Positions 1 through 64,000 of a stretch of DNA of 64,000 nucleotides are shown here, piece by piece. Position 1 is the first letter of the stretch. Each line of letters begins with the position of its first letter. Source of the stretch: Candidatus Sumerlaeota bacterium (GTDB lineage: Bacteria; Sumerlaeota; Sumerlaeia; JAFGJS01); assembly GCA_016928995.1 (NCBI GenBank), contig JAFGJS010000137.1, positions 31,760 through 95,759 of the forward strand, read 5' to 3'. The notes under the pieces were generated by a model. It made no database searches and was not told the DNA's origin. It saw nothing but the letters and a program-made list of their open reading frames with translations. The position numbers and the translations under genes are program-made.

Positions 1-2
1 AT

Positions 3-2387
3 CAGCTTATCCCTGGTGAGTCCCAGCCGCCTGAAAAGCCAGTAGCCGTGGCGGAATCCAGCGATTCCGTGATCGTGGATACAGGCGTCATTCAGTGCCG
101 CATACCCAAGTCGGGATCGGCGCTGATCGAGTCGATCGAGCGCGGCGGCGCCGTAATCGCTCGCAATGGCCGATTGATCGCCCTGCGACAGGATCAGCCG
201 GAAGCGAGCGAGAATGGCGCCACTGAGCGCGAGCAATTCCTGGGGCGAATTGAAAAGGTCGCCGTGGAGCAAAGCGGTCCGGTGCGCGTGGTGGTGAAAA
301 TCGACGGCATGCACGTGGGGTTGAAATCGCAAAGGGAGTGGCTGCCTTTCTCCGTGCGGCTTTATCTGTATGCCGGTAACGACGCCTTGCGCATCATGCA
401 TTCGTTTATATACGACGGCGTGGCGGAGGAAGATTTCATCTGCGGATTGGGCGTGCGTTTCGATCTGCCGATGCGAAACGAACTGCATAACCGGCACGTC
501 CGTTTCGTCAGCGAAGACAAGGGCGTCTGGTTCGAGGCGGTGAGCGGCATGACCGGATTGCGCCGCGATCCGGGGCGTGATGTGCGCCAGGCGCAAGTGG
601 AAGGACGGGAGACGCCGCCGGTTGCGGAATGGGATAAACGCGCGAGTTCGCGCATCGGTTTGATTCCCGCGTGGAATGACTATAAATTGACTCAGCTCTC
701 CGCCGATGGCTGGGAGCTGCATAAGCGCACCAAACCCGGACATGCCTGGGTTCGTTCGACCGGCGGAACCCGCGCGGCAGGCGTGGCCTATCTGGGCGGA
801 CCGGACGGCGGACTGGCCATCGGGCAGCGTTATTTCTGGCAGCGGCATCCTGCGCAGATCGACATTCGCGGCGCCGCCACGGAAAATGCGGAGGCGACGC
901 TTTGGCTCTGGTCGCCGGAAGCGCCGGCGATGGATCTGCGGTTTTATCATGACGGCATGGGCATGGAAACGCACGCTGATGAGATCGAAGGGCTGGAGAT
1001 CACTTACGAGGATTACGAAAAAGGCTGGGGCGATCCGCAGGGCATTTCGCGGACCAATGAGATTTACCTTTGGGTCTTGCCGCATACGCCATCGAATGAC
1101 GAGTTGCTGGCGATCACGGCAGCCGTGCAAACGCCGCCAATGCTTGTCTGCCCTCCGCAACAATATCTCGCCGCCGAGGTTTTCGGCGGTTTATGGGATC
1201 TGCCGGACCGGTCCACGCCGGGCAAGGCGCGGATCGAAGACCAGCTCGATTTTCTGTTCAGCGTGTATCAGCAACAGATTGAGGAAGAGCGTTGGTATGG
1301 ATTCTGGGATCACGGCGACGTGATGCACACCTACGACGACGACCGGCAGGTGTGGCGTTATGATGTCGGCGGTTACGCCTGGGATAACTCGGAACTCTCA
1401 ACGGATTTATGGCTGTGGTACAGTTTCCTGCGCACTGGACGCGCGGACATCTTTCGCGTGGCCGAGGCGATGACGCGCCACACCGGCGAGGTGGATGTTT
1501 ATCATCTTGGCCGTTTCAAAGGCTTAGGCACACGGCATAACGTGCAACACTGGGGGTGTAGTTCCAAACAGCCGCGCATCAGCACCGCGGCCAACCGCCG
1601 GTTCTTATACTACATGACCGCGGATGAGCGGATCGGCGATTTGATGCGCGAATTGCTCGGTTCGGATCAGCGCCTGCGCGATGTGGACGTGACGCGCAAG
1701 GTGCGCAATGACGGCGATCGGCCTTATCCTTATCCGGTGTGCATGGGCTTCGGTACGGATTGGGATTCGCTCGCGGCCGCCTGGCTGACCGAATGGGAGC
1801 GGACGCAAAACACGGAATATCGCGACCGGCTGCTCAATGGAATGCGCGACATTGGCGCGATGCCATACGGCTGGTTGAGCGGCGAGGCCGGATACGATCC
1901 AGCGAGCGGGAGATTCGTCGAAAAGCCGGACAGGATCCAAATTTCGCATTTGAACGCCGTGTTCGGGGCGGTGGCGATCAATGCGGAACTGCTGCAATTG
2001 CTGGACGCGCCGGAATACGAAAAAACGTGGCTGCAATATTGCGAGCTTTACAACGCGCCGCCGGAAGTCCAGGAGAAGGCGCTCGGGCGGAGTTTGGGAT
2101 TTCTGAATCTGAAAGAGGCGCACTCGCGCTTGACTGCCTATGCGGCGTGGAAGGCGAACGATGCGGAATTGGCCCGCCGGGCCTGGGTCGAGTTTTATGG
2201 CGGTCAAAGCGGGCTGGGATCGCATGATAATTTTACCATGCAGAAAGACGGCTTCGGCCAATTGATCCTGAATCGTAATCGTGAGCAGGGCGGCTTCCAT
2301 ATCTCGACGAATGCAGTGGCTCAGTGGGGGCTGACCGCGATTCAGAATCTCAAATTGATCGGCGATTTTATACCGGAAGAAAGCTAA
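3..2387 (+). CDS. Exo-rhamnogalacturonan lyase-like protein (YetA/PL26 type), 5' partial
   Basis: The reading frame is open from base 3 with no stop, so the gene begins before the window; a GTG at 48 is internal rather than the start. About 794 residues are visible. The segment with EQSGPVRVVVKIDG, RLYLYAGNDALRIMHSF and FICGLGVRFDLP resembles the central beta-sandwich of the PcRGLX/YetA family. The rest, rich in Trp and Tyr (GFWDHGDVMHTYDDDR, WLWYSFLRTGR), fits the C-terminal alpha/alpha toroid of those enzymes. The family cleaves rhamnogalacturonan I from its end. The missing N-terminus would be the RIFT-barrel domain. Four bases downstream lies a DUF1961 gene and then a LacI regulator, a partnership that supports pectin use. 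Family is recognised from remembered motifs; the exact substrate is inferred. Confidence 0.72.
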   Translation, partial: QLIPGESQPPEKPVAVAESSDSVIVDTGVIQCRIPKSGSALIESIERGGAVIARNGRLIALRQDQPEASENGATEREQFLGRIEKVAVEQSGPVRVVVKIDGMHVGLKSQREWLPFSVRLYLYAGNDALRIMHSFIYDGVAEEDFICGLGVRFDLPMRNELHNRHVRFVSEDKGVWFEAVSGMTGLRRDPGRDVRQAQVEGRETPPVAEWDKRASSRIGLIPAWNDYKLTQLSADGWELHKRTKPGHAWVRSTGGTRAAGVAYLGGPDGGLAIGQRYFWQRHPAQIDIRGAATENAEATLWLWSPEAPAMDLRFYHDGMGMETHADEIEGLEITYEDYEKGWGDPQGISRTNEIYLWVLPHTPSNDELLAITAAVQTPPMLVCPPQQYLAAEVFGGLWDLPDRSTPGKARIEDQLDFLFSVYQQQIEEERWYGFWDHGDVMHTYDDDRQVWRYDVGGYAWDNSELSTDLWLWYSFLRTGRADIFRVAEAMTRHTGEVDVYHLGRFKGLGTRHNVQHWGCSSKQPRISTAANRRFLYYMTADERIGDLMRELLGSDQRLRDVDVTRKVRNDGDRPYPYPVCMGFGTDWDSLAAAWLTEWERTQNTEYRDRLLNGMRDIGAMPYGWLSGEAGYDPASGRFVEKPDRIQISHLNAVFGAVAINAELLQLLDAPEYEKTWLQYCELYNAPPEVQEKALGRSLGFLNLKEAHSRLTAYAAWKANDAELARRAWVEFYGGQSGLGSHDNFTMQKDGFGQLILNRNREQGGFHISTNAVAQWGLTAIQNLKLIGDFIPEES

Positions 2388-2391
2388 TGAA

Positions 2392-3339
2392 ATGCCGAAC
2401 CACATTGAATTGACATCCCGGATGCGATTAGGTAGGAACGATTCTCATGGCGCGGCGTTTTTGCCGTTGATTTGCGTGTTTTGCATTAGTTCCATTTCCG
2501 CGCAATGCCAGGTTGCCGCTGAGCAAGCAGTATCCACCAAGACGCTGATTCAACAGGCCGATGCTGTACAACCAGGGGAGAAGGCTGCGATGACATCGCC
2601 ATCCATGGATGAAATCAAAGAAGAATTCGAGACGCTTGAACAGGCGGGCTGGCGCGATGTTTTTGATGATCCGTTCACGACAGACTGGCGCGATCAGTGG
2701 TTTCTCGATGGCGAGAAGGCCGTGATCACGCAGGACGAGAACGGCATGGATTTCCAAGCCGGGCCGGATTATGGCGATGACAGCTGTCATGCCGTGCTGT
2801 GGACCAAGGAGTTGTTCGAGGGCGACCTGAAAATCGAGTATGAATACACGAAGTTGGACGATCAATTCCGTTGCGTGACGATCATTTACATCCAGGCCAC
2901 GGGCAGCGGAACGGAGCCCTACGTGAAAGACATCGCCGAGTGGAGCGAGTTGCGCCGCGTTCCGGCGATGCGCGAGTATTTCAATCACATGCATACGTAT
3001 CACCTCAGTTACGCCGCGTGGGATCATTTTGAGACCGAGCCTGAGCACGATTATATCCGCGCACGGCGCTATATGCCTGAGGCAAACGGGCTGCAAGGGA
3101 CGGACCTGGAGCCGGCCAGTTTCAGCACCGGCTTGTTTAAGCAGGACGTTCCGCATCAGATCACGATCATTAAAAAAGGCCCGCAGCTTTACCTTCGCAT
3201 CAAAACTTCGGACCAGGAAAAGTATTGCCATTGGTCCGCCGAGGATTTTCCGCCAGTCACCGAGGGGCGGATCGGTTTGCGGCATATGTTCACGCGCTCT
3301 GCGCGCTATAAAAATTTCCGTGTTTCGGTCGCTGAATAA
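2392..3339 (+). CDS. DUF1961 (YesU-like) secreted protein
   Basis: 315 residues. An N-terminal hydrophobic stretch (residues about 20-38, ending near ISAQCQVAA) looks like a signal peptide preceded by a long polar n-region; Met11 is an alternative start that gives a more usual signal peptide. The mature part carries FDDPFTTDWRDQWFLDG near residue 90 and ends with GRIGLRHMFTRSARYKNFRV, the concanavalin-like fold signature of the DUF1961 family to which Bacillus YesU belongs. YesU sits in the rhamnogalacturonan operon of Bacillus, and here the gene follows the YetA-like gene by 4 bases, so a role in pectin binding or degradation is likely. Biochemical activity of the family is not known to me. 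Confidence 0.75.
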   Translation: MPNHIELTSRMRLGRNDSHGAAFLPLICVFCISSISAQCQVAAEQAVSTKTLIQQADAVQPGEKAAMTSPSMDEIKEEFETLEQAGWRDVFDDPFTTDWRDQWFLDGEKAVITQDENGMDFQAGPDYGDDSCHAVLWTKELFEGDLKIEYEYTKLDDQFRCVTIIYIQATGSGTEPYVKDIAEWSELRRVPAMREYFNHMHTYHLSYAAWDHFETEPEHDYIRARRYMPEANGLQGTDLEPASFSTGLFKQDVPHQITIIKKGPQLYLRIKTSDQEKYCHWSAEDFPPVTEGRIGLRHMFTRSARYKNFRVSVAE

Positions 3340-3359
3340 CCGGAGAAATGGGGAGATAA

Positions 3360-4412
3360 GTGTCGATCATCGAAATCGCCAAAAAAGCCGGAGTTTCATA
3401 CGCGACGGTATCGCGCGTGATCAACGGCCGCTCCGGCGTTTCCAAGGAAACGCTGGCCAAAGTCAATCGGGTGCTGAATGACATCGGCTACACCCCTCCG
3501 CCTCGAGGACGGCGGCGCGGACCGTCGATCATGAATCCGCAAGGCATCCAGTACGGCGCCCTTGCGCTCCTTTGGACCTGCTCGCGCGCCGAGGCCATGT
3601 GCCCGGTGGCCAGTTCGCTGCTGCACGGCGCCAACGCGGCCGCGGTCAAGGAAGGCCTGAACCTGGTCGTCGATTGCATTTCCGAGACCGGGCTCTTTCC
3701 GCAGCTGGTCGAGGCGGGAAAAGTGGACGGCGTGCTGATCGTCGGGCCGGAGCCGTCCGCCGATCTGGCTGAGAAATTACGGCGCATGAACTGCGTCTGG
3801 CTGCTCTCGCGCGGCGCCACGTCATGGGGCGACCGCATCGAGTCCGATCACACCGCCACGGGGCGGATCGCGTTTGAGATTCTGCGCCGTCGCGGTCATC
3901 GGCGGCTGGCTTGCATTTACAACACCAGCGAACTGGCGCCGCCGGCCTTTAAGGAGCGCTCGGACAACTTCGTCGCCGCCGCGCGGCAAGCCGGTATGAC
4001 CGCGCATGTGATCGAGCATGCGGAATCCAGCCAAACCAATGGCATTTACGACAATGAATTCGATGATCAAGTGCTGAAAGAGCTGATCGAACGATTGATC
4101 GCGATTGACGAACGCCCTACGGGCATCTTCGTCGCCAGCGACATCATGGTGCCGCTGCATCATGAAATGATCCGGCGCCAGTTGCGTCCCGGCCGGGATT
4201 TTGAACTGGTTTGCTGCAACGTGGAAAACCTGAGATCGGTCGGCGTGCAGCCCTCGCCGCTGGTCATCAGCATCCAGCCGGAGCTGATTGGCCGGCTGGC
4301 GGTCGATCGCATCCTCTGGCGCGCGCAAAATCCGCAGGCTCGCGGCATCATCCGCACCCTGGTGCATCCCGTGCTGATGAACCCCGATGAGCCGTCGTTG
4401 TTTGAAGGATAG
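3360..4412 (+). CDS. LacI-family transcriptional regulator
   Basis: 350 residues with a GTG start; GGGGAG about 6 bases upstream serves as ribosome binding site. Residues 1-45 are a LacI helix-turn-helix (IIEIAKKAGVSYATVSRVIN, then the hinge helix region KVNRVLNDIGYTPP). The rest is a periplasmic-binding-protein-like sugar sensor domain, with VDGVLIVGPEP, DHTATGRIAFEIL and PTGIFVASDIMVPL, as expected for the family. It lies 20 bases after the DUF1961 gene in the same direction, so it probably controls this pectin cassette in response to a breakdown product. I did not find a clear palindromic operator within the visible part of the cassette; it may lie before the window. Confidence 0.93.
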   Translation: MSIIEIAKKAGVSYATVSRVINGRSGVSKETLAKVNRVLNDIGYTPPPRGRRRGPSIMNPQGIQYGALALLWTCSRAEAMCPVASSLLHGANAAAVKEGLNLVVDCISETGLFPQLVEAGKVDGVLIVGPEPSADLAEKLRRMNCVWLLSRGATSWGDRIESDHTATGRIAFEILRRRGHRRLACIYNTSELAPPAFKERSDNFVAAARQAGMTAHVIEHAESSQTNGIYDNEFDDQVLKELIERLIAIDERPTGIFVASDIMVPLHHEMIRRQLRPGRDFELVCCNVENLRSVGVQPSPLVISIQPELIGRLAVDRILWRAQNPQARGIIRTLVHPVLMNPDEPSLFEG

Positions 4413-4436
4413 GGAGTAAAACATCATAAATAATGG

Positions 4437-4700
4437 TTATTTCGCATCAGGTACATCCATCAGTTCATCATTAGATTCTTTAAGTTCGGCCTGACCGTTT
4501 TTAATCTTGTAACGAACGTGCAAGTACCAAGGAAGACCTACGATCCATATCAGTGCAATCGCTATGAACAATACAACTGGACCGTATGGGAGGCCCGATT
4601 TATACATTCTTAAGTTGATTTTTTTCGAATCAAACGCCGCCCATAAGGCGCTGCTAAAGATTACAAACCATGTAAGATCAAATCCCAAAACAATTGACAT
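4437..4700 (-). CDS. Small two-helix membrane protein
   Basis: 87 residues with two hydrophobic segments (about 4-22 and 40-58) and a charged tail. The pattern KKINLRMYKSGLPYGP followed by WIVGLPWYLHVRYKIKNG recalls a widespread family of short uncharacterised bacterial membrane proteins. It is divergent in composition from its neighbours (more A+T) and converges with the LacI gene, 24 bases away. No function can be given. Confidence 0.6.
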   Translation of the reverse strand: MSIVLGFDLTWFVIFSSALWAAFDSKKINLRMYKSGLPYGPVVLFIAIALIWIVGLPWYLHVRYKIKNGQAELKESNDELMDVPDAK

Positions 4701-4853
4701 TGCAGAGCTGATAAAAAATGGTCATCACGCAAAAAGATAGACCCAAATACCACTTCATCTGCTTTCCTCCGCGATAAGAACTGGGTATTAATCCTGATTT
4801 TCTATCCTATGTTTCCTAACAGATGCATGTAAAGCCAATTGCTATGTTTCTTC

Positions 4854-5054
4854 CTATCGTGTGCGCCAGAAGCTGGGGGCGAAGAGGACGATGATGCTGA
4901 AGAGTTCGAGGCGGCCGGCGGTCATCAGCAGCGATAGCCAGAGTTTAGAGAAGCCGTCGAAAAAGCCGTAATGGCTGTCGGCGTTCACCAGGCCGAGTCC
5001 GGGGCTGGTGACAATGCGCTCCTCGCCAGCTTCGCCGTCAGACAACGACGTCAT
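4854..5054 (-). pseudogene. Orphan C-terminal fragment of a TrkH-type potassium transporter
   Basis: An open frame of 66 codons whose last 50 residues (PGLGLVNADSHYGFFDGFSK, LWLSLLMTAGRLELFSIIVL, FAPSFWRTR) match the last pore loop and final helix of TrkH, closely resembling the end of the intact TrkH at 6823-8316 (GPGLARVGAV, FDPFSKLLLTLVMISGRLEL, NPEFWRNR). The frame overlaps the end of the KtrB-type gene by 17 bases, and upstream of about 5010 the homology stops. The KtrB-type gene has its own complete C-terminus, so this is not its missing end. The likeliest reading is the leftover of a tandem trkH copy deleted or replaced by recombination. It cannot form a channel alone. Confidence 0.6.
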
Positions 5055-6363
5055 TATCCTCGGCGGCGCTGGCTTTGGGATTGCGGAGGAACAGCGCGAT
5101 GCCCATGGTCATCGGTCCCAAGCGCCCGGCAAACATGAGCACGATAATCACAATTTTACCCAGATCGGTCAGCGAACTCGTGAGTCCCATGCTGAGTCCG
5201 ACAGTTCCCAGCGCGGAGACCGCCTCGAATAGCATGTCTTGGAAAGAGGCGTCCTCGGTCAACGCCAGCAGGTAAAAACCTGTCAGCAAAAAGAACACAT
5301 AAAAGCCAAGGTTGGCGAACGCAGCCCGCACGCGCTCGTCGGGAATCGGTTTGCGATGAAAGGTGATTCGCTTGCGGCCGCGCAGGTTGCTCATGATCGT
5401 CGCGTACACGATGGAAAGTGTGGTGGTCTTCACGCCGCCGCCGGTGCCCGAAGGGGACGCGCCGATGACCATCATCACGATCAGCAGGAGCGCCGAGGCG
5501 TGCGAAACCGCGTCGATGGGAATGGTGTTGAACCCGACCGTGGTGGAGGCCGTCATCGCCTGGAATATCGCTGCCAGCAGCCGCGTATCCCTCGGCAAGG
5601 CTTGAATCGACGGTTCGCCAATGAACAACAAGAATGAGCCGATTGCGCCGATTGCAAGGGTGGAGCGCACGATGATCCTGCTGGTCAGCGTCACTTCTTC
5701 GATTTCCCCTCGAATCTTGCGCCAGTAATCCATGCAAACGATGAAACCGATCCCGCCGGTATAGCTGATCAAGGCAAGGACGATGGTCAACCAAGGATCG
5801 TGCATCATTGATATGAAACTGCCATTGTACAAACTGAAGCCCGCCGTGCAAAACGCGGAGATGCTATGGAAAATCGCGCTCCACAGCGGATCGGCGACGC
5901 CATGCTTGCGGAAAATGAAGTACAACGCCACGGCGCCCAGAGTTTCCGCCACAGCGGTGAATGCAATCACGCCGCGCAAAAAGCGATCGAGTTGGAACGA
6001 TTGCGGCAGGGCGAAGACGACCTTCGCAATCTCGGCGCGATGATCGTCCAGCTGTTCGTGGCGGAACAGGAAAAAGCAGGACGTGATCGTCATGTATCCC
6101 ATTCCGCCCATTTGAATGAGCAGCAACACCACCAATTGTCCCCAAAACGTGTAGTCGTCGCTGACCGATATAGTGACGAGTCCCGTGGTCGAGAGAGCGG
6201 ATGCGGCAGTGAACAGATGATCCAGCGCGCTGGACGAAGTCGCGCGGCTGAACGGCAGCAACAGCAGCAGCCAACCCACAAAAATATAGAGGATGTATCC
6301 CCACAGCACCGCCTTCAACGGATGCGCACGTTTCAATGCGTTCCAAACACCGGTATTTTTCAT
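5038..6363 (-). CDS. KtrB/TrkH-family potassium uptake membrane subunit
   Basis: 441 residues from ATG 6363, chosen because AGGA lies 6 bases upstream; an ATG at 6411 would add 16 polar residues. The protein shows eight or more membrane helices and four pore-loop motifs of the Trk/Ktr superfamily: SALSTTGLVTISVS, SAFCTAGFSLYNG, TASTTVGFNTIPI and ALGTVGLSMGLTS. It ends with AGRLGPMTMGIALFL, the ending typical of the KtrB branch. It would import potassium, gated by a cytoplasmic RCK protein such as the TrkA encoded upstream at 8313-9710. A 459-base gap with GC-rich hairpins separates it from the TrkH gene upstream. Confidence 0.88.
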   Translation of the reverse strand: MKNTGVWNALKRAHPLKAVLWGYILYIFVGWLLLLLPFSRATSSSALDHLFTAASALSTTGLVTISVSDDYTFWGQLVVLLLIQMGGMGYMTITSCFFLFRHEQLDDHRAEIAKVVFALPQSFQLDRFLRGVIAFTAVAETLGAVALYFIFRKHGVADPLWSAIFHSISAFCTAGFSLYNGSFISMMHDPWLTIVLALISYTGGIGFIVCMDYWRKIRGEIEEVTLTSRIIVRSTLAIGAIGSFLLFIGEPSIQALPRDTRLLAAIFQAMTASTTVGFNTIPIDAVSHASALLLIVMMVIGASPSGTGGGVKTTTLSIVYATIMSNLRGRKRITFHRKPIPDERVRAAFANLGFYVFFLLTGFYLLALTEDASFQDMLFEAVSALGTVGLSMGLTSSLTDLGKIVIIVLMFAGRLGPMTMGIALFLRNPKASAAEDNDVVV

Positions 6364-6822
6364 GGACATCCTTTCAACTCGCAGGCACAAGGAACGGATG
6401 TTGCGCACCATGCGTCTTTTGGAGTGCAGCGAAACGATTCAGCGAATCGTTTCGCAATGCGGTTGTCGGTTTGATCTCATGCCTGCGCCTTGTATGGCAA
6501 TGGGGAATTCTCGACATCCCGGTTTGCGCACGAATGTTACGCAGGCTTGCCTCCATGCCAGTGGCGTCCGGGTTCCAACTTTTTCACTATTGCAATCCGG
6601 CCGCGGGGCAAGCCCCGCTCGAAAAGGCGGCGGCATGGCCGCCGCGCTCCAAGGCGACAGGCGTGCGTAACATCCACTTGCATCCCTAATTCTTTTACCC
6701 ATGTAAGGGCGCGGATCGATCCATGCAACCCAAATTTTCACGCTGACAGTGGGCGCAACTCTTTTCATCTACCGTGTGACGCCGTTCAATCAGCACCGCG
6801 ATTATCAAGATGCGCCCGGCAA
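6364..6822. repeat. Non-coding gap with two GC-rich hairpins
   Basis: No convincing gene was seen in this 459-base gap between two potassium transporter genes. At 6602-6617 the arms gcggggc and gccccgc form a hairpin, and at 6626-6645 a near-palindrome of ggcggc...gccgcc type follows, ending in gcgctcc. This pair looks like a REP-type element. It lies between genes transcribed on the minus strand and could also affect RNA stability. Ribosome binding and promoter signals for the KtrB-type gene should be at its low-coordinate end. Confidence 0.5.
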
Positions 6823-8316
6823 CTAACGGTTGCGCCAGAACTCAGGATTGAGCATCACCAGCACGCTGTAAAGTTCCAACCGTCCTGAGATCATCACCAG
6901 CGTGAGCAGCAGTTTGCTGAAAGGATCAAAGAAATAATAATTCTGCACGGCGCCAACACGCGCGAGTCCGGGGCCGACGTTTGAGATGTTGGCGAGCACT
7001 GCGGAAGTTGACGTGGCGATGTCATAGCCGCGCAACGCCAAGGCCAGCGACGCGCCCATGACGACCAGTAGAAACAGCAAAGTGAACATCAGCACGTTGT
7101 TGCGCAGATCATCGTTGATTGTCACTCCGTTAAATCGAACTTTGCGCACAATCCGAGGCTGAACCATATGCCGCAGGTGATCGGCAAGAATTTTGAATAA
7201 AATTGCGGCGCGCACAACTTTGATCCCGCCCGCCGTGCTGCCGGCGCAGCCGCCCATGATCATCAAGAGCACGAGCCAGTAGCGGCAAAAATCCGGCCAG
7301 CGGTCGAAATCCGCAGTGACGAAGCCCGTGCAGGTGCTGATCGCGCAGACTTGAAACAGCGAGGCGCGGAAGGAGGCAAACAGCCCGCCTTCCAGACCGC
7401 TGTTGTAGACCAGAATCGTGAACACGAACACGCTGACCAGAAACAGGCCGGTGAAGCATTGCCATTCGCTGTCGGCGAAAACCTTGCGCCAATCCCGCTG
7501 GCGCAGCAGGATGAAGTGCAGGGAGAAACTCACCCCGCAAAGGTACATGAAAGCCACGATGGTCCACTCGATCCCCAGGCCGTTATAGCCCGGCGTCTGG
7601 AGATAATAGGCCACGCTGGCGTTCTTCGTGCTGAAGCCGCCGGTGGAAAGCGTGGCGCAGGTGTGGCAGAAGGCGTCGAAGAAGTCCATGCCGAACGTTA
7701 TCAGCAGAATGGTTTCGGCGACGGTGAACAACAGGTAAATATAGAGCAGGATCATGGCGGAGTCTTGGATGCGCGGCTTGAGTCCATCCTTCACCGGCCC
7801 TCCAACTTCGCTGCGAAAGAGCTGCTTGGCGATGGCGCCGACTTGCGGCAGAACGGCGACAAAAAGCACAACGATGCCGAGTCCGCCAAGCCAGTGTGTC
7901 AGGCTGCGCCAGAGCAGAATGGCGCGGGGATATTTCTCGATGTCTGTGAGAATGGTCGAGCCCGTGGTGGTGAAGCCTGAAGCGGATTCGTAAAGGCAGT
8001 TGATCAGTTCGCTGAACTCAGCGTCCGGATGCCGCAGACCGAAAAAAACATAGGGCAAGGCGCCCGTAAAGGTGGCCAAAAACCACCCCAGTCCGACGAC
8101 GGTCATGGCTTCCCGGCGGTAGAGTTCTTGGGGCGCGCCGCGAAACGTCCAAGCGCCGGCGCCGCCCAACGCAAGGGTCAGCGTCATGGACAGCGCGAAA
8201 CTGCACAACGCCTCCATCTCGCCATACCACCAGCCGCAAGCCAGCGCAGGCAATTGGCACAGCCCGAGAATCAGCAGCAATAGGCTCAGCAATTTGCCGA
8301 TAATCCGGTGATTCAT
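6823..8316 (-). CDS. trkH: TrkH potassium uptake membrane subunit
   Basis: 497 residues with about ten hydrophobic helices. The four pore loops are visible: YESASGFTTTGSTIL, TLSTGGFSTKNASV, ISTCTGFVTADF and ISNVGPGLARVGAV; the C-terminus FDPFSKLLLTLVMISGRLEL is typical of TrkH. It imports potassium as a dimer controlled by TrkA. The start codon overlaps the stop of trkA by 4 bases (8313-8316), so the two are translated together. Length matches the usual 480-500 residues. Confidence 0.93.
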   Translation of the reverse strand: MNHRIIGKLLSLLLLILGLCQLPALACGWWYGEMEALCSFALSMTLTLALGGAGAWTFRGAPQELYRREAMTVVGLGWFLATFTGALPYVFFGLRHPDAEFSELINCLYESASGFTTTGSTILTDIEKYPRAILLWRSLTHWLGGLGIVVLFVAVLPQVGAIAKQLFRSEVGGPVKDGLKPRIQDSAMILLYIYLLFTVAETILLITFGMDFFDAFCHTCATLSTGGFSTKNASVAYYLQTPGYNGLGIEWTIVAFMYLCGVSFSLHFILLRQRDWRKVFADSEWQCFTGLFLVSVFVFTILVYNSGLEGGLFASFRASLFQVCAISTCTGFVTADFDRWPDFCRYWLVLLMIMGGCAGSTAGGIKVVRAAILFKILADHLRHMVQPRIVRKVRFNGVTINDDLRNNVLMFTLLFLLVVMGASLALALRGYDIATSTSAVLANISNVGPGLARVGAVQNYYFFDPFSKLLLTLVMISGRLELYSVLVMLNPEFWRNR

Positions 8317-9710
8317 GGCTCCCGCCTGTGACCGAAGAAGCGTTCCACCTGTTCAAAATTTTCCGCCAGCGTCAGCACGACCACCACGTCGTCGGGCTGA
8401 ATGCGCGTGTCGCCTGTCGGCACCATCGGTTCGCCGTTGCGCAGCAGCGAGGCGATCAGCACGCCATGCGGCAATTTCAGTTCCTTGAGGGGCTGCTCGA
8501 CGATTTTCGTGCGGCTCTGTGCCACGTATTCCATGATGGCCGCCCTGCCGTCCTCGAACAGCGACAGATGCCGCACTTCGCCGCGCTGCACCATCGCCCG
8601 CACGCGGTTGCCGATGATTTCGCGCGGACTCACGGCCAGGTCGATGCCGAACTGCTCAACCGTCGTCACGTAATCCGGCCGGTTCATGATCGTATAGAGC
8701 CGCTTCACGCCCAGCGACTTGGCTTGCAGGCAGCTCATCAGGTTTTGCTCGTCGTGGCCCGTGCTGCCGATGAACAAGTCCGCCTGTTGCACCCGCAGTT
8801 CCTTCAGCAGCGGCAGCCGCGTGCCGTCACCATGCATCACGGTCGTGCGCTGCAGGTGGTCGCTGAGAAAGTCGCAACGGTTGCGATCGACTTCGAGCAG
8901 CGTCACGTTGTACTGCTTATGTTGGTCAAGCATCTGCGCCAGCATGAAGCCTTTAACGCCGCCGCCCATGATGAAGATGCTTTTGATCGGCTCTTCCTGC
9001 TCTTCGGCGATGAAGGTTTCGCCGAATTTCTCCACGCTATCCGGAAAGCCCAGCGCCGTAACCCGGTCGCCCGCTTCCAGCGTCAGGCTGCCCCAGGGCA
9101 CGATCAGCTCATCGCCGCGTCCGATCAGCACGATCAGCATGTCGTCCGGCAGATGCGGCCGCAACGCTGCCAGCGAAAGACCGGTGAAGGCATGATCGGC
9201 GTTCATGCAGAATTGCCGCATTTGCAGCCGGCCGCCGGCGAAGTTTTCAATCGCCACGGCCGCCGGCTGATTGATGTGCTGCACGATCTCCAGCGCCGCG
9301 AGCCATTCGGGGCTGACAATCATGTCGATCCCCAGCAGGCTGCGATACGGGATGCGCTTCGGCTGCGCCAGGTTGCTATGTGGATCGCGCGCCGGCCCTA
9401 CGAGGTAATGCGGTTGCCGTACGCGCGCGATGGCCTTGCGTGCGCCGAGCTGGCGCGAGGTCATCGATGCGAGCAGGTTGGTCTCGTCGTGATCCGTCAG
9501 CCCCAGGAACAGCCGCGCCTCGCCGATGCCCGCCTTGCGCAGCACCTCCGGATTGGTCGCGGAGCCTTCGACGGTTTGAAGGTCGAGGTCGTCAAATTCC
9601 GACAGCCGTTCCGGGCTGAGTTCCACCACGGAAACGTCGTGCTGCTCCTGTTGCAGCAGCTCCGCCACATGCCGCCCGACCGTCCCGGCGCCTGCAATGA
9701 TGATTTTCAT
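8313..9710 (-). CDS. trkA: TrkA potassium channel regulatory subunit (two RCK units)
   Basis: 465 residues from ATG 9710; an upstream TTG at 9734 is less likely because MKIIIAGAGTVGRHVAELL is the classic TrkA start. Two NAD-binding Rossmann domains are seen (GAGTVG near residue 7-12 and FIMGGGVKGFMLAQ near residue 232), each followed by an RCK_C-like domain (for instance LTLEAGDRVTALG and IQPDDVVVVLTLA). It gates the membrane subunit in response to nucleotides. It overlaps trkH by 4 bases and is the first gene of this block; it may also serve the KtrB-type channel further on. Confidence 0.93.
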   Translation of the reverse strand: MKIIIAGAGTVGRHVAELLQQEQHDVSVVELSPERLSEFDDLDLQTVEGSATNPEVLRKAGIGEARLFLGLTDHDETNLLASMTSRQLGARKAIARVRQPHYLVGPARDPHSNLAQPKRIPYRSLLGIDMIVSPEWLAALEIVQHINQPAAVAIENFAGGRLQMRQFCMNADHAFTGLSLAALRPHLPDDMLIVLIGRGDELIVPWGSLTLEAGDRVTALGFPDSVEKFGETFIAEEQEEPIKSIFIMGGGVKGFMLAQMLDQHKQYNVTLLEVDRNRCDFLSDHLQRTTVMHGDGTRLPLLKELRVQQADLFIGSTGHDEQNLMSCLQAKSLGVKRLYTIMNRPDYVTTVEQFGIDLAVSPREIIGNRVRAMVQRGEVRHLSLFEDGRAAIMEYVAQSRTKIVEQPLKELKLPHGVLIASLLRNGEPMVPTGDTRIQPDDVVVVLTLAENFEQVERFFGHRREP

Positions 9711-9815
9711 AAGCGTTGCATTCCATTCATCCAATCTTGCATATCACTGCGCTAACGAAACATGTTCCACGTTGGTTCTGCAAGCGGATTTTGCCGCAAT
9801 GAGAAACGGTGTAAA

Positions 9816-10352
9816 TCAATTTCCATCAGAGATGCTATCCGATTCAAGTTCCTCGCCGGGATCGATTTCGGCGCGTTCGAAGATGTATAGCATAAACGTT
9901 TCCCGGTCTTCCTCGGTTTTTAAACCCCAGGGGCCGTATTTTTCAAAATGAAAGAAGCGGTCGCCTCCCTCCACCTCTACCGGGATGATGCTGAGGTAGA
10001 TGCGATCCACCAGCCGCTTTTGCAGCGCTAGATCATAGATTTGCTGGCCGCCGGTGATCATGATCTCCTCATCCGCGCCCGGACAACCCTCCGCTGTCTC
10101 CAGCGCCGACTCCAGATCGTGACAGACGATCACACCGTCAGGCGCGGCGTAATCCGATTGGCGCGTGATGACGATGTTCGTCCGTCCGGGCAGCGGCTGC
10201 TTCAGCGTTTCGAAAGTCGCGCGGCCCATGATCACGGGCTTGCCGCGCGTGGTCAGCATGAAATGGCGCAAGTCCTCCTTGCACTTCCAGGGGATTTCGG
10301 CGCCCTTGGCAATGCAGCCGTTCCGGTCCGTCGCCACGATGATTGAATTCAT
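9816..10352 (-). CDS. folA: Dihydrofolate reductase
   Basis: 178 residues. It starts with MNSIIVATDRNGCIAKG and continues with PWKCKEDLRHF, where Asp27 is the proton donor position and Trp22 the conserved Met20-loop partner. VIMGRATFETL, NIVITRQ and the glycine pair in IMITGGQQIYDLAL are the NADPH-binding motifs. It reduces dihydrofolate to tetrahydrofolate. The C-terminal tail after residue 165 is acidic and longer than in the E. coli enzyme. It stands alone, divergent from the GNAT gene, with no thyA next to it. Confidence 0.95.
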   Translation of the reverse strand: MNSIIVATDRNGCIAKGAEIPWKCKEDLRHFMLTTRGKPVIMGRATFETLKQPLPGRTNIVITRQSDYAAPDGVIVCHDLESALETAEGCPGADEEIMITGGQQIYDLALQKRLVDRIYLSIIPVEVEGGDRFFHFEKYGPWGLKTEEDRETFMLYIFERAEIDPGEELESDSISDGN

Positions 10353-10566
10353 AACGCATCCACACCGATTCTATTCGATGATTCTCTTTGAATCATCGCC
10401 GCCTTGAAAGCGTCAAGTCAACAGAATCCGCATGCGCGATTGCATCGGAAACGTCCGCTGAATTTTGGATTGCAGGATTAAGTCTTGACGCTCTGCTGGA
10501 GCATGATTATCTCATTCCGGCAAGCAGCGCCGATTTATGTCGCAGACATGCTCGGGAGATCAGCCG

Positions 10567-11028
10567 ATGATCCGAATATTCCGTGAGAACGACGCCATTC
10601 CGCTCCATGAATTGATTTGTGACACCATCGATGTCTCTTATTCAGGTCATTATCCGGCCCGAGCGATTCAATTTTTCAAGGATTACCATTCCGTCAGCAA
10701 TATCATCGAACGCAGCAAGACCGGCGTTATACTGGTTTGCGAAAAAGACGGCGTTGTTGTGGCGACGGGCGCCTTGACCGGTGACGAAATACTCGGCGTT
10801 TTTGTTCGTCCGGAATGCCAGGGGCAAGGATTTGGCAGGATGATCATGAACGAGCTGGAAAGCCGGGCGAAGGCGCATGGCATCCGAGAAACAATCCTGA
10901 GTGTATCATTGCCCTCCCGGAAATTCTACGAAAGCCTCGGTTATGCAGTGCAGGAAGAATGCTCGGTTGATGTCGGCGAAGGCCAATGCTTGATGTATTG
11001 GCTTGGGAAAAAAGAGCTGATTCAATGA
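10567..11028 (+). CDS. GNAT-family N-acetyltransferase
   Basis: 153 residues from ATG 10567, chosen because GGGAG lies 8 bases upstream; an in-frame ATG at 10537 lacks such a site. The acetyl-CoA binding motif A is seen as VRPECQGQGFGRMIMNELE, and motif B as ETILSVSLPSRKFYESLGY. The N-terminal part (RENDAIPLHELICDTI) is the usual GNAT strand and helix. Substrate cannot be told. It is divergent from folA with a gap of 214 bases that must hold both promoters. Confidence 0.9.
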   Translation: MIRIFRENDAIPLHELICDTIDVSYSGHYPARAIQFFKDYHSVSNIIERSKTGVILVCEKDGVVVATGALTGDEILGVFVRPECQGQGFGRMIMNELESRAKAHGIRETILSVSLPSRKFYESLGYAVQEECSVDVGEGQCLMYWLGKKELIQ

Positions 11029-11418
11029 TATGTGCGACCATGGCGCTGTGGGCTGTGCTCGCGTCCCAGAAGGCGCATAGGCCTGATAGTCATACCGCCG
11101 CCTGAGATATGCTTGAATTCAACCGGTTATTTCAAGAAAAGGTGATTTAAGCGCAGGATGGTCTTCGCACACCCAAATAGGCTCACAATACTATCCAGTC
11201 CATCCTGTTTATCCTGTAAAAAAACGAAAAGCGCAATGCCAATTATTAAAAAATTATTTACATCCAACGAATGTTTGATGTAAATTCATCTGGCATTGCT
11301 GAAGAAAGAACGTCATCTTTTGTGGCACATTACAATGCCCCATACAAAATCCAAGCGGTCATCCGGATCTTGTCTGTTTTTATATTGACCTCAAACCCAC
11401 GTCAGGAGCCATGTCATC
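11029..11418. other. Intergenic region without a supported gene
   Basis: 390 bases. Near 11196-11230 it contains tccatcctgtttatcctgt followed by an A-run, a degenerate tandem of the hexamer-like unit atcctgt that I recall as a common dispersed relic in planctomycete-like genomes. The low-GC end before 11419 should carry the promoter of the following secreted protein. Nothing else was recognised. Confidence 0.4.
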
Positions 11419-14091
11419 ATGAAAAAATCTCACTGGATCGCCTGCACCCTCATCCTCCTCCTGACAACCATCGCACAATCAGGGAGCGTGCCATTTTCCC
11501 CGCTCATTGAAATTACTACCTTCGAGACCCAAGATAATTCTATATTTACTGTGGATGTAGATGGCGACGGAGATACGGATATACTCTCAATTAATGATAA
11601 AATCGCTTGGTATGAAAACCAGTTGAATCAGAAGGAGCAGGATTTTGGATCGCGGGAATTGATTGGTACTTTTACAGGCTACAAAAGTTCAATCAATGCC
11701 ATTGATCTAGATGGCGATGACGATGCGGACTTGCTTTACCTTGGTAGTCAACTTCAAACAACGGAAGCCTTAATTCGCTTTGATAGGATCCTTTGGCGTG
11801 AAAACCGGTTGAATCAGGCTGAAGAGGATTTCGGACCTGAAGAAACAATTTTTGAGCATATTACCTATTTCACTGCTCAATCTTATAATATGTATAATCT
11901 TGAATGTGAAGACCTTGACGGCGACGGCGACGCAGACATTATTTATGGAACAGATGCTTCAAACGATAATATAAAATGGTGTGAAAACCGATTGAATCAG
12001 GCAGAGCAGGACTTCAGTATAACACAGTTGATTTCGGTTTTTTATCTTCCCCCAGAAATGCTCAATTATTTTTACCTCGCTGACCTGGACGGCGACGGTG
12101 ATATGGATTTAATATCTTCGTTAATGAAATTGGATAACCTTGGACACTCTGATGTAAATACATACGCATGGCATGAAAACCGATTAAATCAGACACAGCA
12201 TAATTTCGCTTCGAAGCAGATAAATCCAGATTTATGCGGAATTAGGTATGACTTGGACAACGACTGCGATGCAGATAAGTATATTATTGAATCAATCGGA
12301 GGGGATGAACGTGAAATCTCGTGGTATGAAAATCGATTGAATCAGATTGAAGAGGACATTGGTCCGAAACAAGCAATAATAACATTTGCTGCAGGTGAGT
12401 ATTACTCGACATTTGTCGAAGACTTGGACCACGATAGTGACAAGGATATATTACTTGTTTTATCCCCAGTATCAAATTCCAGTTCAAGTTGGAAGATGGT
12501 GTGGTATGAGAACCGGTTGACTCAGGATGAGCAGGATTTTGGTCCACAACAGGTGATCCTCAACGATGGATATCAGATCATCAATGTGGTCGATTTGGAC
12601 AATGACAATGATAATGACATTGTATATACACATGAATCTGGATACGTGCTCTCCTTCGCCTTGAATCACCTTGAACTGACTCAATTGACTGAAAATAAAG
12701 GTTCTACTCAGTGGCATTTTGCGGATGGGGATGTTCGGGATGATACGCAGACGTATATCCTGGTCAACAACGTCAACACCGAAGCGACCACGCTGTCGCT
12801 GAAAGTGCTCTTTGAGGATCGCGAACCCGTGACAATCACCGCGACGGCTGGCGCTTTCTCGCGCTGCACGATTGCGCTGCATGACCGCCTGCCCGCGATG
12901 GGCGTCGAGCCGTGCGGCTTTGGATGCAGCCTGATCTCGAACCTGCCGGTCTTCGCGGAGCGCGCGATGTACGCGCCGGAGCTCGCGCTGCGCGACGGAG
13001 CCCCGGTCACGACCTTCCGCACCCGCGCGACGGCGGCCATCGGCGCGCGCGAACCGTGCACGGAGTGGCTGCTCGCCGAAGGCGCGACGGGCGTTGGCGC
13101 GGGCGGCCAGCCGCGCGAGACGTTCATCTACATTGCCAATCCGAACGCGACCGACGCTGAAGTAGAGGTGGAGTTCCTGCGCGAGGGTGCGGCGCCAGTC
13201 ACGCTGCCGTTGACCATCCCGGCGCAGCGCCGCGCGTCGATCAACTGCGCCGAGGCGGCCGGGCTGGAACAGGCGAATTTCTCGACGCGGGTGTTCTCGA
13301 CAAACGGCGTGGCGGTTGTGGCGGATCGCACGATGGTCGGAGCGGCGGACGGTCTGGCGCGGCAATGGGCGCACGCGTCGCTGGCCGCCGAGGGCGTATC
13401 GACCGCGTGGTATTTCGGCGACGGCTCGCTGGCCGACGGCTGCGAGACGTTCCTCACGCTGGCGAATCCGTCGAGCACGGCGGCGACGGTGAACCTGCGT
13501 TTCCTGCGCGAGAGCGAAGAGCCGTTCACGGCGCAGGTCGCGGTGGCGCCGCTCTCGCGCGAGACAGTGATCCTGAGCGATTATACGGAACTACTCGAGC
13601 GGCGCTTCTCTATTGAGGCGCTAGTGGAGGACGGCAGTCCGGGAATCGTGGCGGAGCGACCAATGTACTGGCGCGCGGCGGGTTATACGCAACGCTCGGG
13701 GGCGTCGGACACGGTGGGTGCGACGCACACGGCCGCGACGTGGTTCATGCCGGAGGGCGCGGTGTATGGGCAGTCGGATTTCGAGTGCGAGTTCGCCGTG
13801 GGCAATCCGAGCACGAGCGACACGCTGGTCGAAGTTGCGTTCATGCTGTCCAACGGCGAGGTCTTGCTGGTCGAGCGCGAGTTGGCGGCCGGCCGCCGCA
13901 TCACGATCCCGGCGAACGACCATCTCGTGAACCCAGGCGGAACGGTTTCATTCTCCACGCTGATCCGCACGACGAACGGCGTGCCGATCATCGCCGACCG
14001 CTCGATGTACGCGCGCAGTCTGCCCAGCGAAGGCGGCATCGCCCGTTTCAGCGGCCACGCCAGCCAGGCCATCTCGCTCGAGGATGAGTGA
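11419..14091 (+). CDS. Secreted FG-GAP/VCBS beta-propeller protein with C-terminal tandem beta domains
   Basis: 890 residues with a signal peptide (KKSHWIACTLILLLTTIAQS). Residues about 30-425 hold seven repeats, each with an Asp-rich calcium loop (DVDGDGDTD, DLDGDDDAD, DLDGDGDAD, DLDGDGDMD, DLDNDCDAD, DLDHDSDKD, DLDNDNDND) and, in six of them, a W-x-ENxLxQ linker such as WYENRLNQ; this predicts a seven-bladed propeller. Residues about 430-885 hold four repeated beta domains starting WHFADGD, EWLLAEGATG, AWYFGDGS and TWFMPEGAVYG, each with a (V/L)NPS/NPN-type strand and an ADR/AERxMY ending. The first part is AT-rich and the second strongly GC-rich. AGGAG at 11402 may be its ribosome site. 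Likely surface adhesion or carbohydrate contact; function unknown. Confidence 0.85.
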   Translation: MKKSHWIACTLILLLTTIAQSGSVPFSPLIEITTFETQDNSIFTVDVDGDGDTDILSINDKIAWYENQLNQKEQDFGSRELIGTFTGYKSSINAIDLDGDDDADLLYLGSQLQTTEALIRFDRILWRENRLNQAEEDFGPEETIFEHITYFTAQSYNMYNLECEDLDGDGDADIIYGTDASNDNIKWCENRLNQAEQDFSITQLISVFYLPPEMLNYFYLADLDGDGDMDLISSLMKLDNLGHSDVNTYAWHENRLNQTQHNFASKQINPDLCGIRYDLDNDCDADKYIIESIGGDEREISWYENRLNQIEEDIGPKQAIITFAAGEYYSTFVEDLDHDSDKDILLVLSPVSNSSSSWKMVWYENRLTQDEQDFGPQQVILNDGYQIINVVDLDNDNDNDIVYTHESGYVLSFALNHLELTQLTENKGSTQWHFADGDVRDDTQTYILVNNVNTEATTLSLKVLFEDREPVTITATAGAFSRCTIALHDRLPAMGVEPCGFGCSLISNLPVFAERAMYAPELALRDGAPVTTFRTRATAAIGAREPCTEWLLAEGATGVGAGGQPRETFIYIANPNATDAEVEVEFLREGAAPVTLPLTIPAQRRASINCAEAAGLEQANFSTRVFSTNGVAVVADRTMVGAADGLARQWAHASLAAEGVSTAWYFGDGSLADGCETFLTLANPSSTAATVNLRFLRESEEPFTAQVAVAPLSRETVILSDYTELLERRFSIEALVEDGSPGIVAERPMYWRAAGYTQRSGASDTVGATHTAATWFMPEGAVYGQSDFECEFAVGNPSTSDTLVEVAFMLSNGEVLLVERELAAGRRITIPANDHLVNPGGTVSFSTLIRTTNGVPIIADRSMYARSLPSEGGIARFSGHASQAISLEDE

Positions 14092-14173
14092 AATTCATCT
14101 TGGGAACCTGCGTAATTTGCAGACTGCATGACCATAAAGATCGGGATAAAAAAGAAAACTGATTGAAAAATAG

Positions 14174-14233
14174 TGGCGCCAGCGAGTTGCCGGGATCAAA
14201 ATCGGCAATGTCATCGCTGGCGTCGCTTTTTTT
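14174..14233 (+). terminator. Rho-independent terminator after the propeller gene
   Basis: The arms ggcgccagcga (14175-14185) and tcgctggcgtc (14213-14223) pair, an inner stem ttgccg/cggcaa stabilises the loop, and a run of T follows from 14226. It lies 83 bases after the stop codon of the propeller gene and just before the GT9 gene, so the latter needs its own promoter. Confidence 0.8.
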
Positions 14234-14271
14234 ATACAGTGATGCGTATTTATAATTTTCGAAATGCGCTT

Positions 14272-15495
14272 ATGTTTCCAATTGAACATATTCAGTACGA
14301 TTGCCGGTTTTATACGGGTTACAAGCCGTGCGGCAAAAATGAGACCTGCTTGAATTGTCCACAGCATCAAGCACGTGAGGCGGCGCATGGCGCGGATGAA
14401 ATGTCGCGTTGGACGTTTAATGGCGGCGCGTTGCCGGAATCGGCAAAGACGGCGTTAATCGTGAAATACGCGGCGGCGGGCGACGTGCTGCGAACGGCGA
14501 GCATCTTGCCGGGACTGCGCAAGCGCTGGCCGGAATTGCGAGTCACGTGGGTTACGCTGCCTGGCGCGTATGCGTTGCTGCGGCGCCATCCGATGATTGA
14601 TGAATTGCTGCTGGCGGACGACGCCGAGGCGGCGGGCGTGCTTGAACGCGAGTTCGATCTGTTGCTGAACTTTGAGAAAGAGACCGAGGCGTGTCTGCTG
14701 GCGAATCGCGCGCGAGCAAACTGTAAGAAGGGATTTTGCCTGACGCCGTTCAATACGCTGGCGGCGTTCGATGCGGACTCGAATGATGCGTTGCAGCTGG
14801 GGCTTGATGACGAGTTAAAATTTCGGTTAAATCGCAAGACTTATCCGGAAATCATTTATGAAATGGCCGGTCTGGAGTATGCGAGCGAGATGTATGTCAT
14901 GCGGCTGGGCGATGAGGAGCGCGCGGCGCGCGAGCGTCTGCTGGAGCGGCATCCGCGCAAGCCGGGCGAGGTCTGGATCGGCGTGCACACCGGCTGCGGT
15001 CCGGTGTTCGCCACCAAGCAATGGACGCTGGACGGCTTCGTTGACGTATTCCATCATTTTCAGGATCGCGACAACGTGCGGCTAGTGCTGTTCGGCGGCG
15101 AGCGCGAGCGCGAGTTCAATCGGAGTTTAATCGAGCACGCCGGGCATGCGCGCGTGATCGACACAGGCTGCGACAATTCGCTTGCGGAGTTCGTCGGCAT
15201 GGTGGACGCCTGCGACGTGTTGCTATCGGGCGACACGCTGGCGCTGCATGTAGGCGTGGCGCTGGGCAAGCGTGTCGTCACGTTCATCGGGCCGACCAGC
15301 GCATCAGAGCTCGATCTTTTCGGGCGAGGAGAGCAGCTTGTCACGGATTTTTCCTGCGCGCCGTGCTACAAGAAGCAATGTCCGCTGGACGTGTCGTGCA
15401 TGCAGGCGCTCCCGGCGTCCACGGTGATCGCCGCGCTGGAACGACAATTGAACGCCACGCGCGAGGAGTCGGACGCGATGGATGCGAAGCCATGA
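14272..15495 (+). CDS. Glycosyltransferase family 9 (heptosyltransferase-like) with N-terminal Cys motif
   Basis: 407 residues from ATG 14272; further upstream starts would fall inside the terminator. The N-terminus has a cysteine cluster (CRFYTGYKPCGKNETCLNCP, Cys near residues 9, 18, 24 and 27) that may bind a metal. The core has KYAAAGDVLRTASILPGLRK, the GT9 start, and the acceptor/donor region IGVHTGCGPVFATKQW, then DACDVLLSGDTLALHVGVAL and FIGPTSASELDLFG, the conserved ADP-sugar binding end. Family members add heptose or related sugars to LPS core. The stop codon overlaps the start of a GT-C-like membrane protein, so they form one unit. Confidence 0.85.
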   Translation: MFPIEHIQYDCRFYTGYKPCGKNETCLNCPQHQAREAAHGADEMSRWTFNGGALPESAKTALIVKYAAAGDVLRTASILPGLRKRWPELRVTWVTLPGAYALLRRHPMIDELLLADDAEAAGVLEREFDLLLNFEKETEACLLANRARANCKKGFCLTPFNTLAAFDADSNDALQLGLDDELKFRLNRKTYPEIIYEMAGLEYASEMYVMRLGDEERAARERLLERHPRKPGEVWIGVHTGCGPVFATKQWTLDGFVDVFHHFQDRDNVRLVLFGGEREREFNRSLIEHAGHARVIDTGCDNSLAEFVGMVDACDVLLSGDTLALHVGVALGKRVVTFIGPTSASELDLFGRGEQLVTDFSCAPCYKKQCPLDVSCMQALPASTVIAALERQLNATREESDAMDAKP

Positions 15496-17156
15496 AACCT
15501 GAAACACGTGGGAATCTTGCGTCGAGGATTTTGTCCGGCTTGATGCTGGCGCCGTTGTTGCTGCTGGCGCCGGCGGCGCTGGAGGTGATCAGGTTTGCCG
15601 CGCAGTGCATTCAGTTTCCGTATCAGCTCGATCCCGAAGAGGGGGCGCTGCTGTTTCAGTCGATGATGCTGCGCCACGGCGAGTTGTTCTATCGTCCGTT
15701 ATTGGATTATCCCTATATCGCCGGAACGTACGCGCCGTTGTATCATGCGGCGAACGCGCTGATGTTGTTGTTCTTTGATCCGGGATTCGCGCCGGGGCGC
15801 GTGATGAGTCTGGCGGCGGTGATCGCCACGTTGCTGTGCGCCGCTGCGATCTTGTGGCGTCAGACGCGCTACCCATTCATCTCGCTGTGCTGCCCGTTGT
15901 TTTATCTCGTGTCGTATTCGATGGTGTACTGGATCGGATTTTATCGCGTGGATCTGACGGCGATCGCGCTGAATGCGGCGGGGCTGGCAGCGTTGTTCGC
16001 GGCGCAGGAGCGGCGCAACTGGCATGCCTGGCTGGCCGGGGCGATGTTTCTGCTGGCGGGTTACACCAAGCAAAGCCAACTGGCCGCGCCGCTGGCAGCG
16101 ATGATTTATCTGCTCTGCACGGATCGCAAATCGGCGTGGCGCGTGGCGGCGGTCTGGATCGGCGGCGGTGTCTTGATTTTCGCGGCGCTGAACGTGATCA
16201 CACGCGGTCAGTTTTATATTCACACCGTGCGGTTCAACGCCAATGAATTTGAGTGGCGGCAGCTGCCCGGCAATCTGCGGCACTTGCGCAACTTTAACCT
16301 GTGGTTTGCGCTGGGAGGGGCTTGGTCGGTTGTTTATCTCATTTATGCCGCGATTCGCGACCGCATGTTTGCGAACGAAACGGATGTGGCATTGGCGGTT
16401 CAAGACCCACCCGACATGCTTGATCCGCGAAAAGGCGATTCGCTTTTTTTTGTGCTGTATGCCGCGCTGTGCATGCTCTATATCGTTGGTCTGGCGAAAA
16501 AGGGTTCTTCGTATAATTATGTGCTGGAGCCGCTGCTATCCATGGGATTGCTGGTGGGCGTCGGCGCCGGACGCATGCTGGATGAACGGCTTGTGCATCC
16601 TGCGGAACGTCCGCGAAAGAAGCTGTGGATTTATAGCGGCTATGCGGCATTCATCATATTGCTTGCGTTGTTGACGCTGCATAGTTGGCAGCTGACTTCT
16701 GGCGGCTTTCCGCGTCCGGAGAATCGTTTCCGCAAAGTGATGTTCTGGCGCGAGAGGACCCATTTATCCAACGGCGCCCCATTGCAGGCGGGCAATCGCG
16801 CATTGACGGCGGTGCGGCAAGTTCCGGGCGAAGTCTATAGCGAACTGCCGATTTTCAGCATTCTCGCCGGCCGACAACCGCATTTTCAGCCATTCATCAT
16901 GAGCCGCCTTGCGCGCGAGGGAAAGTGGGATCAAAGCGGCTTTGTGCGCGATTTGCGCGCAGGCCGATTCGCGCTGTTGATCCTGGCCGAGCCGATTGAA
17001 ACCATGGATCCGCGCACGGGCACGAATCTTTACACCGCGGAGATGGCGGCGGCGATGCGCCATACGTACCGGCGAGCCGGCGCCGATGGCTGTCCGGGAT
17101 GGTTCGATTTGTATTATTATACACCCAGAAGCAACGGCGTTCAAAAGAGCAGGTGA
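15492..17156 (+). CDS. GT-C-fold membrane glycosyltransferase-like protein
   Basis: 554 residues from ATG 15492, overlapping the GT9 stop by 4 bases. About ten membrane helices. The first loop after helix 1 has LDPEEGALLFQSMMLRHGEL followed by YRPLLDYPYIAGTYAPLYH, an acidic motif in the position typical of dolichyl- or undecaprenyl-phosphate-sugar dependent transferases (GT39/GT83-like). The C-terminal 150 residues are soluble and probably periplasmic. Translational coupling to GT9 suggests a shared role in surface glycan building. The final 16 bases overlap the convergent radical SAM gene. The exact sugar is unknown. Confidence 0.7.
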   Translation: MKPETRGNLASRILSGLMLAPLLLLAPAALEVIRFAAQCIQFPYQLDPEEGALLFQSMMLRHGELFYRPLLDYPYIAGTYAPLYHAANALMLLFFDPGFAPGRVMSLAAVIATLLCAAAILWRQTRYPFISLCCPLFYLVSYSMVYWIGFYRVDLTAIALNAAGLAALFAAQERRNWHAWLAGAMFLLAGYTKQSQLAAPLAAMIYLLCTDRKSAWRVAAVWIGGGVLIFAALNVITRGQFYIHTVRFNANEFEWRQLPGNLRHLRNFNLWFALGGAWSVVYLIYAAIRDRMFANETDVALAVQDPPDMLDPRKGDSLFFVLYAALCMLYIVGLAKKGSSYNYVLEPLLSMGLLVGVGAGRMLDERLVHPAERPRKKLWIYSGYAAFIILLALLTLHSWQLTSGGFPRPENRFRKVMFWRERTHLSNGAPLQAGNRALTAVRQVPGEVYSELPIFSILAGRQPHFQPFIMSRLAREGKWDQSGFVRDLRAGRFALLILAEPIETMDPRTGTNLYTAEMAAAMRHTYRRAGADGCPGWFDLYYYTPRSNGVQKSR

Positions 17157-18718
17157 ATTTCCCGAATCACTAAGGCGAGTTCTCGCGTGTCCGGCGGAAC
17201 GACCGCGCTGTTTTCCATTTCGAGTTCCAACGTCCATTGCCGCGCGTCCGCGTCATGTCGCACAGGGAAATGAATTTCATCGCAAGAATTGTCAAAAGGC
17301 TCCTCGCGTCCGCCGTTAACGCGGCAACGGCCGGGATTCACGCGGTCATTTCGCGGACAAAGCGGAGTGATGCCAAGGCGGATGAAACGCGCGCCGGGCG
17401 CGGCAGGCAGCCGCAATTTACCCTTGCGGCTCATCCAGCAGTGCGAGATAGCGCCGGCGTCATCACGCTCGAGTTGATAAAATCCGTCCTCAAAACTGAC
17501 GCCGGGCGCGTCGAGTGGAATCTCTCTGCGCTGAAACCGACCGAAGAACTTATGATACTGTCTTCCATATCCGCCGTTGATGCCCGTGGGTAATCCGCAG
17601 AAACGGCAGACCGCATTGGGATTCCAGGAGTGAATGGTGCGGCGCAGATTGCGATAGGCCGGGCCGTTCCAGATTTCATCCCATGATTGATCATTCATGT
17701 CGCCGAGTTTGGCGTTCATAATGCAGCAAGGATACACTGTGCCGTCGGCGGCGAAGTACGTATCGTTCCATGGGAAGCCGCAATGATTGACATGTGCGCC
17801 GTCGCGATGACGTGGAGCGTTTAGATTGCTCGCTTTTTTCAGCGCGTGGCGCCAGCCGTTCTTGCGCACGGCGATAGGAAAGAGCCGGACCTTGCGCGAC
17901 CAGCGCGCCAGTCTGCCTTGCAGACTGCGGCCGCGTTCCGGTCCGGTCAGGATCAACTCATGAAACGAGGGCGGCACGGTCAAGTTTACGCCTAATCGAG
18001 CAGCCTCTTTCATTGCTTTGAAGTATGCGGGCGACACCAATTCCGGCGAGTTATGCAGCGATTGCCCCGCGATTTCGGGAAAAATGTCTGCATCCGATAA
18101 AGGGAGGACAAAGATGCAATCGGCGTTATATTTTGCGGCGATCCGGACTAATTCGGGCAGGTCGCCGATGTTGTGTTTCATGGCGACGAAGTTGAAGCGC
18201 AATTCGAAACCGGCGGCTTGATCGCCAGCTTCATCGCGGCAGCGCTTGATCGTTTCGAGGATCTCCTGCATTTGTTCCCATTTGATCAGCGGCCGCACGA
18301 ATTCAAAAGTCTCTTTACGCGCTCCATCGATAGAAAGCGCGATCTGCATTTTGCCGCGCACGAATTTTGACGTGAGCTCTGGTTTGCGCAACAGGATGCC
18401 GTTCGAGGTGCAATGAACCTTGATTTTACGCCGTTGGCAATCGTCGAACATGTGATGAAAACTGCCGCCGATGAACGGTTCGCCATAGCCGATCAACTCC
18501 ACGGTCTCCACATGATCCAACAGGGCCGTGCGAATCTTCTCATAAAGCGCCGGGGGCATGTCCTCGCCAAACTTGCGATAATAATGCGCGCAATGCCGGC
18601 AGCGCGTGTTGCAGCGGTTGGTCGGCTCGATCCAGATGTGGTTGGGTTGATGTCGCACATGGTCGGGCAAGCAGCGGCAGTCGGTTTTCTCATCGATATG
18701 CAGCGGGGAGTTTTGCAT
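17141..18718 (-). CDS. Radical SAM/SPASM protein with C-terminal extension
   Basis: 525 residues. The radical SAM cluster is Cys36, Cys40 and Cys43 (CNTRCRHC), followed by ELIGYGEPF and LSIDGARKETFE. A SPASM-type region lies near residues 315-380 (HCGFPWNDTYFAADGTVYPC then NAVCRFCGLPTG) and should hold an auxiliary iron-sulphur cluster. After residue 400 there is an extra domain of about 120 residues, probably beta-rich, with LPAAPGARFIRLGITPLCP and a HDADARQWTLELE strand. It begins 6 bases after the DUF58 stop, in the same direction. Substrate cannot be told; no small precursor peptide gene was seen next to it. Confidence 0.85.
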   Translation of the reverse strand: MQNSPLHIDEKTDCRCLPDHVRHQPNHIWIEPTNRCNTRCRHCAHYYRKFGEDMPPALYEKIRTALLDHVETVELIGYGEPFIGGSFHHMFDDCQRRKIKVHCTSNGILLRKPELTSKFVRGKMQIALSIDGARKETFEFVRPLIKWEQMQEILETIKRCRDEAGDQAAGFELRFNFVAMKHNIGDLPELVRIAAKYNADCIFVLPLSDADIFPEIAGQSLHNSPELVSPAYFKAMKEAARLGVNLTVPPSFHELILTGPERGRSLQGRLARWSRKVRLFPIAVRKNGWRHALKKASNLNAPRHRDGAHVNHCGFPWNDTYFAADGTVYPCCIMNAKLGDMNDQSWDEIWNGPAYRNLRRTIHSWNPNAVCRFCGLPTGINGGYGRQYHKFFGRFQRREIPLDAPGVSFEDGFYQLERDDAGAISHCWMSRKGKLRLPAAPGARFIRLGITPLCPRNDRVNPGRCRVNGGREEPFDNSCDEIHFPVRHDADARQWTLELEMENSAVVPPDTRELALVIREIHLLF

Positions 18719-18724
18719 GTGCGT

Positions 18725-19633
18725 TTACTTCAACATACCCTTTTCGCGTAGGTATTTCATGATCAGTTCGTCGAACGGCAGGTCGGTGCGGCTGAGCAGG
18801 TAGGTCATGCCGTAGCGCGTGCTGTAATCGCGGATTTGCGTGCAGTACGCCTCCACCGTGCGGCGGTATTGTTTGAGCAAGGCCGGTGTGACGCTGACTT
18901 CGGCCTTGTCGTCGAACTCGCAATCGATCAGCTCCATGTGGCCCTGCATCTCAGGCTCCATCTCCTCTTTGTCCAGCACGTGGATCACGAACACTTCGTA
19001 GTTGCCGTGAAGGAAATACTTCAATGCGTCTTCGTAGCCGTTTTGATCGAGGAAGTCGCTGATCAGCACGACGATGCCGCGCTGGCGGTTTTTCTGGACG
19101 AAGTTCTTGCAGGTCTCGCCGAGGCTGGTTTGGCCGTCCGGCTCGATCTGCTGGAGGAATTCGAGCATGCGCCAGACATAAGCGCGGCCGCGGGCGGGCT
19201 TCATTTCGTCCTTTACGCCATTGGCGAAGGCGCTGATCGCCACCTTGTCCTGATGCGTAAGGCCGATGTAGGCCAGGGCGGCGGCGACTTTCTTGGCGTA
19301 AAGCAGCTTCTGCGGATCGCCGAACTCCATCGACTTGCTGGCGTCGAGGATGATGTAGAAGAAAAGGTCGAGCTCCTCCATGAAGAGCTTGAGGAAAAAG
19401 CGGTCGAGACGGCCGTAGATGTTCCAGTCGATGTGGCGCAGGTCGTCGCCGCGCACATAGTCGCGGTAATCGGCGAACTCGATGCTGACGCCGCGCCGCT
19501 TGCTGCGCCGCTCGCCGCGCATCCTGCCGCCGAAGACCTTCTTCGCGGTGATCTGGAGCTGCTCCAGTTTCTTCAGGAACTGCGGATCGAGCAATTCCTT
19601 CGCCGCCTGGGTTTGTGCGTTTGTTTCGGGCAT
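18725..19633 (-). CDS. DUF58 (von Willebrand A-like) protein
   Basis: 302 residues. The DUF58 signature is complete: RRGVSIEFADYRDYVRGDDL, RHIDWNIYGRLDRFFLK and the metal-binding site DASKSM (Asp97). Family members usually work with a MoxR-type AAA ATPase, but none is in this window. The gene is followed after 6 bases by the radical SAM gene, so they are probably co-transcribed. Just before the start codon an inverted repeat (19645-19670) is present. Role unknown; such proteins are thought to help assemble or mature protein complexes. Confidence 0.93.
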   Translation of the reverse strand: MPETNAQTQAAKELLDPQFLKKLEQLQITAKKVFGGRMRGERRSKRRGVSIEFADYRDYVRGDDLRHIDWNIYGRLDRFFLKLFMEELDLFFYIILDASKSMEFGDPQKLLYAKKVAAALAYIGLTHQDKVAISAFANGVKDEMKPARGRAYVWRMLEFLQQIEPDGQTSLGETCKNFVQKNRQRGIVVLISDFLDQNGYEDALKYFLHGNYEVFVIHVLDKEEMEPEMQGHMELIDCEFDDKAEVSVTPALLKQYRRTVEAYCTQIRDYSTRYGMTYLLSRTDLPFDELIMKYLREKGMLK

Positions 19634-19644
19634 GATCGTCTCTC

Positions 19645-19670
19645 GATGTTTCTATGATAGAAAACATCGC
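19645..19670. promoter_or_regulatory. Inverted repeat in the 5' region of the DUF58 gene
   Basis: The arms cgatgtttctat and atagaaaacatcg are complementary apart from one bulged base. The element ends 12 bases before the start codon of the DUF58 gene, overlapping the place where a regulator could block transcription or translation. An A-run follows at 19674. Whether it is an operator, an RNA hairpin or the terminator of the upstream truB gene on the minus strand cannot be decided by eye. Confidence 0.4.
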
Positions 19671-19772
19671 GCAAAAAAAGTTCCCGGTGAATTTAGCAGC
19701 CGCGAGGCGAGTCGCGCAATGGAAATTCGCCGGTCATACAGCGTTAAGATGGATTTGGTTGAAAATATTGAG

Positions 19773-20696
19773 TCAGGTCATATTTTGCGGAATAACCTTG
19801 CAAGGCGATACGATATATTGTTCCAGTCCGGAACTGGACAACATTCCAACTGCGATGAGTTTGTTTTCCGGATTCAACAGAAAGCAATGATCTTCCGGGA
19901 TCGTCACTTTCTGAGTCTGCCCGGCGTCCAGCATAACAGGATTGCCGTGTTGAATGCTGTGCGCTTGTTCTTCGTTTAAACCGATAACGGGATAATGTAA
20001 TTGGCGGACGAATGTATCCGGCGGAATGAGCGCCGTATGAAGCGCGTCTGGATTGTCCGGCGATAATGCATCGAGCGTCACGGCGCGATCCACACTGAAC
20101 GGTCCGATGGTCGTGCGGCGGATCGACAGGCAGTATGCCGCGCTGCCCAGCGCTTCGCCCAGGTCTCGCACCAGCGAACGGATGTACGTCCCTGTGGAGA
20201 CCTCGGCTTCCAGTTCGAACTCCGGCATTGCAAAGCGCAGCAGCTCCAACCGTTCCACGAACGTCCGGCGAATGGGCCGCTCGACCGGCTTGCCCTTGCG
20301 CGCCAGTTGATACAGCCGTTTGCCGCCGATCTGCACCGCGGAATATGCCGGGACGCGCTGCTCGATTTCACCACGGAACGCTTCTATCGCGCGCTCTATC
20401 TGTTCGCGTGAGACTTGCGGCGCGTCCGGGAGTTCCTGGATTTCACCCTGCCGGTCGTCCGTGGTGGATGCCGCGCCCAAGCGCCCGGTGGTCCGGTATG
20501 TTTTTCGAAGGCCGTCCATGTATTCAAAAATTTTTGTGGCGAATCCCAAGCCGATGATCAGCAGACCGCTCGCCGCTGGATCGAGCGTGCCGGAATGTCC
20601 CACGCGTTTTTGCCGGGCGGCGCGCCGTACACGGGCAACGACATCGTGGGATGTCGGGCCTTCGTGCTTGTCGATCAAAAGGAATCCGTGAATCAT
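19773..20696 (-). CDS. truB: tRNA pseudouridine(55) synthase
   Basis: 307 residues. It starts with GFLLIDKHEGPTSHDVVARV and has the catalytic block HSGTLDPAASGLL with Asp39 as the catalytic aspartate. KTYRTTGRLGAASTTDDRQG and STGTYIRSLVRDLGEALG are further TruB motifs. The C-terminal part after residue 235 is a PUA-like domain. It makes pseudouridine 55 in the T-loop of tRNA. The usual neighbours rbfA, infB and ribF are absent. Length is normal for the family. Confidence 0.96.
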   Translation of the reverse strand: MIHGFLLIDKHEGPTSHDVVARVRRAARQKRVGHSGTLDPAASGLLIIGLGFATKIFEYMDGLRKTYRTTGRLGAASTTDDRQGEIQELPDAPQVSREQIERAIEAFRGEIEQRVPAYSAVQIGGKRLYQLARKGKPVERPIRRTFVERLELLRFAMPEFELEAEVSTGTYIRSLVRDLGEALGSAAYCLSIRRTTIGPFSVDRAVTLDALSPDNPDALHTALIPPDTFVRQLHYPVIGLNEEQAHSIQHGNPVMLDAGQTQKVTIPEDHCFLLNPENKLIAVGMLSSSGLEQYIVSPCKVIPQNMT

Positions 20697-20778
20697 CGCG
20701 GTTGTCTCACCATCTATCGCGGTTTGCCATGCAAGAGCCGCTGTGATTTTTGAACGGAATATCGTCGGAAGAAAGTCG

Positions 20779-21849
20779 TTATTGATCCGGCAAATGGATG
20801 CGGTACACGGCGATCCCTGCGTCGTGATCCGAGACGAAAACAGAGTCGCCTTCCCAGATCATGGTTTGAGCTCGTCGCCCGAAAGCCGCGCTTTCGATCA
20901 GCTGCGGATTCTGACGGTCGCGGATGTCGTAGAGCGCCAATCCCGCCTTATGATACAGCACCAGCAACCAGTCGCCGTGAATCTGCATCGCCATTGAAGC
21001 ATCGTCCGGTTTGTAAACCTGGCTGATGCTCTGCGGATTGGCAGGATCGGTCAGGTCGTATATGATCACTCCCAGTTCGCGGTTTTGATTGAACAAAAAC
21101 GAACCTTGTACGACCGCATCATCGCAATAGCTGCTCGTCGTAAAATTGCGCAACGGATGCAGTTGATCACCGGTATAATGAAATACGCGCATTCCGCCAT
21201 CGCGGCCGTCGGCGAGGTACAGATGCTCGCCGGCCCAATCCGCCTGCTTGGAATAATCCACGATGCTGAAACGAGTCTCCAGCTTTGGATGAGCGGGATT
21301 TTGCAGGCCGAATAACGAAACTCCGCCGCCGCCATGCGCCAACAGCAGTTTGCCTTCGCGCAGACGCACGGCCGTCGCGATGCCGGGAACCTGCTCTTCA
21401 TGCAGCAGTTTGGGGCGCATCGTCGTCTGAAGCTCCAGCGTCGTCAATCCACGAAACCGGTCCGCCGTATAAAGATATACGCCGTCATACTCCATCGATA
21501 TTGGATTGAATTCGCCGTCGGTCCATGCCTGTTCCATTTGAATAGAGTTCCCGATTTCCCAGCGATAGAGTTCCAAGCCGTTGAGCGAGCGCGCGACGTA
21601 AAGCCATGGCTCGATCCAGATCAGATCTTTGACGATGCCATGAACTGGAGCGAGGTCCACCAGTTCGATGATCGAGCCTATCGGTTGAACGTGCGCGAGG
21701 CCGGTTTTCACAGGTTCGGGCTTGGGGCGTTCCGGCTGCGGCGTTATCCACAGGATCAGCCCCCATGCGGCGATTCCAACCGCCGGCGGAATCCACATCA
21801 AAGCGCGCCTTACGGCTCCTTGTTTGTTTCGAGCCATCTTTTCACCCAT
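20779..21849 (-). CDS. Membrane-anchored LVIVD-type beta-propeller protein
   Basis: 356 residues. One N-terminal membrane helix (about 17-36, IPPAVGIAAWGLILWI) is followed by a Pro/Glu-rich linker and repeats of about 40-45 residues such as WIEPWLYVARSLNGLELYRW, YDGVYLYTADRFRGLTTLEL, GEHLYLADGRDGGMRVFHY and GDWLLVLYHKAGLALYDIRD. The pattern fits the LVIVD/choice-of-anchor propeller family of extracytoplasmic proteins. Met5 is an alternative start. It is 82 bases before truB. No enzymatic residues are evident. Confidence 0.7.
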   Translation of the reverse strand: MGEKMARNKQGAVRRALMWIPPAVGIAAWGLILWITPQPERPKPEPVKTGLAHVQPIGSIIELVDLAPVHGIVKDLIWIEPWLYVARSLNGLELYRWEIGNSIQMEQAWTDGEFNPISMEYDGVYLYTADRFRGLTTLELQTTMRPKLLHEEQVPGIATAVRLREGKLLLAHGGGGVSLFGLQNPAHPKLETRFSIVDYSKQADWAGEHLYLADGRDGGMRVFHYTGDQLHPLRNFTTSSYCDDAVVQGSFLFNQNRELGVIIYDLTDPANPQSISQVYKPDDASMAMQIHGDWLLVLYHKAGLALYDIRDRQNPQLIESAAFGRRAQTMIWEGDSVFVSDHDAGIAVYRIHLPDQ

Positions 21850-21977
21850 TTTTAAGATGCGACATACGGCGTCAGTTCTTCACCATGTTCTATTTGACAG
21901 CATAAAATCAAGGGATTAACATCCCCTGCGTTTGTTGCGGCGATTGCGTCGCGCGTCATTTTTCCTTCAGCACACGC

Positions 21978-22430
21978 ATGACAGAATCTAGTGATTGGTC
22001 GTTCGAGATGGAATCTTTATTGATTTGTGGCCTGAACTGGCTGGTTCCGGGGCTTGGTTTTTTTATCAAAGGCCGGAGAATACATGGAGTAGCGCTCTTT
22101 TTGGCGCTCAGCGTTTGCATTGCAATCGGCATTGCGCTGCACGGCTCCATTGTGCTGCCGGAACTGGATCGCAGCAGCGATGGCTTCAACTGGGTCAATA
22201 TCTTGAGTTACGTCGGTCAACTCGGTTATGGCGGGGCGGGACTCATCCTTTCGTTGCTGGATAAGCTGGGGAAAAATTTCTGGTATGACGCTGCGCACCC
22301 GCTGTCCGATCTGGCCTCGTTGTATTTCCTGGTCGCGGGCGCGATGAATTATTTCGCCACCTGCAACTTGTACGACCGCTACTACGGCGCCCATGCCGGC
22401 GAATTATCCGCCGCGCATGGGAAAAAATAA
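21978..22430 (+). CDS. Small polytopic membrane protein (DUF6677-like)
   Basis: 150 residues with three or four hydrophobic segments (LLICGLNWLVPGLGFFIKGR, VALFLALSVCIAIGIAL, VGQLGYGGAGLILSLL and LYFLVAGAMNYFATCNLYDR). The start NWLVPGLGFFIKGRRIHG and the end NYFATCNLYDRYYG recall the DUF6677 family from planctomycete-like phyla. It is followed 20 bases on by a second small membrane protein. Function unknown. Confidence 0.6.
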   Translation: MTESSDWSFEMESLLICGLNWLVPGLGFFIKGRRIHGVALFLALSVCIAIGIALHGSIVLPELDRSSDGFNWVNILSYVGQLGYGGAGLILSLLDKLGKNFWYDAAHPLSDLASLYFLVAGAMNYFATCNLYDRYYGAHAGELSAAHGKK

Positions 22431-22450
22431 TCGCGAAAGAGAGCCTCTGC

Positions 22451-22639
22451 ATGCTCGCTAAAGGCCTGATCCACGTTTTTTCCTTCCTGATGCTCTCCTT
22501 TGTCGTGTGCCTGGTGCTGGGATTGAATGAATCGGACGAGTGGCGCGTGGTCGCTGGCTCCGTGCTGCGCCGCTGGGCCAAATTCACGCTGGCCATGGTC
22601 CTGATCTCCGTCGCCGTCATCCTCCTCGGCGGCTTCTGA
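22451..22639 (+). CDS. Small two-helix membrane protein
   Basis: 62 residues, two hydrophobic helices (residues 6-24 and 42-60) joined by a charged loop DESD/EWRVVAG. GAGAG about 8 bases before the ATG could be a ribosome site. It follows the DUF6677-like gene by 20 bases in the same direction, so the two may act together. In my memory such short genes accompany DUF6677 in related genomes, but this could not be checked. Confidence 0.55.
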   Translation: MLAKGLIHVFSFLMLSFVVCLVLGLNESDEWRVVAGSVLRRWAKFTLAMVLISVAVILLGGF

Positions 22640-22770
22640 TGCTTACCCGCATCGAGAAGATGCCCTTCGGCAATTTTCAGAAACAAATCAATCATAACGC
22701 TGTCATATACTTGAGTTGAACGGATGGGCATGATTGATGGTTCCATTCTTTACGATGGAGTTGTTTTGCT

Positions 22771-24225
22771 ATGATCCTTAAGCAATCATCCAAGGCGTTG
22801 GGAACGATTGTGCTGACCGCGTTGGGAGCGGTTTGCTATGCCTTGGCGTTTCCGCCGATGGAATGGGCGTCGTTGGGCTGGCTGGCGTTTTTATGCTGGA
22901 TGCTGGCTATCGGAAGGCGTTCGGAGCGATGGCAGTTGTATGGCATGCTTGCCGGAGGATACATTGTCGCGGCGTTGGGACTGTGGTGGTTGACAGCGAT
23001 CTTTGATGTGTATGCGGCGTGTCTCTGGATTATTTTCGCGGCCTATTTCGCGATATGGGGCGGATTGCTGCATATGACGGAAAAGCAATCCATGTGGCTT
23101 CGCTTGCTGTGGCCGGCCGTGGCTTGGTGTGCATTGGAGTATGTCAAAGGCGAATTGAATCCCTTGCGTTTTTCATGGCTCTCCTTGGGGTATTCGCAGA
23201 TCAATTGGCTTGGTTTTACGCTGGCGTCCTGGATCGGAGTGTACGGCGTTTCGTTTCTCATGGTGCTCTGGGCGACGCTGACGATGGAACTCCTGCATAC
23301 TTTTCATCGTGATCGTTTGCGCAAACAGGGCGTGGCATTGGCGGCGCTGGCGGCGATTCCGCTGCTGGCGTGCATACCGGCAGGGGAGTGGTCGGGACCG
23401 GCGATTGGCACAGCGCGGTTGCAGCAATACAGCGATGATCAAGGAGCAGCGGGGATTCGCACATCGAATTATGGTCATGAGAAGGCGGTCGATTTGGTCG
23501 TCTGGCCGGAATACTGTTTTAATGACAATCCATCCAAGCCAAACGCCGCTTGTTTGCGGGTGATCCAACGAGCAGCGCAGGTTTCTCACTGGGGCATTAT
23601 CGTAGGGGCGATCCAGGAAGCCGAAGACGGAGCGGATTTTTACAACACTGCGTTTTTCATCGATCCATCAGGCGCAATCATCGGGAGCGCGGTGAAGAAT
23701 CAGCCGATTCAGTTGATGAAGGACGGGCTGCCGGCGAAGGAAGTGACAGTGATCGAGCATGCCGTCGCCGATGGCGCAACCACGCGCACATTGCGCTTTG
23801 GCGTTGGCATATGCTATGACGGAAGCTACCAGCAGTACGTTCGGCGAATGGCGCAACGTGACGCGGAAACATTGATCTTTCCTGCGCTGAATTTGGAGCC
23901 CTGGGGCGCCATGCAACACACGCAGCATCAACGGCTATTTCAGTTTCGCGCAGCAGAGACGCATCTCCCAGTCTTAGTCGCGGCGTTCAGCGGTCCGACG
24001 TTCGTCGCGATGCCGAACGGAGCGTCCGGACCGCTTCTGCCTTATCATCAAACGGCGGAACTTGACGTGGAAATACCCGCGAGAGGCGGGCGTACGCTAT
24101 TCATCCTTGGCGGCTGGTTGGTCGCCCCCCTTTGTTTAATGCTAGCCATTGGCGCGCTGGCGTTCATGCTGTTGCATCGGCGCATCAAGCCGCAGGCTGA
24201 TCAGTCCCAAGAGGATGGCGCATAA
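22771..24225 (+). CDS. lnt: Apolipoprotein N-acyltransferase
   Basis: 484 residues. The first 200 hold about six membrane helices, the next 240 a nitrilase domain, and a last helix lies near 450-470. The catalytic triad is Glu247 (WPEYCF), Lys309 (SAVKNQPIQLMK) and Cys348 (GVGICYDGSY), in the order and approximate spacing of the E. coli enzyme. It adds the third acyl chain to lipoproteins at the outer face of the inner membrane. In agreement, a lipobox protein (TolC-like) is encoded at 37699-39312. The gene converges with a secreted protein gene only 10 bases away. Confidence 0.9.
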   Translation: MILKQSSKALGTIVLTALGAVCYALAFPPMEWASLGWLAFLCWMLAIGRRSERWQLYGMLAGGYIVAALGLWWLTAIFDVYAACLWIIFAAYFAIWGGLLHMTEKQSMWLRLLWPAVAWCALEYVKGELNPLRFSWLSLGYSQINWLGFTLASWIGVYGVSFLMVLWATLTMELLHTFHRDRLRKQGVALAALAAIPLLACIPAGEWSGPAIGTARLQQYSDDQGAAGIRTSNYGHEKAVDLVVWPEYCFNDNPSKPNAACLRVIQRAAQVSHWGIIVGAIQEAEDGADFYNTAFFIDPSGAIIGSAVKNQPIQLMKDGLPAKEVTVIEHAVADGATTRTLRFGVGICYDGSYQQYVRRMAQRDAETLIFPALNLEPWGAMQHTQHQRLFQFRAAETHLPVLVAAFSGPTFVAMPNGASGPLLPYHQTAELDVEIPARGGRTLFILGGWLVAPLCLMLAIGALAFMLLHRRIKPQADQSQEDGA

Positions 24226-24235
24226 TCCGATGCCT

Positions 24236-25783
24236 TCAGTCCAAAGAATGCGGCGGCGCCCAGTTCGGCGCTTTATGGCTGCATTCGGGATACTGACCGA
24301 TAGGATTGAGCGTGTATTTGCCTCCAGATGGACACTTCGGCGCTGTGCGCAGATAATTGTTGGGGCCGACCAGCGTCGCGATGCCGCCGGGGATTTCATC
24401 GCCTTCGTTCAGGTTGTTGTCCAGCGCGTATTGCCACTTTGCGCCGTCGAGTTTGGAAAGGTTCTCCTGACAGGCGCGGCCCCTGGCTGTTTCGCGCGCG
24501 CGGATGAACGAGGGAATCGCGATGGCCGTGAGGATTCCACCCGCGGCCGGGCCGTTCATCGTCATCATTAGGGCTTGCGGGCTTAGGCGGTTGGGCGATC
24601 GTGCGATCCACCATGCGCCGTCCGGGAGATTGACGCGGATCATGACATTGGGCGCGGGTTTTTCTCCGGCTTGAGTCGCGCCGTCCAGCAGCATTTGCGA
24701 CATGACCTGCATCCCGATTTTTTGCTGTTCCTCGGTTGCGTTTTCCATGCCGGCCAGAAACATGCCGGCGATCACTTGACGCAACCGCCCATTGGAATAA
24801 TGCATGCCGTTGCCTTCCGCAGGCAGCCCCATAAACATGCGCTGGAATTCGGGATTGCTTCCGAGATTTTCGGAGGAGGCGTGGGCGCCGATGATTTGGC
24901 CGAGATATTCCTGGCTGCTGGCGAGGATCAGGATGTTTTCATGCTGACCGACAGCCGGGGAAAATGGAACATCGGGGGGCGTGCTGATGACTTTGACCGG
25001 TATGCCTTCGACTTCATATTCGCCCATGGGAAACGGCGATAGCTCGAATTTTCCAGTGAGGTAACGCAGCGGCGCGTCGTTCTTCACGCGAACCAACAGT
25101 GCGACGTCAACGAATGGGATTTTCATCCCGGCAGGCTGGCTCGGAAAGAACTCCTCTTCATCAAAATCGAGCAGCAAGGCGTATTCATCGCCCAAGCCCT
25201 CGAGCAGTGTGTCGAGATTTGTAGCCAGTTGCATTTGGAGCATCATCAAAACGCCTTCCAACTGCGACTGCTGCTTTTGCGTGCCGTGTTGCGCGAACGT
25301 CTCGCGCAGCCCTTTAACGAGTTGACCGAAATTCAGATCCTCACAATGGAAGAGCTCGGTTTGCGCCGGAGCGTAGCGCAGCAAGTCAAAGGCGTGCGGC
25401 TCTCCGCCGAGGGATTCGAGCAATCCCTTGCGTCGCTCGGACGGGATGTGCAGGAAAATTTTATTCAAATAGTGATCTTCTTCGCGAATGCTGCTGGCGC
25501 CGACATCTTCGATGCCGTAGAGTCCCGAGGCGATGCTCAGTAATTTTATGATGGATACGACTTCTTCGGCTTTGGGATCGTGAAGGGTGGAGCTCATCAG
25601 CTCCGTCAATGTCTCAACCTGGCTTTGCATCACATCTTCGATGTCCATGTAGACATAGAGCACGCCGCCCCGGTCGAGGCGCTGTTCCACTTTCTGGAAA
25701 TCGCTGGATGGTTCCTGGGCGAAAGCGATGTTCGCCAGCACCATCCCCATCATGATCAGCCACGTGTGTCGTTTGGTTGACAT
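24236..25783 (-). CDS. Secreted protein with C-terminal pseudopilin-like module
   Basis: 515 residues. A signal peptide (TWLIMMGMVLANIAFA) is followed by a soluble region of about 380 residues resembling DUF3352-type secreted proteins (LYVYMDIEDVMQSQVETL, EGLGDEYALLLDFDEE, VKVISTPPDVP). At about 408-450 it carries GGILTAIAIPSFIRARETAR followed by GRACQENLSKLDGAKWQYAL, the C-terminal half of a pseudopilin N-helix and the start of its body, without the FTLIELL part or a prepilin cleavage site at the N-terminus. The tail CPSGGKYTLNPIGQYPECSH also looks pilin-like. Function unknown; see findings. Confidence 0.75.
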   Translation of the reverse strand: MSTKRHTWLIMMGMVLANIAFAQEPSSDFQKVEQRLDRGGVLYVYMDIEDVMQSQVETLTELMSSTLHDPKAEEVVSIIKLLSIASGLYGIEDVGASSIREEDHYLNKIFLHIPSERRKGLLESLGGEPHAFDLLRYAPAQTELFHCEDLNFGQLVKGLRETFAQHGTQKQQSQLEGVLMMLQMQLATNLDTLLEGLGDEYALLLDFDEEEFFPSQPAGMKIPFVDVALLVRVKNDAPLRYLTGKFELSPFPMGEYEVEGIPVKVISTPPDVPFSPAVGQHENILILASSQEYLGQIIGAHASSENLGSNPEFQRMFMGLPAEGNGMHYSNGRLRQVIAGMFLAGMENATEEQQKIGMQVMSQMLLDGATQAGEKPAPNVMIRVNLPDGAWWIARSPNRLSPQALMMTMNGPAAGGILTAIAIPSFIRARETARGRACQENLSKLDGAKWQYALDNNLNEGDEIPGGIATLVGPNNYLRTAPKCPSGGKYTLNPIGQYPECSHKAPNWAPPHSLD

Positions 25784-25984
25784 AGCCGGTGCTCCCTTTG
25801 CTTTGGATTTCGTTTATAAAATCATGAGTCGTTCGTTGCGGTGGGACGCCTTGAATTTCTGATACTTATTACGTTTCTATTGTTACTGGCGGCTTATATC
25901 GCTGTCAACTCTTCTTGACAACCGGCCTGCACGGTTCGTAGGGTTCTTTTTTGTTATCAACGCTTTTCGTATGATCCGTTGATT

Positions 25985-26171
25985 GCAGCAGGTGTCTCAA
26001 ATCCCGGATGCGCGTGCTTCGGGGGGAGAGAGTAAAAGGGAAGTCCGTGTGAATCGGACGCGATCCCGTCACTGTAATTGGCGACGGCGACCCCATCACG
26101 CCACTGGCCCGGTTGGGCTGGGAAGGCGGGGAACGCCGGATGACCCATGAGCCAGGAAACCTGCCTGCTGC
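25985..26171 (+). promoter_or_regulatory. Cobalamin (adenosylcobalamin) riboswitch
   Basis: The closing stem gcagcaggt (25985-25993) pairs with acctgcctgctgc (26159-26171). Inside, the conserved pieces come in the right order: aaaagggaagtccgtgtgaa, then gatcccgtcactgtaa, then ccactgg, gctgggaaggcggg and gatgaccc, and the B12 box gagccaggaaacctgcc at 26149-26165. This is the classic family described for B12 transport and synthesis genes. It is on the plus strand, 220 bases before the start of the triple-repeat secreted protein gene, which it should repress when cobalamin is plentiful. I could not identify an unambiguous terminator or Shine-Dalgarno blocking helix. Confidence 0.92.
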
Positions 26172-26390
26172 CCGACCGTGACTCGACCTTTTTCGAGGAT
26201 GAAAAGGCGGGGCGAACCGTGGCCAGCTTAAACCGCATATTCTGTATCCCTCGCGGGCTTTTTCTTTTCGCTGTGTCATTCTGTTTAATCGCTTCCCTTT
26301 TTGCATAGGACCGTCCGGACGGTCTGAATGCTATTCCTTTGATTCGGTGAGATCCACGGCGGAATGACTCAGGCACGAGGAGATGCCGCC
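26172..26390 (+). promoter_or_regulatory. Leader between the B12 riboswitch and its gene, with a 16-base palindrome
   Basis: This stretch should hold the expression platform. A small hairpin ctcga/tcgag sits at about 26184-26199, a T-rich tract follows ctcgcggg at 26255-26270, and a perfect palindrome gaccgtccggacggtc lies at 26309-26324. GAGGAG at 26377-26382 is the ribosome site for ATG 26391. Which of these is the switch is not clear by eye. Confidence 0.45.
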
Positions 26391-27857
26391 ATGAAACGTT
26401 TGGTTTTTTCGCTCTACGCCGCGCTGGCGTTGAGCGCTGTGGGGAGCATGCAAGCCGCAACGCAAGATCCGCGTGTGGCTTTGGAAGGGAAGGTTGTCGA
26501 GTGGGCCGGGAGCGGCCCCAACACTGCATTCGTCGTGATTGATTTCGACGCTTCCACCACCGGTTCCGCCGAATTCGCCTTCGGCGTACAGTTCACCAGC
26601 CCAACGATCACCGGAATAGAGGCGCTGGAAATCCTGGCCGACGCCACGAGCGTGGAATTGACCAGCACAGTGTACAGTTTCGGAACATCAATTGACGCCA
26701 TCGAATACACCCGCGACGGCGAGACCTACTATCGCACTTACGCCTATGATTACAGCGAGTTCTGGAATTACTACGCCAGCGCGGATTCCGGCGTCACGTG
26801 GGAAATGTGCAGCATCGGCGCCTCCGACCGCATCCTGAGCGATGGCGATGTGGATGGATGGCATTATGACGCATGGGGCGCGTCGCCACCGAATGGACCG
26901 CGCGTCTTACCCGCGTCCACGCTGCCCTTGGAGCGCGAGGTGGTGGAATGGGCCGGCTGCGGCGAGCGTTCGGCGTTCGTCGTGGTCGATTTTGATTTAT
27001 CCACCACGGATTCGGTTGAGTTCGTCTTTGGCGTGAATTTCACCAGCCCGACGATCACCGGCGCCGAGGCGCTGCACATCCTGCACGCGGAAACCAGTTT
27101 GCGCGTGACAGGCACCTCTTATGGCTATGATACGTTCGTTGATTCCATCGAATACACGCACAACGGCGAAACGTACGTCAGCACAGGGACATTGGCGGAT
27201 GAGACGTACTGGGCGATCAACAACATGCGCGGAGCGGATGAGTGGGCTTATGCCAGCACCGGCATCGAGGGACGCACGTTGCATCATGGCGATGTGGATG
27301 GCTATCAATTCCTGGGGTGGTACGACTTTTCCACCGGACCGAACGGACCTGTGACCGGCGATCCGCCGCAAGACATACTTGTCACTGATGCCATCGACTG
27401 GGTGGGCGCGGGCGAGCGCGTGGGTTACGTGGTCATTGACTTCGACAAGTCCACAACCGACTCGCGCGAATTTGTGTTTGGCGTGCGTTTCGATTGTCCG
27501 ACGATCACGGGCGAGGATGCGCTGCAGTTGTTGATGGATGAAGCCGGACTGGAGATCACCAGCACGACCTATTCATTCGGCACATTCATCGACAGCGTCA
27601 CTTACGAATACGAAGGCGAGACATACACGGCGACCGGCAGCTTCGCGACATCGACGTATTGGTCGGCCTGGATTAGCCGCGATTATGGCGCGGCATGGGA
27701 TTACGGTTTGGTCGGCATCAGCGACCGGATGTTCCATCATGCGGATGTAGATGGGTATCAATTCCTGGGCTACTCCGACTTCACATCCGGTCCGAACGGT
27801 CCGCGTCAGCTGCCGCCAGTCGTAACACGAGCCAGGATCTGGCGCTGGTATGAATAG
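26391..27857 (+). CDS. Secreted protein with three tandem copies of one domain, under B12 riboswitch control
   Basis: 488 residues from ATG 26391, supported by GAGGAG 8 bases upstream and a signal peptide (MKRLVFSLYAALALSAVGSM, cleaved near QAATQ). Three repeats of about 150 residues start at Trp38, Trp187 and Trp337. Each has W(A/V)GxGxxxxFVVIDFDxSTT, FGVxFxxPTITGxxAL, a SFGTxIDS/I-EY strand, a YW motif, and ends DGDVDGW or HADVDGYQFLGY with GPNGPR. It resembles repeat domains I recall in planctomycete and verrucomicrobial surface proteins near B12 transport genes. It may capture or carry cobalamin or another corrinoid, but this is inferred only from the riboswitch. It ends with RIWRWYE. Confidence 0.85.
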   Translation: MKRLVFSLYAALALSAVGSMQAATQDPRVALEGKVVEWAGSGPNTAFVVIDFDASTTGSAEFAFGVQFTSPTITGIEALEILADATSVELTSTVYSFGTSIDAIEYTRDGETYYRTYAYDYSEFWNYYASADSGVTWEMCSIGASDRILSDGDVDGWHYDAWGASPPNGPRVLPASTLPLEREVVEWAGCGERSAFVVVDFDLSTTDSVEFVFGVNFTSPTITGAEALHILHAETSLRVTGTSYGYDTFVDSIEYTHNGETYVSTGTLADETYWAINNMRGADEWAYASTGIEGRTLHHGDVDGYQFLGWYDFSTGPNGPVTGDPPQDILVTDAIDWVGAGERVGYVVIDFDKSTTDSREFVFGVRFDCPTITGEDALQLLMDEAGLEITSTTYSFGTFIDSVTYEYEGETYTATGSFATSTYWSAWISRDYGAAWDYGLVGISDRMFHHADVDGYQFLGYSDFTSGPNGPRQLPPVVTRARIWRWYE

Positions 27858-27900
27858 CCAGCTTGAGCGAAGTGTGTTGTAAGACACGATCCTTCTTCCG

Positions 27901-27938
27901 GGCAATTGTCAATTGTCCATTGGCAATTGACAATTGTC
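27901..27938. repeat. Perfect inverted repeat, CAATTG-type
   Basis: Arms caattgtcaattg (27903-27915) and caattgacaattg (27924-27936) pair perfectly over 13 bases, with two more pairs outside, around the loop tccattgg. It is not followed by a T-run, so it is a poor terminator. A similar element is at 48648-48688. Confidence 0.75.
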
Positions 27939-27968
27939 GCGGATGAAGACTGCAAGCGAGGAGTTCAA

Positions 27969-29339
27969 ATGATGTTATATGGGAACTACAGAATGAAGCG
28001 GCAGATAATCGGTCTTGTTTTGGCGGCGCTTGCACAGTTGATGTTCTGCATGCTTTCCGCGCGTGGTGACTATGAATTCATTATGCCACAACGCCTGACT
28101 GATGCATCCGAGAATTACCAACTCTCGCGTTGCGCCAACGGCCAGTTGGGATTCGACACCAGCGGCACGCTGCACATGACCTACTGGTCCGGCGGCGCCA
28201 GCGCGTCGGAAGCCGATCCATCCTACGTTTATTATCGCTCGATGGACGCGAACGGCGAACTGAGCGTGGCGGAAAGCATTGCCGGTTCGGGCGGCGGCAC
28301 GTACATCGGCGGCCGCCAGCCGTCGCTCGCGCTCGACGCGGACGGCGGCGTGTGGATCGTCTGGCACGATCATCGCCACACGTCTTCGGCCACGGGCGAC
28401 AACAACATCAACAACATCGAAATTTACGCGGACCATAAACCAGCGGGCGGCTCGTTTCTTGCGGATGATCTGCGGTTGACGAATTCGAGCGCTTCACACT
28501 CCGGCGACAACGGCTATGCGCCGCGCATTGTTGCACATCCCTCCGGCGCGCTTAGCGTCGCGTGGTATGATTTCAATTTCAGCGCGACGGGCGAAGTATC
28601 GGATCTGTGCTTAAAGACAGGAATGGCGGCGGACGGATTCGATCTCAGCGAGACTATGAGCGAGATGCGGTTGACGAACTTCAATGATCGTGACGGCGAT
28701 CCATCGTATACCGTGCCGGATCTTTGCGTGACGCCAGACGGCTCGCGGCATCTGGTCTGGGGCAGTGATTTTCTGGCCGGTGGCGATCTGTATTACGGCG
28801 TCGCGACTTCCGGCTCCATGACCTTGAGCGAAACAGTGCTGGCAACCGGTGCGTGGGATTTTTTTGATCCGGCGCACATCGCCGCTGCGCCCAATGGCGA
28901 TGTGTGGATCGCATACGGCGATCAGACGGCCAATGGTGGAGCGGCGGAGAACGTCGTGTTGTTGCGCAAACGGGCCGGGGAGGCGTCCTTCGATCCGCCG
29001 GTCACACTGTTTGCCGCTTCCGCCCGGCAGTACGCGCCGGACATCGAGATCGACGCGGACGGCATCGCGCACGTGGTATGGATCGACCGGCGCGACGGAC
29101 GTGATGTGTATTACGCCCGGCTCGACACGGCGACGAATGAGATTCTATCGGCGCGAGCGCTGACTACCTATGACGGCAATTGGGAACGTCCTAGCATCGC
29201 GCTGGACGCCGCCGGAAGTCCGGCAGTGTTGTACGAGGAAAACATCGACCTGGATCACGGTGACATCTGGCTGGTTCGCGTCAAGGCGTCCGTCCAAATG
29301 ACCGGCGCGGATTCACGCTTATGGGAATGCTATGAATAA
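27969..29339 (+). CDS. Secreted beta-propeller (sialidase/BNR-like) protein
   Basis: 456 residues. GAGGAG at 27958-27963 favours ATG 27969 or 27972. A hydrophobic segment at about 10-30 (IIGLVLAALAQLMFCML) is the signal peptide. Propeller-type repeats are seen: QPSLALDADGGVWIVWHDHR, APRIVAHPSGALSVAWYDF, PDLCVTPDGSRHLVWGSD, AHIAAAPNGDVWIAYGDQ, PDIEIDADGIAHVVWIDRRD and RPSIALDAAGSPAVLYEE. These six Asp-box-like blades suggest a six-bladed sialidase-type fold, but no sialidase arginine triad can be assigned by eye. It ends with RLWECYE, like the ending of the preceding gene, and overlaps the next gene by 8 bases. Confidence 0.75.
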   Translation: MMLYGNYRMKRQIIGLVLAALAQLMFCMLSARGDYEFIMPQRLTDASENYQLSRCANGQLGFDTSGTLHMTYWSGGASASEADPSYVYYRSMDANGELSVAESIAGSGGGTYIGGRQPSLALDADGGVWIVWHDHRHTSSATGDNNINNIEIYADHKPAGGSFLADDLRLTNSSASHSGDNGYAPRIVAHPSGALSVAWYDFNFSATGEVSDLCLKTGMAADGFDLSETMSEMRLTNFNDRDGDPSYTVPDLCVTPDGSRHLVWGSDFLAGGDLYYGVATSGSMTLSETVLATGAWDFFDPAHIAAAPNGDVWIAYGDQTANGGAAENVVLLRKRAGEASFDPPVTLFAASARQYAPDIEIDADGIAHVVWIDRRDGRDVYYARLDTATNEILSARALTTYDGNWERPSIALDAAGSPAVLYEENIDLDHGDIWLVRVKASVQMTGADSRLWECYE

Positions 29340-30012
29340 CTCGCGCGCACATGGCTTCACTTTGCTCGAACTGCTGGTGGTCGTGCTGATCATCGGCATC
29401 CTGGCGCTGATCATTTCGTTCAACATGCGCGTGGCGGTCGAGCGCGCCTGGAAGGCGTCCGACGCGGCGAACCTGCACACGCTCGCCGCGGCTTTGCAGA
29501 CGTATTACATGGATCACGGCGAGCTGCCGCTGGGCGATCACGAAGCCGGACCGTTCATGTCGCACACGCCGGATTTCGACCAGGTGGGCAACGGTCCGGC
29601 GGGCGGCGGATCGTGGGACGGCGTGCCGTGGCTGCTGTATGAATACGGCTACGTGAGCAGCTGGACGGTTTTCTTCAACCCGAAGTATCTGCGCCGGCTG
29701 GATTGTCCACAGACGATTCGCGGCGGCTATCCGCGCTTCCATAATTTCCGCTACGCATACAACAGCGCCAACGCCTCGGCCGGGGGGCATGCGGGCGGTT
29801 CGGGCGACATCATGAGCGGCGAAACCTGGCTCTTGCGCGACATCTGGATCGGTCCGCGCGACGGTTTTTACGCCGCCAATTATCCCGGCTATCCCGCCGA
29901 CTACGAATACCCCTGGGGCGAAGGCGAATACGAAAACAAGCTCGAGCACGCCGTCTATGCCGACCTCGCCGTCCGCCTCGTCATCGGCGGCACTGACGAA
30001 CGCGTGGAGTGA
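29332..30012 (+). CDS. Type II secretion pseudopilin-like protein
   Basis: 226 residues. The N-terminus has the prepilin cleavage site G|FTLLELLVVVLIIGILALII with Glu at position 5 of the mature helix. It continues with EALxxA-type coil (WKASDAANLHTLAAALQTYY MDH), which is typical of GspG-like proteins in these phyla. The remainder is a Tyr/Gly/Trp-rich body (FHNFRYAYNSANAS, PGYPADYEYPWGEGEYENK). It overlaps the preceding gene by 8 bases, so it belongs to the riboswitch-led unit if that is one transcript. It is longer than ordinary GspG and probably not the major pseudopilin of the secretion machine. Confidence 0.85.
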   Translation: MNNSRAHGFTLLELLVVVLIIGILALIISFNMRVAVERAWKASDAANLHTLAAALQTYYMDHGELPLGDHEAGPFMSHTPDFDQVGNGPAGGGSWDGVPWLLYEYGYVSSWTVFFNPKYLRRLDCPQTIRGGYPRFHNFRYAYNSANASAGGHAGGSGDIMSGETWLLRDIWIGPRDGFYAANYPGYPADYEYPWGEGEYENKLEHAVYADLAVRLVIGGTDERVE

Positions 30013-30038
30013 ATATCTGAGATTGATTTGCAGATGTA

Positions 30039-30872
30039 CTATTTTTTGGATGCGCCTTCCTGAATTTTCACCGGCATGGGCTCCGTGGCGGAGCCGGCGT
30101 AGAGCGAGAGGTGCGGGAAGGGAATTTCGATGCCTTCCTGGTCGAAGCGTTCCTTGATGGCGATGATCATTTCGTTCTTGGTGTTCAGCCAGTTCTCCTT
30201 GGCCGTCCAGACAGTCAGCAGCATGTCGATGGACGAGGAGCCGTAGCCCGTGAAGATGACTTGCGGCGCAGGCTCTTCGAGCGATTGCGGGAAGTGATGC
30301 GCCACTTCCAGCAAAACGTCACGCACGCGGCGCAGATCTTCCTTGTATGCCACGCCGACGTTGATGTCCACGCGGCGAATGGGAAACCTGGTGGCTGTGG
30401 TGACTTGAGTTTTGAGAATGGTTTCGTTCGGAATGCGCACGAACTTGTTGTCAAATTGGCGCAATTTAACCGAGAGCGCGTCGATGGAAAGCACGACGCC
30501 GGTGACGCCGTCGACAGTGATGACATCGCCCACGACAAAGGGCTTTTCCACGACGAGAAACAGGCCGCTGATCAGGTTGCTCAGCGTGGTCTGAGCGGCG
30601 AAGCCGATGGCGACTCCGGCGATGCCCGCCGCGCCGAGGATGTGCACGAGCTCGAAGCCTAATTCTCCCAGCACGGAGATGCCGATCAGCGCCATGCCGC
30701 CATAGACGATCAATTTATTGACGATCAGGCCGTGCTGAGGGGAGTAATGCTTGGAGCAGTAGCGCTGCGAAAATTGTCCCAACCAGATGATCAGCGGGAT
30801 GCCCAGCAGGATCCACGAGGCGATTCGCAGCACATGCGCGTTTTGGATTGCCATTTCTTTCAAGATGTCCAT
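30039..30872 (-). CDS. mscS: Small-conductance mechanosensitive channel (MscS)
   Basis: 277 residues. Two to three N-terminal helices are followed by the pore-lining helix and beta domain: ILGAAGIAGVAIGFAAQTTL, SNLISGLFLVVEKPFVVGDV, and ITVDGVTGVVLSIDALSVKL. VRIPNETILKTQV and RRVDINVGVAYKEDL complete the MscS signature. It opens under membrane tension to let solutes out in a hypoosmotic shock. It is directly downstream (23 bases) of a DUF432-like gene, and both are on the minus strand. Confidence 0.94.
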   Translation of the reverse strand: MDILKEMAIQNAHVLRIASWILLGIPLIIWLGQFSQRYCSKHYSPQHGLIVNKLIVYGGMALIGISVLGELGFELVHILGAAGIAGVAIGFAAQTTLSNLISGLFLVVEKPFVVGDVITVDGVTGVVLSIDALSVKLRQFDNKFVRIPNETILKTQVTTATRFPIRRVDINVGVAYKEDLRRVRDVLLEVAHHFPQSLEEPAPQVIFTGYGSSSIDMLLTVWTAKENWLNTKNEMIIAIKERFDQEGIEIPFPHLSLYAGSATEPMPVKIQEGASKK

Positions 30873-30895
30873 GTCAAAACCTTTGGCGGTCTGTC

Positions 30896-31720
30896 TTAAT
30901 CAAATCCAGTGATCTGGCGCATGGAATCAACCGCGCGGACAAAGAGGTTGCTGCGGCTGGGATCGCGCGGACCGCAGATTTTTATGGCTTTTGGCGCGGC
31001 GGCAGGAGGTTTGCCCGCGGCGGTGATTTGGCTCGATCCATCGCTGCTTTGCAGCCGCACTGTCGTCTCGTCGGACCAGAGTTGATTTTCCATTTGATAT
31101 AGCGAAAGTCCGCGCACGCGCAAACAGATTTTTTCCACGGTCAGCTCGGCGTCGGTTTCGTTGATGATTTTCACCGGGCAGATGGCCAGGTGCGTCTTGT
31201 TTGGATTGATCTCGCATTCTGTCCGTGCGCTGGAACTGATCCAGAAGCATAACTCGCCGTGGAAGAAGTCGCCGAACCAGGTGTCGGAAAGTATGACCGT
31301 GGCGATTTCGACGATCTTTTTCTCGCCGGGCGATACGGCCGCCAGGCAAATCCAAACCGGGCAGCGGACATAAACCTGCGACTGCGCGCCGGCCGGTAGA
31401 ATAAAAGCGTGCTCCGGTTTGACGACGACAGGCCGATCCGGAAAGTGCGGAGAAAAACGAAGGGCTTTGAATGCATTCGTGCGCCAGCGTTTCCATTCCG
31501 CATCGTCCTTGCCGACGACTGCATTTGAACCGGGCGGCAAAGATTTGCCGGAATTGTCGAGTGGATCGTGTTCGTACCAATGGCGAAGCCAGAAGTCGTC
31601 GCCGTCCCTGCGGCATTCCAGCCGCAGGTCGCCGCATTGCCAAGATTGCGTCACGTTATCATCCAGCGCAATGTCGCTCCAGGGACCGATGTCCAACGAT
31701 TCTTTCGGTTTTAATTTCAT
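30896..31720 (-). CDS. DUF432-like protein of unknown function
   Basis: 274 residues with no signal peptide or membrane helix. The middle has RPVVVKPEHAFILPAGAQSQ and VYVRCPVWICLAAVSP, then SDTWFGDFFHGELCFWISSS and NETDAELTVEKICLRV, a largely beta pattern. From memory this fits DUF432, a family often encoded beside MscS channels; here it is 23 bases before mscS. It could be a partner of the channel, but that is inferred only from position. Confidence 0.5.
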   Translation of the reverse strand: MKLKPKESLDIGPWSDIALDDNVTQSWQCGDLRLECRRDGDDFWLRHWYEHDPLDNSGKSLPPGSNAVVGKDDAEWKRWRTNAFKALRFSPHFPDRPVVVKPEHAFILPAGAQSQVYVRCPVWICLAAVSPGEKKIVEIATVILSDTWFGDFFHGELCFWISSSARTECEINPNKTHLAICPVKIINETDAELTVEKICLRVRGLSLYQMENQLWSDETTVRLQSSDGSSQITAAGKPPAAAPKAIKICGPRDPSRSNLFVRAVDSMRQITGFD

Positions 31721-31946
31721 GTTTTATCAGTCCGACTTATATCGCGTTTTTCAGCATTTCAATGCCAATAAACTATATGTCATCCGGGAGATGGAATTTC
31801 ATAAAAAAAATACAGAAAGCTAATGCATATGGCCAATGTCAATATCACCAATAGTGTTGTGACGAAGACTTCTGTTTTTCTTCGTTTTTTTTCGCGAAGC
31901 AACCGATGATCGATTGGAGATTCCACAGCGCTTCTCCATTTGAATA

Positions 31947-32612
31947 TCATTCCAGCATTTTTACCATGGCCTGGATCGCGCTGGCGATGCTTGCGTTGAG
32001 TTCAACGAGATTTTTCGCCAGCATGTAAGCCGGCGTGGTGACGATTTTGTTTTTCGCGTCGATATGCACATCGGCTGCGCTGTTTTTCAAGATATGCTTC
32101 GCGCCTACGCTTTCGATCACTTCGGCCGCTCCGCCTTCGTTGCCGATGGTGACTTCAGGCGACGCGGAGGCAAGCGCCTTGGCCACGACGACCGGCGCGA
32201 TGCAGAGCGCGCAAATCGGCTTGCCGGCCGCGTGCATGGCTTGGAGCAAGGTCTCGACTTCCGGCAGCACGGTCATCTCATGGCCTTTGAAATCAAAGTC
32301 GCAGAGGTTCTTCGCCGCGCCGAATCCGCCGGGCAGTACAAGCGCGTCGAGTGAATCCGAGGAGACGTCAGCGAGCGATTTGATTTTACCGCGGGCGATG
32401 CGCGCGGATTCGGCGAGCATGCCGCGCTTTTCGCCTTCGACCGGCTCGCCCGTCAGGTGATCGACGACATGCGCCTGGTCGTGATCCGGCGCGATGCAGA
32501 CGGTATCGCAGCCGGACTGTTGCAGCGCGAGGAGCGTCAGCACGGTTTCGTGAATTTCAGCGCCATCCATCACGCCGCAGCCGGAAAGCAGCACTCCAAC
32601 TTGATGCGCCAT
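31947..32612 (-). CDS. elbB: ElbB, isoprenoid biosynthesis glyoxalase (DJ-1/PfpI superfamily)
   Basis: 221 residues. It starts with VGVLLSGCGVMDGAEIHETV and has DALVLPGGFGAAKNLCDFDF and GKPICALCIAPVVVAKAL, where the Cys after ICAL is the nucleophile-elbow cysteine of the DJ-1/PfpI superfamily. ELGxxH-type end is replaced by the usual ElbB tail TPAYMLAKNLVELNASIASA. E. coli ElbB has weak glyoxalase activity and was named for an effect on isoprenoid synthesis. It stands alone between DUF432 and the hybrid kinase. Confidence 0.93.
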   Translation of the reverse strand: MAHQVGVLLSGCGVMDGAEIHETVLTLLALQQSGCDTVCIAPDHDQAHVVDHLTGEPVEGEKRGMLAESARIARGKIKSLADVSSDSLDALVLPGGFGAAKNLCDFDFKGHEMTVLPEVETLLQAMHAAGKPICALCIAPVVVAKALASASPEVTIGNEGGAAEVIESVGAKHILKNSAADVHIDAKNKIVTTPAYMLAKNLVELNASIASAIQAMVKMLE

Positions 32613-32773
32613 GACAACCCTCCAGTTTCAATGTTTGCGATGGATGGATCCAAACACAGCGATGCGTGCATGTCTAGTCTGATGGTTGCGGAAGCAAATA
32701 AAAAGGAAGCGCGCGATCATTGTGTGTTCAAGATGGATCGGCGTGACTGAAGGCTGATACGGCCGTCGTTGTG

Positions 32774-35506
32774 TCAGTTGTTTTCCTTGGTTAGTTCAGC
32801 GCTGAAGATGTTGAGCGTTTCTTCAAACAGGTTTTTAAGTTTCTCGAACTGTTCGTCCAGCATTTCGATGTTTCCGCTTTTTCCTGCTTTTTCAAATTCA
32901 TAGGCAAGTTCACGGATTTGCGTGGCGCCGACGTTGCCCGATCCGCCTTTGAGCGTATGCGCGATGGCGTTCACCGCCGCGGCGTCCTTGCGTTGCAGGG
33001 CATCGTGCAATTCCTCCAGTTGTATCTGCGCCTGTTCGCGGTACAGATCAATGAGTTCCCGTTTGAATTCGGCGTCGCCATCGCAAACGGCGTCCAGGTG
33101 CTCCAGATCGATCAGCTGTTGCATGGGAAGGCCTCCTTGTGGACCGATGTTTTTCGGCGGAGCGACTTTTTTGCGCGCCCAGCGCTTGATCATCAGGCAA
33201 AGATCAACCGGCTGCACCGGCTTGCTGATGTAATCATTCATTCCCGCATTGATGCATTTTTCCCGGTCGCCTTTCATCGCGTTGGCGGTCATCGCGATGA
33301 TCGGGACATGCGGATGATCGCCTTCCAGCCAGCGGATGGCGCTTGTCGCTTCATATCCGTCGAGCACTGGCATCTGGACGTCCATCAGGATGATGTCATA
33401 GGATTTTTTCTGAGCCGCTTCGACGGCTTCGCGTCCGTTCGACACGGCGTCGGCGTGGAATCCGTATTTCGCGAGGATTTTCAGCGCGACTTTTTGATTC
33501 ACGATGTTGTCTTCAGCCAGCAAGATCTGGACGTCGCTTTCATCAGTAATCTCTTGTTCTTTGAGGCTGTGTTTCGTCACAAGCCTTGGCTGGGGCGGTT
33601 TTTCCGCTTCAGGCACATCGAGCAACACTTCCGAGAGGGCGTCGAAGAGCTGCGATTGCCGCACCGGCTTGGTGAGATAGGCGTTGCATCCGATTTTCAG
33701 AAATTTATTCGCGTCGCCGCGATGTCCGACGGAGGTGAGCAGCAGGATGCGTAAGTCATCGAACTGCTTTTGCCGGCGGATCGTACGGGCGACCGTTTCG
33801 CCGTCCATTTCGGGCATCTGATAGTCCAGCATCAGGGCGTCATAGGGCGTATTGTTGTTGATCGCCTCTGCGAGTATCTGGATGCCTGCCTCTCCGCTGT
33901 TCGTGGAATGCACTTCACAACTGTAGGCATGCAGGATTCTTTCCAGCACTCGGCAGTTGGTTTCATTGTCATCGATGACCAGAATGCGGGAACCGCGGAT
34001 GTCCTGTCTCAATTTTGTGATATTGCCGGCCGCCGCGGCGTGCTCGGCAAGCAGCGGAATTTCGAAACTGAAACGGCTGCCTTTGCCGGTTTGGCTATGT
34101 AATTCAATTCTGCCGCCCATGAGCTCGACAAGGCGTTTGGAGATGGTCAGCCCCAGGCCAGTGCCTCCGTATTTCCGGGTCGTGCTGCCGTCGGCCTGGG
34201 TGAAGCTTTCGAATATCGCATGTTGACGTTCCGGCGGGATTCCAATGCCAGTGTCTTCGACGGAGAAGCGGACATGAACGATGTTGCCGGAGTGCTTGGC
34301 GATCTCGACGCGAATGTCGATGTTGCCGTTTTCGGTGAATTTGACTGCGTTTCCGGTCAGGTTGAGCAGGATTTGACGAATGCGTTCCGGATCGCCCTGC
34401 ACGCTGATGCTCGCGCTGGGATCCACATAGCACGTCAGCTCCAGTCCTTTTTCATGCACCTTGGCAGCCATTAAATCAGCCACACTTTCGACGAGATAGC
34501 TGAGCTGGAACGGGATGCATTCTATGTCGAGCCGGCCGGATTCAATCTTGGAGAAGTCGAGGATGTCATTGATCAACGTGAGCAACGAGTTGCCGGCGCT
34601 GCGGACGGTTTCGACGGAGTCGCGCTGCTCGGCGTCCAGCTCGGTGTCGAGAAGCAGGCCGGTCATGCCGATCACGGCGTTCATCGGCGTGCGGATTTCA
34701 TGGCTCATATTCGCCAGAAACTCCGTCTTCGTGCGGGCGGCTTCCTCGGCGATGTCCTTGGCTTGGTTGAGCTCGGCATAGGATTGGGAGAGACGCTGCA
34801 TCATGTCATTGAATGATTCCGCGAGTTCTTGTATCTCGTCGTTGGTGTTGATCGACACCGTTTGCGTCAGATCGCCGATAGCGGCGTTGCGCGTCACGGT
34901 GTTGAGCTTTTGGATCGGCAGGGTGAGCCTGCGCGCCGCGACGATGGAAAGCAAGATCCCGACGATCAGGCAAAGGACCGCGGCCCAGGCAGCGCTGATG
35001 TAGATTTCCCTGAGTTCCCTATAATAGGCGTCCAGCGACAGTCCGATTTTCATCCAGCCCCATTTAATCCCGAGATAGACGAAGGGATAAGTGTAGATAT
35101 ACACTTTTGTGTTGAATGGCTCGCCTTCATGAAATTCACCGCGGTTTTCAGTATTAATGGTCGGCAATTGTCCAGATTCCAGGTCTTCCTGAATCCATCC
35201 ATCCTTCAAGTGCGTCAAGGCGAATCCGTCTTTGCGGATGATCTGCACCATGACGATATTTTCACGGCGGTTGACGACCGATTGGCAGTGATCGATCACG
35301 TTCACATAGTCTTCGGTGACCACTCCTTCGGCTGTCACTTGATCGATCGACACGGCGATGGATTGCGCGAGCGTGTCCAGGATTTCAATGACTTCATCAT
35401 GCTGGCGAATAATGAGCAGGGACACGAAAGCGAAGACCGTCACCGTCATGATGAGGATGGAAAACAGACAGATGCGGCTGAAGATGGAGTGCTTGTATCG
35501 AATCAT
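32774..35506 (-). CDS. Hybrid sensor histidine kinase with two receiver domains and an HPt domain
   Basis: 910 residues. Order: membrane helix 12-32, periplasmic part of about 130 residues, second helix near 165-190, HAMP ([20 protein letters not shown]), HisKA with His269 ([18 protein letters not shown]), ATPase domain ([31 protein letters not shown]), receiver 1 with Asp561 ([12 protein letters not shown]), receiver 2 with Asp709 ([12 protein letters not shown]) and HPt with His850 ([13 protein letters not shown]). It is the last gene of a unit with two PhnD-type binding proteins and a TolC-like lipoprotein, and its start overlaps the previous stop by 4 bases. The output response regulator is not in the window. 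Confidence 0.94.
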
Positions 35507-36522
35507 TGCATGGCGCTCAATTTAATTTTGCTGGGGCTGTCGTTGATCGCGTATCCTTTCCACAGCCAGTAATCGATTTTCTTGCCTGTGGATTGTTCGT
35601 ATTCCCGCGCCAATTCCTTCAGGTTATTGAGATAGTTGTCATTCCAAGCCTCGATTTTATTCACTCGGAACAGCGTCATGATTTGCCGGCCTTCCGGCGT
35701 GTCGCCCAGATTCATCGTCGCGTCGATAGTGGTTTTGCGTTGATCGTCCGGGATGTCGGCCAGCCGGGAAAAACCGGTTAGCCCCTCCAGCAACGGTTTC
35801 GATTCGGCCAGGATGGTCAGACGTTTTCCGATTTGAGGGTTGAGTTCATTCATCACATTATACGAAGTGCGGGACACGACGCAGGCGTCCATCTGGCCGA
35901 AAAAAACCGGCAGGATCGTTTCAGATGATTTTTGGGCGAGCTCGATCCGGCCCAGGAACTGCTCAGCCTCCGGGAGATTCTCCCGCTTGAGGATCACATC
36001 CAGCCACACCGCTCCGGCCATCCCGGCGATGCCGGTTTCAATCAGCATTCGTTTGCCCTTCAAGTTCGCCAGGCTGCTCACGCCGTTTTTTACAGATGCG
36101 AGCAGCACGTATGACATTTCCGCCGCCTCGCCGCGAACCTGGACGGCGTAAGGTTCCACGATGGAGCGATCAGGTAAGGCGACGTACTCAAGGGCGTGGA
36201 TCGTGACGGTATCGACTTTTCGATCCAGCAAGGCTTGGTAAATCTCCTGATAAGTGTGGTAGAATTTCCCTTCACTGCCGCGCCTGTCGTACTCGATGCT
36301 GGTCATCCACAGACTGATCGCCGTTTGCGCGTCTTTTAGATTCACGCCGGTGAGCTGCATGGTGGTTATCCCGTGCGGATAGGCGTTTTCACCGACATCG
36401 CTTGCCGCGGGCGATGTGAGCGTGTCATCATCGGCTGCCATGACGATACCGGCAAGCCCCATGACGCAAATGAGCGCTATGAGCCGCAGTCGTGATGACA
36501 AATGGAATCGAGTAACGCGCAT
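35503..36522 (-). CDS. PhnD/SsuA-type periplasmic binding protein (copy 1)
   Basis: 339 residues with a signal peptide ([19 protein letters not shown]). The binding-protein core shows the [22 protein letters not shown] pattern, the hinge segment [17 protein letters not shown] and the second lobe [21 protein letters not shown], as in PhnD-family phosphonate binders. No permease or ATPase gene is near. It overlaps the hybrid kinase gene by 4 bases and is a paralogue of the gene at 36658-37668, sharing [14 protein letters not shown] and LVREYE/LAREYE-type ends. A sensory role, presenting a ligand to the kinase, is inferred. Confidence 0.85.
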
Positions 36523-36657
36523 GAAGGGATGCCTTGTTATGTTGAGCCGACAGCATTCATAATTTTTAGCGAAACGGAAAATGCATTTTATATCTGCGTT
36601 TCACTTGTCTTACTGTATTTGATCGTCTTTTCCGCGCTTAACATGAAGCGGGATTCT

Positions 36658-37668
36658 TCATTTTTTTGTAACCTCTGCGTTTCGCTCAATGCTTTTTTCC
36701 AGCATCCACTGGGCGAACTTCTTGCCGGATCTTTCTTCATATTCTCGCACAAGCGCCTGCAAGTTAACCAGGTAGGATTCGTCCCATAGCGCGACTCCGC
36801 TGGATTGGAAGAGATTCATAAACTGTTCCCCTTCCGGCGAGTTTCCGATGTTGAACACCATATTTTTCAGGTCTTGAAGCTCCTCTTCGCTCCAATCAAC
36901 AAGCGTGGAATGACATGAAATCACTTCAAGGAGCGGGGGAGATTCGAGCAGGATTTTGACGCGCTTTCCAATCTGGGGATTTAATTCCTGCATGACCATG
37001 AAGGAACGTTTGGGCACGACGCATGCATCGGCTTGCTTGAAGAAAACGGGAAGGACTGCGGCGGATGGCTTTTCAACAAGCGTTGTTTCGTCGAAGAACC
37101 GGCTGGATTCCGGCAGCTTCTGGCGCATCAGGATTACTTCCAGCCATAATGAGCCAGTCAGTCCAGTGAAACCGCTTTCGAGCAGCACGGTTTTACCTTT
37201 TAAATCATTCAGGCTATTCGCGCCGCCTTTAATTGGGACTAGAACCACATAAGTCGTTTCTGGAGTTTTGTCACGGATGGTCGCACTAAACGGCTGAAGC
37301 ACGGAACGATCGGGCAGCGCCAGATACTCTATGCCCAGTATGCTGGCGCCATTAACCTCGCCCGCGCGAACAGCTTTGTAGATTTCCAGGTAATCGGAAT
37401 AGAATTTAACGCCGATGATATCTTTATGGGTTTTGCCATAAAGCGCTTTCAGCCATACTGTCGTTGCGGTTTCGGCGTCATGCACGTCGACGCCGGAGAG
37501 TTGGGTCAGCGACATTGCATGTGCGACGTTTTCCTTCTTTTTAACGTTCAAGGACGCCGTGGTTGGCGCGTCCTTGTCGGCGCCCATGATGTTGTCCGGA
37601 CATGCCGCGCAGAACAAAGCAGCCACGCATAACATAGCGCAAACTCGCCAGCTTCGTATTATATGCAT
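36658..37668 (-). CDS. PhnD/SsuA-type periplasmic binding protein (copy 2)
   Basis: 336 residues with a hydrophobic N-terminus (RVCAMLCVAALFCAAC) acting as signal peptide. It shares with copy 1 the segments LTQLSGVDVHDAETATTVWL, SILGIEYLALPDRS, NSLNDLKGKTVLLESGFTGL, QADACVVPKRSFMVMQELNP and LVREYEERSGKKFAQW. The pair probably arose by duplication. It is 30 bases after the TolC-like gene and 135 bases before copy 1. Ligand unknown; aromatic and Ser/Thr residues of the phosphonate site could not be assigned by eye. Confidence 0.85.
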   Translation of the reverse strand: MHIIRSWRVCAMLCVAALFCAACPDNIMGADKDAPTTASLNVKKKENVAHAMSLTQLSGVDVHDAETATTVWLKALYGKTHKDIIGVKFYSDYLEIYKAVRAGEVNGASILGIEYLALPDRSVLQPFSATIRDKTPETTYVVLVPIKGGANSLNDLKGKTVLLESGFTGLTGSLWLEVILMRQKLPESSRFFDETTLVEKPSAAVLPVFFKQADACVVPKRSFMVMQELNPQIGKRVKILLESPPLLEVISCHSTLVDWSEEELQDLKNMVFNIGNSPEGEQFMNLFQSSGVALWDESYLVNLQALVREYEERSGKKFAQWMLEKSIERNAEVTKK

Positions 37669-37698
37669 TTCAACAGTTTCGTCCGATTAATAGTATTA

Positions 37699-39312
37699 TC
37701 ATTCCTGTTCGGTCGGCTCCGATAGCAATTCGCCAATTGTCTTTTCCACTTCCGCGCCCACGATGAAATTCAATTCGTGCAAGGACTGGGCGTGCTGATG
37801 CAAGGATTGCAAGTAGCTGACTTCGATCAACACTTCGGTCAGCTGCGCTTCGATCATATCTTTGGTTTCCACTAATTCATTACGGTACGCCCGGATATTG
37901 AGATCACGGTTTTCCTGGGCGGAGACGTAGGCGTCTCGTGCGGCGACGGCCTGATGACCCGAGCCTTCCAGCGTATAGAGCGCTTGCTTCACCTGCAAAG
38001 CGAGTCCTTCGCGGAACAAGATGCCTTGGTGTTTGAATCGTTCGAGTTTGCTTTCGGCTTCGCGGACTTCGTTGATCGTGCGGAAGCCGCGAAACAGCGG
38101 CAACTCCATGCCCACGCCGGCGCTCCATGTGTCTTTGTTGCTCATCATCCCCGAATCCAGATCATTTTCCAGATGAACCAGTTCGCCAAAGAGGGCGATT
38201 TTGGGATAGTGTCCGCTTTGGGCTTGCAGCAACTGCGCCCGGGCCGCTTTAAGTCCGGCCTTTACGCGGTTCCAGTCGGGATTGAAGATGAAGGCGCCGC
38301 CGATGGCGTTTTCCGGTTTTATTGCGACGGTCTGGCGGGGGAGTTCTGGATTTTCCAGCTCGATTTCCTGAGTCCATTCCAGTCCAGCGGAAAAAGCCAG
38401 CACGGCCCGCGCGAGTTTCTCCTGGCTTTGGAGAATGGCAAGATTGGAGCGCAGGGTCTCCACGAAGATTTTATTGCGCAAAAAATCCGTTTTATCAACC
38501 GTGCCTGAGCCATTCAAATACATGGATTCGGTCAGTTTTAAAGTGGATTCCATGCGTCGCAGTGCGATGTCGATGGCATTGGTCAGCTCATGCAGAAAGA
38601 CCGCCATGTCGTAATATTTTTGAATGTCGTAATTCACCTGTAAATCCGATCGGCGCGCCTCCTGTCGCGCGGCTTCAAAGCCGAAACGGGCCTGGTCGTT
38701 CAGCGCGGTTCGCAGGCCGCCGGTGTAGAGCGGCCAGGTTGCCTTCAATGCCACGACGCCCAGCTGGCGGTCCTGGATTTTGACGCGCTGTTCAGGCACA
38801 TCGACGCCGCCGGTGGTCGTCATCGCTGGGATCTGGATGGGCATCCCTGGAATGGGCAGCGTCATTGCCGGCGACTGCGCGCTGAAATTGTATGAGGAGG
38901 CGGGAAACACGAACAAGGGATCTTTCTCTTGAGTGGTCGCCGCGGCTTCCAGCGTGAGCTGCGGCCAGTATGCGGACATGGCCTGCTTCATCTGCGCTTC
39001 GGCGATATCAAGCGTATATCGCGACACCGGCCGCAGGCGGCTGTTCACCAGAGCCAGCGCGATGCAATCTTCGCGGCTGAGCGGTTGCTTGGACTCCACT
39101 TTCGCCAAGGCGGCGTGATAATCAGGATTGGAAGGCAGCCAGATGCTGTCTTCGGTTTTTGACATGATTTCCGCGTCTTTTTCGCTCTGGATCCAATCGG
39201 CGTAGCGCTCTGTTTCCAATTGCTTTTCCAGTGAGGCATAATATGCGTCGCGGTTCCAAAAGCATCCGGTCAGCAAGACGGCGATGCCGATTGATAAAAG
39301 GCAGCGTAGCAT
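37699..39312 (-). CDS. TolC-family outer-membrane lipoprotein
   Basis: 537 residues with a lipobox (VLLTGC, Cys17), so the mature protein is lipid-anchored; the upstream AAGGA, 8 bases before ATG 39312, is a good ribosome site. The body is the TolC/OEP alpha-helical pattern repeated twice: DCIALALVNSRLRPVSRYTL, QMKQAMSAYWPQLTLEAAAT, then VKAGLKAARAQLLQAQSGHY, PKIALFGELVHLENDL and LPLFRGFRTINEVREAESKL. It forms a trimeric tunnel across the outer membrane. No RND or ABC inner-membrane pump is beside it; instead the two binding proteins and the hybrid kinase follow. Confidence 0.92.
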   Translation of the reverse strand: MLRCLLSIGIAVLLTGCFWNRDAYYASLEKQLETERYADWIQSEKDAEIMSKTEDSIWLPSNPDYHAALAKVESKQPLSREDCIALALVNSRLRPVSRYTLDIAEAQMKQAMSAYWPQLTLEAAATTQEKDPLFVFPASSYNFSAQSPAMTLPIPGMPIQIPAMTTTGGVDVPEQRVKIQDRQLGVVALKATWPLYTGGLRTALNDQARFGFEAARQEARRSDLQVNYDIQKYYDMAVFLHELTNAIDIALRRMESTLKLTESMYLNGSGTVDKTDFLRNKIFVETLRSNLAILQSQEKLARAVLAFSAGLEWTQEIELENPELPRQTVAIKPENAIGGAFIFNPDWNRVKAGLKAARAQLLQAQSGHYPKIALFGELVHLENDLDSGMMSNKDTWSAGVGMELPLFRGFRTINEVREAESKLERFKHQGILFREGLALQVKQALYTLEGSGHQAVAARDAYVSAQENRDLNIRAYRNELVETKDMIEAQLTEVLIEVSYLQSLHQHAQSLHELNFIVGAEVEKTIGELLSEPTEQE

Positions 39313-39604
39313 TGGCGTATCCTTTCAGTCATGAAAGCGGTGAAGAGATTTGCATACTGATTGTTAGATCGGAAAGAATTAGCAGAATCTTAATATTTTG
39401 ATTTTTACTGAAAATTGGACTGTGCAACTGATAAGAAGGATCGCCGATAGGGATAATGGTTTAAGCGCCTGTTTCTCAGCGATTTATGCATACGTGTTTT
39501 TTATTTCATGGGGATGTTAAAAACCGAAATGTTGAAATGCCGGGTTGAAATTTTGGCGGATTTCCTCAGCAAAAAACAGGAAGCAAGAGCAAAAAGGATG
39601 ATCG

Positions 39605-41869
39605 TCAGTTTTTGCCTTTGTCTTTCGCGGGATAGTCCACGCGGAAATGATACCGGGCGCGCAACGATTTGGCGAACGAGTCGCCGATTTTCGACAGGTC
39701 TTGCAGGGTCAGCGGCGTTTCGCTGAATTGTCCGTCGCGGAACTTGGTTTCAATGGCGTCGCGCACAAGCCGCCGGATGTCGTCGTCGCGGATCAATTTT
39801 CCGGTCAATTTGGAAGTGGCCGTGGCCTCCACGGAGTCGGCCAGCATCAGCACCGCGGTCTCGATGGATTGCGGCTTCGGACCGGGATAGCGGAATTCCT
39901 CTTCGATCACGGGTTGGGCTTGGTCCGAGTTTTCATAAGCGCGCTGGGCCTGCGTGTAGAAGTATTGAATCAGCGATGTGCCGTGATGCTGCGGGATGAA
40001 GTCGATGATCGCCTCGGGCAACTTGTAGACGTTGCGCGCCATCTCGATGCCTTCCTTCACGTGGTTCTTGATGATCAGGCATGACATGTGCGGCGACAGG
40101 TCGTGATGGATTTTACGCTCCTCCTCGGTCACCTGGTTTTCGCTGTAGTATTTCGGTTTGAGCATCTTGCCCAGGTCGTGGAAGTAGCCGCCGGCCCGCA
40201 CCAGCAGATGGTTCGCGCCGATGGCCTCGGCGGCGGATTCGGCGAGTTTCGTCACGCTCAGGCTATGCTGATAGGAGCCGGGCGCTTTTTCCTCCAGGTC
40301 TTTCAGGGCGGGGTGCGTGGCGCCGGTGAGTTCGAGCAATTTGAAATCCGTCAGCACGCCCAGGACGCTTTCACAAGCCACGAGCGTGGGGTATGTGGCG
40401 ATGCTGCAAAGCAGCCCGTTGATCAGGCTCCAGATGATTTTCCAGTCGTCTGGCGGCGCTCCCGGTTCCTGGTTCACAAAGTGATAGACCAGATAGAGCA
40501 GCACGTTCACGCCGGAAATCCAGAGGCCGGTGCGCAGGATGTCGCTGCGTTTGCGGACGGTATAAAGCGAGGCCACGGCCGTGAAGCCGCTGAAGATGGC
40601 GAAGAGCACGGAGAAAAGCGGATCCGCCTGGGCGAAGAGCCCCAGCAGGATGGCGCCCGCGATGACCTGGATCAAAGCCAGCCGGGAATCGAGCATCACC
40701 GCTCCGAGGATCCCGACCGCGCCGGAAAGATAGAACAGCGCTCCGTATTCTCCGGCTCCGACGTAACTGTCGATTTCAATCGCCACGCGGGCGATCAGCA
40801 GCATCAGGATCGTGGGCAGCGCCGCGACCATGATGTTGTGCGAATTCATCGGCAGATGCGGCAGGAACTTACGCAGGTAGAGCGCGATGAAAAAGACGAT
40901 GGCGATGATCACCAGCAGATGGCAGATGAATACCTCCACGCGATAGACGGTCATCTTTGCGTTGTAGGCATCGATGATGCTCTGGATGCGCGGATTGATG
41001 ATCTGTCCTTCAGGGGCGATGACCGTGCGAATTTCAATGTCCAGCATGTAGTGCGGGACGTTCTGCCGCACGGTTTCTTCAGCCAGTTCCGTTCGTTCGA
41101 TATTATAAATTAAATTTGGCTTAAGCAGGTGCGTCAGCAACAGCTCGTTGAATTCCCATTCGACCGTGCCTTGTTTGAAGCGTTCCCGCCGGTATTGATC
41201 CAGAAATTGCGGCAAGTCGCCTTCGTCGATCAGCTTCGAGCGGTCCAATTTTTTGCCTGATGGCAAGAGCAGAATAGGACGGCGCGGCTGCCGGGAAATT
41301 CGGTTGTAAAACGGTTGGCTGAGCAGGCTGTTTTCCTTCAGCACGAGTTCGATGGCTTCATGGGTCAGGCGGCGGAAACGTTCATTGGGCAGGATTGCCG
41401 CAAAACGGCGCGCCTGATCCTCAGTGATAGGTATCGCGGCGATCTGTTTGATTTTCTGTGTCGCTTGCTGGATTAGTGTCGCGCTGCTCAGGCTATCCTC
41501 ATGCAGCGCGAGTTGTTCAATCAGGTCCACGACGTCCCGGCTGCGGCGTTCCGCCGCGGCGGCTACGGCGTCATTGCTGGAGCAAAAGACCGGCGCGCTT
41601 TCCAGCGCCAGGAGCTGGTCGCGTTCGAGGCGTTCGCTGTCCTCAATGCGGAGCGGAAAGGGCGCCAGGATGCGCTCCGGCGCCGGCTGACCGGATTCAT
41701 AGGCGATACGGCGGAAGTGTCCGGTCAGCGTTTGCGAGCAGATCAACATCAACAGTGCGATGATCAACGCGACCAGAAACCAGCGCAGGCGCGAATCATG
41801 CCGTTTGGCGCTGTCGCGCAAAGATAAGGTTGACCGCCAGTTGCGATATGCCTTGATCAGATTTTTCAT
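39605..41869 (-). CDS. pgpH: Membrane HD phosphohydrolase, cyclic di-AMP phosphodiesterase type (PgpH/7TM-HD)
   Basis: 754 residues. One N-terminal helix (29-50) is followed by a large extracytoplasmic 7TMR-HD domain (about 55-320), seven helices (about 325-500) and a cytoplasmic HD domain. The HD motif is His564-Asp565 in YFHDLGKMLKPKYY, with PGSYQHSLSVTKLAE and PEAIIDFIPQHHGTSLIQYF completing metal ligands. In Listeria PgpH cleaves cyclic di-AMP, a nucleotide that regulates potassium uptake, which is of note because Trk/Ktr genes are in this window. It is 166 bases after phoH, the usual neighbour; the usual ybeY is not present. Confidence 0.93.
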   Translation of the reverse strand: MKNLIKAYRNWRSTLSLRDSAKRHDSRLRWFLVALIIALLMLICSQTLTGHFRRIAYESGQPAPERILAPFPLRIEDSERLERDQLLALESAPVFCSSNDAVAAAAERRSRDVVDLIEQLALHEDSLSSATLIQQATQKIKQIAAIPITEDQARRFAAILPNERFRRLTHEAIELVLKENSLLSQPFYNRISRQPRRPILLLPSGKKLDRSKLIDEGDLPQFLDQYRRERFKQGTVEWEFNELLLTHLLKPNLIYNIERTELAEETVRQNVPHYMLDIEIRTVIAPEGQIINPRIQSIIDAYNAKMTVYRVEVFICHLLVIIAIVFFIALYLRKFLPHLPMNSHNIMVAALPTILMLLIARVAIEIDSYVGAGEYGALFYLSGAVGILGAVMLDSRLALIQVIAGAILLGLFAQADPLFSVLFAIFSGFTAVASLYTVRKRSDILRTGLWISGVNVLLYLVYHFVNQEPGAPPDDWKIIWSLINGLLCSIATYPTLVACESVLGVLTDFKLLELTGATHPALKDLEEKAPGSYQHSLSVTKLAESAAEAIGANHLLVRAGGYFHDLGKMLKPKYYSENQVTEEERKIHHDLSPHMSCLIIKNHVKEGIEMARNVYKLPEAIIDFIPQHHGTSLIQYFYTQAQRAYENSDQAQPVIEEEFRYPGPKPQSIETAVLMLADSVEATATSKLTGKLIRDDDIRRLVRDAIETKFRDGQFSETPLTLQDLSKIGDSFAKSLRARYHFRVDYPAKDKGKN

Positions 41870-41980
41870 GCGCCGCCCGTATTGATTTAAATTCTAAACA
41901 CGAAATTCCAAATCCGAAACAAATTCAAAACTGAAAAACTCCAATGATCTAAAACAAATCCTCATTTGCCGATTCGATCT

Positions 41981-42016
41981 GTCCGACGAGTCTGACAAGT
42001 CCGACCGGTCCGACGG
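41981..42016. repeat. Four tandem copies of a degenerate 9-mer
   Basis: The units gtccgacga, gtctgacaa, gtccgaccg and gtccgacgg follow each other directly. They lie in the gap between phoH and pgpH, next to an AT-rich tract at 41885-41955 with repeated aaattc/aatccgaaa words. Such intergenic tracts look like slippage products; no coding role is likely. Confidence 0.7.
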
Positions 42017-42035
42017 ATCCAACCACCCAATGAAA

Positions 42036-43109
42036 TTATTGAACCGGCCGCTGATTGGCTTCGGCTTCGGCCTGCTTCATTTTTTCGCGGATGATGTCGT
42101 TGCGATCATAGGCCTTGATGATTTTCTGCACCAGTTCATGCCGCACCACATCCCGCTCATTGAAGTATTGAAAATGAATTTCGTCGATCCCTGCAAGGAT
42201 TTCTTGCACCTGCACGAGCCCGGAATCCCGTTTGTGCTCCAGGTCGATTTGCGTCACGTCGCCCGTGATGACGGCCCGCGAGTCGAAACCGAGGCGCGTG
42301 AGGAACATTTTCATCTGCTCGCCGCTGGTGTTTTGCGCTTCGTCGAGGATCACGAAGGCGCTGTTCAGCGTGCGGCCGCGCATGAACGCCAGCGGCGCCA
42401 CCTCGATCACGCCGGACTCGATGCATTCGCGCACCCGCTCCGCTTCCATCATTTCATACAGCGCGTCGTACAGCGGGCGCAAGTACGGATTGATTTTCGC
42501 TTCCAGGTCGCCGGGCAGGAAACCGAGCCGTTCGCCGGCTTCCACGGCGGGCCGCGCGAGGATGATCCGCCGCACTTTTTGTTGCGTCAGCGCCGAAACC
42601 GCCATGGCGCAGGCCAGGTACGTCTTGCCCGTGCCGGCCGGACCGATCCCGAAGACGATGTCGTAGCGCCGGATAGCGTCAACATATTCTTTTTGACCTG
42701 GAGTCAGCGGCGTCAGCACCTTGTTGCGCGCGGGGACGAGGATCTGATCCTTCAGCGCCTCCTTGATCGACGCCTCTCCCTTCGCTTCCAACTGGCTCAT
42801 CGCGGCGTGCAGCTTTTGCCGGTCCATCTCGCGGCGTTCCTTTTGCCCGGTTTTGCGATGCAGTTCGAGCAGATCCTCGATCATGCCGGCGGTGCGCCGC
42901 ACGTTGGCCGAGTCGCCGCTGATGCGCAATTCATTCCCGCGTGCAATGATCCGCGTGTCGCTGCGGCGCTCGATGTCGCGCAGTTGGCTGTCGTTGCGTC
43001 CGCAGAATTTCAGGATCTCGTCCTGCTCCAGCACAATTACATGTTCCGCATGGTCGTTCAAGAGTCGATTCCATTTCTCGCGTTCAGTGAAATTTAAAAA
43101 CCGCTCCAT
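42036..43109 (-). CDS. phoH: PhoH-family ATPase
   Basis: 357 residues. An N-terminal KH-like region (about 20-85) precedes the P-loop ATPase domain with Walker [12 protein letters not shown] (about 156-166), Walker [21 protein letters not shown] and the typical PhoH end [20 protein letters not shown] with [20 protein letters not shown]. It is an RNA-linked ATPase probably involved in rRNA maturation together with YbeY. It precedes pgpH on the same strand, an arrangement seen in many bacteria. Confidence 0.95.
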
Positions 43110-43496
43110 GACCTGCTAACGAGCCAGTCCACGGTCAGGAAGCAATTAAGCATCGCATGCGGGAAAAGCAAAAGCAACTTTTTCCATTGTTTTGGTTTCA
43201 TGGTTTTCATCGCCCAAGAGCTTCCTAAAGTCTCTTCCTGGCCAGTCGAAATCGCTATCGCTATCGGAATCGTTATCGAAAAAACAACAGCAACGACGAT
43301 TACGATCCCGATCCCGAATAGCGAGAAGAAGGCAAGTTGAACAGACCTTCGTAAGGTCCTGTTTCATCTATCCCAACCGAAGAAAAATACATTGCGAGCT
43401 TCATCTTTATAATGCTCCAATCGCATGATGTAAATTGATGAATTTTTCGACTCGTGCAGCATTTACTGCGTCGCGAGGGACTGCTTTGATCTTATT
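43110..43496. repeat. Intergenic region with a degenerate hexamer tract
   Basis: 387 bases with no supported gene. From 43246 to 43281 it reads as six units of the pattern tcgaaa, tcgcta, tcgcta, tcggaa, tcgtta, tcgaaa; after an A-rich break a second run (attacg, atcccg, atcccg, aatagc) reaches about 43325. A short frame on the minus strand through the tract would encode only Asp/Ser/Arg-rich low complexity and is rejected. Promoters for the divergent phoH and SGNH genes should be here. Confidence 0.65.
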
Positions 43497-44867
43497 ATGT
43501 GCGATGAAAACGGCAAAACCGGGAATCATGCGGCAGTGATGAGGCGAATCGCCGTTGTGGTTGGGCTGACAGCGCTTTGCTGGGCGGCGCTGTCTCCTGT
43601 ATTTTTGCGGCTTTTTTCGCCCGACGGCGCCCTGACGGACCATACAATCGCCGTGCTCCGCCGTTTGAGAGCGGAGATCAGTCTCTGCTTAGTAGCGCCA
43701 TTCTCACTCTGGATCGCGCTGGCCGTCTGGCCTTTGCGCAGCTTTTCCCCAAAAACCGTCAAGCGGCTTCGGCTGCCTTTGTTCTGGCTGATGTCCGTGT
43801 TTTTTGGACTTGTTCTCCTGGGTTTGATCGGCGAGCTTTTCGTGGCCTGGAACGACTCGCAGGCGGATCATATGAAAGCGTACCGGCTGTGCGACAATCC
43901 ACGATTGGCCTATGAACACGTCCCGTCGGTGGAGACGAAAGAGAAGGGCGTTCTGTATCGGATCAATGCAATGGGGTTTCGCGGGGAGGAGTGGCCGCTT
44001 GATGACAGCTGCCGCGTGATGATCGCCGGCGATTCAGTGTTATACGGCTATTATGTGCCGCAGGAGAAGACTTTCTGGTCGATCATCGACCAGCGCGCGA
44101 GCGAGAAAGACGGCTTGTCCGGCTGGCTCCACGCACTTGGCGTCAATGGCTACGGAACGTATCAGGAGTGCGAGTTGATCCGGGTTTACAGCCCGATTCT
44201 GAAGCCGCGGGTGGTATTGCTGGCTGTTTGCCTGAATGACGCGGACGATCCCTATGAGCATATCAATTGGCCGGGCGACATTGCGTTGCCGCCGGAAGCC
44301 GTGCCCAATCCGGAATTGCGCCGGCAGAGGCTGGCTGCGAAGGAGCAGGCCGGACAGCCCGTGACGGGCATGCTGTCGTTGATCCAACGGGCCGGCCGGC
44401 GGTATTCGCGCCTTTACCGCTATGTGGAAGGACGCGTTTACATGCTGAAGCATCAAAACACTTTTTATAACGACCAGTTGAAACGGCTGAGCGATCCCGA
44501 TTCACCGGAGATCCACTGGATGGGCGAGCAGTTCGAGACGATTCAGCAGTTCTGTGCAGCTCATCAGATGGAATTGGGCGTGGTGATTTTTCCGTTGCGC
44601 TGCCAGCTGACCGAGAATCATCCTTTCGCCACACAACCACAAATAGTCATCAAAGACCTATGCGAGCGATTGGGATGTCCCGCGCTCGATCTGACTTCGA
44701 CATTGGCGGACACAGGTGGTGTGCGGAATTTCGTGGATTACTGTCACTTGTCGGTAAAGGGACATGAAGTTGTCGCGGACAAGTTATACAGCTGGTTGCT
44801 TTCCCAATTTGAATCACTGAAACCATCGTCCGATCCAGCGCCGAATCCAATGGACCAAAATAATTAG
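43497..44867 (+). CDS. Membrane-anchored SGNH/GDSL hydrolase
   Basis: 456 residues. Three hydrophobic helices (about 15-35, 62-80 and 92-113) precede an extracytoplasmic hydrolase domain. The SGNH blocks are block I MIAGDSVLYGYYV with the catalytic Ser, the Asn block in AVCLNDADDPYE, and block V DYCHLSVKGHEVVAD with the Asp/His pair. Such proteins remove or move acyl groups on surface polysaccharides. Met15 is an alternative start. The gene converges with the GH4 gene, sharing a hairpin terminator at 44866-44891. Confidence 0.85.
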   Translation: MCDENGKTGNHAAVMRRIAVVVGLTALCWAALSPVFLRLFSPDGALTDHTIAVLRRLRAEISLCLVAPFSLWIALAVWPLRSFSPKTVKRLRLPLFWLMSVFFGLVLLGLIGELFVAWNDSQADHMKAYRLCDNPRLAYEHVPSVETKEKGVLYRINAMGFRGEEWPLDDSCRVMIAGDSVLYGYYVPQEKTFWSIIDQRASEKDGLSGWLHALGVNGYGTYQECELIRVYSPILKPRVVLLAVCLNDADDPYEHINWPGDIALPPEAVPNPELRRQRLAAKEQAGQPVTGMLSLIQRAGRRYSRLYRYVEGRVYMLKHQNTFYNDQLKRLSDPDSPEIHWMGEQFETIQQFCAAHQMELGVVIFPLRCQLTENHPFATQPQIVIKDLCERLGCPALDLTSTLADTGGVRNFVDYCHLSVKGHEVVADKLYSWLLSQFESLKPSSDPAPNPMDQNN

Positions 44868-44891
44868 GGGCGATTGAGCACAATCGCCCCT
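44866..44891. terminator. Bidirectional hairpin between convergent genes
   Basis: Arms aggggcgattg and caatcgcccct pair over 11 bases around the loop agca. On the plus strand a T-run occurs at 44903-44910; on the minus strand the stem is followed by aattatttt. It lies at the end of the SGNH gene and 26 bases beyond the end of the GH4 gene. Confidence 0.7.
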
Positions 44892-44916
44892 ATCCCATGC
44901 TGCTTTTTTTTAATGA

Positions 44917-46245
44917 TTAAATGCGTGTCTGCTTGAACTGCGGCAGATGCGCTTTGTTCTTGCGGAACATTTCGTTCACCATTTTCCGGATTTCCGCCAG
45001 CGACAGCACGCTCGCCGTGAGCGGATCGTGCGCGATGGCCTGATAGATCAGCTCCGGATCGCCGTTCGCCTCGGCCTCCACGGCCATCATCTCGATTTGC
45101 GCGCTCAGCCCCGTGAGCGCCGCGCATTGCGGCGGCAGCGCACCCACGTGGATCGGCTGAAAGCCGTTTTTGGAAACAACGACAGGGACTTCCACGCATG
45201 CGTCTTGCGGCAGATTAGTCACCAGGTTCGTGTTGGGCACGTTGCCGTTGAAGATGAATGGCTCGCCTCCCAGCCGCGCGTTGAGGATGTAGGCTGCGTA
45301 CTCATGCCCGCGCTCCAGCCGGATCGGCGCATCCTTTTTCAACCACTCGCGTGTTTCCTTTTTCCAGGAATGATCCCGCTCCAGGTATTCGTTCAGGATG
45401 AAGGCGTAATGCCCCGGATTCCAGCCCGTGCCTTTCGTGCAGTATTTCTTGATCAGGTCCGGTCGTTTGCGGAACCACCAGTTGTACTCCGAGTTGTGCC
45501 CGGACGATTCCGTGACGTAGCGCCCCAACGCGAGGAACATCTCGTTGCGCACCTGCTCGTGATTATAGATGCCTTTATTTTTCGAAACGACTTCCTTCAG
45601 TTTGGGATACACATCCTGGCCTTTGTGCTCCAGTTTAAGGTACCAGGCCATGTGATTGATCCCGGCGCAGGTGTAGTTCAGCTCGTGGTACGGAATTTCG
45701 AGCCAATGCGCCAGCATGCCGGCCGTTCCCTGCACACTGTGGCACAGGCCGGTCAGTTGGATCGACGTTTTGCGCTGCATCGCGTGACACAGCATCGCCA
45801 TCGGATTGGTGTAGTTCAGCATGATCGCGTTGGGGCAGATTTGCGCCATGTCGCGGCAAATGGCAAGCATGGTCGGGATCGTGCGTAGCGCGCGGAAGAT
45901 GCCGCTCGGGCCGCGCGTATCGCCCACGTTGATGTTAACGCCGTATTTCTTCGGGATTTCGATGTCGTGGCGCCAGACGCGCGTCGCGCCGCAAAGAATC
46001 GTGATCAGCACGGCGTCGGCGCCCTTGAGCGCTTTGCGCCGGTCGGTCGTCGCGCTCACCTTCGCCGGGTAATTGCCCAGCGCGATGATCTTCTTGCAGG
46101 CCCGCAGCGCGAAATCCAGCCGCTCCTTATTGATGTCCACCAGCGCGATCTCCGCGTTTTCCATCAAGGGAAACGTGAGCAGATCGCGCACCAACGCGCG
46201 GGTGAATCCAATGCTCCCCGCGCCGATAAAAACGATTTTCGCCAT
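44917..46245 (-). CDS. Glycoside hydrolase family 4 (alpha-glucosidase/galactosidase/galacturonidase type)
   Basis: 442 residues from ATG 46245, where [20 protein letters not shown] is the standard family start; a longer frame to 46296 is not needed. The NAD-binding GAGSIG motif (8-13), NYTNPMAM (144-151), the metal-site motif GLCHSVQGT with Cys168 and His169, and GINHMAW with His198 are all present. GH4 enzymes use NAD and a divalent metal in a redox-elimination mechanism. CHS-type members include alpha-glucosidases, alpha-galactosidases and the alpha-galacturonidase LplD; with a pectin cassette in the same window the last is possible. Length is normal. Confidence 0.92.
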
Positions 46246-46350
46246 TGTTGAATCCTCATTGTAACGATGATAAGCCGAACAATTCCCTCCGACCAAAGCA
46301 GATCACCAAACAGCAAGTCAAGGCGAGTATTTTGTTTTCGATCAGTCAAT

Positions 46351-46455
46351 CGGCCCTCGAAGAGGGTCGAATATGAATAGCCACGGGTGATCCGCCGCAG
46401 GCGGTGAACCCGTGGGAGAGATTGAAAGCATCCGGTCCCCGAAGGGGGCCAATTG
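46351..46455. repeat. REP-like palindrome cluster, left of the transposase
   Basis: Three hairpins in a row: ccctc-gaa-gaggg (46354-46366); a nested palindrome with outer arms ccacgggt/acccgtgg and inner ccgcc/ggcgg (46381-46415); and ggtcccc-gaa-gggggcc (46434-46450). The same modules in opposite order and orientation lie right of the transposase, at 46928-47065. Confidence 0.8.
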
Positions 46456-46463
46456 ATGTGCGG

Positions 46464-46910
46464 TTATTTCAAAAACCGTTCATCAAACTCGATTCCTTCT
46501 TCGGCAAGCAGCTGTTTAAATTCATCGATGAACGAAACCTTCCTATGATGCTCTTCCTGCCGCATGATGTAATGGGTCACCTTGTCCTTGTCTGCATGCG
46601 ATTTGGTGAATCCGCCGTATCCAACCTGCCAACCGGGGAAATCCGGAAATATTTTTTCTTTCTTGATCCATGCGGCGCTGCTGGTCTTCATGTCCCGAAT
46701 TAAATCCGCCAACGCAACCGTAGGGTGCAGACTAGTCAACATATGAAGATGATCTTCGGTTCCATTCAGGCGATATAAATGCGATTTTTTATTCTTCAGG
46801 ATACCCCACATATAGCGGAATAATTCCGGGCGTTGATCCGCCACGAGCGCCGGGATGCGATTTTTCGTCGAGTAAACGATGTGGTAGTATGTTTGCACAT
46901 AGCTGGACAT
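46464..46910 (-). mobile_element. REP-associated tyrosine transposase (Y1/IS200-like)
   Basis: 148 residues. The HUH nuclease site is His54-Leu-His56 in GTEDHLHML and the catalytic tyrosine is probably Tyr114 in THYIMRQEEHH; the start SSYVQTYYHIVYSTKNRIPA is typical for IS200-type TnpA. Length fits the family. It lies between two inverted clusters of hairpins that share the modules of a solo cluster at 51563-51667, so it probably mobilises or once mobilised these palindromes. The protein seems intact. Confidence 0.93.
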
Positions 46911-46927
46911 AGGCGCGCCTTTATATT

Positions 46928-47065
46928 GGCCCCCTTCGGGGACCGGATGGTTTCGTTTTCTACCACGGGTTCCCTGCGGTCACCCGTGGCTATTCATGTC
47001 GGGCCCTTTTCAAGGGCCGAATTGTATCTTTTCTCGTGGCTAATCATGTCAGACCCTCTTTGAGG
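46928..47065. repeat. REP-like palindrome cluster, right of the transposase
   Basis: Modules: ggccccc-ttc-ggggacc (46928-46944); ccacgggt ... acccgtgg (46963-46989) with a shorter inner part than on the left; ggcccttttcaagggcc near 47002-47018; and a further ccctctttgaggg at about 47052-47064. The word ctattcatgtc between them is the reverse complement of the atgaatag word of the left and solo copies. It is an inverted copy of the left cluster with an extra unit. Confidence 0.8.
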
Positions 47066-47266
47066 GCTGGATTTTCAATATTTTGAGATTTACCAACCGC
47101 AGCCCTTTTCAAGCAAGGTCAAAGCAACAATCTTTTGATCCACTGTGTTTCGCACGAAACCGCTTGTCAGCAGCGCGGTATCAATGCTATCCTGTCGCAT
47201 TGATTGGACGCCGGAAGGTTGCGTGGACCGGCGAGAAGCGTCATTTCCAGCGAGGAGGAGGCCTGC

Positions 47267-47470
47267 ATGCCTGAAGCGACGATTGCGACGATCGATCCGT
47301 TGTTTGCGGAGATATATCTTTCCGCGTTGCGCGAGAGTGAACTCAAGGTGTATCCCAAGGAGGAGAACCTCGACGCCTGGGTGCGCTCCGTGGATATCCA
47401 GCTGATTTATGACGATTCCAATCAGCTGGAAGAAGCGCGTAGGATCATCGAAGAATTACAGTTGGAGTAA
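47267..47470 (+). CDS. Short acidic protein of unknown function
   Basis: 67 residues from ATG 47267, with GAGGAGG about 10 bases upstream. Sequence pattern: PLFAEIYLSALRESELKVYP then NLDAWVRSVDIQLIYDD and a helical end EEARRIIEELQLE. No membrane segment or signal. It is 12 bases before the VWA gene in the same direction and is therefore likely a partner in one transcript. I do not recognise the family. Confidence 0.65.
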   Translation: MPEATIATIDPLFAEIYLSALRESELKVYPKEENLDAWVRSVDIQLIYDDSNQLEEARRIIEELQLE

Positions 47471-47482
47471 AGCGACACCGTT

Positions 47483-48613
47483 ATGCGTTATCGATACACT
47501 CAGTTTGATCCGCGGATCATCGAAGCCGCGCGTGAGAAGCAGCTGACGGATCTATTCTTGCAGCTGCTGATGCACGCGGGCGGCGATGTGGACCGGGCGT
47601 TGGGATATTTGGACGACATCGCCGAGCGTTACGGACTCTGGGACGAAGAGATGGACCTGGAGCGGTTCAAGGAACTGCTGGAGCAGGAGGGTTACATTCG
47701 CGCGGATCAGTTTCACGGCAAGGGCAAGGGCGAGCGCCGCAAGGTGGAACGCGCGCGCTACAAGCCGACGCGCAAGGCTGAAAAGGCGTTGCGCTCGGAC
47801 GCATTCGAGCAGCTTTTCTCTAATTTGCGTCCCGATTCGCTGGGGGGCGGTCACCTGACACCGTACGCGGGATCGGGCGGCGAGAAGCTGCCGGAGACGC
47901 GGCGTTTTGAGTTCGGCGACCGGCCGCAGGATCTGGACTACGTGGGGAGCATCTCGAACATCCTGCGCCGCACCGGCGATGACGGACTCGACGCCATCGA
48001 GGACGACTTGCAGGTATTCGAGACGGAGCACGCCACGAGCTGCGCCACGGTGCTGGCGCTCGACATCTCGCATTCGATGATTCTGTACGGCGAAGATCGC
48101 ATCACGCCGGCCAAGCGCGTGGCGCTGGCCATGGCTGAGCTGATCCAGACCAAATACGTGAAGGACTCGCTCGACGTGATCGTGTTCGGCGACGAGGCGC
48201 GCGTGATCGATCCGCGCGAACTGCCGTACGTGCAGGTCGGGCCGTACCATACGAACACAAAGCATGCATTGAGCCTGGGGCAGCAGCTGCTTGAGCGCAA
48301 GAAACAGGTGAACAAGCAGATCATCCTGATCACTGACGGCAAGCCCAGCGCAATCCATGACGGCTCGCGAATCTACATCAATTCATACGGTCTTGACGCG
48401 CGCATCGTGAACGAGACGGTGGAAGAGGCGCAGCGCTGCCGGCGCAAGGGCATCCTGATCACCACATTCATGATCACGTCGGACTCCTACCTCAAACGCT
48501 TCGTGGAGCGCATGAGTGAAGCCTGCAAGGGGCGCGCGTATTATGCTGATTTAAATAATCTTGGCAAGTTTGTCTTGATGGACTACGTCAAGAACCGCCG
48601 CAAGCAGGTTTAG
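47483..48613 (+). CDS. von Willebrand A domain protein
   Basis: 376 residues. The N-terminal 180 residues are helical and charged (KGKGERRKVERARYKPTRKA near 90), followed by RFEFGDRPQDLDYVGSISNI. The VWA domain starts with ATVLALDISHSM, where Asp194, Ser196 and Ser198 form the metal site, and continues with SLDVIVFGDEARVIDP and KQIILITDGKPSAIHDG. The C-terminus (RRKGILITTFMITSDSYLKR) completes the fold. Similar proteins pair with a Mg-chelatase-like or MoxR ATPase, which is not present here. It follows the short acidic gene by 12 bases. Confidence 0.85.
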   Translation: MRYRYTQFDPRIIEAAREKQLTDLFLQLLMHAGGDVDRALGYLDDIAERYGLWDEEMDLERFKELLEQEGYIRADQFHGKGKGERRKVERARYKPTRKAEKALRSDAFEQLFSNLRPDSLGGGHLTPYAGSGGEKLPETRRFEFGDRPQDLDYVGSISNILRRTGDDGLDAIEDDLQVFETEHATSCATVLALDISHSMILYGEDRITPAKRVALAMAELIQTKYVKDSLDVIVFGDEARVIDPRELPYVQVGPYHTNTKHALSLGQQLLERKKQVNKQIILITDGKPSAIHDGSRIYINSYGLDARIVNETVEEAQRCRRKGILITTFMITSDSYLKRFVERMSEACKGRAYYADLNNLGKFVLMDYVKNRRKQV

Positions 48614-48647
48614 GCGGATTATACCTTCTCGCTTGTTTTCTTCTCAA

Positions 48648-48688
48648 CAATTCACAATGAGCAATTGGCAATTGGGCATTGTGAATTG
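48648..48688. repeat. Inverted repeat, CAATTG-related
   Basis: Arms caattcacaatg (48648-48659) and cattgtgaattg (48677-48688) pair perfectly over 12 bases; the 17-base loop contains caattggcaattg. It lies after the VWA gene and resembles the element at 27901-27938 in word use and position between genes. Confidence 0.7.
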
Positions 48689-48837
48689 CCAAGGAAAGAA
48701 AAGCTGTCAGGTTGCTTCCATTGAGTGGATGTGCTCAAAATGATCCATGCTTGCACATTTTATCTTTATTGAATGATGATTATAACTTGCCGGGACAAAT
48801 GTCCATTGGACCAATTCAATTCTTCCGGTGTTTTATC

Positions 48838-49926
48838 ATGAACAACAGCAAGATCCGGAGAGAACTAGCGCATGCGGCTGCGTTGCTGATCTATGAAGGG
48901 CATGAGTCCGAGTACGCCCGCGCCAAGCGGAAGGCCGCGCGTCAGCTCAATGTGCCGCTGAAGGGACCGACAGGCGATTTGCCGTCCGATGCAGAAGTTC
49001 ATGACGCCCTGCTGGACTTGGCGCGTCTGCACGAAGGCGAGGGGAGCGCGAACCGTCTGGCGCAGATGCGGCAGGCCGCGCTGGAGATGATGCGGGAATT
49101 GGACGAGTTTCAGCCGCGGCTCACCGGCAGTGTGCTGTCCGGCAAGGTGCGCGAGGGATCGGACGTCAACCTGCACGTCTATACAGAGGAGCATGAGGAC
49201 ATCGGCCGCGCGCTGGATGCGCTGGGGACGCGCTGGAATATCGAACACAAGCAGATCACGCGTTGCGGCAAGCCGTTTGAGCGGCTGTGTTACTATTTCG
49301 ATTTTCAGGGCTTCGAGTTTGAATTGGCGGCGTATGAGCCGGGGGAGCGGAATCATCGCGGCCGCAGCTCGATCACGGGCAAGACCATCGAATGCGCCAC
49401 GACACGCGAGTTGGAGCGGTTGATGGAGGAACGGCATCCCGATAGCGTAGGGGAGGTGCAGCCCAGCATGCCCGATCTGTGGCAGAGCATTCGCGCCCTG
49501 CTGGAGAATCTCTCTACCGTGCGGGAGAACACGCGTTGGCATCCGGAAGGCAACGCACTGATCCACAGTTTGCAGGTGTTCGAACTCGCCCGCGAGCATC
49601 GGCCTCGGGACCGGGAATTCTTGCTCGCCGCGCTGCTGCACGACGTCGGCAAGGGACTGGATTCATCCCATCATGCGCAGGCCGCGCTCGATGCGCTTGA
49701 CGGCCTGATCGAACGCCGCACCGCTTGGTTGATCGAGCATCACATGGTTATACTTGATTATCGACGCGGCAGGCTTTCCGACGCGGAACTCGAAGTCGTG
49801 GCGCGTTCTCCCTGGTTTAGCGACTTGGAACTACTTCGCCGTATCGACGACGCCGGCCGGGATCCCGGCGCCCAGACATGCACCTTGGACGAAGCGCTTG
49901 ATTTTCTCCGCGCGATTGGCAGTTAA
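48838..49926 (+). CDS. HD-domain protein with N-terminal nucleotidyltransferase-like region
   Basis: 362 residues from ATG 48838, taken because KIRRELAHAAALLIYEGHES, EYARAKRKAARQLN is a recurrent N-terminal motif of a nucleotidyltransferase-related family. The middle (RLTGSVLSGKVREGSDVNLH and FEFELAAYEPGERNHRGRSS) recalls a minimal nucleotidyltransferase core (GSxxxGxxxxxSDxD-like), here with SDVN. The HD motif is HSLQVFELARE (His243) and LLAALLHDVGKGLDSSHH (His268-Asp269), followed by LIEHHMVI. It is probably a metal-dependent phosphohydrolase. Substrate unknown. The Shine-Dalgarno signal before the start is weak. Confidence 0.75.
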   Translation: MNNSKIRRELAHAAALLIYEGHESEYARAKRKAARQLNVPLKGPTGDLPSDAEVHDALLDLARLHEGEGSANRLAQMRQAALEMMRELDEFQPRLTGSVLSGKVREGSDVNLHVYTEEHEDIGRALDALGTRWNIEHKQITRCGKPFERLCYYFDFQGFEFELAAYEPGERNHRGRSSITGKTIECATTRELERLMEERHPDSVGEVQPSMPDLWQSIRALLENLSTVRENTRWHPEGNALIHSLQVFELAREHRPRDREFLLAALLHDVGKGLDSSHHAQAALDALDGLIERRTAWLIEHHMVILDYRRGRLSDAELEVVARSPWFSDLELLRRIDDAGRDPGAQTCTLDEALDFLRAIGS

Positions 49927-49970
49927 ATCTGCGCATTATCTCACTTCCAATGAGCAAGGTGTGCCAGGCA

Positions 49971-50029
49971 AAGTGGGAGCGACCGTCGCAGTCACGAAGA
50001 TTCGGGGCTGGAGTCAATCTCTCCCACTT
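49971..50029. repeat. Palindromic element before thrC
   Basis: Arms aagtgggag (49971-49979) and ctcccactt (50021-50029) enclose a 41-base loop rich in cgaccgtcgcagtcacga-like words. It lies in the 205-base gap before threonine synthase. It looks like a dispersed element; a leader attenuator is not supported because no Thr/Ile codon-rich leader or T-run is seen. Confidence 0.5.
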
Positions 50030-50131
50030 GATATGGATGCCAAAATGAATCGGAAATGATATTATGTTATTGAATATCGCAATCCCGGCTCGTATGGTCA
50101 TGCGATTTCACTGTTCGAGGTTCATGCAAGG

Positions 50132-51517
50132 ATGAAAACGATGACTCAGCCGATTCTTTTTTGGAGCACCAACGACCCTGAGCGGCGGAAGCCCGGCTTG
50201 GATTTTTCCGACGCCCTGATGCAGGGGCTTGCGCCGGACAAAGGGCTTTACATCATGCGGCGGGAGGATCTGCCGCAGGTTTCGGCTGCAGAATTGGCGG
50301 AGTTCTCCGGTTTGCCCTATAGCGAAATCGCCTTTCGCATCATGCGTCCATTTGTCGAAGGCCGGATTCCCAGCGACGTTTTTCACGCTATCTGCGAAGA
50401 CGCCTATAATTTTGACGTACCGGTCGAGCAGTACGCACCGGGGCGCCATATCCTGCGGTTGGATCGCGGTCCGACCGCGTCGTTCAAGGATTTCGCCGCG
50501 CGCATGATGGCGCGATTGATGCAGCATTTTCTCAAGGAGCAGGGGCGCAGCGCGACGATTCTCACCGCCACTTCAGGCGACACTGGCGGCGCCGTGGCTG
50601 CGGCGTTTCATGGACTGGAGAATGTCCGCGTGGCGGTGCTGTATCCCGGCACGGAAGTCAGCGCGCGCCAGCGCCGGCAGATGACCACGCTGAAGGATAA
50701 CGTGTTCGCCATCGACATCGACGGCAAGTTCGACGACTGCCAGGCGCTGGTTAAGCATGCCTTTGTCGATCCGGACCTGACGGGCTATGAACTGACCAGC
50801 GCGAATTCGATCAACGTCGGCCGCCTGATTCCGCAGAGCGTGTATTACTTTTACGCCGCCAGCCGGGTGCAGGCCAGCGAGGATAAGCCATTGGCCATTT
50901 GCGTGCCCAGCGGCAATTTCGGCAACCTGATGGGCGGGCTGCTGGCCAAGCACATGGGCCTGCCTGTGGCGAAGTATCTTGCGGCGGTGAATGAGAACGA
51001 CGAGGTGCCGATCTATTGGCGCACGGAAGAGTACCGGCCCGTGGCGCCGTCGCGCAACTGCCTGTCCAACGCGATGAACGTCGGGCATCCGAGCAACCTG
51101 TCGCGCGTGGTGGCGCTGTATGGCGGCACGATGGACGAAACGGGCGAGGTGCATGCGCAGCCGGACATGGATGCGATGCGCCGCGACATCGCCAGCGTGG
51201 AGGTGAGCGACGAAGAGACGCGGCTGGCGATCCGCGAGTGTTATCAGTTGCACAAGACGGTGATCGAGCCGCATGGCGCCGTGGGATATTGCGCCGTGCA
51301 GAAGCTCGGCTTCCCTGAAAAGTACACGACGATCTTTCTTGAGACCGCCCATCCGGCGAAGTTTCCCGAAGTCGGCCAGGAAGTCATCGGCGTCGATCCG
51401 GAGTTGCCGGAATCGATGCAGCAATCCGAAGCCAAGTCCGAAGTTAATTTCGCCTGCTCCGCCGAATACGCTGAATTCAAGGAAATGCTGGTTGATTTGT
51501 TGAGTAATACCAAATAG
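50132..51517 (+). CDS. thrC: Threonine synthase
   Basis: 461 residues. The N-terminal domain begins ILFWSTNDPERRKPGLDFSD, like the E. coli/yeast-type long threonine synthase. The pyridoxal phosphate lysine is Lys119 in TASFKDFAARMMARL, with the phosphate-binding loop in TATSGDTGGAVAAAFHGLEN and PSGNFGNLMGGLLAKHMGLP. It turns O-phosphohomoserine into threonine. Downstream, after an AT-rich orphan gene, lies an ApgM-type gene that has been proposed as an alternative homoserine kinase in some bacteria, which would supply its substrate. Confidence 0.95.
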   Translation: MKTMTQPILFWSTNDPERRKPGLDFSDALMQGLAPDKGLYIMRREDLPQVSAAELAEFSGLPYSEIAFRIMRPFVEGRIPSDVFHAICEDAYNFDVPVEQYAPGRHILRLDRGPTASFKDFAARMMARLMQHFLKEQGRSATILTATSGDTGGAVAAAFHGLENVRVAVLYPGTEVSARQRRQMTTLKDNVFAIDIDGKFDDCQALVKHAFVDPDLTGYELTSANSINVGRLIPQSVYYFYAASRVQASEDKPLAICVPSGNFGNLMGGLLAKHMGLPVAKYLAAVNENDEVPIYWRTEEYRPVAPSRNCLSNAMNVGHPSNLSRVVALYGGTMDETGEVHAQPDMDAMRRDIASVEVSDEETRLAIRECYQLHKTVIEPHGAVGYCAVQKLGFPEKYTTIFLETAHPAKFPEVGQEVIGVDPELPESMQQSEAKSEVNFACSAEYAEFKEMLVDLLSNTK

Positions 51518-51562
51518 TGATAGAAAAGAGTCATCGTCATTACGCTAAGCCATGTCCGATAA

Positions 51563-51667
51563 ATCCCCCGAAGGGGGATCAACATGAATAGCCCCGGGTG
51601 ACCGTAGCGCTGTAAGCGCAAGGGAACCCGGGGAAGAGCAATATTTAAATCCGTCCCCGAAGGGGGC
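51563..51667. repeat. Solo REP-like palindrome cluster
   Basis: Modules: atcccccgaagggggat (51563-51579); outer arms ccccgggt/acccgggg with inner gcgc-tgtaa-gcgc (51592-51633); and tccccgaaggggg (51654-51666). The joining words atgaatagcc and gaagagca match the left cluster of the transposase at 46351-46455 (atgaatagcc, ggagag). No transposase is attached. It lies right after thrC. Confidence 0.85.
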
Positions 51668-51718
51668 GAACCATAAACAAACATGAATCGGGCAGAGCTA
51701 GGGCTCTGAAGAAGCCAC

Positions 51719-52333
51719 ATGCAATTTCTGGATTACATTCAGTATAAAGAGGCCTGTCAAGACATTGAACGCTTCCAACACCTTGTACGGCATTATATAG
51801 GTTGGGAGCACCTGATTAGCGATGCACCTCCCCTCCAAGACTTGATTCCAGAAACGACAGAAGACATGCAGACGAATCGTCAATTATTAGAGCGAGAATT
51901 AAATCGTCTAATTCCTGTGGTTAGACGTTATCTTCATATCGCCGATGTTGAGATGGAATATGGGATTAAAAGGCGTGACAAACAAGAAGGATTTTTTAAC
52001 TTGCTTTCAGATTTTTTTTCTCCGCCTCAGCGGTTAAATCCGCCGCTATATGAAATGGTACTGCGGGCCACAGATCAAGGTCTTGGTTACTTTGAAAAAA
52101 AGAAATTATGGGCCAAACGAAACTTATATAATCCTCTTTTCTGGCTTGGTTGTCTACTCGGAATGCCTCTCGATGTTCTTAAAACTGCTGGCATCGAATC
52201 TCCTAATAAAATACTTGAAGAAGCATATGGTTGGATTATCAGAGTACTCTTATTTATTGGACTCACATTGTTAATTCGATACTATTGGCCTGACATTACT
52301 TTTGAGCAGATCAAGTCGGTTCTAAAATTGTAA
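51719..52333 (+). CDS. AT-rich orphan gene, C-terminal membrane helix
   Basis: 204 residues. It has a charged, helical N-terminal part (QFLDYIQYKEACQDIERFQH and ETTEDMQTNRQLLERELNRL), a middle segment NPLFWLGCLLGMPLDVL and a clear membrane helix near 172-188 (GWIIRVLLFIGLTLLIRYYW). It is much richer in A+T than the genes on both sides and no family is recognised. It sits between thrC and the ApgM-type gene, directly after the solo palindrome cluster, which suggests later insertion. A start at 51719 with gaagaagcc upstream is weak. Confidence 0.6.
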   Translation: MQFLDYIQYKEACQDIERFQHLVRHYIGWEHLISDAPPLQDLIPETTEDMQTNRQLLERELNRLIPVVRRYLHIADVEMEYGIKRRDKQEGFFNLLSDFFSPPQRLNPPLYEMVLRATDQGLGYFEKKKLWAKRNLYNPLFWLGCLLGMPLDVLKTAGIESPNKILEEAYGWIIRVLLFIGLTLLIRYYWPDITFEQIKSVLKL

Positions 52334-52379
52334 ATATGGATGAGAATTAACTTCTGGATTTAAAAAGGTATGGAGTAAT

Positions 52380-53579
52380 ATGAAATACGTGATCTTTCTC
52401 GGCGACGGCATGGCTGATGAACCGCAGGACGCTTTGGGCGGGTTGACGATTCTGGAAAAAGCCCATACTCCGAACATGGACATGATCGCCCGCGAAGGCG
52501 CTTGCGGTCTGTTGAGCACCGTGCCCGACGGTCTACCGCCGGACTCCACCGTGGCCAATCTTTCCGTGATGGGCTACGATCCGCGCGAATGCCTGGAAGG
52601 GCGCGGCGTGCTCGAAGCCGCGGCGATGGGCGTAGAGATCGGGCCGGATGACCATGCGATGCGCATGAATCTGATCAGCGTCACGGAGGGCATGATCCGC
52701 ACCCACAGCGGCGGCAACATCACCACGGCCGAAGCCGCCGAACTGGTCAAGGCCTTGCAGGAACAGCTGCGCTACGACGGCGTGGAATATCACTCCGGCG
52801 TCTCGTACCGGCATGTGATGAAACTCACGTGTCCGGCGTCCAAGGCGATCCGGTGCATGCCGCCGCACGATCATCTGGACGAGCCGTTGGAGGATCATTT
52901 GCCCACGGCTGCAGCGCCGGAAGGCGAGGAGACCGCGGCGCTGCTGCGTGAGATCGTGCTGAAGTCCAACGACATTCTGGAAAATCATCCGGTCAACCAG
53001 GCGCGCGCCAAACGCGGCGAACAAATGGCGAATTACTGCTGGCCGTGGTCCATCGGCCGGCGTCCCAAGATGAAGACGTTCGCTGAATTATTCGGCGTCA
53101 GCGGCGGCGTAATCTCTGCTGTCGATCTGATTCGCGGGATCGGCGTATACGCCGGCATGGCCGCGCCCACGGTCGAAGGCGCCACGGGTTTGTGGAACAC
53201 GAATTATGAAAACAAAGCCGACGCCGCATTGAAAGTGTTGGAAGATCATGATCTGGTTTACATCCACCTTGAAGGCCCGGACGAGGCCGGTCACGAAGGC
53301 AGTCTGGAACTGAAGCTGCGCGCCATCGAGGATCTGGATCGCCGCTTAATCTCGCGCGTGATGCAGGGGCTTGTGCGGGAACCAGCCCGTTTCGCCGTGC
53401 TGCCCGATCATTACACGCCGATCCGCATCCGTACGCACGTGGCGAATCCGGTGCCTTTCGCCATCATGGGCACAGGCATCGCCCCGGATTCCGTCCAGAC
53501 CTACAGCGAAAAATCCTGCGCCAGCGGCGCCCTCGGCCAACTCGCCGGCGACGAATTCATGCGCCGTTTTATCGGTTAA
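52380..53579 (+). CDS. apgM: ApgM-type cofactor-independent phosphoglycerate mutase / proposed homoserine kinase
   Basis: 399 residues of the alkaline phosphatase superfamily. It starts KYVIFLGDGMADEPQDALGG, has the nucleophile region PDSTVANLSVMGYDPRECLE, and metal-binding motifs HLEGPDEAGHEGSLELK and AVLPDHYTPIRIRTHVANPV. A ribosome site GGAG lies 7 bases before the ATG. The family includes archaeal-type phosphoglycerate mutases and a clade proposed as homoserine kinase because it neighbours threonine genes (TIGR02535 in my memory). Near thrC that second role is plausible but unproven. Confidence 0.88.
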   Translation: MKYVIFLGDGMADEPQDALGGLTILEKAHTPNMDMIAREGACGLLSTVPDGLPPDSTVANLSVMGYDPRECLEGRGVLEAAAMGVEIGPDDHAMRMNLISVTEGMIRTHSGGNITTAEAAELVKALQEQLRYDGVEYHSGVSYRHVMKLTCPASKAIRCMPPHDHLDEPLEDHLPTAAAPEGEETAALLREIVLKSNDILENHPVNQARAKRGEQMANYCWPWSIGRRPKMKTFAELFGVSGGVISAVDLIRGIGVYAGMAAPTVEGATGLWNTNYENKADAALKVLEDHDLVYIHLEGPDEAGHEGSLELKLRAIEDLDRRLISRVMQGLVREPARFAVLPDHYTPIRIRTHVANPVPFAIMGTGIAPDSVQTYSEKSCASGALGQLAGDEFMRRFIG

Positions 53580-53604
53580 ATAATCGCCAAGCTTCGAGCC
53601 GTGC

Positions 53605-55872
53605 TTATTGGTCTTGAGCGGCGGTTGGTGTTGTTGCGTCTTCCGATGATTGCTGCGCGGCGCGGATCATTTCCGTAATTTGTGGATCGCCTTCCCTCCG
53701 GGCGAATTCAAGCATCGGCAATTCGCCATCCTCCAGCGCCGGATCGGGATCAGCGCCAAGTTCCAGCAGCGCTTGAACATGCTCCGGCTCGATCCCTTTG
53801 ATCGCATAATGCAGCGGACGCAGGCCATGATGATCGCGAAGATTGATCTCCGCGCCATGCTCGATTAACAGCCGAAAGAGTTCTTTCCTCTGCGCATAGT
53901 CAATCGGTTTGGCGCTGGAGACTCTGGGGATTCTAAAATGGCTAAGGCTAAATGCGCTGGCCGCGGCATGATGCAACGGCGGCCGAATCATGTCTTCGGC
54001 GTCGTCCAATTTCGCTCCATGCTCCAACAGAATTCGCATGGCGCCAATTTTGCCAAGTTCGATCGCGTAAAGCAGCGGACACAGAATCACTTTTGGATAT
54101 CGAAGAGAATCAAAGCGCACATTTACGTCCGCCCCATGCTCTATCATGAGTCGCAGCACATCCAAATCATCGATACTAAGTGCATTAAAGATCGGTGGAG
54201 TCTGCCAAGGCTGGCTTGGATTCACTTGAGCGCCGTGATCGAGCAGCCATGCAAGCCACTTTTTCCGTCCTTGATAGGCTGCACACATGATCGGTGAATC
54301 CCAGCCTCTTGAGTATGGGTAGTTTAAATCCACGCCATGCTGCAATAAGAATTCGCCAATCGACTCGGGATCATGATATCGCACAATCGCGGCATAGATA
54401 GCGCTGTAACGCTCGAAAATCGCAGAGAGCTGATTGACATCGTCGCCCATGGCCATGCGCGCTTTGACCCACTCCATGACTTTGTCGTTCGGAGCATAAA
54501 GAATGATCCCAGGAATGGTCTGCGGGGGCAGTTTGGTGGGATCAAAGTTCTGTTGAAAGATACTCTTGATTGTATGTTGATTGCCCCTTGCCGAAACGAT
54601 GATGGTCCAGCAACGGGTGAGTTGAGATGGCTCAACAGCTTCAAGCGTTTGTTGCGCGGCACCGCTGTTGACCAACTGCCATTCGTAACTTCCGTGATAG
54701 CACTTTGCGCAAAACAATGGATTACGCAAAGTGAGGCTTTGGTAGAGCATAGGATCGATGCCCGCCTCGAGCAGTTGAGTGAAGCGTTCGCGGTTATTGC
54801 TCTGGATCGAGAACAGCACTCCGGGATGCTGCGCCACTCGCGACAAGACGATCACGGCAGACATGATGATTATCGCAAGCGTGATGAGGTATTGTTCCAT
54901 GCAATCCCGGAAATTCAATGCCGGTTGAAATTTAAACAGCATCGCCAGCCGTTCGCGCCATCGGTGCTTGCGCGGAGCAAATCCCTCCGCATCGGAATCG
55001 ATGACGAAGAAGAGCCGGTTCAATTCCCGCCAGATTTTTCGGTTTGTGCGGAACAGCATCAGATTGATGAAAAGCAAAGCGAGCAGCATGATCATGACCG
55101 TGGGCGCGCCCAAGGGCCATTGCGAATCCCAACCGACATAAAGCGTCAATTCGATCAATGCGGCAGTCGCCAGCGCAAAACCGAGAGTCAATATGATCGC
55201 CAATGGTTGAAACAGCACGCACCACAGCAGGATCTCCCGCATCAGCGTATGCGTTGTTTGTTGCGGATGAATCTGGCGCAGCAAGGCGCTCCATAAAAAG
55301 GCGCGATGAAATTGCGTCAGCAAAACGATAACCATCGCCGCGACTCCGACGACCGCCAACTTGATCCCCATCGAATAATCGAAATACATGTAGGTGACTA
55401 CGAAGAAGTTTGAGAGCGATTTCGTCGTCTGAGGCCGCAGCCATCCAATCAATAACTCGTCTTGCATGATCGGGACGAACGCCTGATAGGCATACGGCAG
55501 GATGGCCGTCAGGCTGAGCAGCGTCAGCCATGCCGCCCAACGATGCTTTTTGAAATGCGCGGCGATGTAATCCTCGGAGGAAATCATTGTCAGGGCCACT
55601 TCTTCGCGGCGCGTTCGATCGGCGCAGGTTCGCAGGGAGTGATAGGAACGAATGGCCAGATAGGTGAAGAGAATCGCCATCCATACCGTCATGCAAATCC
55701 CGAAAACGATGATTCCAGGAACACTATTTAGATCCATGCGGTGGTCTTGGTTGGAGACGATATATAACGAGCCGAGAGTCGCGAGTGGGACGACAAAGAA
55801 CAGAAACAGTCCATCGAAAATACGGAAGAGATTTACCTGCCAACTCATGAATCGTGTGCGGGTAAACAGCAT
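53605..55872 (-). CDS. Polytopic membrane protein with C-terminal ankyrin repeats
   Basis: 755 residues. About seven hydrophobic helices occupy residues 15-350 (LFLFFVVPLATLGSLYIV, VPGIIVFGICMTVWMAILF and others). From about residue 480 six ankyrin repeats follow, for example SPIMCAAYQGRKKWLAWLLD, DVLRLMIEHGADVN, LLYAIELGKIGAMRILLEHG, LFRLLIEHGAEINLRDHHGL and RPLHYAIKGIEPEHVQALLE. Met9 is an alternative start. It begins 9 bases after the TrmH-type gene on the same strand, so it is probably transcribed with it. Function unknown; ankyrin repeats bind proteins. Confidence 0.8.
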   Translation of the reverse strand: MLFTRTRFMSWQVNLFRIFDGLFLFFVVPLATLGSLYIVSNQDHRMDLNSVPGIIVFGICMTVWMAILFTYLAIRSYHSLRTCADRTRREEVALTMISSEDYIAAHFKKHRWAAWLTLLSLTAILPYAYQAFVPIMQDELLIGWLRPQTTKSLSNFFVVTYMYFDYSMGIKLAVVGVAAMVIVLLTQFHRAFLWSALLRQIHPQQTTHTLMREILLWCVLFQPLAIILTLGFALATAALIELTLYVGWDSQWPLGAPTVMIMLLALLFINLMLFRTNRKIWRELNRLFFVIDSDAEGFAPRKHRWRERLAMLFKFQPALNFRDCMEQYLITLAIIIMSAVIVLSRVAQHPGVLFSIQSNNRERFTQLLEAGIDPMLYQSLTLRNPLFCAKCYHGSYEWQLVNSGAAQQTLEAVEPSQLTRCWTIIVSARGNQHTIKSIFQQNFDPTKLPPQTIPGIILYAPNDKVMEWVKARMAMGDDVNQLSAIFERYSAIYAAIVRYHDPESIGEFLLQHGVDLNYPYSRGWDSPIMCAAYQGRKKWLAWLLDHGAQVNPSQPWQTPPIFNALSIDDLDVLRLMIEHGADVNVRFDSLRYPKVILCPLLYAIELGKIGAMRILLEHGAKLDDAEDMIRPPLHHAAASAFSLSHFRIPRVSSAKPIDYAQRKELFRLLIEHGAEINLRDHHGLRPLHYAIKGIEPEHVQALLELGADPDPALEDGELPMLEFARREGDPQITEMIRAAQQSSEDATTPTAAQDQ

Positions 55873-55881
55873 CGTCGCGAC

Positions 55882-56727
55882 TCATCTTCCCGTCAGCGCG
55901 GCGATCAGGATGCCGGCGGCGACGGAGACATTGAGCGAACCGACTGGACCGGCGGAGGAGATAGAGCAGAATTGATCGCAATGCTCGCGAGTGAGGCGGC
56001 GCAGTCCGGTTTCCTCGTTGCCGAGGATCAAGAGCCACGGGCGGTCGCGCGGAATTTCGCGATAGGATTGATCGGCCTCTTCCGCGGCGCCGAGGAGCCA
56101 GATTCCGGCGTCCTTTGCGGCGCGCAGGGCGTTGGCAAGGTTGGCCGGCCGGGAGTACGGCACGGCTTCGAGTCCGCCGCTGGCCACGTCATAGGCCACG
56201 GCGCTGAGCGGGGCGCTGCGTGCGTCGCTCAGCAGGATGCCGCGCACGCCGAAGAAACCTGCCGCGCGAAAGACAGCGCCGATGTTGTGCGGATCCTGCA
56301 CACAATCGAGCGCCAGCCATAAATCGCCGTCTTTCGCATCGGCGAACAACTCGGAGACATCGCACGCCTCGCGCGGCCGGATCATCGCGCCATGCGCCTC
56401 GGCGCGTCCGCTATCGTGATGTGTACGACGACCGCTTGGAGCATTAGCGCTGTGACGCACAGCCGAGGGCGGCTGTGCCACATTGCCTTTGCGGGTGAAT
56501 TTTCGAGATGGTTGAGTGGCGTTGATGCGATGATCTTGCGGCGGCTTTTCCGTGCGAAGCGGAACGCGATGCTGTCGCGCCAACGTCTCCACATCGCTCC
56601 ACGCATCGCCAGCCTTGCCTTGCGGCAGCGCGATCCACAGCACGTCATTAGGACGATTCGTCAGCGTCGCCAGCACGCTATGCGGATTCCGCAGCCAGAG
56701 TTCAGTCACTTCCCGGTGTTCGCGCAT
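55882..56727 (-). CDS. TrmH/SpoU-family RNA 2'-O-ribose methyltransferase with a repeat-derived insert
   Basis: 281 residues. The N-terminal substrate-binding part is 1-75 (PHSVLATLTNRPNDVLWIAL). The SPOUT domain starts near 125 with ALDCVQDPHNIGAVFRAAGF and carries ILGNEETGLRR and SSAGPVGSLNVSVAAGILIA, the knot motifs of RlmB/TrmH. Between them residues about 76-112 (KGNVAQPPSAVRHSANAPS) are encoded by a palindromic element, see 56458-56477. It methylates ribose in rRNA or tRNA; which site is not known. It begins one base after the lon stop codon. Confidence 0.92.
   Translation of the reverse strand: MREHREVTELWLRNPHSVLATLTNRPNDVLWIALPQGKAGDAWSDVETLARQHRVPLRTEKPPQDHRINATQPSRKFTRKGNVAQPPSAVRHSANAPSGRRTHHDSGRAEAHGAMIRPREACDVSELFADAKDGDLWLALDCVQDPHNIGAVFRAAGFFGVRGILLSDARSAPLSAVAYDVASGGLEAVPYSRPANLANALRAAKDAGIWLLGAAEEADQSYREIPRDRPWLLILGNEETGLRRLTREHCDQFCSISSAGPVGSLNVSVAAGILIAALTGR
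56458..56477. repeat. Palindromic element inside the TrmH-type gene
   Basis: Arms cacagccg and cggctgtg around agg/gcg make a hairpin that, read on the minus strand, gives the peptide AQPPSAV. I recall this peptide and palindrome as recurring in many planctomycete-like proteins, where a dispersed element is read through. Its frame keeps the gene open. Confidence 0.7.
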
Positions 56728-56728
56728 A

Positions 56729-59173
56729 TCAGTTGTTCGTTCGCGTGCTGCGGACGCGAGGCGAGGTTTTTTTGCGTGCCGTCGCGGTTTTCTTGCTGGC
56801 GCGCGTCGCCGTGGTATTCTTCTTCGGCGCTGGTTTATCGCTGACCAGGGCGGCTTCGAGCACCTGGTCGATGTGATCCACCAGGATGAATTCCATGTTC
56901 GCGCGCACCTCCGCGGAGATTTCCTCCAGCTCGTCGCGATTCTCCTCGGGCATGATTACGCGATGGATGTGCGCGCGATGAGCGGCGAGCACTTTTTCCT
57001 TCAGTCCGCCGATCTTGAGCACTTTGCCGCGCAGGGTGATTTCGCCGGTCATCGCCACGTCCTGACGCACAGGACGCTGGCTCAGTGCGGAAACGAGCGA
57101 GGTCGTCATTGTCACGCCGGCCGATGGTCCGTCCTTCGGGATCGCTCCCTCTGGCACGTGGATATGGATGTCGGTGGTTTTATAGAAATCCTTCTCAAGA
57201 TTGAACTGTTCGTATCGTGTGCGAATGTAGCTCAGCGCGGCCTTGGCCGATTCCTGCATCACGTCGCCCAGTTTGCCGGTCAGCATGAGTTCGCCTTTGC
57301 CGCTCATCACCATGGTCTCGGTGGGGAGCAGTTCGCCGCCGACCTCGGTCCAAGCCAAGCCGGTGGCGACGCCCACTTCACCCTGCTGACGCGAGATTTC
57401 CATGTCGCGATATTTTTGCGGTCCGAGATATTCGCGCACTTTGGCTGTTGTTATTTTCACTTTGCGGCGGCGTTTGGCGCCCGTTTCCACCAGCGCTCGC
57501 GCGGTCTTACGGCAGAGCGAGGCGATCTCGCGCTCCAGACTGCGCACGCCTGCTTCGCGAGTGTAGCCCGTGATCAGCAGATTCAGCGCCTCGTTCTCCA
57601 GTTCGAAATTACGCTTGGTCAAACCATGAATTTCGGTCTGCTTGGGGATAAGGAACTGGCCCGCAATGGAACGCTTTTCATCCTCTGTATATCCCGGCAG
57701 CCGGATGATTTCCATGCGGTCCTGCAAGGGCAACGGAATGCCCGCCGTGGTGTTCGCCGTGGTGATGAAAAGCACGTTGGAAAGATCGAATTCAATCTCC
57801 ATGTAATGATCCATGAAGGTCGAGTTCTGCTCCGGATCGAGCACTTCGAGCAGCGCGGAAGCCGGATCGCCGCGAAAATCGGCGCTCATTTTATCGATCT
57901 CGTCGAGCAGCAGCACTGGATTCATCGCGCCGGCTTTCTTGATCATCTGAATGATCTTGCCGGGCATCGAGCCAATGTAGGTGCGGCGATGTCCGCGAAT
58001 TTCCGCTTCGTCGCGCACGCCACCCAGCGACACACGGGAGAATTTGCGGCCCAGCGCATTGGCCACGCTGCGTGCCAACGAGGTTTTTCCCACTCCGGGC
58101 GGTCCGACAAAGCAAAGGATCGGGCTTTTCATGTGCTCCACGAGCTGATGCACTGCAAGGAATTCAAGGATGCGCTCCTTGGGCTTTTCCAGTCCGTAGT
58201 GATCTTCGTCGAGGATCTTCTGCGCTTTATTGATGTTCGCCTTGTCTTCGGTCGATTGACCCCAGGGCATTTCCAACAGCCATTCGATGTATGTCCGCGC
58301 GACCGTGGCCTCCGGCGAATACGGCTGCATCTTGGCCAGCCGTCCCAATTCTTTGTCCGCTTTTTCGCGCACCTCGTCAGACAGCGGGAGTTTGTCGATC
58401 TGCGACTGCAACTCTTCGATTTCCAGATCGTCCTCGCTGGACATGCCCAGTTCTTTCTCGATCACCTTCAGCTGCTCGTTGAGGAAATATTCCTTCTGGT
58501 TGCGCGTGATCGAGTTTTTGACCTGAGAGATGATTTTATTTTCCAGCGCCAGCATCTCGACTTCTTCGTCGAGCAGTTTGGATAGTTTGAAGAGTTTCTC
58601 CTGCAGCGTGACGCTTTCCAGCAGATCTTGTTTCTGCTCGGTGTTGAACGAGGCGATGTTGGCTACGGTATGCGCGATGTGCACAGGATCATCGGTCGTG
58701 CGGATGTTCGTCAGCGCCTCCTCCGGCACCCGGTCGTTCAGCGCGACGTACCGTTCGAACTGATTGACCACGGTGCGCAGCAAGGCCTGTGTGCGTTTGC
58801 CGCGATCGGGGAAGACCGTGACCGGATGAATCTCGGCGCGCAACATGGTTTCATCGGTGATGAAATCCACGATTCGCGCGATGAAATGCCCCTCGACGAG
58901 CACCTTGGCCGAACCGTCCTGCAGCCGGATGATTTGCAGGACTTCGGCGGCCGTGCCGGTTTGATACAGATCATCCTGCGTGGGATTATCCGTTTGCGCG
59001 GTGCGTTGAGTGACTAGAAAGACGCGCCGGTCGCTTTCCATTGCAGTTTCCAGCGCGGCGATGGATTGCGCGCGCATGATATATAGCGGGGTGACGGAGA
59101 AAGGAAAGATCACCAGTTCGCGCAACGGGATCAAAGGCAGCACGACAACGCCATGTTTTTCGGAATCAGTCAT
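56729..59173 (-). CDS. lon: ATP-dependent Lon protease
   Basis: 814 residues from ATG 59173; a GTG at 59210 would add 13 residues. The LonN substrate domain starts VVVLPLIPLRELVIFPFSVT, the AAA module has Walker A FVGPPGVGKTSLARSVANAL and Walker B PVLLLDEIDKMSADF, and the protease domain has the catalytic Ser in PKDGPSAGVTMTTSL and Lys in VLKIGGLKEKVLAAHRAHI. It degrades misfolded and regulatory proteins. The last 35 residues are a basic Lys/Ala/Thr/Arg tail not present in usual Lon. GAGGGGAG upstream is the likely ribosome site. It heads a unit with the TrmH and ankyrin genes. Confidence 0.97.
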   Translation of the reverse strand: MTDSEKHGVVVLPLIPLRELVIFPFSVTPLYIMRAQSIAALETAMESDRRVFLVTQRTAQTDNPTQDDLYQTGTAAEVLQIIRLQDGSAKVLVEGHFIARIVDFITDETMLRAEIHPVTVFPDRGKRTQALLRTVVNQFERYVALNDRVPEEALTNIRTTDDPVHIAHTVANIASFNTEQKQDLLESVTLQEKLFKLSKLLDEEVEMLALENKIISQVKNSITRNQKEYFLNEQLKVIEKELGMSSEDDLEIEELQSQIDKLPLSDEVREKADKELGRLAKMQPYSPEATVARTYIEWLLEMPWGQSTEDKANINKAQKILDEDHYGLEKPKERILEFLAVHQLVEHMKSPILCFVGPPGVGKTSLARSVANALGRKFSRVSLGGVRDEAEIRGHRRTYIGSMPGKIIQMIKKAGAMNPVLLLDEIDKMSADFRGDPASALLEVLDPEQNSTFMDHYMEIEFDLSNVLFITTANTTAGIPLPLQDRMEIIRLPGYTEDEKRSIAGQFLIPKQTEIHGLTKRNFELENEALNLLITGYTREAGVRSLEREIASLCRKTARALVETGAKRRRKVKITTAKVREYLGPQKYRDMEISRQQGEVGVATGLAWTEVGGELLPTETMVMSGKGELMLTGKLGDVMQESAKAALSYIRTRYEQFNLEKDFYKTTDIHIHVPEGAIPKDGPSAGVTMTTSLVSALSQRPVRQDVAMTGEITLRGKVLKIGGLKEKVLAAHRAHIHRVIMPEENRDELEEISAEVRANMEFILVDHIDQVLEAALVSDKPAPKKNTTATRASKKTATARKKTSPRVRSTRTNN

Positions 59174-59505
59174 TGACAAAGAAACAACTCCCCTCGCTGG
59201 ACGCGCCTTCACAGGCGGCTATTTTCGCGTGATGTCCGCCGTTGCAGAGTCCAGCTTTTATTCACCCAAGATCCAGCTGACAACCCATACTCCGTTCAAT
59301 ATCATCACAATGAGCGCCGCATTCATCCTGTCACGCCTGGAAGCGAATGCTGGCAATACAATTTTGATCTATAATCCTACTAAGATTTTATTTCATATTA
59401 ATCAAACCAGTTTCGCTCTTAAGTCCGTATTCTGTCAAGTATTGCGGGAGAAAACGTAATGCTTCGAATCCTCACTGAATCTATCCGTTAGCCTGAAATT
59501 TCACG
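59174..59505. other. Gap upstream of lon
   Basis: 332 bases without a supported gene. Read on the minus strand, ttgaca occurs at 59438-59433 and an AT-rich stretch follows at about 59420-59360, so the lon promoter may be here, though I could not pair a good -10 box with it. No CIRCE or other heat-shock operator was seen. Confidence 0.35.
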
Positions 59506-60633
59506 TCAATGACTGAAAGCGCAACGTTTAATCTGATGCAAGCCAGCAGCTGTGAAGAGAAGCAGCGGCAGGCCCGACGCCGTCCAGGACCAGATCAGCC
59601 CCTCCTCGGCCATCGCAAGCATCACCGCTGTGGCCACGTAGTACAGCATCACACAGAGGATGCCGAGGCCAAAACCGGCCAGCATCGTGCGGCCGGACTG
59701 CGCCCGCATGGCGTAGGGAATGCCGTTGATGATCATTACGAGGCAGGCGAAGGGAAAAAAGATGCGCATCCAGAAATCCGTCCAGTAATGGTTGACCGGT
59801 TCATTGATCCGCTCTTTGTTGCGAATATAACGCAGCAGGTTGATGGCGTTCATTTCGTCCGGTTTGCGATCGGCGCGCAGCAATTCATTGAATCCCGGCT
59901 CCAGTTCCAGCTCGTAATATGGCGAACCATCGTCGCTGGCGAGCTCATGAAAAGCGATCAGGTCGCCTTGCGCGTCAAAAATGCGCTCAGTGGGTTTATA
60001 CGCCATCCATCGATCCCGGCCTGTTTCCTGATCGCGTCCCTCCCATTTTGCTCGCGGCATGAACAGCGCGCGCTGAAAGCGGAAGGTCTCCGGATTGAGA
60101 GTGATGATCGTGGCGGTCGTCATTTCGTCCTGCGTCGAGTCGTATTCCGAAACGACGAAAAAACGCGCGCCTTCGCCTTTGCGCGCCACATCGCTGAATT
60201 GACCGCCGGCCTTTTTGCCGGCGATCCAGATCCGGTCGAGCCGCTTGGCGCGTTGCTGGAATTCATGCACGACGCTTTCATTCAAGCCAATCATGACCAT
60301 CGAGATCGCCAGCCCCGAAACCAGCAATGGCGCAGCGATGCGATATGCGCTGACGCCCGAGGCCAGGAAGGCCAGCAGCTCCTGATTGCGCGCCAGCATA
60401 CCGAGGCTGAATAATACGGCCAGCATGACAGCGATCGGCGCCACTTTGAGCAATTTATACGGCATGGCGTACCAGAAATACGTCGCGGCGGTCCCCAGCG
60501 TGGTGTTGTTCGCCATCATTTCGCCGACGTTGCTGAAAATTTCAGTGATCAGCAGGATGCAGTATGTCGCCAGCAGGATGATTAAAAAGGTCATCCAGAA
60601 ATTGCGCAGTAAATAACGGTCGATGATTTTCAA
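59506..60633 (-). CDS. LPS export permease, LptF/LptG family
   Basis: 375 residues if it starts at TTG 60633, preferred because GGAG lies 8 bases upstream and KIIDRYLLRNFWMTFLIILL is the usual family beginning; ATG 60693 would add 20 residues without homology. Six membrane helices, three on each side of a periplasmic beta-jellyroll (about 135-285), fit the family. Motifs: MPYKLLKVAPIAVMLAVLFS, LGMLARNQELLAFLASGVSA, and FWMRIFFPFACLVMIINGIP. It moves LPS out of the inner membrane with LptB. Only one member is encoded here; the second is elsewhere. It is 141 bases after the QueD/PTPS-like gene. Confidence 0.92.
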   Translation of the reverse strand: MKIIDRYLLRNFWMTFLIILLATYCILLITEIFSNVGEMMANNTTLGTAATYFWYAMPYKLLKVAPIAVMLAVLFSLGMLARNQELLAFLASGVSAYRIAAPLLVSGLAISMVMIGLNESVVHEFQQRAKRLDRIWIAGKKAGGQFSDVARKGEGARFFVVSEYDSTQDEMTTATIITLNPETFRFQRALFMPRAKWEGRDQETGRDRWMAYKPTERIFDAQGDLIAFHELASDDGSPYYELELEPGFNELLRADRKPDEMNAINLLRYIRNKERINEPVNHYWTDFWMRIFFPFACLVMIINGIPYAMRAQSGRTMLAGFGLGILCVMLYYVATAVMLAMAEEGLIWSWTASGLPLLLFTAAGLHQIKRCAFSH

Positions 60634-60774
60634 CAAAATCGCTCCAACAGTCGTTTCAGATCGAATACGTGAGCATTTCTGCGGGTTGAGCATGGATTAT
60701 TCAAGCTTTTTTGACAGGGGAGAGGATTCGGCGCCGCTCGTTGAGGCTGGCGATAAGCGGCGCATTTTTTGGCT

Positions 60775-61275
60775 TCAGGATTCGATACTGTATTCAATCC
60801 AGACAAGTTGGCCCTGGGATTCCTCCACTTCGACGCGGATGCGGCTGATGGTCGGTCTGCAATCGCGCAATTTCAATGCATCGGTCAGCCGTTCGGCCAC
60901 GTGCCCGGCCAGGGCTTCCATTGTGATATTCGGCAACGGCAGCAAAGCCGTGTCGTCTTTCGGCAGACTGTATGTCTTGCCAAACAGCGTCACGCGATAA
61001 TTGTTCTCGCCGTCCTCGTTCACGCTCAGTGCTGGATTTCCCCGCGGCATCAGGCATTTTTCATCCAATTCCGCGCAAATTTCGCCCAGAACCCGCTTCA
61101 ACGGCCGTGGATCGTAGAGCATGCCTTGCGGCGCCTCGGATCCCGTCAATTCCACGCGCACGTGGTAGTTATGTCCATGCAGCCGTTCCGCGGTTCCATC
61201 GGGGAAGATCGTCATATGCGAACAGCTGAATTTAAACCGGTCCTTGGCGATTCGAATGCCGTATTCTTTGTTCAT
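60775..61275 (-). CDS. queD: 6-pyruvoyl-tetrahydropterin synthase/QueD family protein
   Basis: 166 residues. The zinc ligands are His20 (FSCSHMTIFPDG), His33 and His35 (RLHGHNYHVRVEL); Cys18 is in the position of the catalytic cysteine region. LYDPRPLKRVLGEICAELDE and PNITMEALAGHVAERLTDAL are the later family motifs. It is longer than E. coli QueD (120 residues), with an insertion near 75-105, so it may act on a different pterin or in folate synthesis rather than queuosine. The gene ends 81 bases before the lptF/G ATG. Confidence 0.85.
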   Translation of the reverse strand: MNKEYGIRIAKDRFKFSCSHMTIFPDGTAERLHGHNYHVRVELTGSEAPQGMLYDPRPLKRVLGEICAELDEKCLMPRGNPALSVNEDGENNYRVTLFGKTYSLPKDDTALLPLPNITMEALAGHVAERLTDALKLRDCRPTISRIRVEVEESQGQLVWIEYSIES

Positions 61276-61398
61276 CGGGCGATCCTTGTTAATGTCGGTC
61301 TTCGCATTATATCCCGGCCGAATGCGATGGCAAGCCCAACGCGCTGCAATGAGAAAAATGTGATTGCGTGATGCGTCATCTCACAAGATGATCCATGC

Positions 61399-63336
61399 AT
61401 GGAGCGGATCCCCTTTCCAGAATTTTCCGGCAATCGCGATGGCTGGCGCGTTCACTGCGGCGTGCTGGGCTTGTTTGCAGTGGTAACCGTGGTTTTCACC
61501 TGGCCGCTGTTTCCATATTGCCTGACGCATTTCATCAGTGAGCCGGGCGCGGAGGGCTTGGGGTTGCCGGTGCGCGATGCGGCGCAGCATCACTGGAACC
61601 TCTGGTGGATGCGATTCGCGCTATTTGAACTGCATTCGAACCCATACAGGTGCGGCTATCTCTATGCCCCGCACGGTACGCCGCTGGCTCTGCATACGCT
61701 GTGTCCGCTTTATGGCTTGATCAGCGCGCCGTTTCAGCGGATCCTGCCGTTGAACGCGATTTATAATTTGTTCCTGCTGGCCGGCTATGTCTTCGCGGGA
61801 CATGGCGCCTGGCTGCTTTCGCGCAGCCTGGGCGCTCCGTCGCGCGGCGCGATCATCGCCGGAGCTCTATTCATGTTTTTTCCAATCCGGCCGGAGATGC
61901 ATGTTCATCTGAACATCTTCAGCGTGCAATGGATTCCCTATTGTGTTTGGGCCTGGCTGGGCTTGCTCAACAACGGCGGCCGCCGCTGGACCATCGCAAC
62001 GGCGGCGCTGCAAACCGGACTCTTTCATGTGTCGCTGCATTTGCTGTACATGACCGTGATGCTGCAAGGCGGTCTTTTTATTTGGGCGCTGCGGCGCTCC
62101 CATCCCAATCCGCAGGAGCGTCCGTGGCTGAAGCATTCCGCGGCATGGGGCGCGGCGGTCTTCATCGCCGCCATGCTTGCGTTGCAATTTTGGAAATCCA
62201 TCGTTGCACTGGCGCTTGCCGCACTGTTCATCGTTGCGCTTATCGCTGGCCGTACGACGGCGCCGGAATTGCGGAAACTCGCCATACGCGCATTGAATGC
62301 GGCGCTGCTGACGGCGGTGTTTTGCGCCCCGGCGTTGCTGTCGATGCGTAAGGCCAATGCATACGCGGAATACGACCGCATGCTTTTAGCGGCGCAGGTC
62401 GCGTTAAGCGCTGACGTGACTGATTATTTTGTTCAGCCTTGGCTGAAGGAACACATGCCGGCGGCGTTGCGCGCTGCGGCGGAATCCATCGCCGGCCGTT
62501 TGGAAAAAATGGGCTTCAAGACAAATCACGTGACGCCGTTCGGACGGGGCTTTGCGCCCTATTCGCTTTATGTTTTGCTGCTGCTGGGGATTGGCGCGCG
62601 GCAGGCGATGTGGAGAGGATGGCTGGCGCTGGCGATTTTCTTCGTCGTTCTTTCGTTGGGGCCGTGCCTGAAGTTTTTTGATTTTATCGAGATCGCATTC
62701 CCGGGACGACATTCCTTTTTTTTGCTCATGCCGGCATGCCTCTTGCGCGCGCTGCCCGGCGGAGAGACCATGCGCGTGTTATTACGTTTTTTCATTCCGG
62801 CACTGCTTTGCGCGATCGTCGCGATGTCCATTTGCTGGGAGCGTGTTGAGCGCCGTTTAAAGTGCACGCATGGGAGCGCGCAATGGCTTGTTTGCGGCGG
62901 CGTGATCGCGATTGTTCTGCTTGAAGGCTGCCCGCGCGGCGTCATGATGGACCGCTGGAATCCGCCGCAGGCGCTGAGCATCGTGCAGGAACTTCCCGCC
63001 AGCATCACCGTCGTCAATGTTCCGAATTTCGATCAGAAATGGGCTGGTTGGAACATGGCGGCGCAAACAGTGCATTGCAAAAGAATCCATGATGGATACA
63101 TTTCGCGGTTGCCCATGGATTTGACGCGATATTCGGAAAAATTAGGATGGCCTTGGCCGCATGATCGCAACACGGTTTTTTTACTGCATGAAGACGCGCT
63201 TGCGCCTGAAAAACTGCGCGCGCTTCGCGCCAGGCTGCAAGGCTTCGGCTATGTTTCGCAACAGGATGGCGCGCTGTCGCTTTGGATGATTAACAGCATT
63301 CCCCCTGACGCGTCCGGCGTCAGGGGGAATGATTGA
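61399..63336 (+). CDS. Large polytopic membrane protein (glycosyltransferase-like)
   Basis: 645 residues with about twelve membrane helices and an extracytoplasmic C-terminal region (after about 520). The N-terminal loop EPGAEGLGLPVRDAAQHHWN followed by LWWMRFALFELHSNPYRCGY is a pattern I recall in GT-C-like proteins of unknown function. No D/E pair can be firmly assigned as catalytic. Its final codons run through a perfect palindrome at 63301-63327. It stands alone between the QueD-like and PEGA genes. Confidence 0.65.
   Translation: MERIPFPEFSGNRDGWRVHCGVLGLFAVVTVVFTWPLFPYCLTHFISEPGAEGLGLPVRDAAQHHWNLWWMRFALFELHSNPYRCGYLYAPHGTPLALHTLCPLYGLISAPFQRILPLNAIYNLFLLAGYVFAGHGAWLLSRSLGAPSRGAIIAGALFMFFPIRPEMHVHLNIFSVQWIPYCVWAWLGLLNNGGRRWTIATAALQTGLFHVSLHLLYMTVMLQGGLFIWALRRSHPNPQERPWLKHSAAWGAAVFIAAMLALQFWKSIVALALAALFIVALIAGRTTAPELRKLAIRALNAALLTAVFCAPALLSMRKANAYAEYDRMLLAAQVALSADVTDYFVQPWLKEHMPAALRAAAESIAGRLEKMGFKTNHVTPFGRGFAPYSLYVLLLLGIGARQAMWRGWLALAIFFVVLSLGPCLKFFDFIEIAFPGRHSFFLLMPACLLRALPGGETMRVLLRFFIPALLCAIVAMSICWERVERRLKCTHGSAQWLVCGGVIAIVLLEGCPRGVMMDRWNPPQALSIVQELPASITVVNVPNFDQKWAGWNMAAQTVHCKRIHDGYISRLPMDLTRYSEKLGWPWPHDRNTVFLLHEDALAPEKLRALRARLQGFGYVSQQDGALSLWMINSIPPDASGVRGND
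63301..63327. repeat. Palindrome covering the end of a coding region
   Basis: Arms ccccctgacgc and gcgtcaggggg pair perfectly over 11 bases around gtccg. It encodes the last residues (PPDASGVRG) of the membrane protein and lies 43 bases from the end of the convergent PEGA gene. There is no T-run on either side. Confidence 0.65.
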
Positions 63337-63370
63337 GCGGAATGCCGATAAAGTTCGGCGAGGGCGCGGA

Positions 63371-64000
63371 TCACCAACTCAGGTCGATATCCAGGCGTCC
63401 GTTCCAGCCGCCGTCGTCGTCCCCTCGATCCGGTCGCAGCGGACGGCCGCGCTCCGGCGAGAGATGTTCGCGCACGACAGTCGAGCGCGTACGCTGAATG
63501 ATGATTTCCTGCGACACATTTTCATATCCACGTTTGGTCAGTTTAAGATGATACCGTCCTTCACGCAGATTCTCCAGCGATAGCGGTGTTATACCGACAT
63601 AGCGTCCATCAAGATAAACCCGGGCGCCATCCGGCCAGGTGCGCACGTCTAAACGCCCGGATCGCAGTTGCGCGGTTGGGTAATCATATACGCGAAATGT
63701 CGTGTGATCTTCAACGTACCACGGCTCGCGCCATTTATGAATGGGGACCGGCTCAACTTCCACGGATTCCACGACTACACCGCGTTTGAGCGGGGGAGAA
63801 TCCGTGTCCGGCCAGGAATCTTCATCCCGATCCTCTGTTTCTTTTCCGGATTTCCCTTTGTGAGCGTCAGGCTCATCGTTATCGCTATGCAACTGACCGC
63901 GAAGATACGCTTTGCGGCGTTTTTCCGTTTCCCGTTCGAATGTTTGCAGCATCGCCTTGGCGCCGCCGTCGCGCAACGGATAGGGATCGTCGGATTCGAA
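63371..64000 (-). CDS. PEGA-domain protein, 5' partial
   Basis: 209 residues are visible; the frame is open to the window edge, so the start is outside. An acidic/basic linker (residues about 20-70 of the visible part) precedes the PEGA domain GRLDVRTWPDGARVYLDGRY, VGITPLSLENLREGRYHLKL and TKRGYENVSQEI. The tail is rich in Arg/Asp/Gly and ends NGRLDIDLSW. PEGA domains are found in extracytoplasmic surface proteins; the basic function is unknown. It converges with the large membrane protein gene, 34 bases away. Confidence 0.8.
   Translation of the reverse strand, partial: FESDDPYPLRDGGAKAMLQTFERETEKRRKAYLRGQLHSDNDEPDAHKGKSGKETEDRDEDSWPDTDSPPLKRGVVVESVEVEPVPIHKWREPWYVEDHTTFRVYDYPTAQLRSGRLDVRTWPDGARVYLDGRYVGITPLSLENLREGRYHLKLTKRGYENVSQEIIIQRTRSTVVREHLSPERGRPLRPDRGDDDGGWNGRLDIDLSW

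Follow-up and report, generated by a model that had tools for sequence, protein, structure and literature searches.

A cobalamin riboswitch-led locus of class Sumerlaeia encoding tagged secreted proteins and a dedicated pseudopilin: a likely TonB-independent system for corrinoid acquisition

The sequence analysed here, referred to as the window, is a 64,000-nucleotide stretch from a Candidatus Sumerlaeota bacterium of the class Sumerlaeia. The genome to which it belongs comprises 4.55 Mb in 161 contigs and carries two cobalamin riboswitches, one of which leads the locus described below. Its features are as follows.

25973..26182, + strand: cobalamin riboswitch aptamer forming the leader of the locus (RF00174, cmscan)
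26391..27857, + strand: secreted three-repeat protein, 488 aa from ATG 26391, which is preceded by GAGGAG; signal-peptide-like N-terminus MKRLVFSLYAALALSAVGSMQA
26475..26933 (approximate limits), + strand: repeat 1, DUF4430-like/SCO2322-like domain, from the alignment of repeats and an NCBIfam match over the whole protein (NF040672, 7.8e-6)
26919..27383 (approximate limits), + strand: repeat 2, same domain as repeat 1, from the alignment of repeats and an hhalign score of 28.5 between the repeat profile and a DUF4430 lipoprotein
27369..27836 (approximate limits), + strand: repeat 3, same domain as repeats 1 and 2, from the alignment of repeats
27840..27857, + strand: C-terminal tail of the three-repeat protein, WRWYE-stop, pattern W-x-x-[YF]-[EQDR]-COOH
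27969..29339, + strand: secreted seven-bladed propeller; GAGGAG upstream of the likely start at 27969, within an ORF opening with TTG at 27906
29322..29339, + strand: C-terminal tail of the propeller, WECYE-stop, same tail pattern
29332..30012, + strand: dedicated pseudopilin, 226 aa, starting 8 bases inside the propeller gene; N_methyl (PF07963)

The riboswitch was matched to RF00174 at 115.7 bits (E 2.6e-28) across the complete model (1-189/189), well meeting the gathering score of 31.5 bits, and was the sole Rfam match in the whole window. The leader between the aptamer and the start codon measures about 208 nt. No convincing terminator was found 3' of the aptamer by a simple scan and folding, and this part of the leader folded no better than shuffled sequences (z 0.65). 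The second riboswitch of the genome (G000:C41:15633-15854 (-)) leads nrdD-nrdG (L004 5310-7511 (-)), which, read by eye, we take to be the anaerobic, B12-independent ribonucleotide reductase and its activase, a classical B12-independent substitute. In a related genome (G020), a riboswitch leads what reads as a MetE-like gene. Therefore, the riboswitches appeared to behave as a normal B12 regulon.

The ORF of the three-repeat protein spans 26364-27857, with 26391 as the likelier start, which places three Trp at residues 38, 187, and 337; the repeats were 48 to 51% identical to one another. No Pfam family matched the repeats, and DUF4430 (PF14478) was absent at E<=1 whether a single repeat or the whole protein was searched, with no repeat reaching its gathering score of 23.8 bits; the window's own genome likewise gave no DUF4430 Pfam match. 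When the three-repeat profile was aligned by hhalign with a DUF4430 lipoprotein, which in another phylum is encoded in an operon with a riboswitch, a TonB receptor, and a propeller, the score was 28.5 at a probability of only 38%; among the controls, 400 unrelated ORFs reached at most 20.4 and 200 shuffles at most 19.2. Because this score exceeded the controls but the Pfam threshold was not met, the repeats are termed DUF4430-like rather than members of the family. The motifs A-L-x-x-L, G-x-F-[VI]-[DE]-x-I, and [FY]-W are collinear and occur in the same order in DUF4430 and the window repeats, whereas the latter score below the Pfam cutoff, occur as three tandem copies, and form a longer domain with an SCO2322-like end. 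DUF4430 is the C-terminal domain of the vertebrate B12 carriers transcobalamin and intrinsic factor (PMC4350170).

The actinobacterial SCO2322 family (NCBIfam NF040672) matched the three-repeat protein at 26.3 bits (E 7.8e-6), short of its cutoff of 85, and only part of the profile was covered, along YW...G..W.Y...G...R.L.DGDVDG..F. SCO2322 is linked to cobalamin/ECF loci; no mention of it was found in the literature searched. A BLAST-type search of 60 relatives and the genome collection with the whole three-repeat protein returned no relative, while a repeat profile search returned two weak ones, in G034 and G038. The initial annotation had proposed counting homologues linked to riboswitches; the G034 relative is a single-domain protein located after a cobalamin riboswitch. 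An AF2 model of one repeat, built from three rows, was too poor to use (pLDDT 36) and was discarded.

The propeller was modeled by AF2 as seven bladed (pLDDT 83, pTM 0.88), and a fold search with the model returned generic seven-bladed matches, namely lectin, neuraminidase, and CylK propellers. BtuG was not among the displayed rows of that search, which is uninformative, and DUF5074 (the BtuG-type, DUF5074/YncE family) gave no match in the window propeller. Neither the propeller profile nor the repeat profile gave a useful match when searched against PDB sequences. Separately, a near-perfect inverted repeat (CAATTGTCAATTGTCCATTGGCAATTGACAATTG) was noted at 27904-27938, between the three-repeat and propeller genes.

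The pseudopilin has a prepilin N-terminus (GFTLLELLVVVLIIGILA) in which the cleavage/methylation motif was recognized by both PF07963 (32.5 versus 21.2 bits, E 5.7e-8) and TIGR02532 (29.3 versus 16.3 bits). Beyond this generic motif, the best-scoring named model was GspG (TIGR01710, 43.3 bits, E 3.4e-11), although the equivalog cutoff of 88.85 was not met. The protein therefore resembles GspG and competence pilins in its prepilin N-terminus and best named model but differs from them in that it has a conserved globular domain of its own, occurs as one clear copy in a genome, and is led by a riboswitch. No further secretion genes were found in the window locus. All named relatives of the pseudopilin are from Candidatus Sumerlaeota, Sumerlaeia, or BRC1.

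The initial annotation, which was made from sequence alone, proved right in all essentials of its description. It had claimed a well-formed cobalamin riboswitch, followed by a protein with three domain copies starting at Trp38, Trp187, and Trp337, a secreted propeller, and a pseudopilin overlapping the latter by 8 bases. The strong covariance-model match, the start at 26391 with its repeats, the seven-bladed model of ORF 27906-29339, and the pseudopilin coordinates of 29332-30012 against a propeller end at 29339 each upheld the respective claim. Its statement that the riboswitch is not followed by known B12 genes is right for the window locus; the same genome keeps such a set elsewhere, comprising a BtuF-like protein, an ABC ATPase, and a FecCD permease (C30, L201), where no riboswitch was found.

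To place the locus in a wider setting, cobalamin riboswitches were mapped in 60 relatives, the surrounding DNA was taken, and genes up to 8 kb downstream were clustered. The most widely shared downstream families were the pseudopilin (28 genomes), the window's propeller family (18 genomes), and a second propeller family (17 genomes), followed by a LIC_13355-like secreted family (12 genomes), a PQQ-type propeller (7 genomes), and relatives of BtuF, BtuC, and BtuD. Apart from the TonB receptors of other phyla and a kinase cluster, no other cluster was shared by more than 4 genomes. Since the other genes up to 8 kb downstream recur in only a few genomes, general synteny does not account for the association.

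Linkage was also tallied with the proteins, instead of the riboswitches, as the starting point, using whole-genome searches of the 39 Sumerlaeia members, the class to which the window genome belongs. A profile search found 18 strong members of the propeller family in 18 genomes, and each member (18/18) follows a same-strand cobalamin riboswitch at a distance of 126 to 2,496 nt. A profile of the globular domain found one clear copy of the pseudopilin in 35 of the 39 genomes, including 20 of the 20 good ones, and 27 of these 35 lie 180 to 4,015 nt downstream of a cobalamin riboswitch, in six genomes within about 330 nt of it. The chance rate of such linkage is about 0.0008 per gene; a formal probability would come out too small, the genomes being related. 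As the flanking genes differ, the linkage is evidently being maintained. For the 8 remaining pseudopilins, no riboswitch was present in the fetched contig stretch, owing partly to contig edges: that of G001 follows a truncated propeller gene at the edge of its contig, that of G024 overlaps a BtuF-like gene, and those of G011 and G002 adjoin other secreted proteins of these kinds. As a separate observation, an Acido-Lenti-1 RNA match (44.4 bits) lies beside the G001 pseudopilin gene (L164 600-646 (-)).

These data show that a riboswitch-led system is conserved in class Sumerlaeia and that the pseudopilin is its most conserved gene. The initial annotation would have been refuted by a missing covariance-model match, or by homologues with neither a link to cobalamin riboswitches or transport nor corrinoid binding; the strong match and the tight linkage did not refute it, and the conservation of the pilin-like component goes beyond what it could have claimed.

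Genes of known B12 transport type were found in the same loci of relatives, another link the annotation had proposed to look for. BtuF/ABC/BtuC-type genes follow the pseudopilin in seven genomes, with BtuF-type genes in G035, G028, G021, G025, G015, and G007 (families confirmed for G028) and, in G030, a FecCD permease 1.8 kb beyond the pseudopilin. Outer membrane B12 uptake is known through the TonB-dependent receptor BtuB. TonB plug domains were absent from 35 of the 39 class genomes, while a FecCD permease was present in 38 and a secretin in all 39. No TonB receptor was found in the window locus or among the 52 clustered riboswitch loci of the class, many of them cut by contig ends, and one was present in five of the six clustered loci of other phyla. 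The window genome has a single TonB receptor (C24), which is not near a riboswitch and whose substrate is unknown. These absences are not absolute because the genomes are mostly draft assemblies. The secretins suggest that the class presumably has two membranes, and, with TonB receptors nearly missing and BtuC-type importers kept, another outer membrane step is to be expected.

Three further observations concern these and neighboring genes. In a genome of another phylum (G048, L068 5428-9727 (-)), a riboswitch-led operon encodes a TonB receptor, a YncE/DUF5074-like propeller, a DUF4430 lipoprotein, and a DUF6580 membrane protein, which links DUF4430 and DUF6580 to B12 uptake. Within the window, positions 32774-37668 hold a hybrid sensor kinase and, after it, a pair of secreted paralogs resembling phosphonate-type substrate-binding proteins; together they apparently form one sensing cluster. 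PADLOC gave no match.

The secreted proteins of these loci, although from unrelated families, share a C-terminal tail of about [AS]-x(1-4)-W-x-x-[YF]-[EQDR]. It was found on 55 of 59 secreted locus proteins, compared with 10 of 497 further ORFs in these loci; several of those 10 are true cases. This count is considered fair because family members were defined by homology, though they were partly noticed via the tail. No window protein other than the three-repeat protein and the propeller has it. A DNA pattern search in four genomes placed the tail on other large secreted ORFs too, with a clear excess over a reversed control in three (10 versus 2, 12 versus 1, and 6 versus 2) and no excess in the window genome (9 versus 9). 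The idea that the tail is specific to B12 loci was therefore rejected; since other secreted proteins end in it, it is a phylum-level feature. It may be an undescribed sorting or anchoring signal, as inferred from its sequence. As an aside, many large secreted proteins in G000, G004, G012, and G021 terminate in a form of about PxxAS-x(1-4)-W-x-x-[YF]-E, and example stretches with tailed proteins are L211, L212, L219, L226, L230, and L237.

For the LIC_13355-like family, found in the riboswitch loci of 12 Sumerlaeia genomes, the only PDB match at E<=1 was 7BIZ, a weak hit (E 0.096) spanning the motif SLG-GG-I...DF-V--N-F. The entry is named in the BtuH paper, in which the solved protein is the B12-binding BtuH2 (PMC8941943). 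The family could thus be a new B12-binding family, a suggestion that rests on this weak match without binding data.

Taken together, the locus is likely a B12-repressed, TonB-independent corrinoid-acquisition system that includes a dedicated pseudopilin and belongs to a kind conserved throughout Sumerlaeia. The riboswitch linkage, the conservation of the pseudopilin and propeller, the co-location with BtuF/ABC/BtuC-type genes, the absence of TonB plug domains from most genomes, and the shared tail are shown by sequence; corrinoid binding, surface location, the direction of the switch (repression by cobalamin), the function of the pseudopilin, and the outer membrane route are inferred. In the proposed mechanism, scarcity of corrinoid would lift repression by the riboswitch, and the locus would be expressed to give the C-terminally tagged secreted proteins (the triple DUF4430-like protein and the propeller) and the GspG-like pseudopilin. 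The secreted proteins would capture corrinoids at the cell surface, and the pseudopilin would become part of a machine, of the type II secretion or type IV filament kind, by which they are exported, displayed, or retracted. Corrinoid would then reach periplasmic BtuF and a BtuCD-type ABC importer without a TonB-dependent BtuB. The initial annotation's reading of surface corrinoid capture involving a pilin-like component is thus supported, with corrinoid binding and the role of the pseudopilin unproven.

The closest known counterpart is the cobamide uptake loci of Bacteroides, which encode BtuB with the BtuG propeller, BtuH, BtuJ, and BtuK (PMC6143338, PMC8941943, PMC12751083, PMC10404256), and riboswitch-controlled surface B12 capture proteins are already known from that genus (PMC6143338, PMC12751083). 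In both groups, accessory proteins that are secreted or lie at the surface, a propeller among them, are encoded behind cobalamin riboswitches and together with BtuF/BtuCD; B12 binding is known in Bacteroides and inferred in Sumerlaeia. However, the Bacteroides loci center on TonB-dependent BtuB, whereas those of Sumerlaeia lack BtuB and have a pseudopilin, and the Sumerlaeia secreted proteins, unlike those of the Bacteroides loci, bear the C-terminal W-x-x-YE tail. The literature searched contained no link of cobalamin riboswitches to pilins of this sort, nor was a riboswitch-controlled pseudopilin found there as the most constant member of a system, replacing BtuB.

Two versions of this explanation, differing in what the pseudopilin does, remain possible and are given similar weight. 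In the first, a short retractile pseudopilin filament carries corrinoid or corrinoid-loaded proteins through the secretin into the periplasm, as competence pili do with DNA. The pseudopilin's rank as the most conserved member, its closeness to the riboswitch in six genomes, the lack of a TonB plug in 35 of the 39 genomes alongside a universal secretin, and a report of type IV pili in every Sumerlaeota MAG examined (PMC8092238) favor this version. Against it, there is no evidence that pseudopilin filaments form or retract, and corrinoids are small and could pass another channel once concentrated. In the second, the pseudopilin is a B12-regulated type II secretion subunit for export of the tagged binding proteins, with corrinoid passing the outer membrane by a different route. 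This is favored by GspG being the best named model and by the tail, which the locus proteins have in common with other large secreted proteins of the phylum. On the other hand, there would be little reason for a general secretion system to have a separate pseudopilin under B12 control, and in some loci the pseudopilin comes first after the riboswitch with no tagged protein between. A bolder reading, which can be entertained only tentatively, is that Sumerlaeota replaced TonB/BtuB by a riboswitch-controlled pseudopilin filament working with secreted, W-x-x-YE-tagged corrinoid-binding proteins; the filament would then be the first of the type IV class devoted to taking up a small molecule, and its protein partners' tail would be a new sorting signal.

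It is unlikely that the riboswitch governs surface proteins unrelated to corrinoid capture, serving instead adhesion or a lifestyle change under B12 limitation. The propeller fold does resemble those of lectins and neuraminidases, and there are no binding data, but the transport-type genes in the same loci of seven relatives, the similarities to DUF4430 and BtuH2, and the missing BtuB speak against this explanation. An orphan riboswitch that lost its own gene, with the secreted genes behind it by chance, could be suspected from the leader without a convincing terminator but is all but excluded by the 18/18 and 27/35 linkage across the class with differing flanking genes.

On the preferred reading of TonB-independent corrinoid acquisition, the locus is the strongest candidate for the BtuB-independent outer membrane B12 step of the class. 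Involvement of the pseudopilin in uptake, if real, would give type IV filaments a role beyond motility, secretion, and DNA uptake. The shared tail would define an export signal for an uncultured phylum. The Sumerlaeia locus may therefore point to an undescribed way of scavenging B12, with a real chance that it represents a new kind of uptake.
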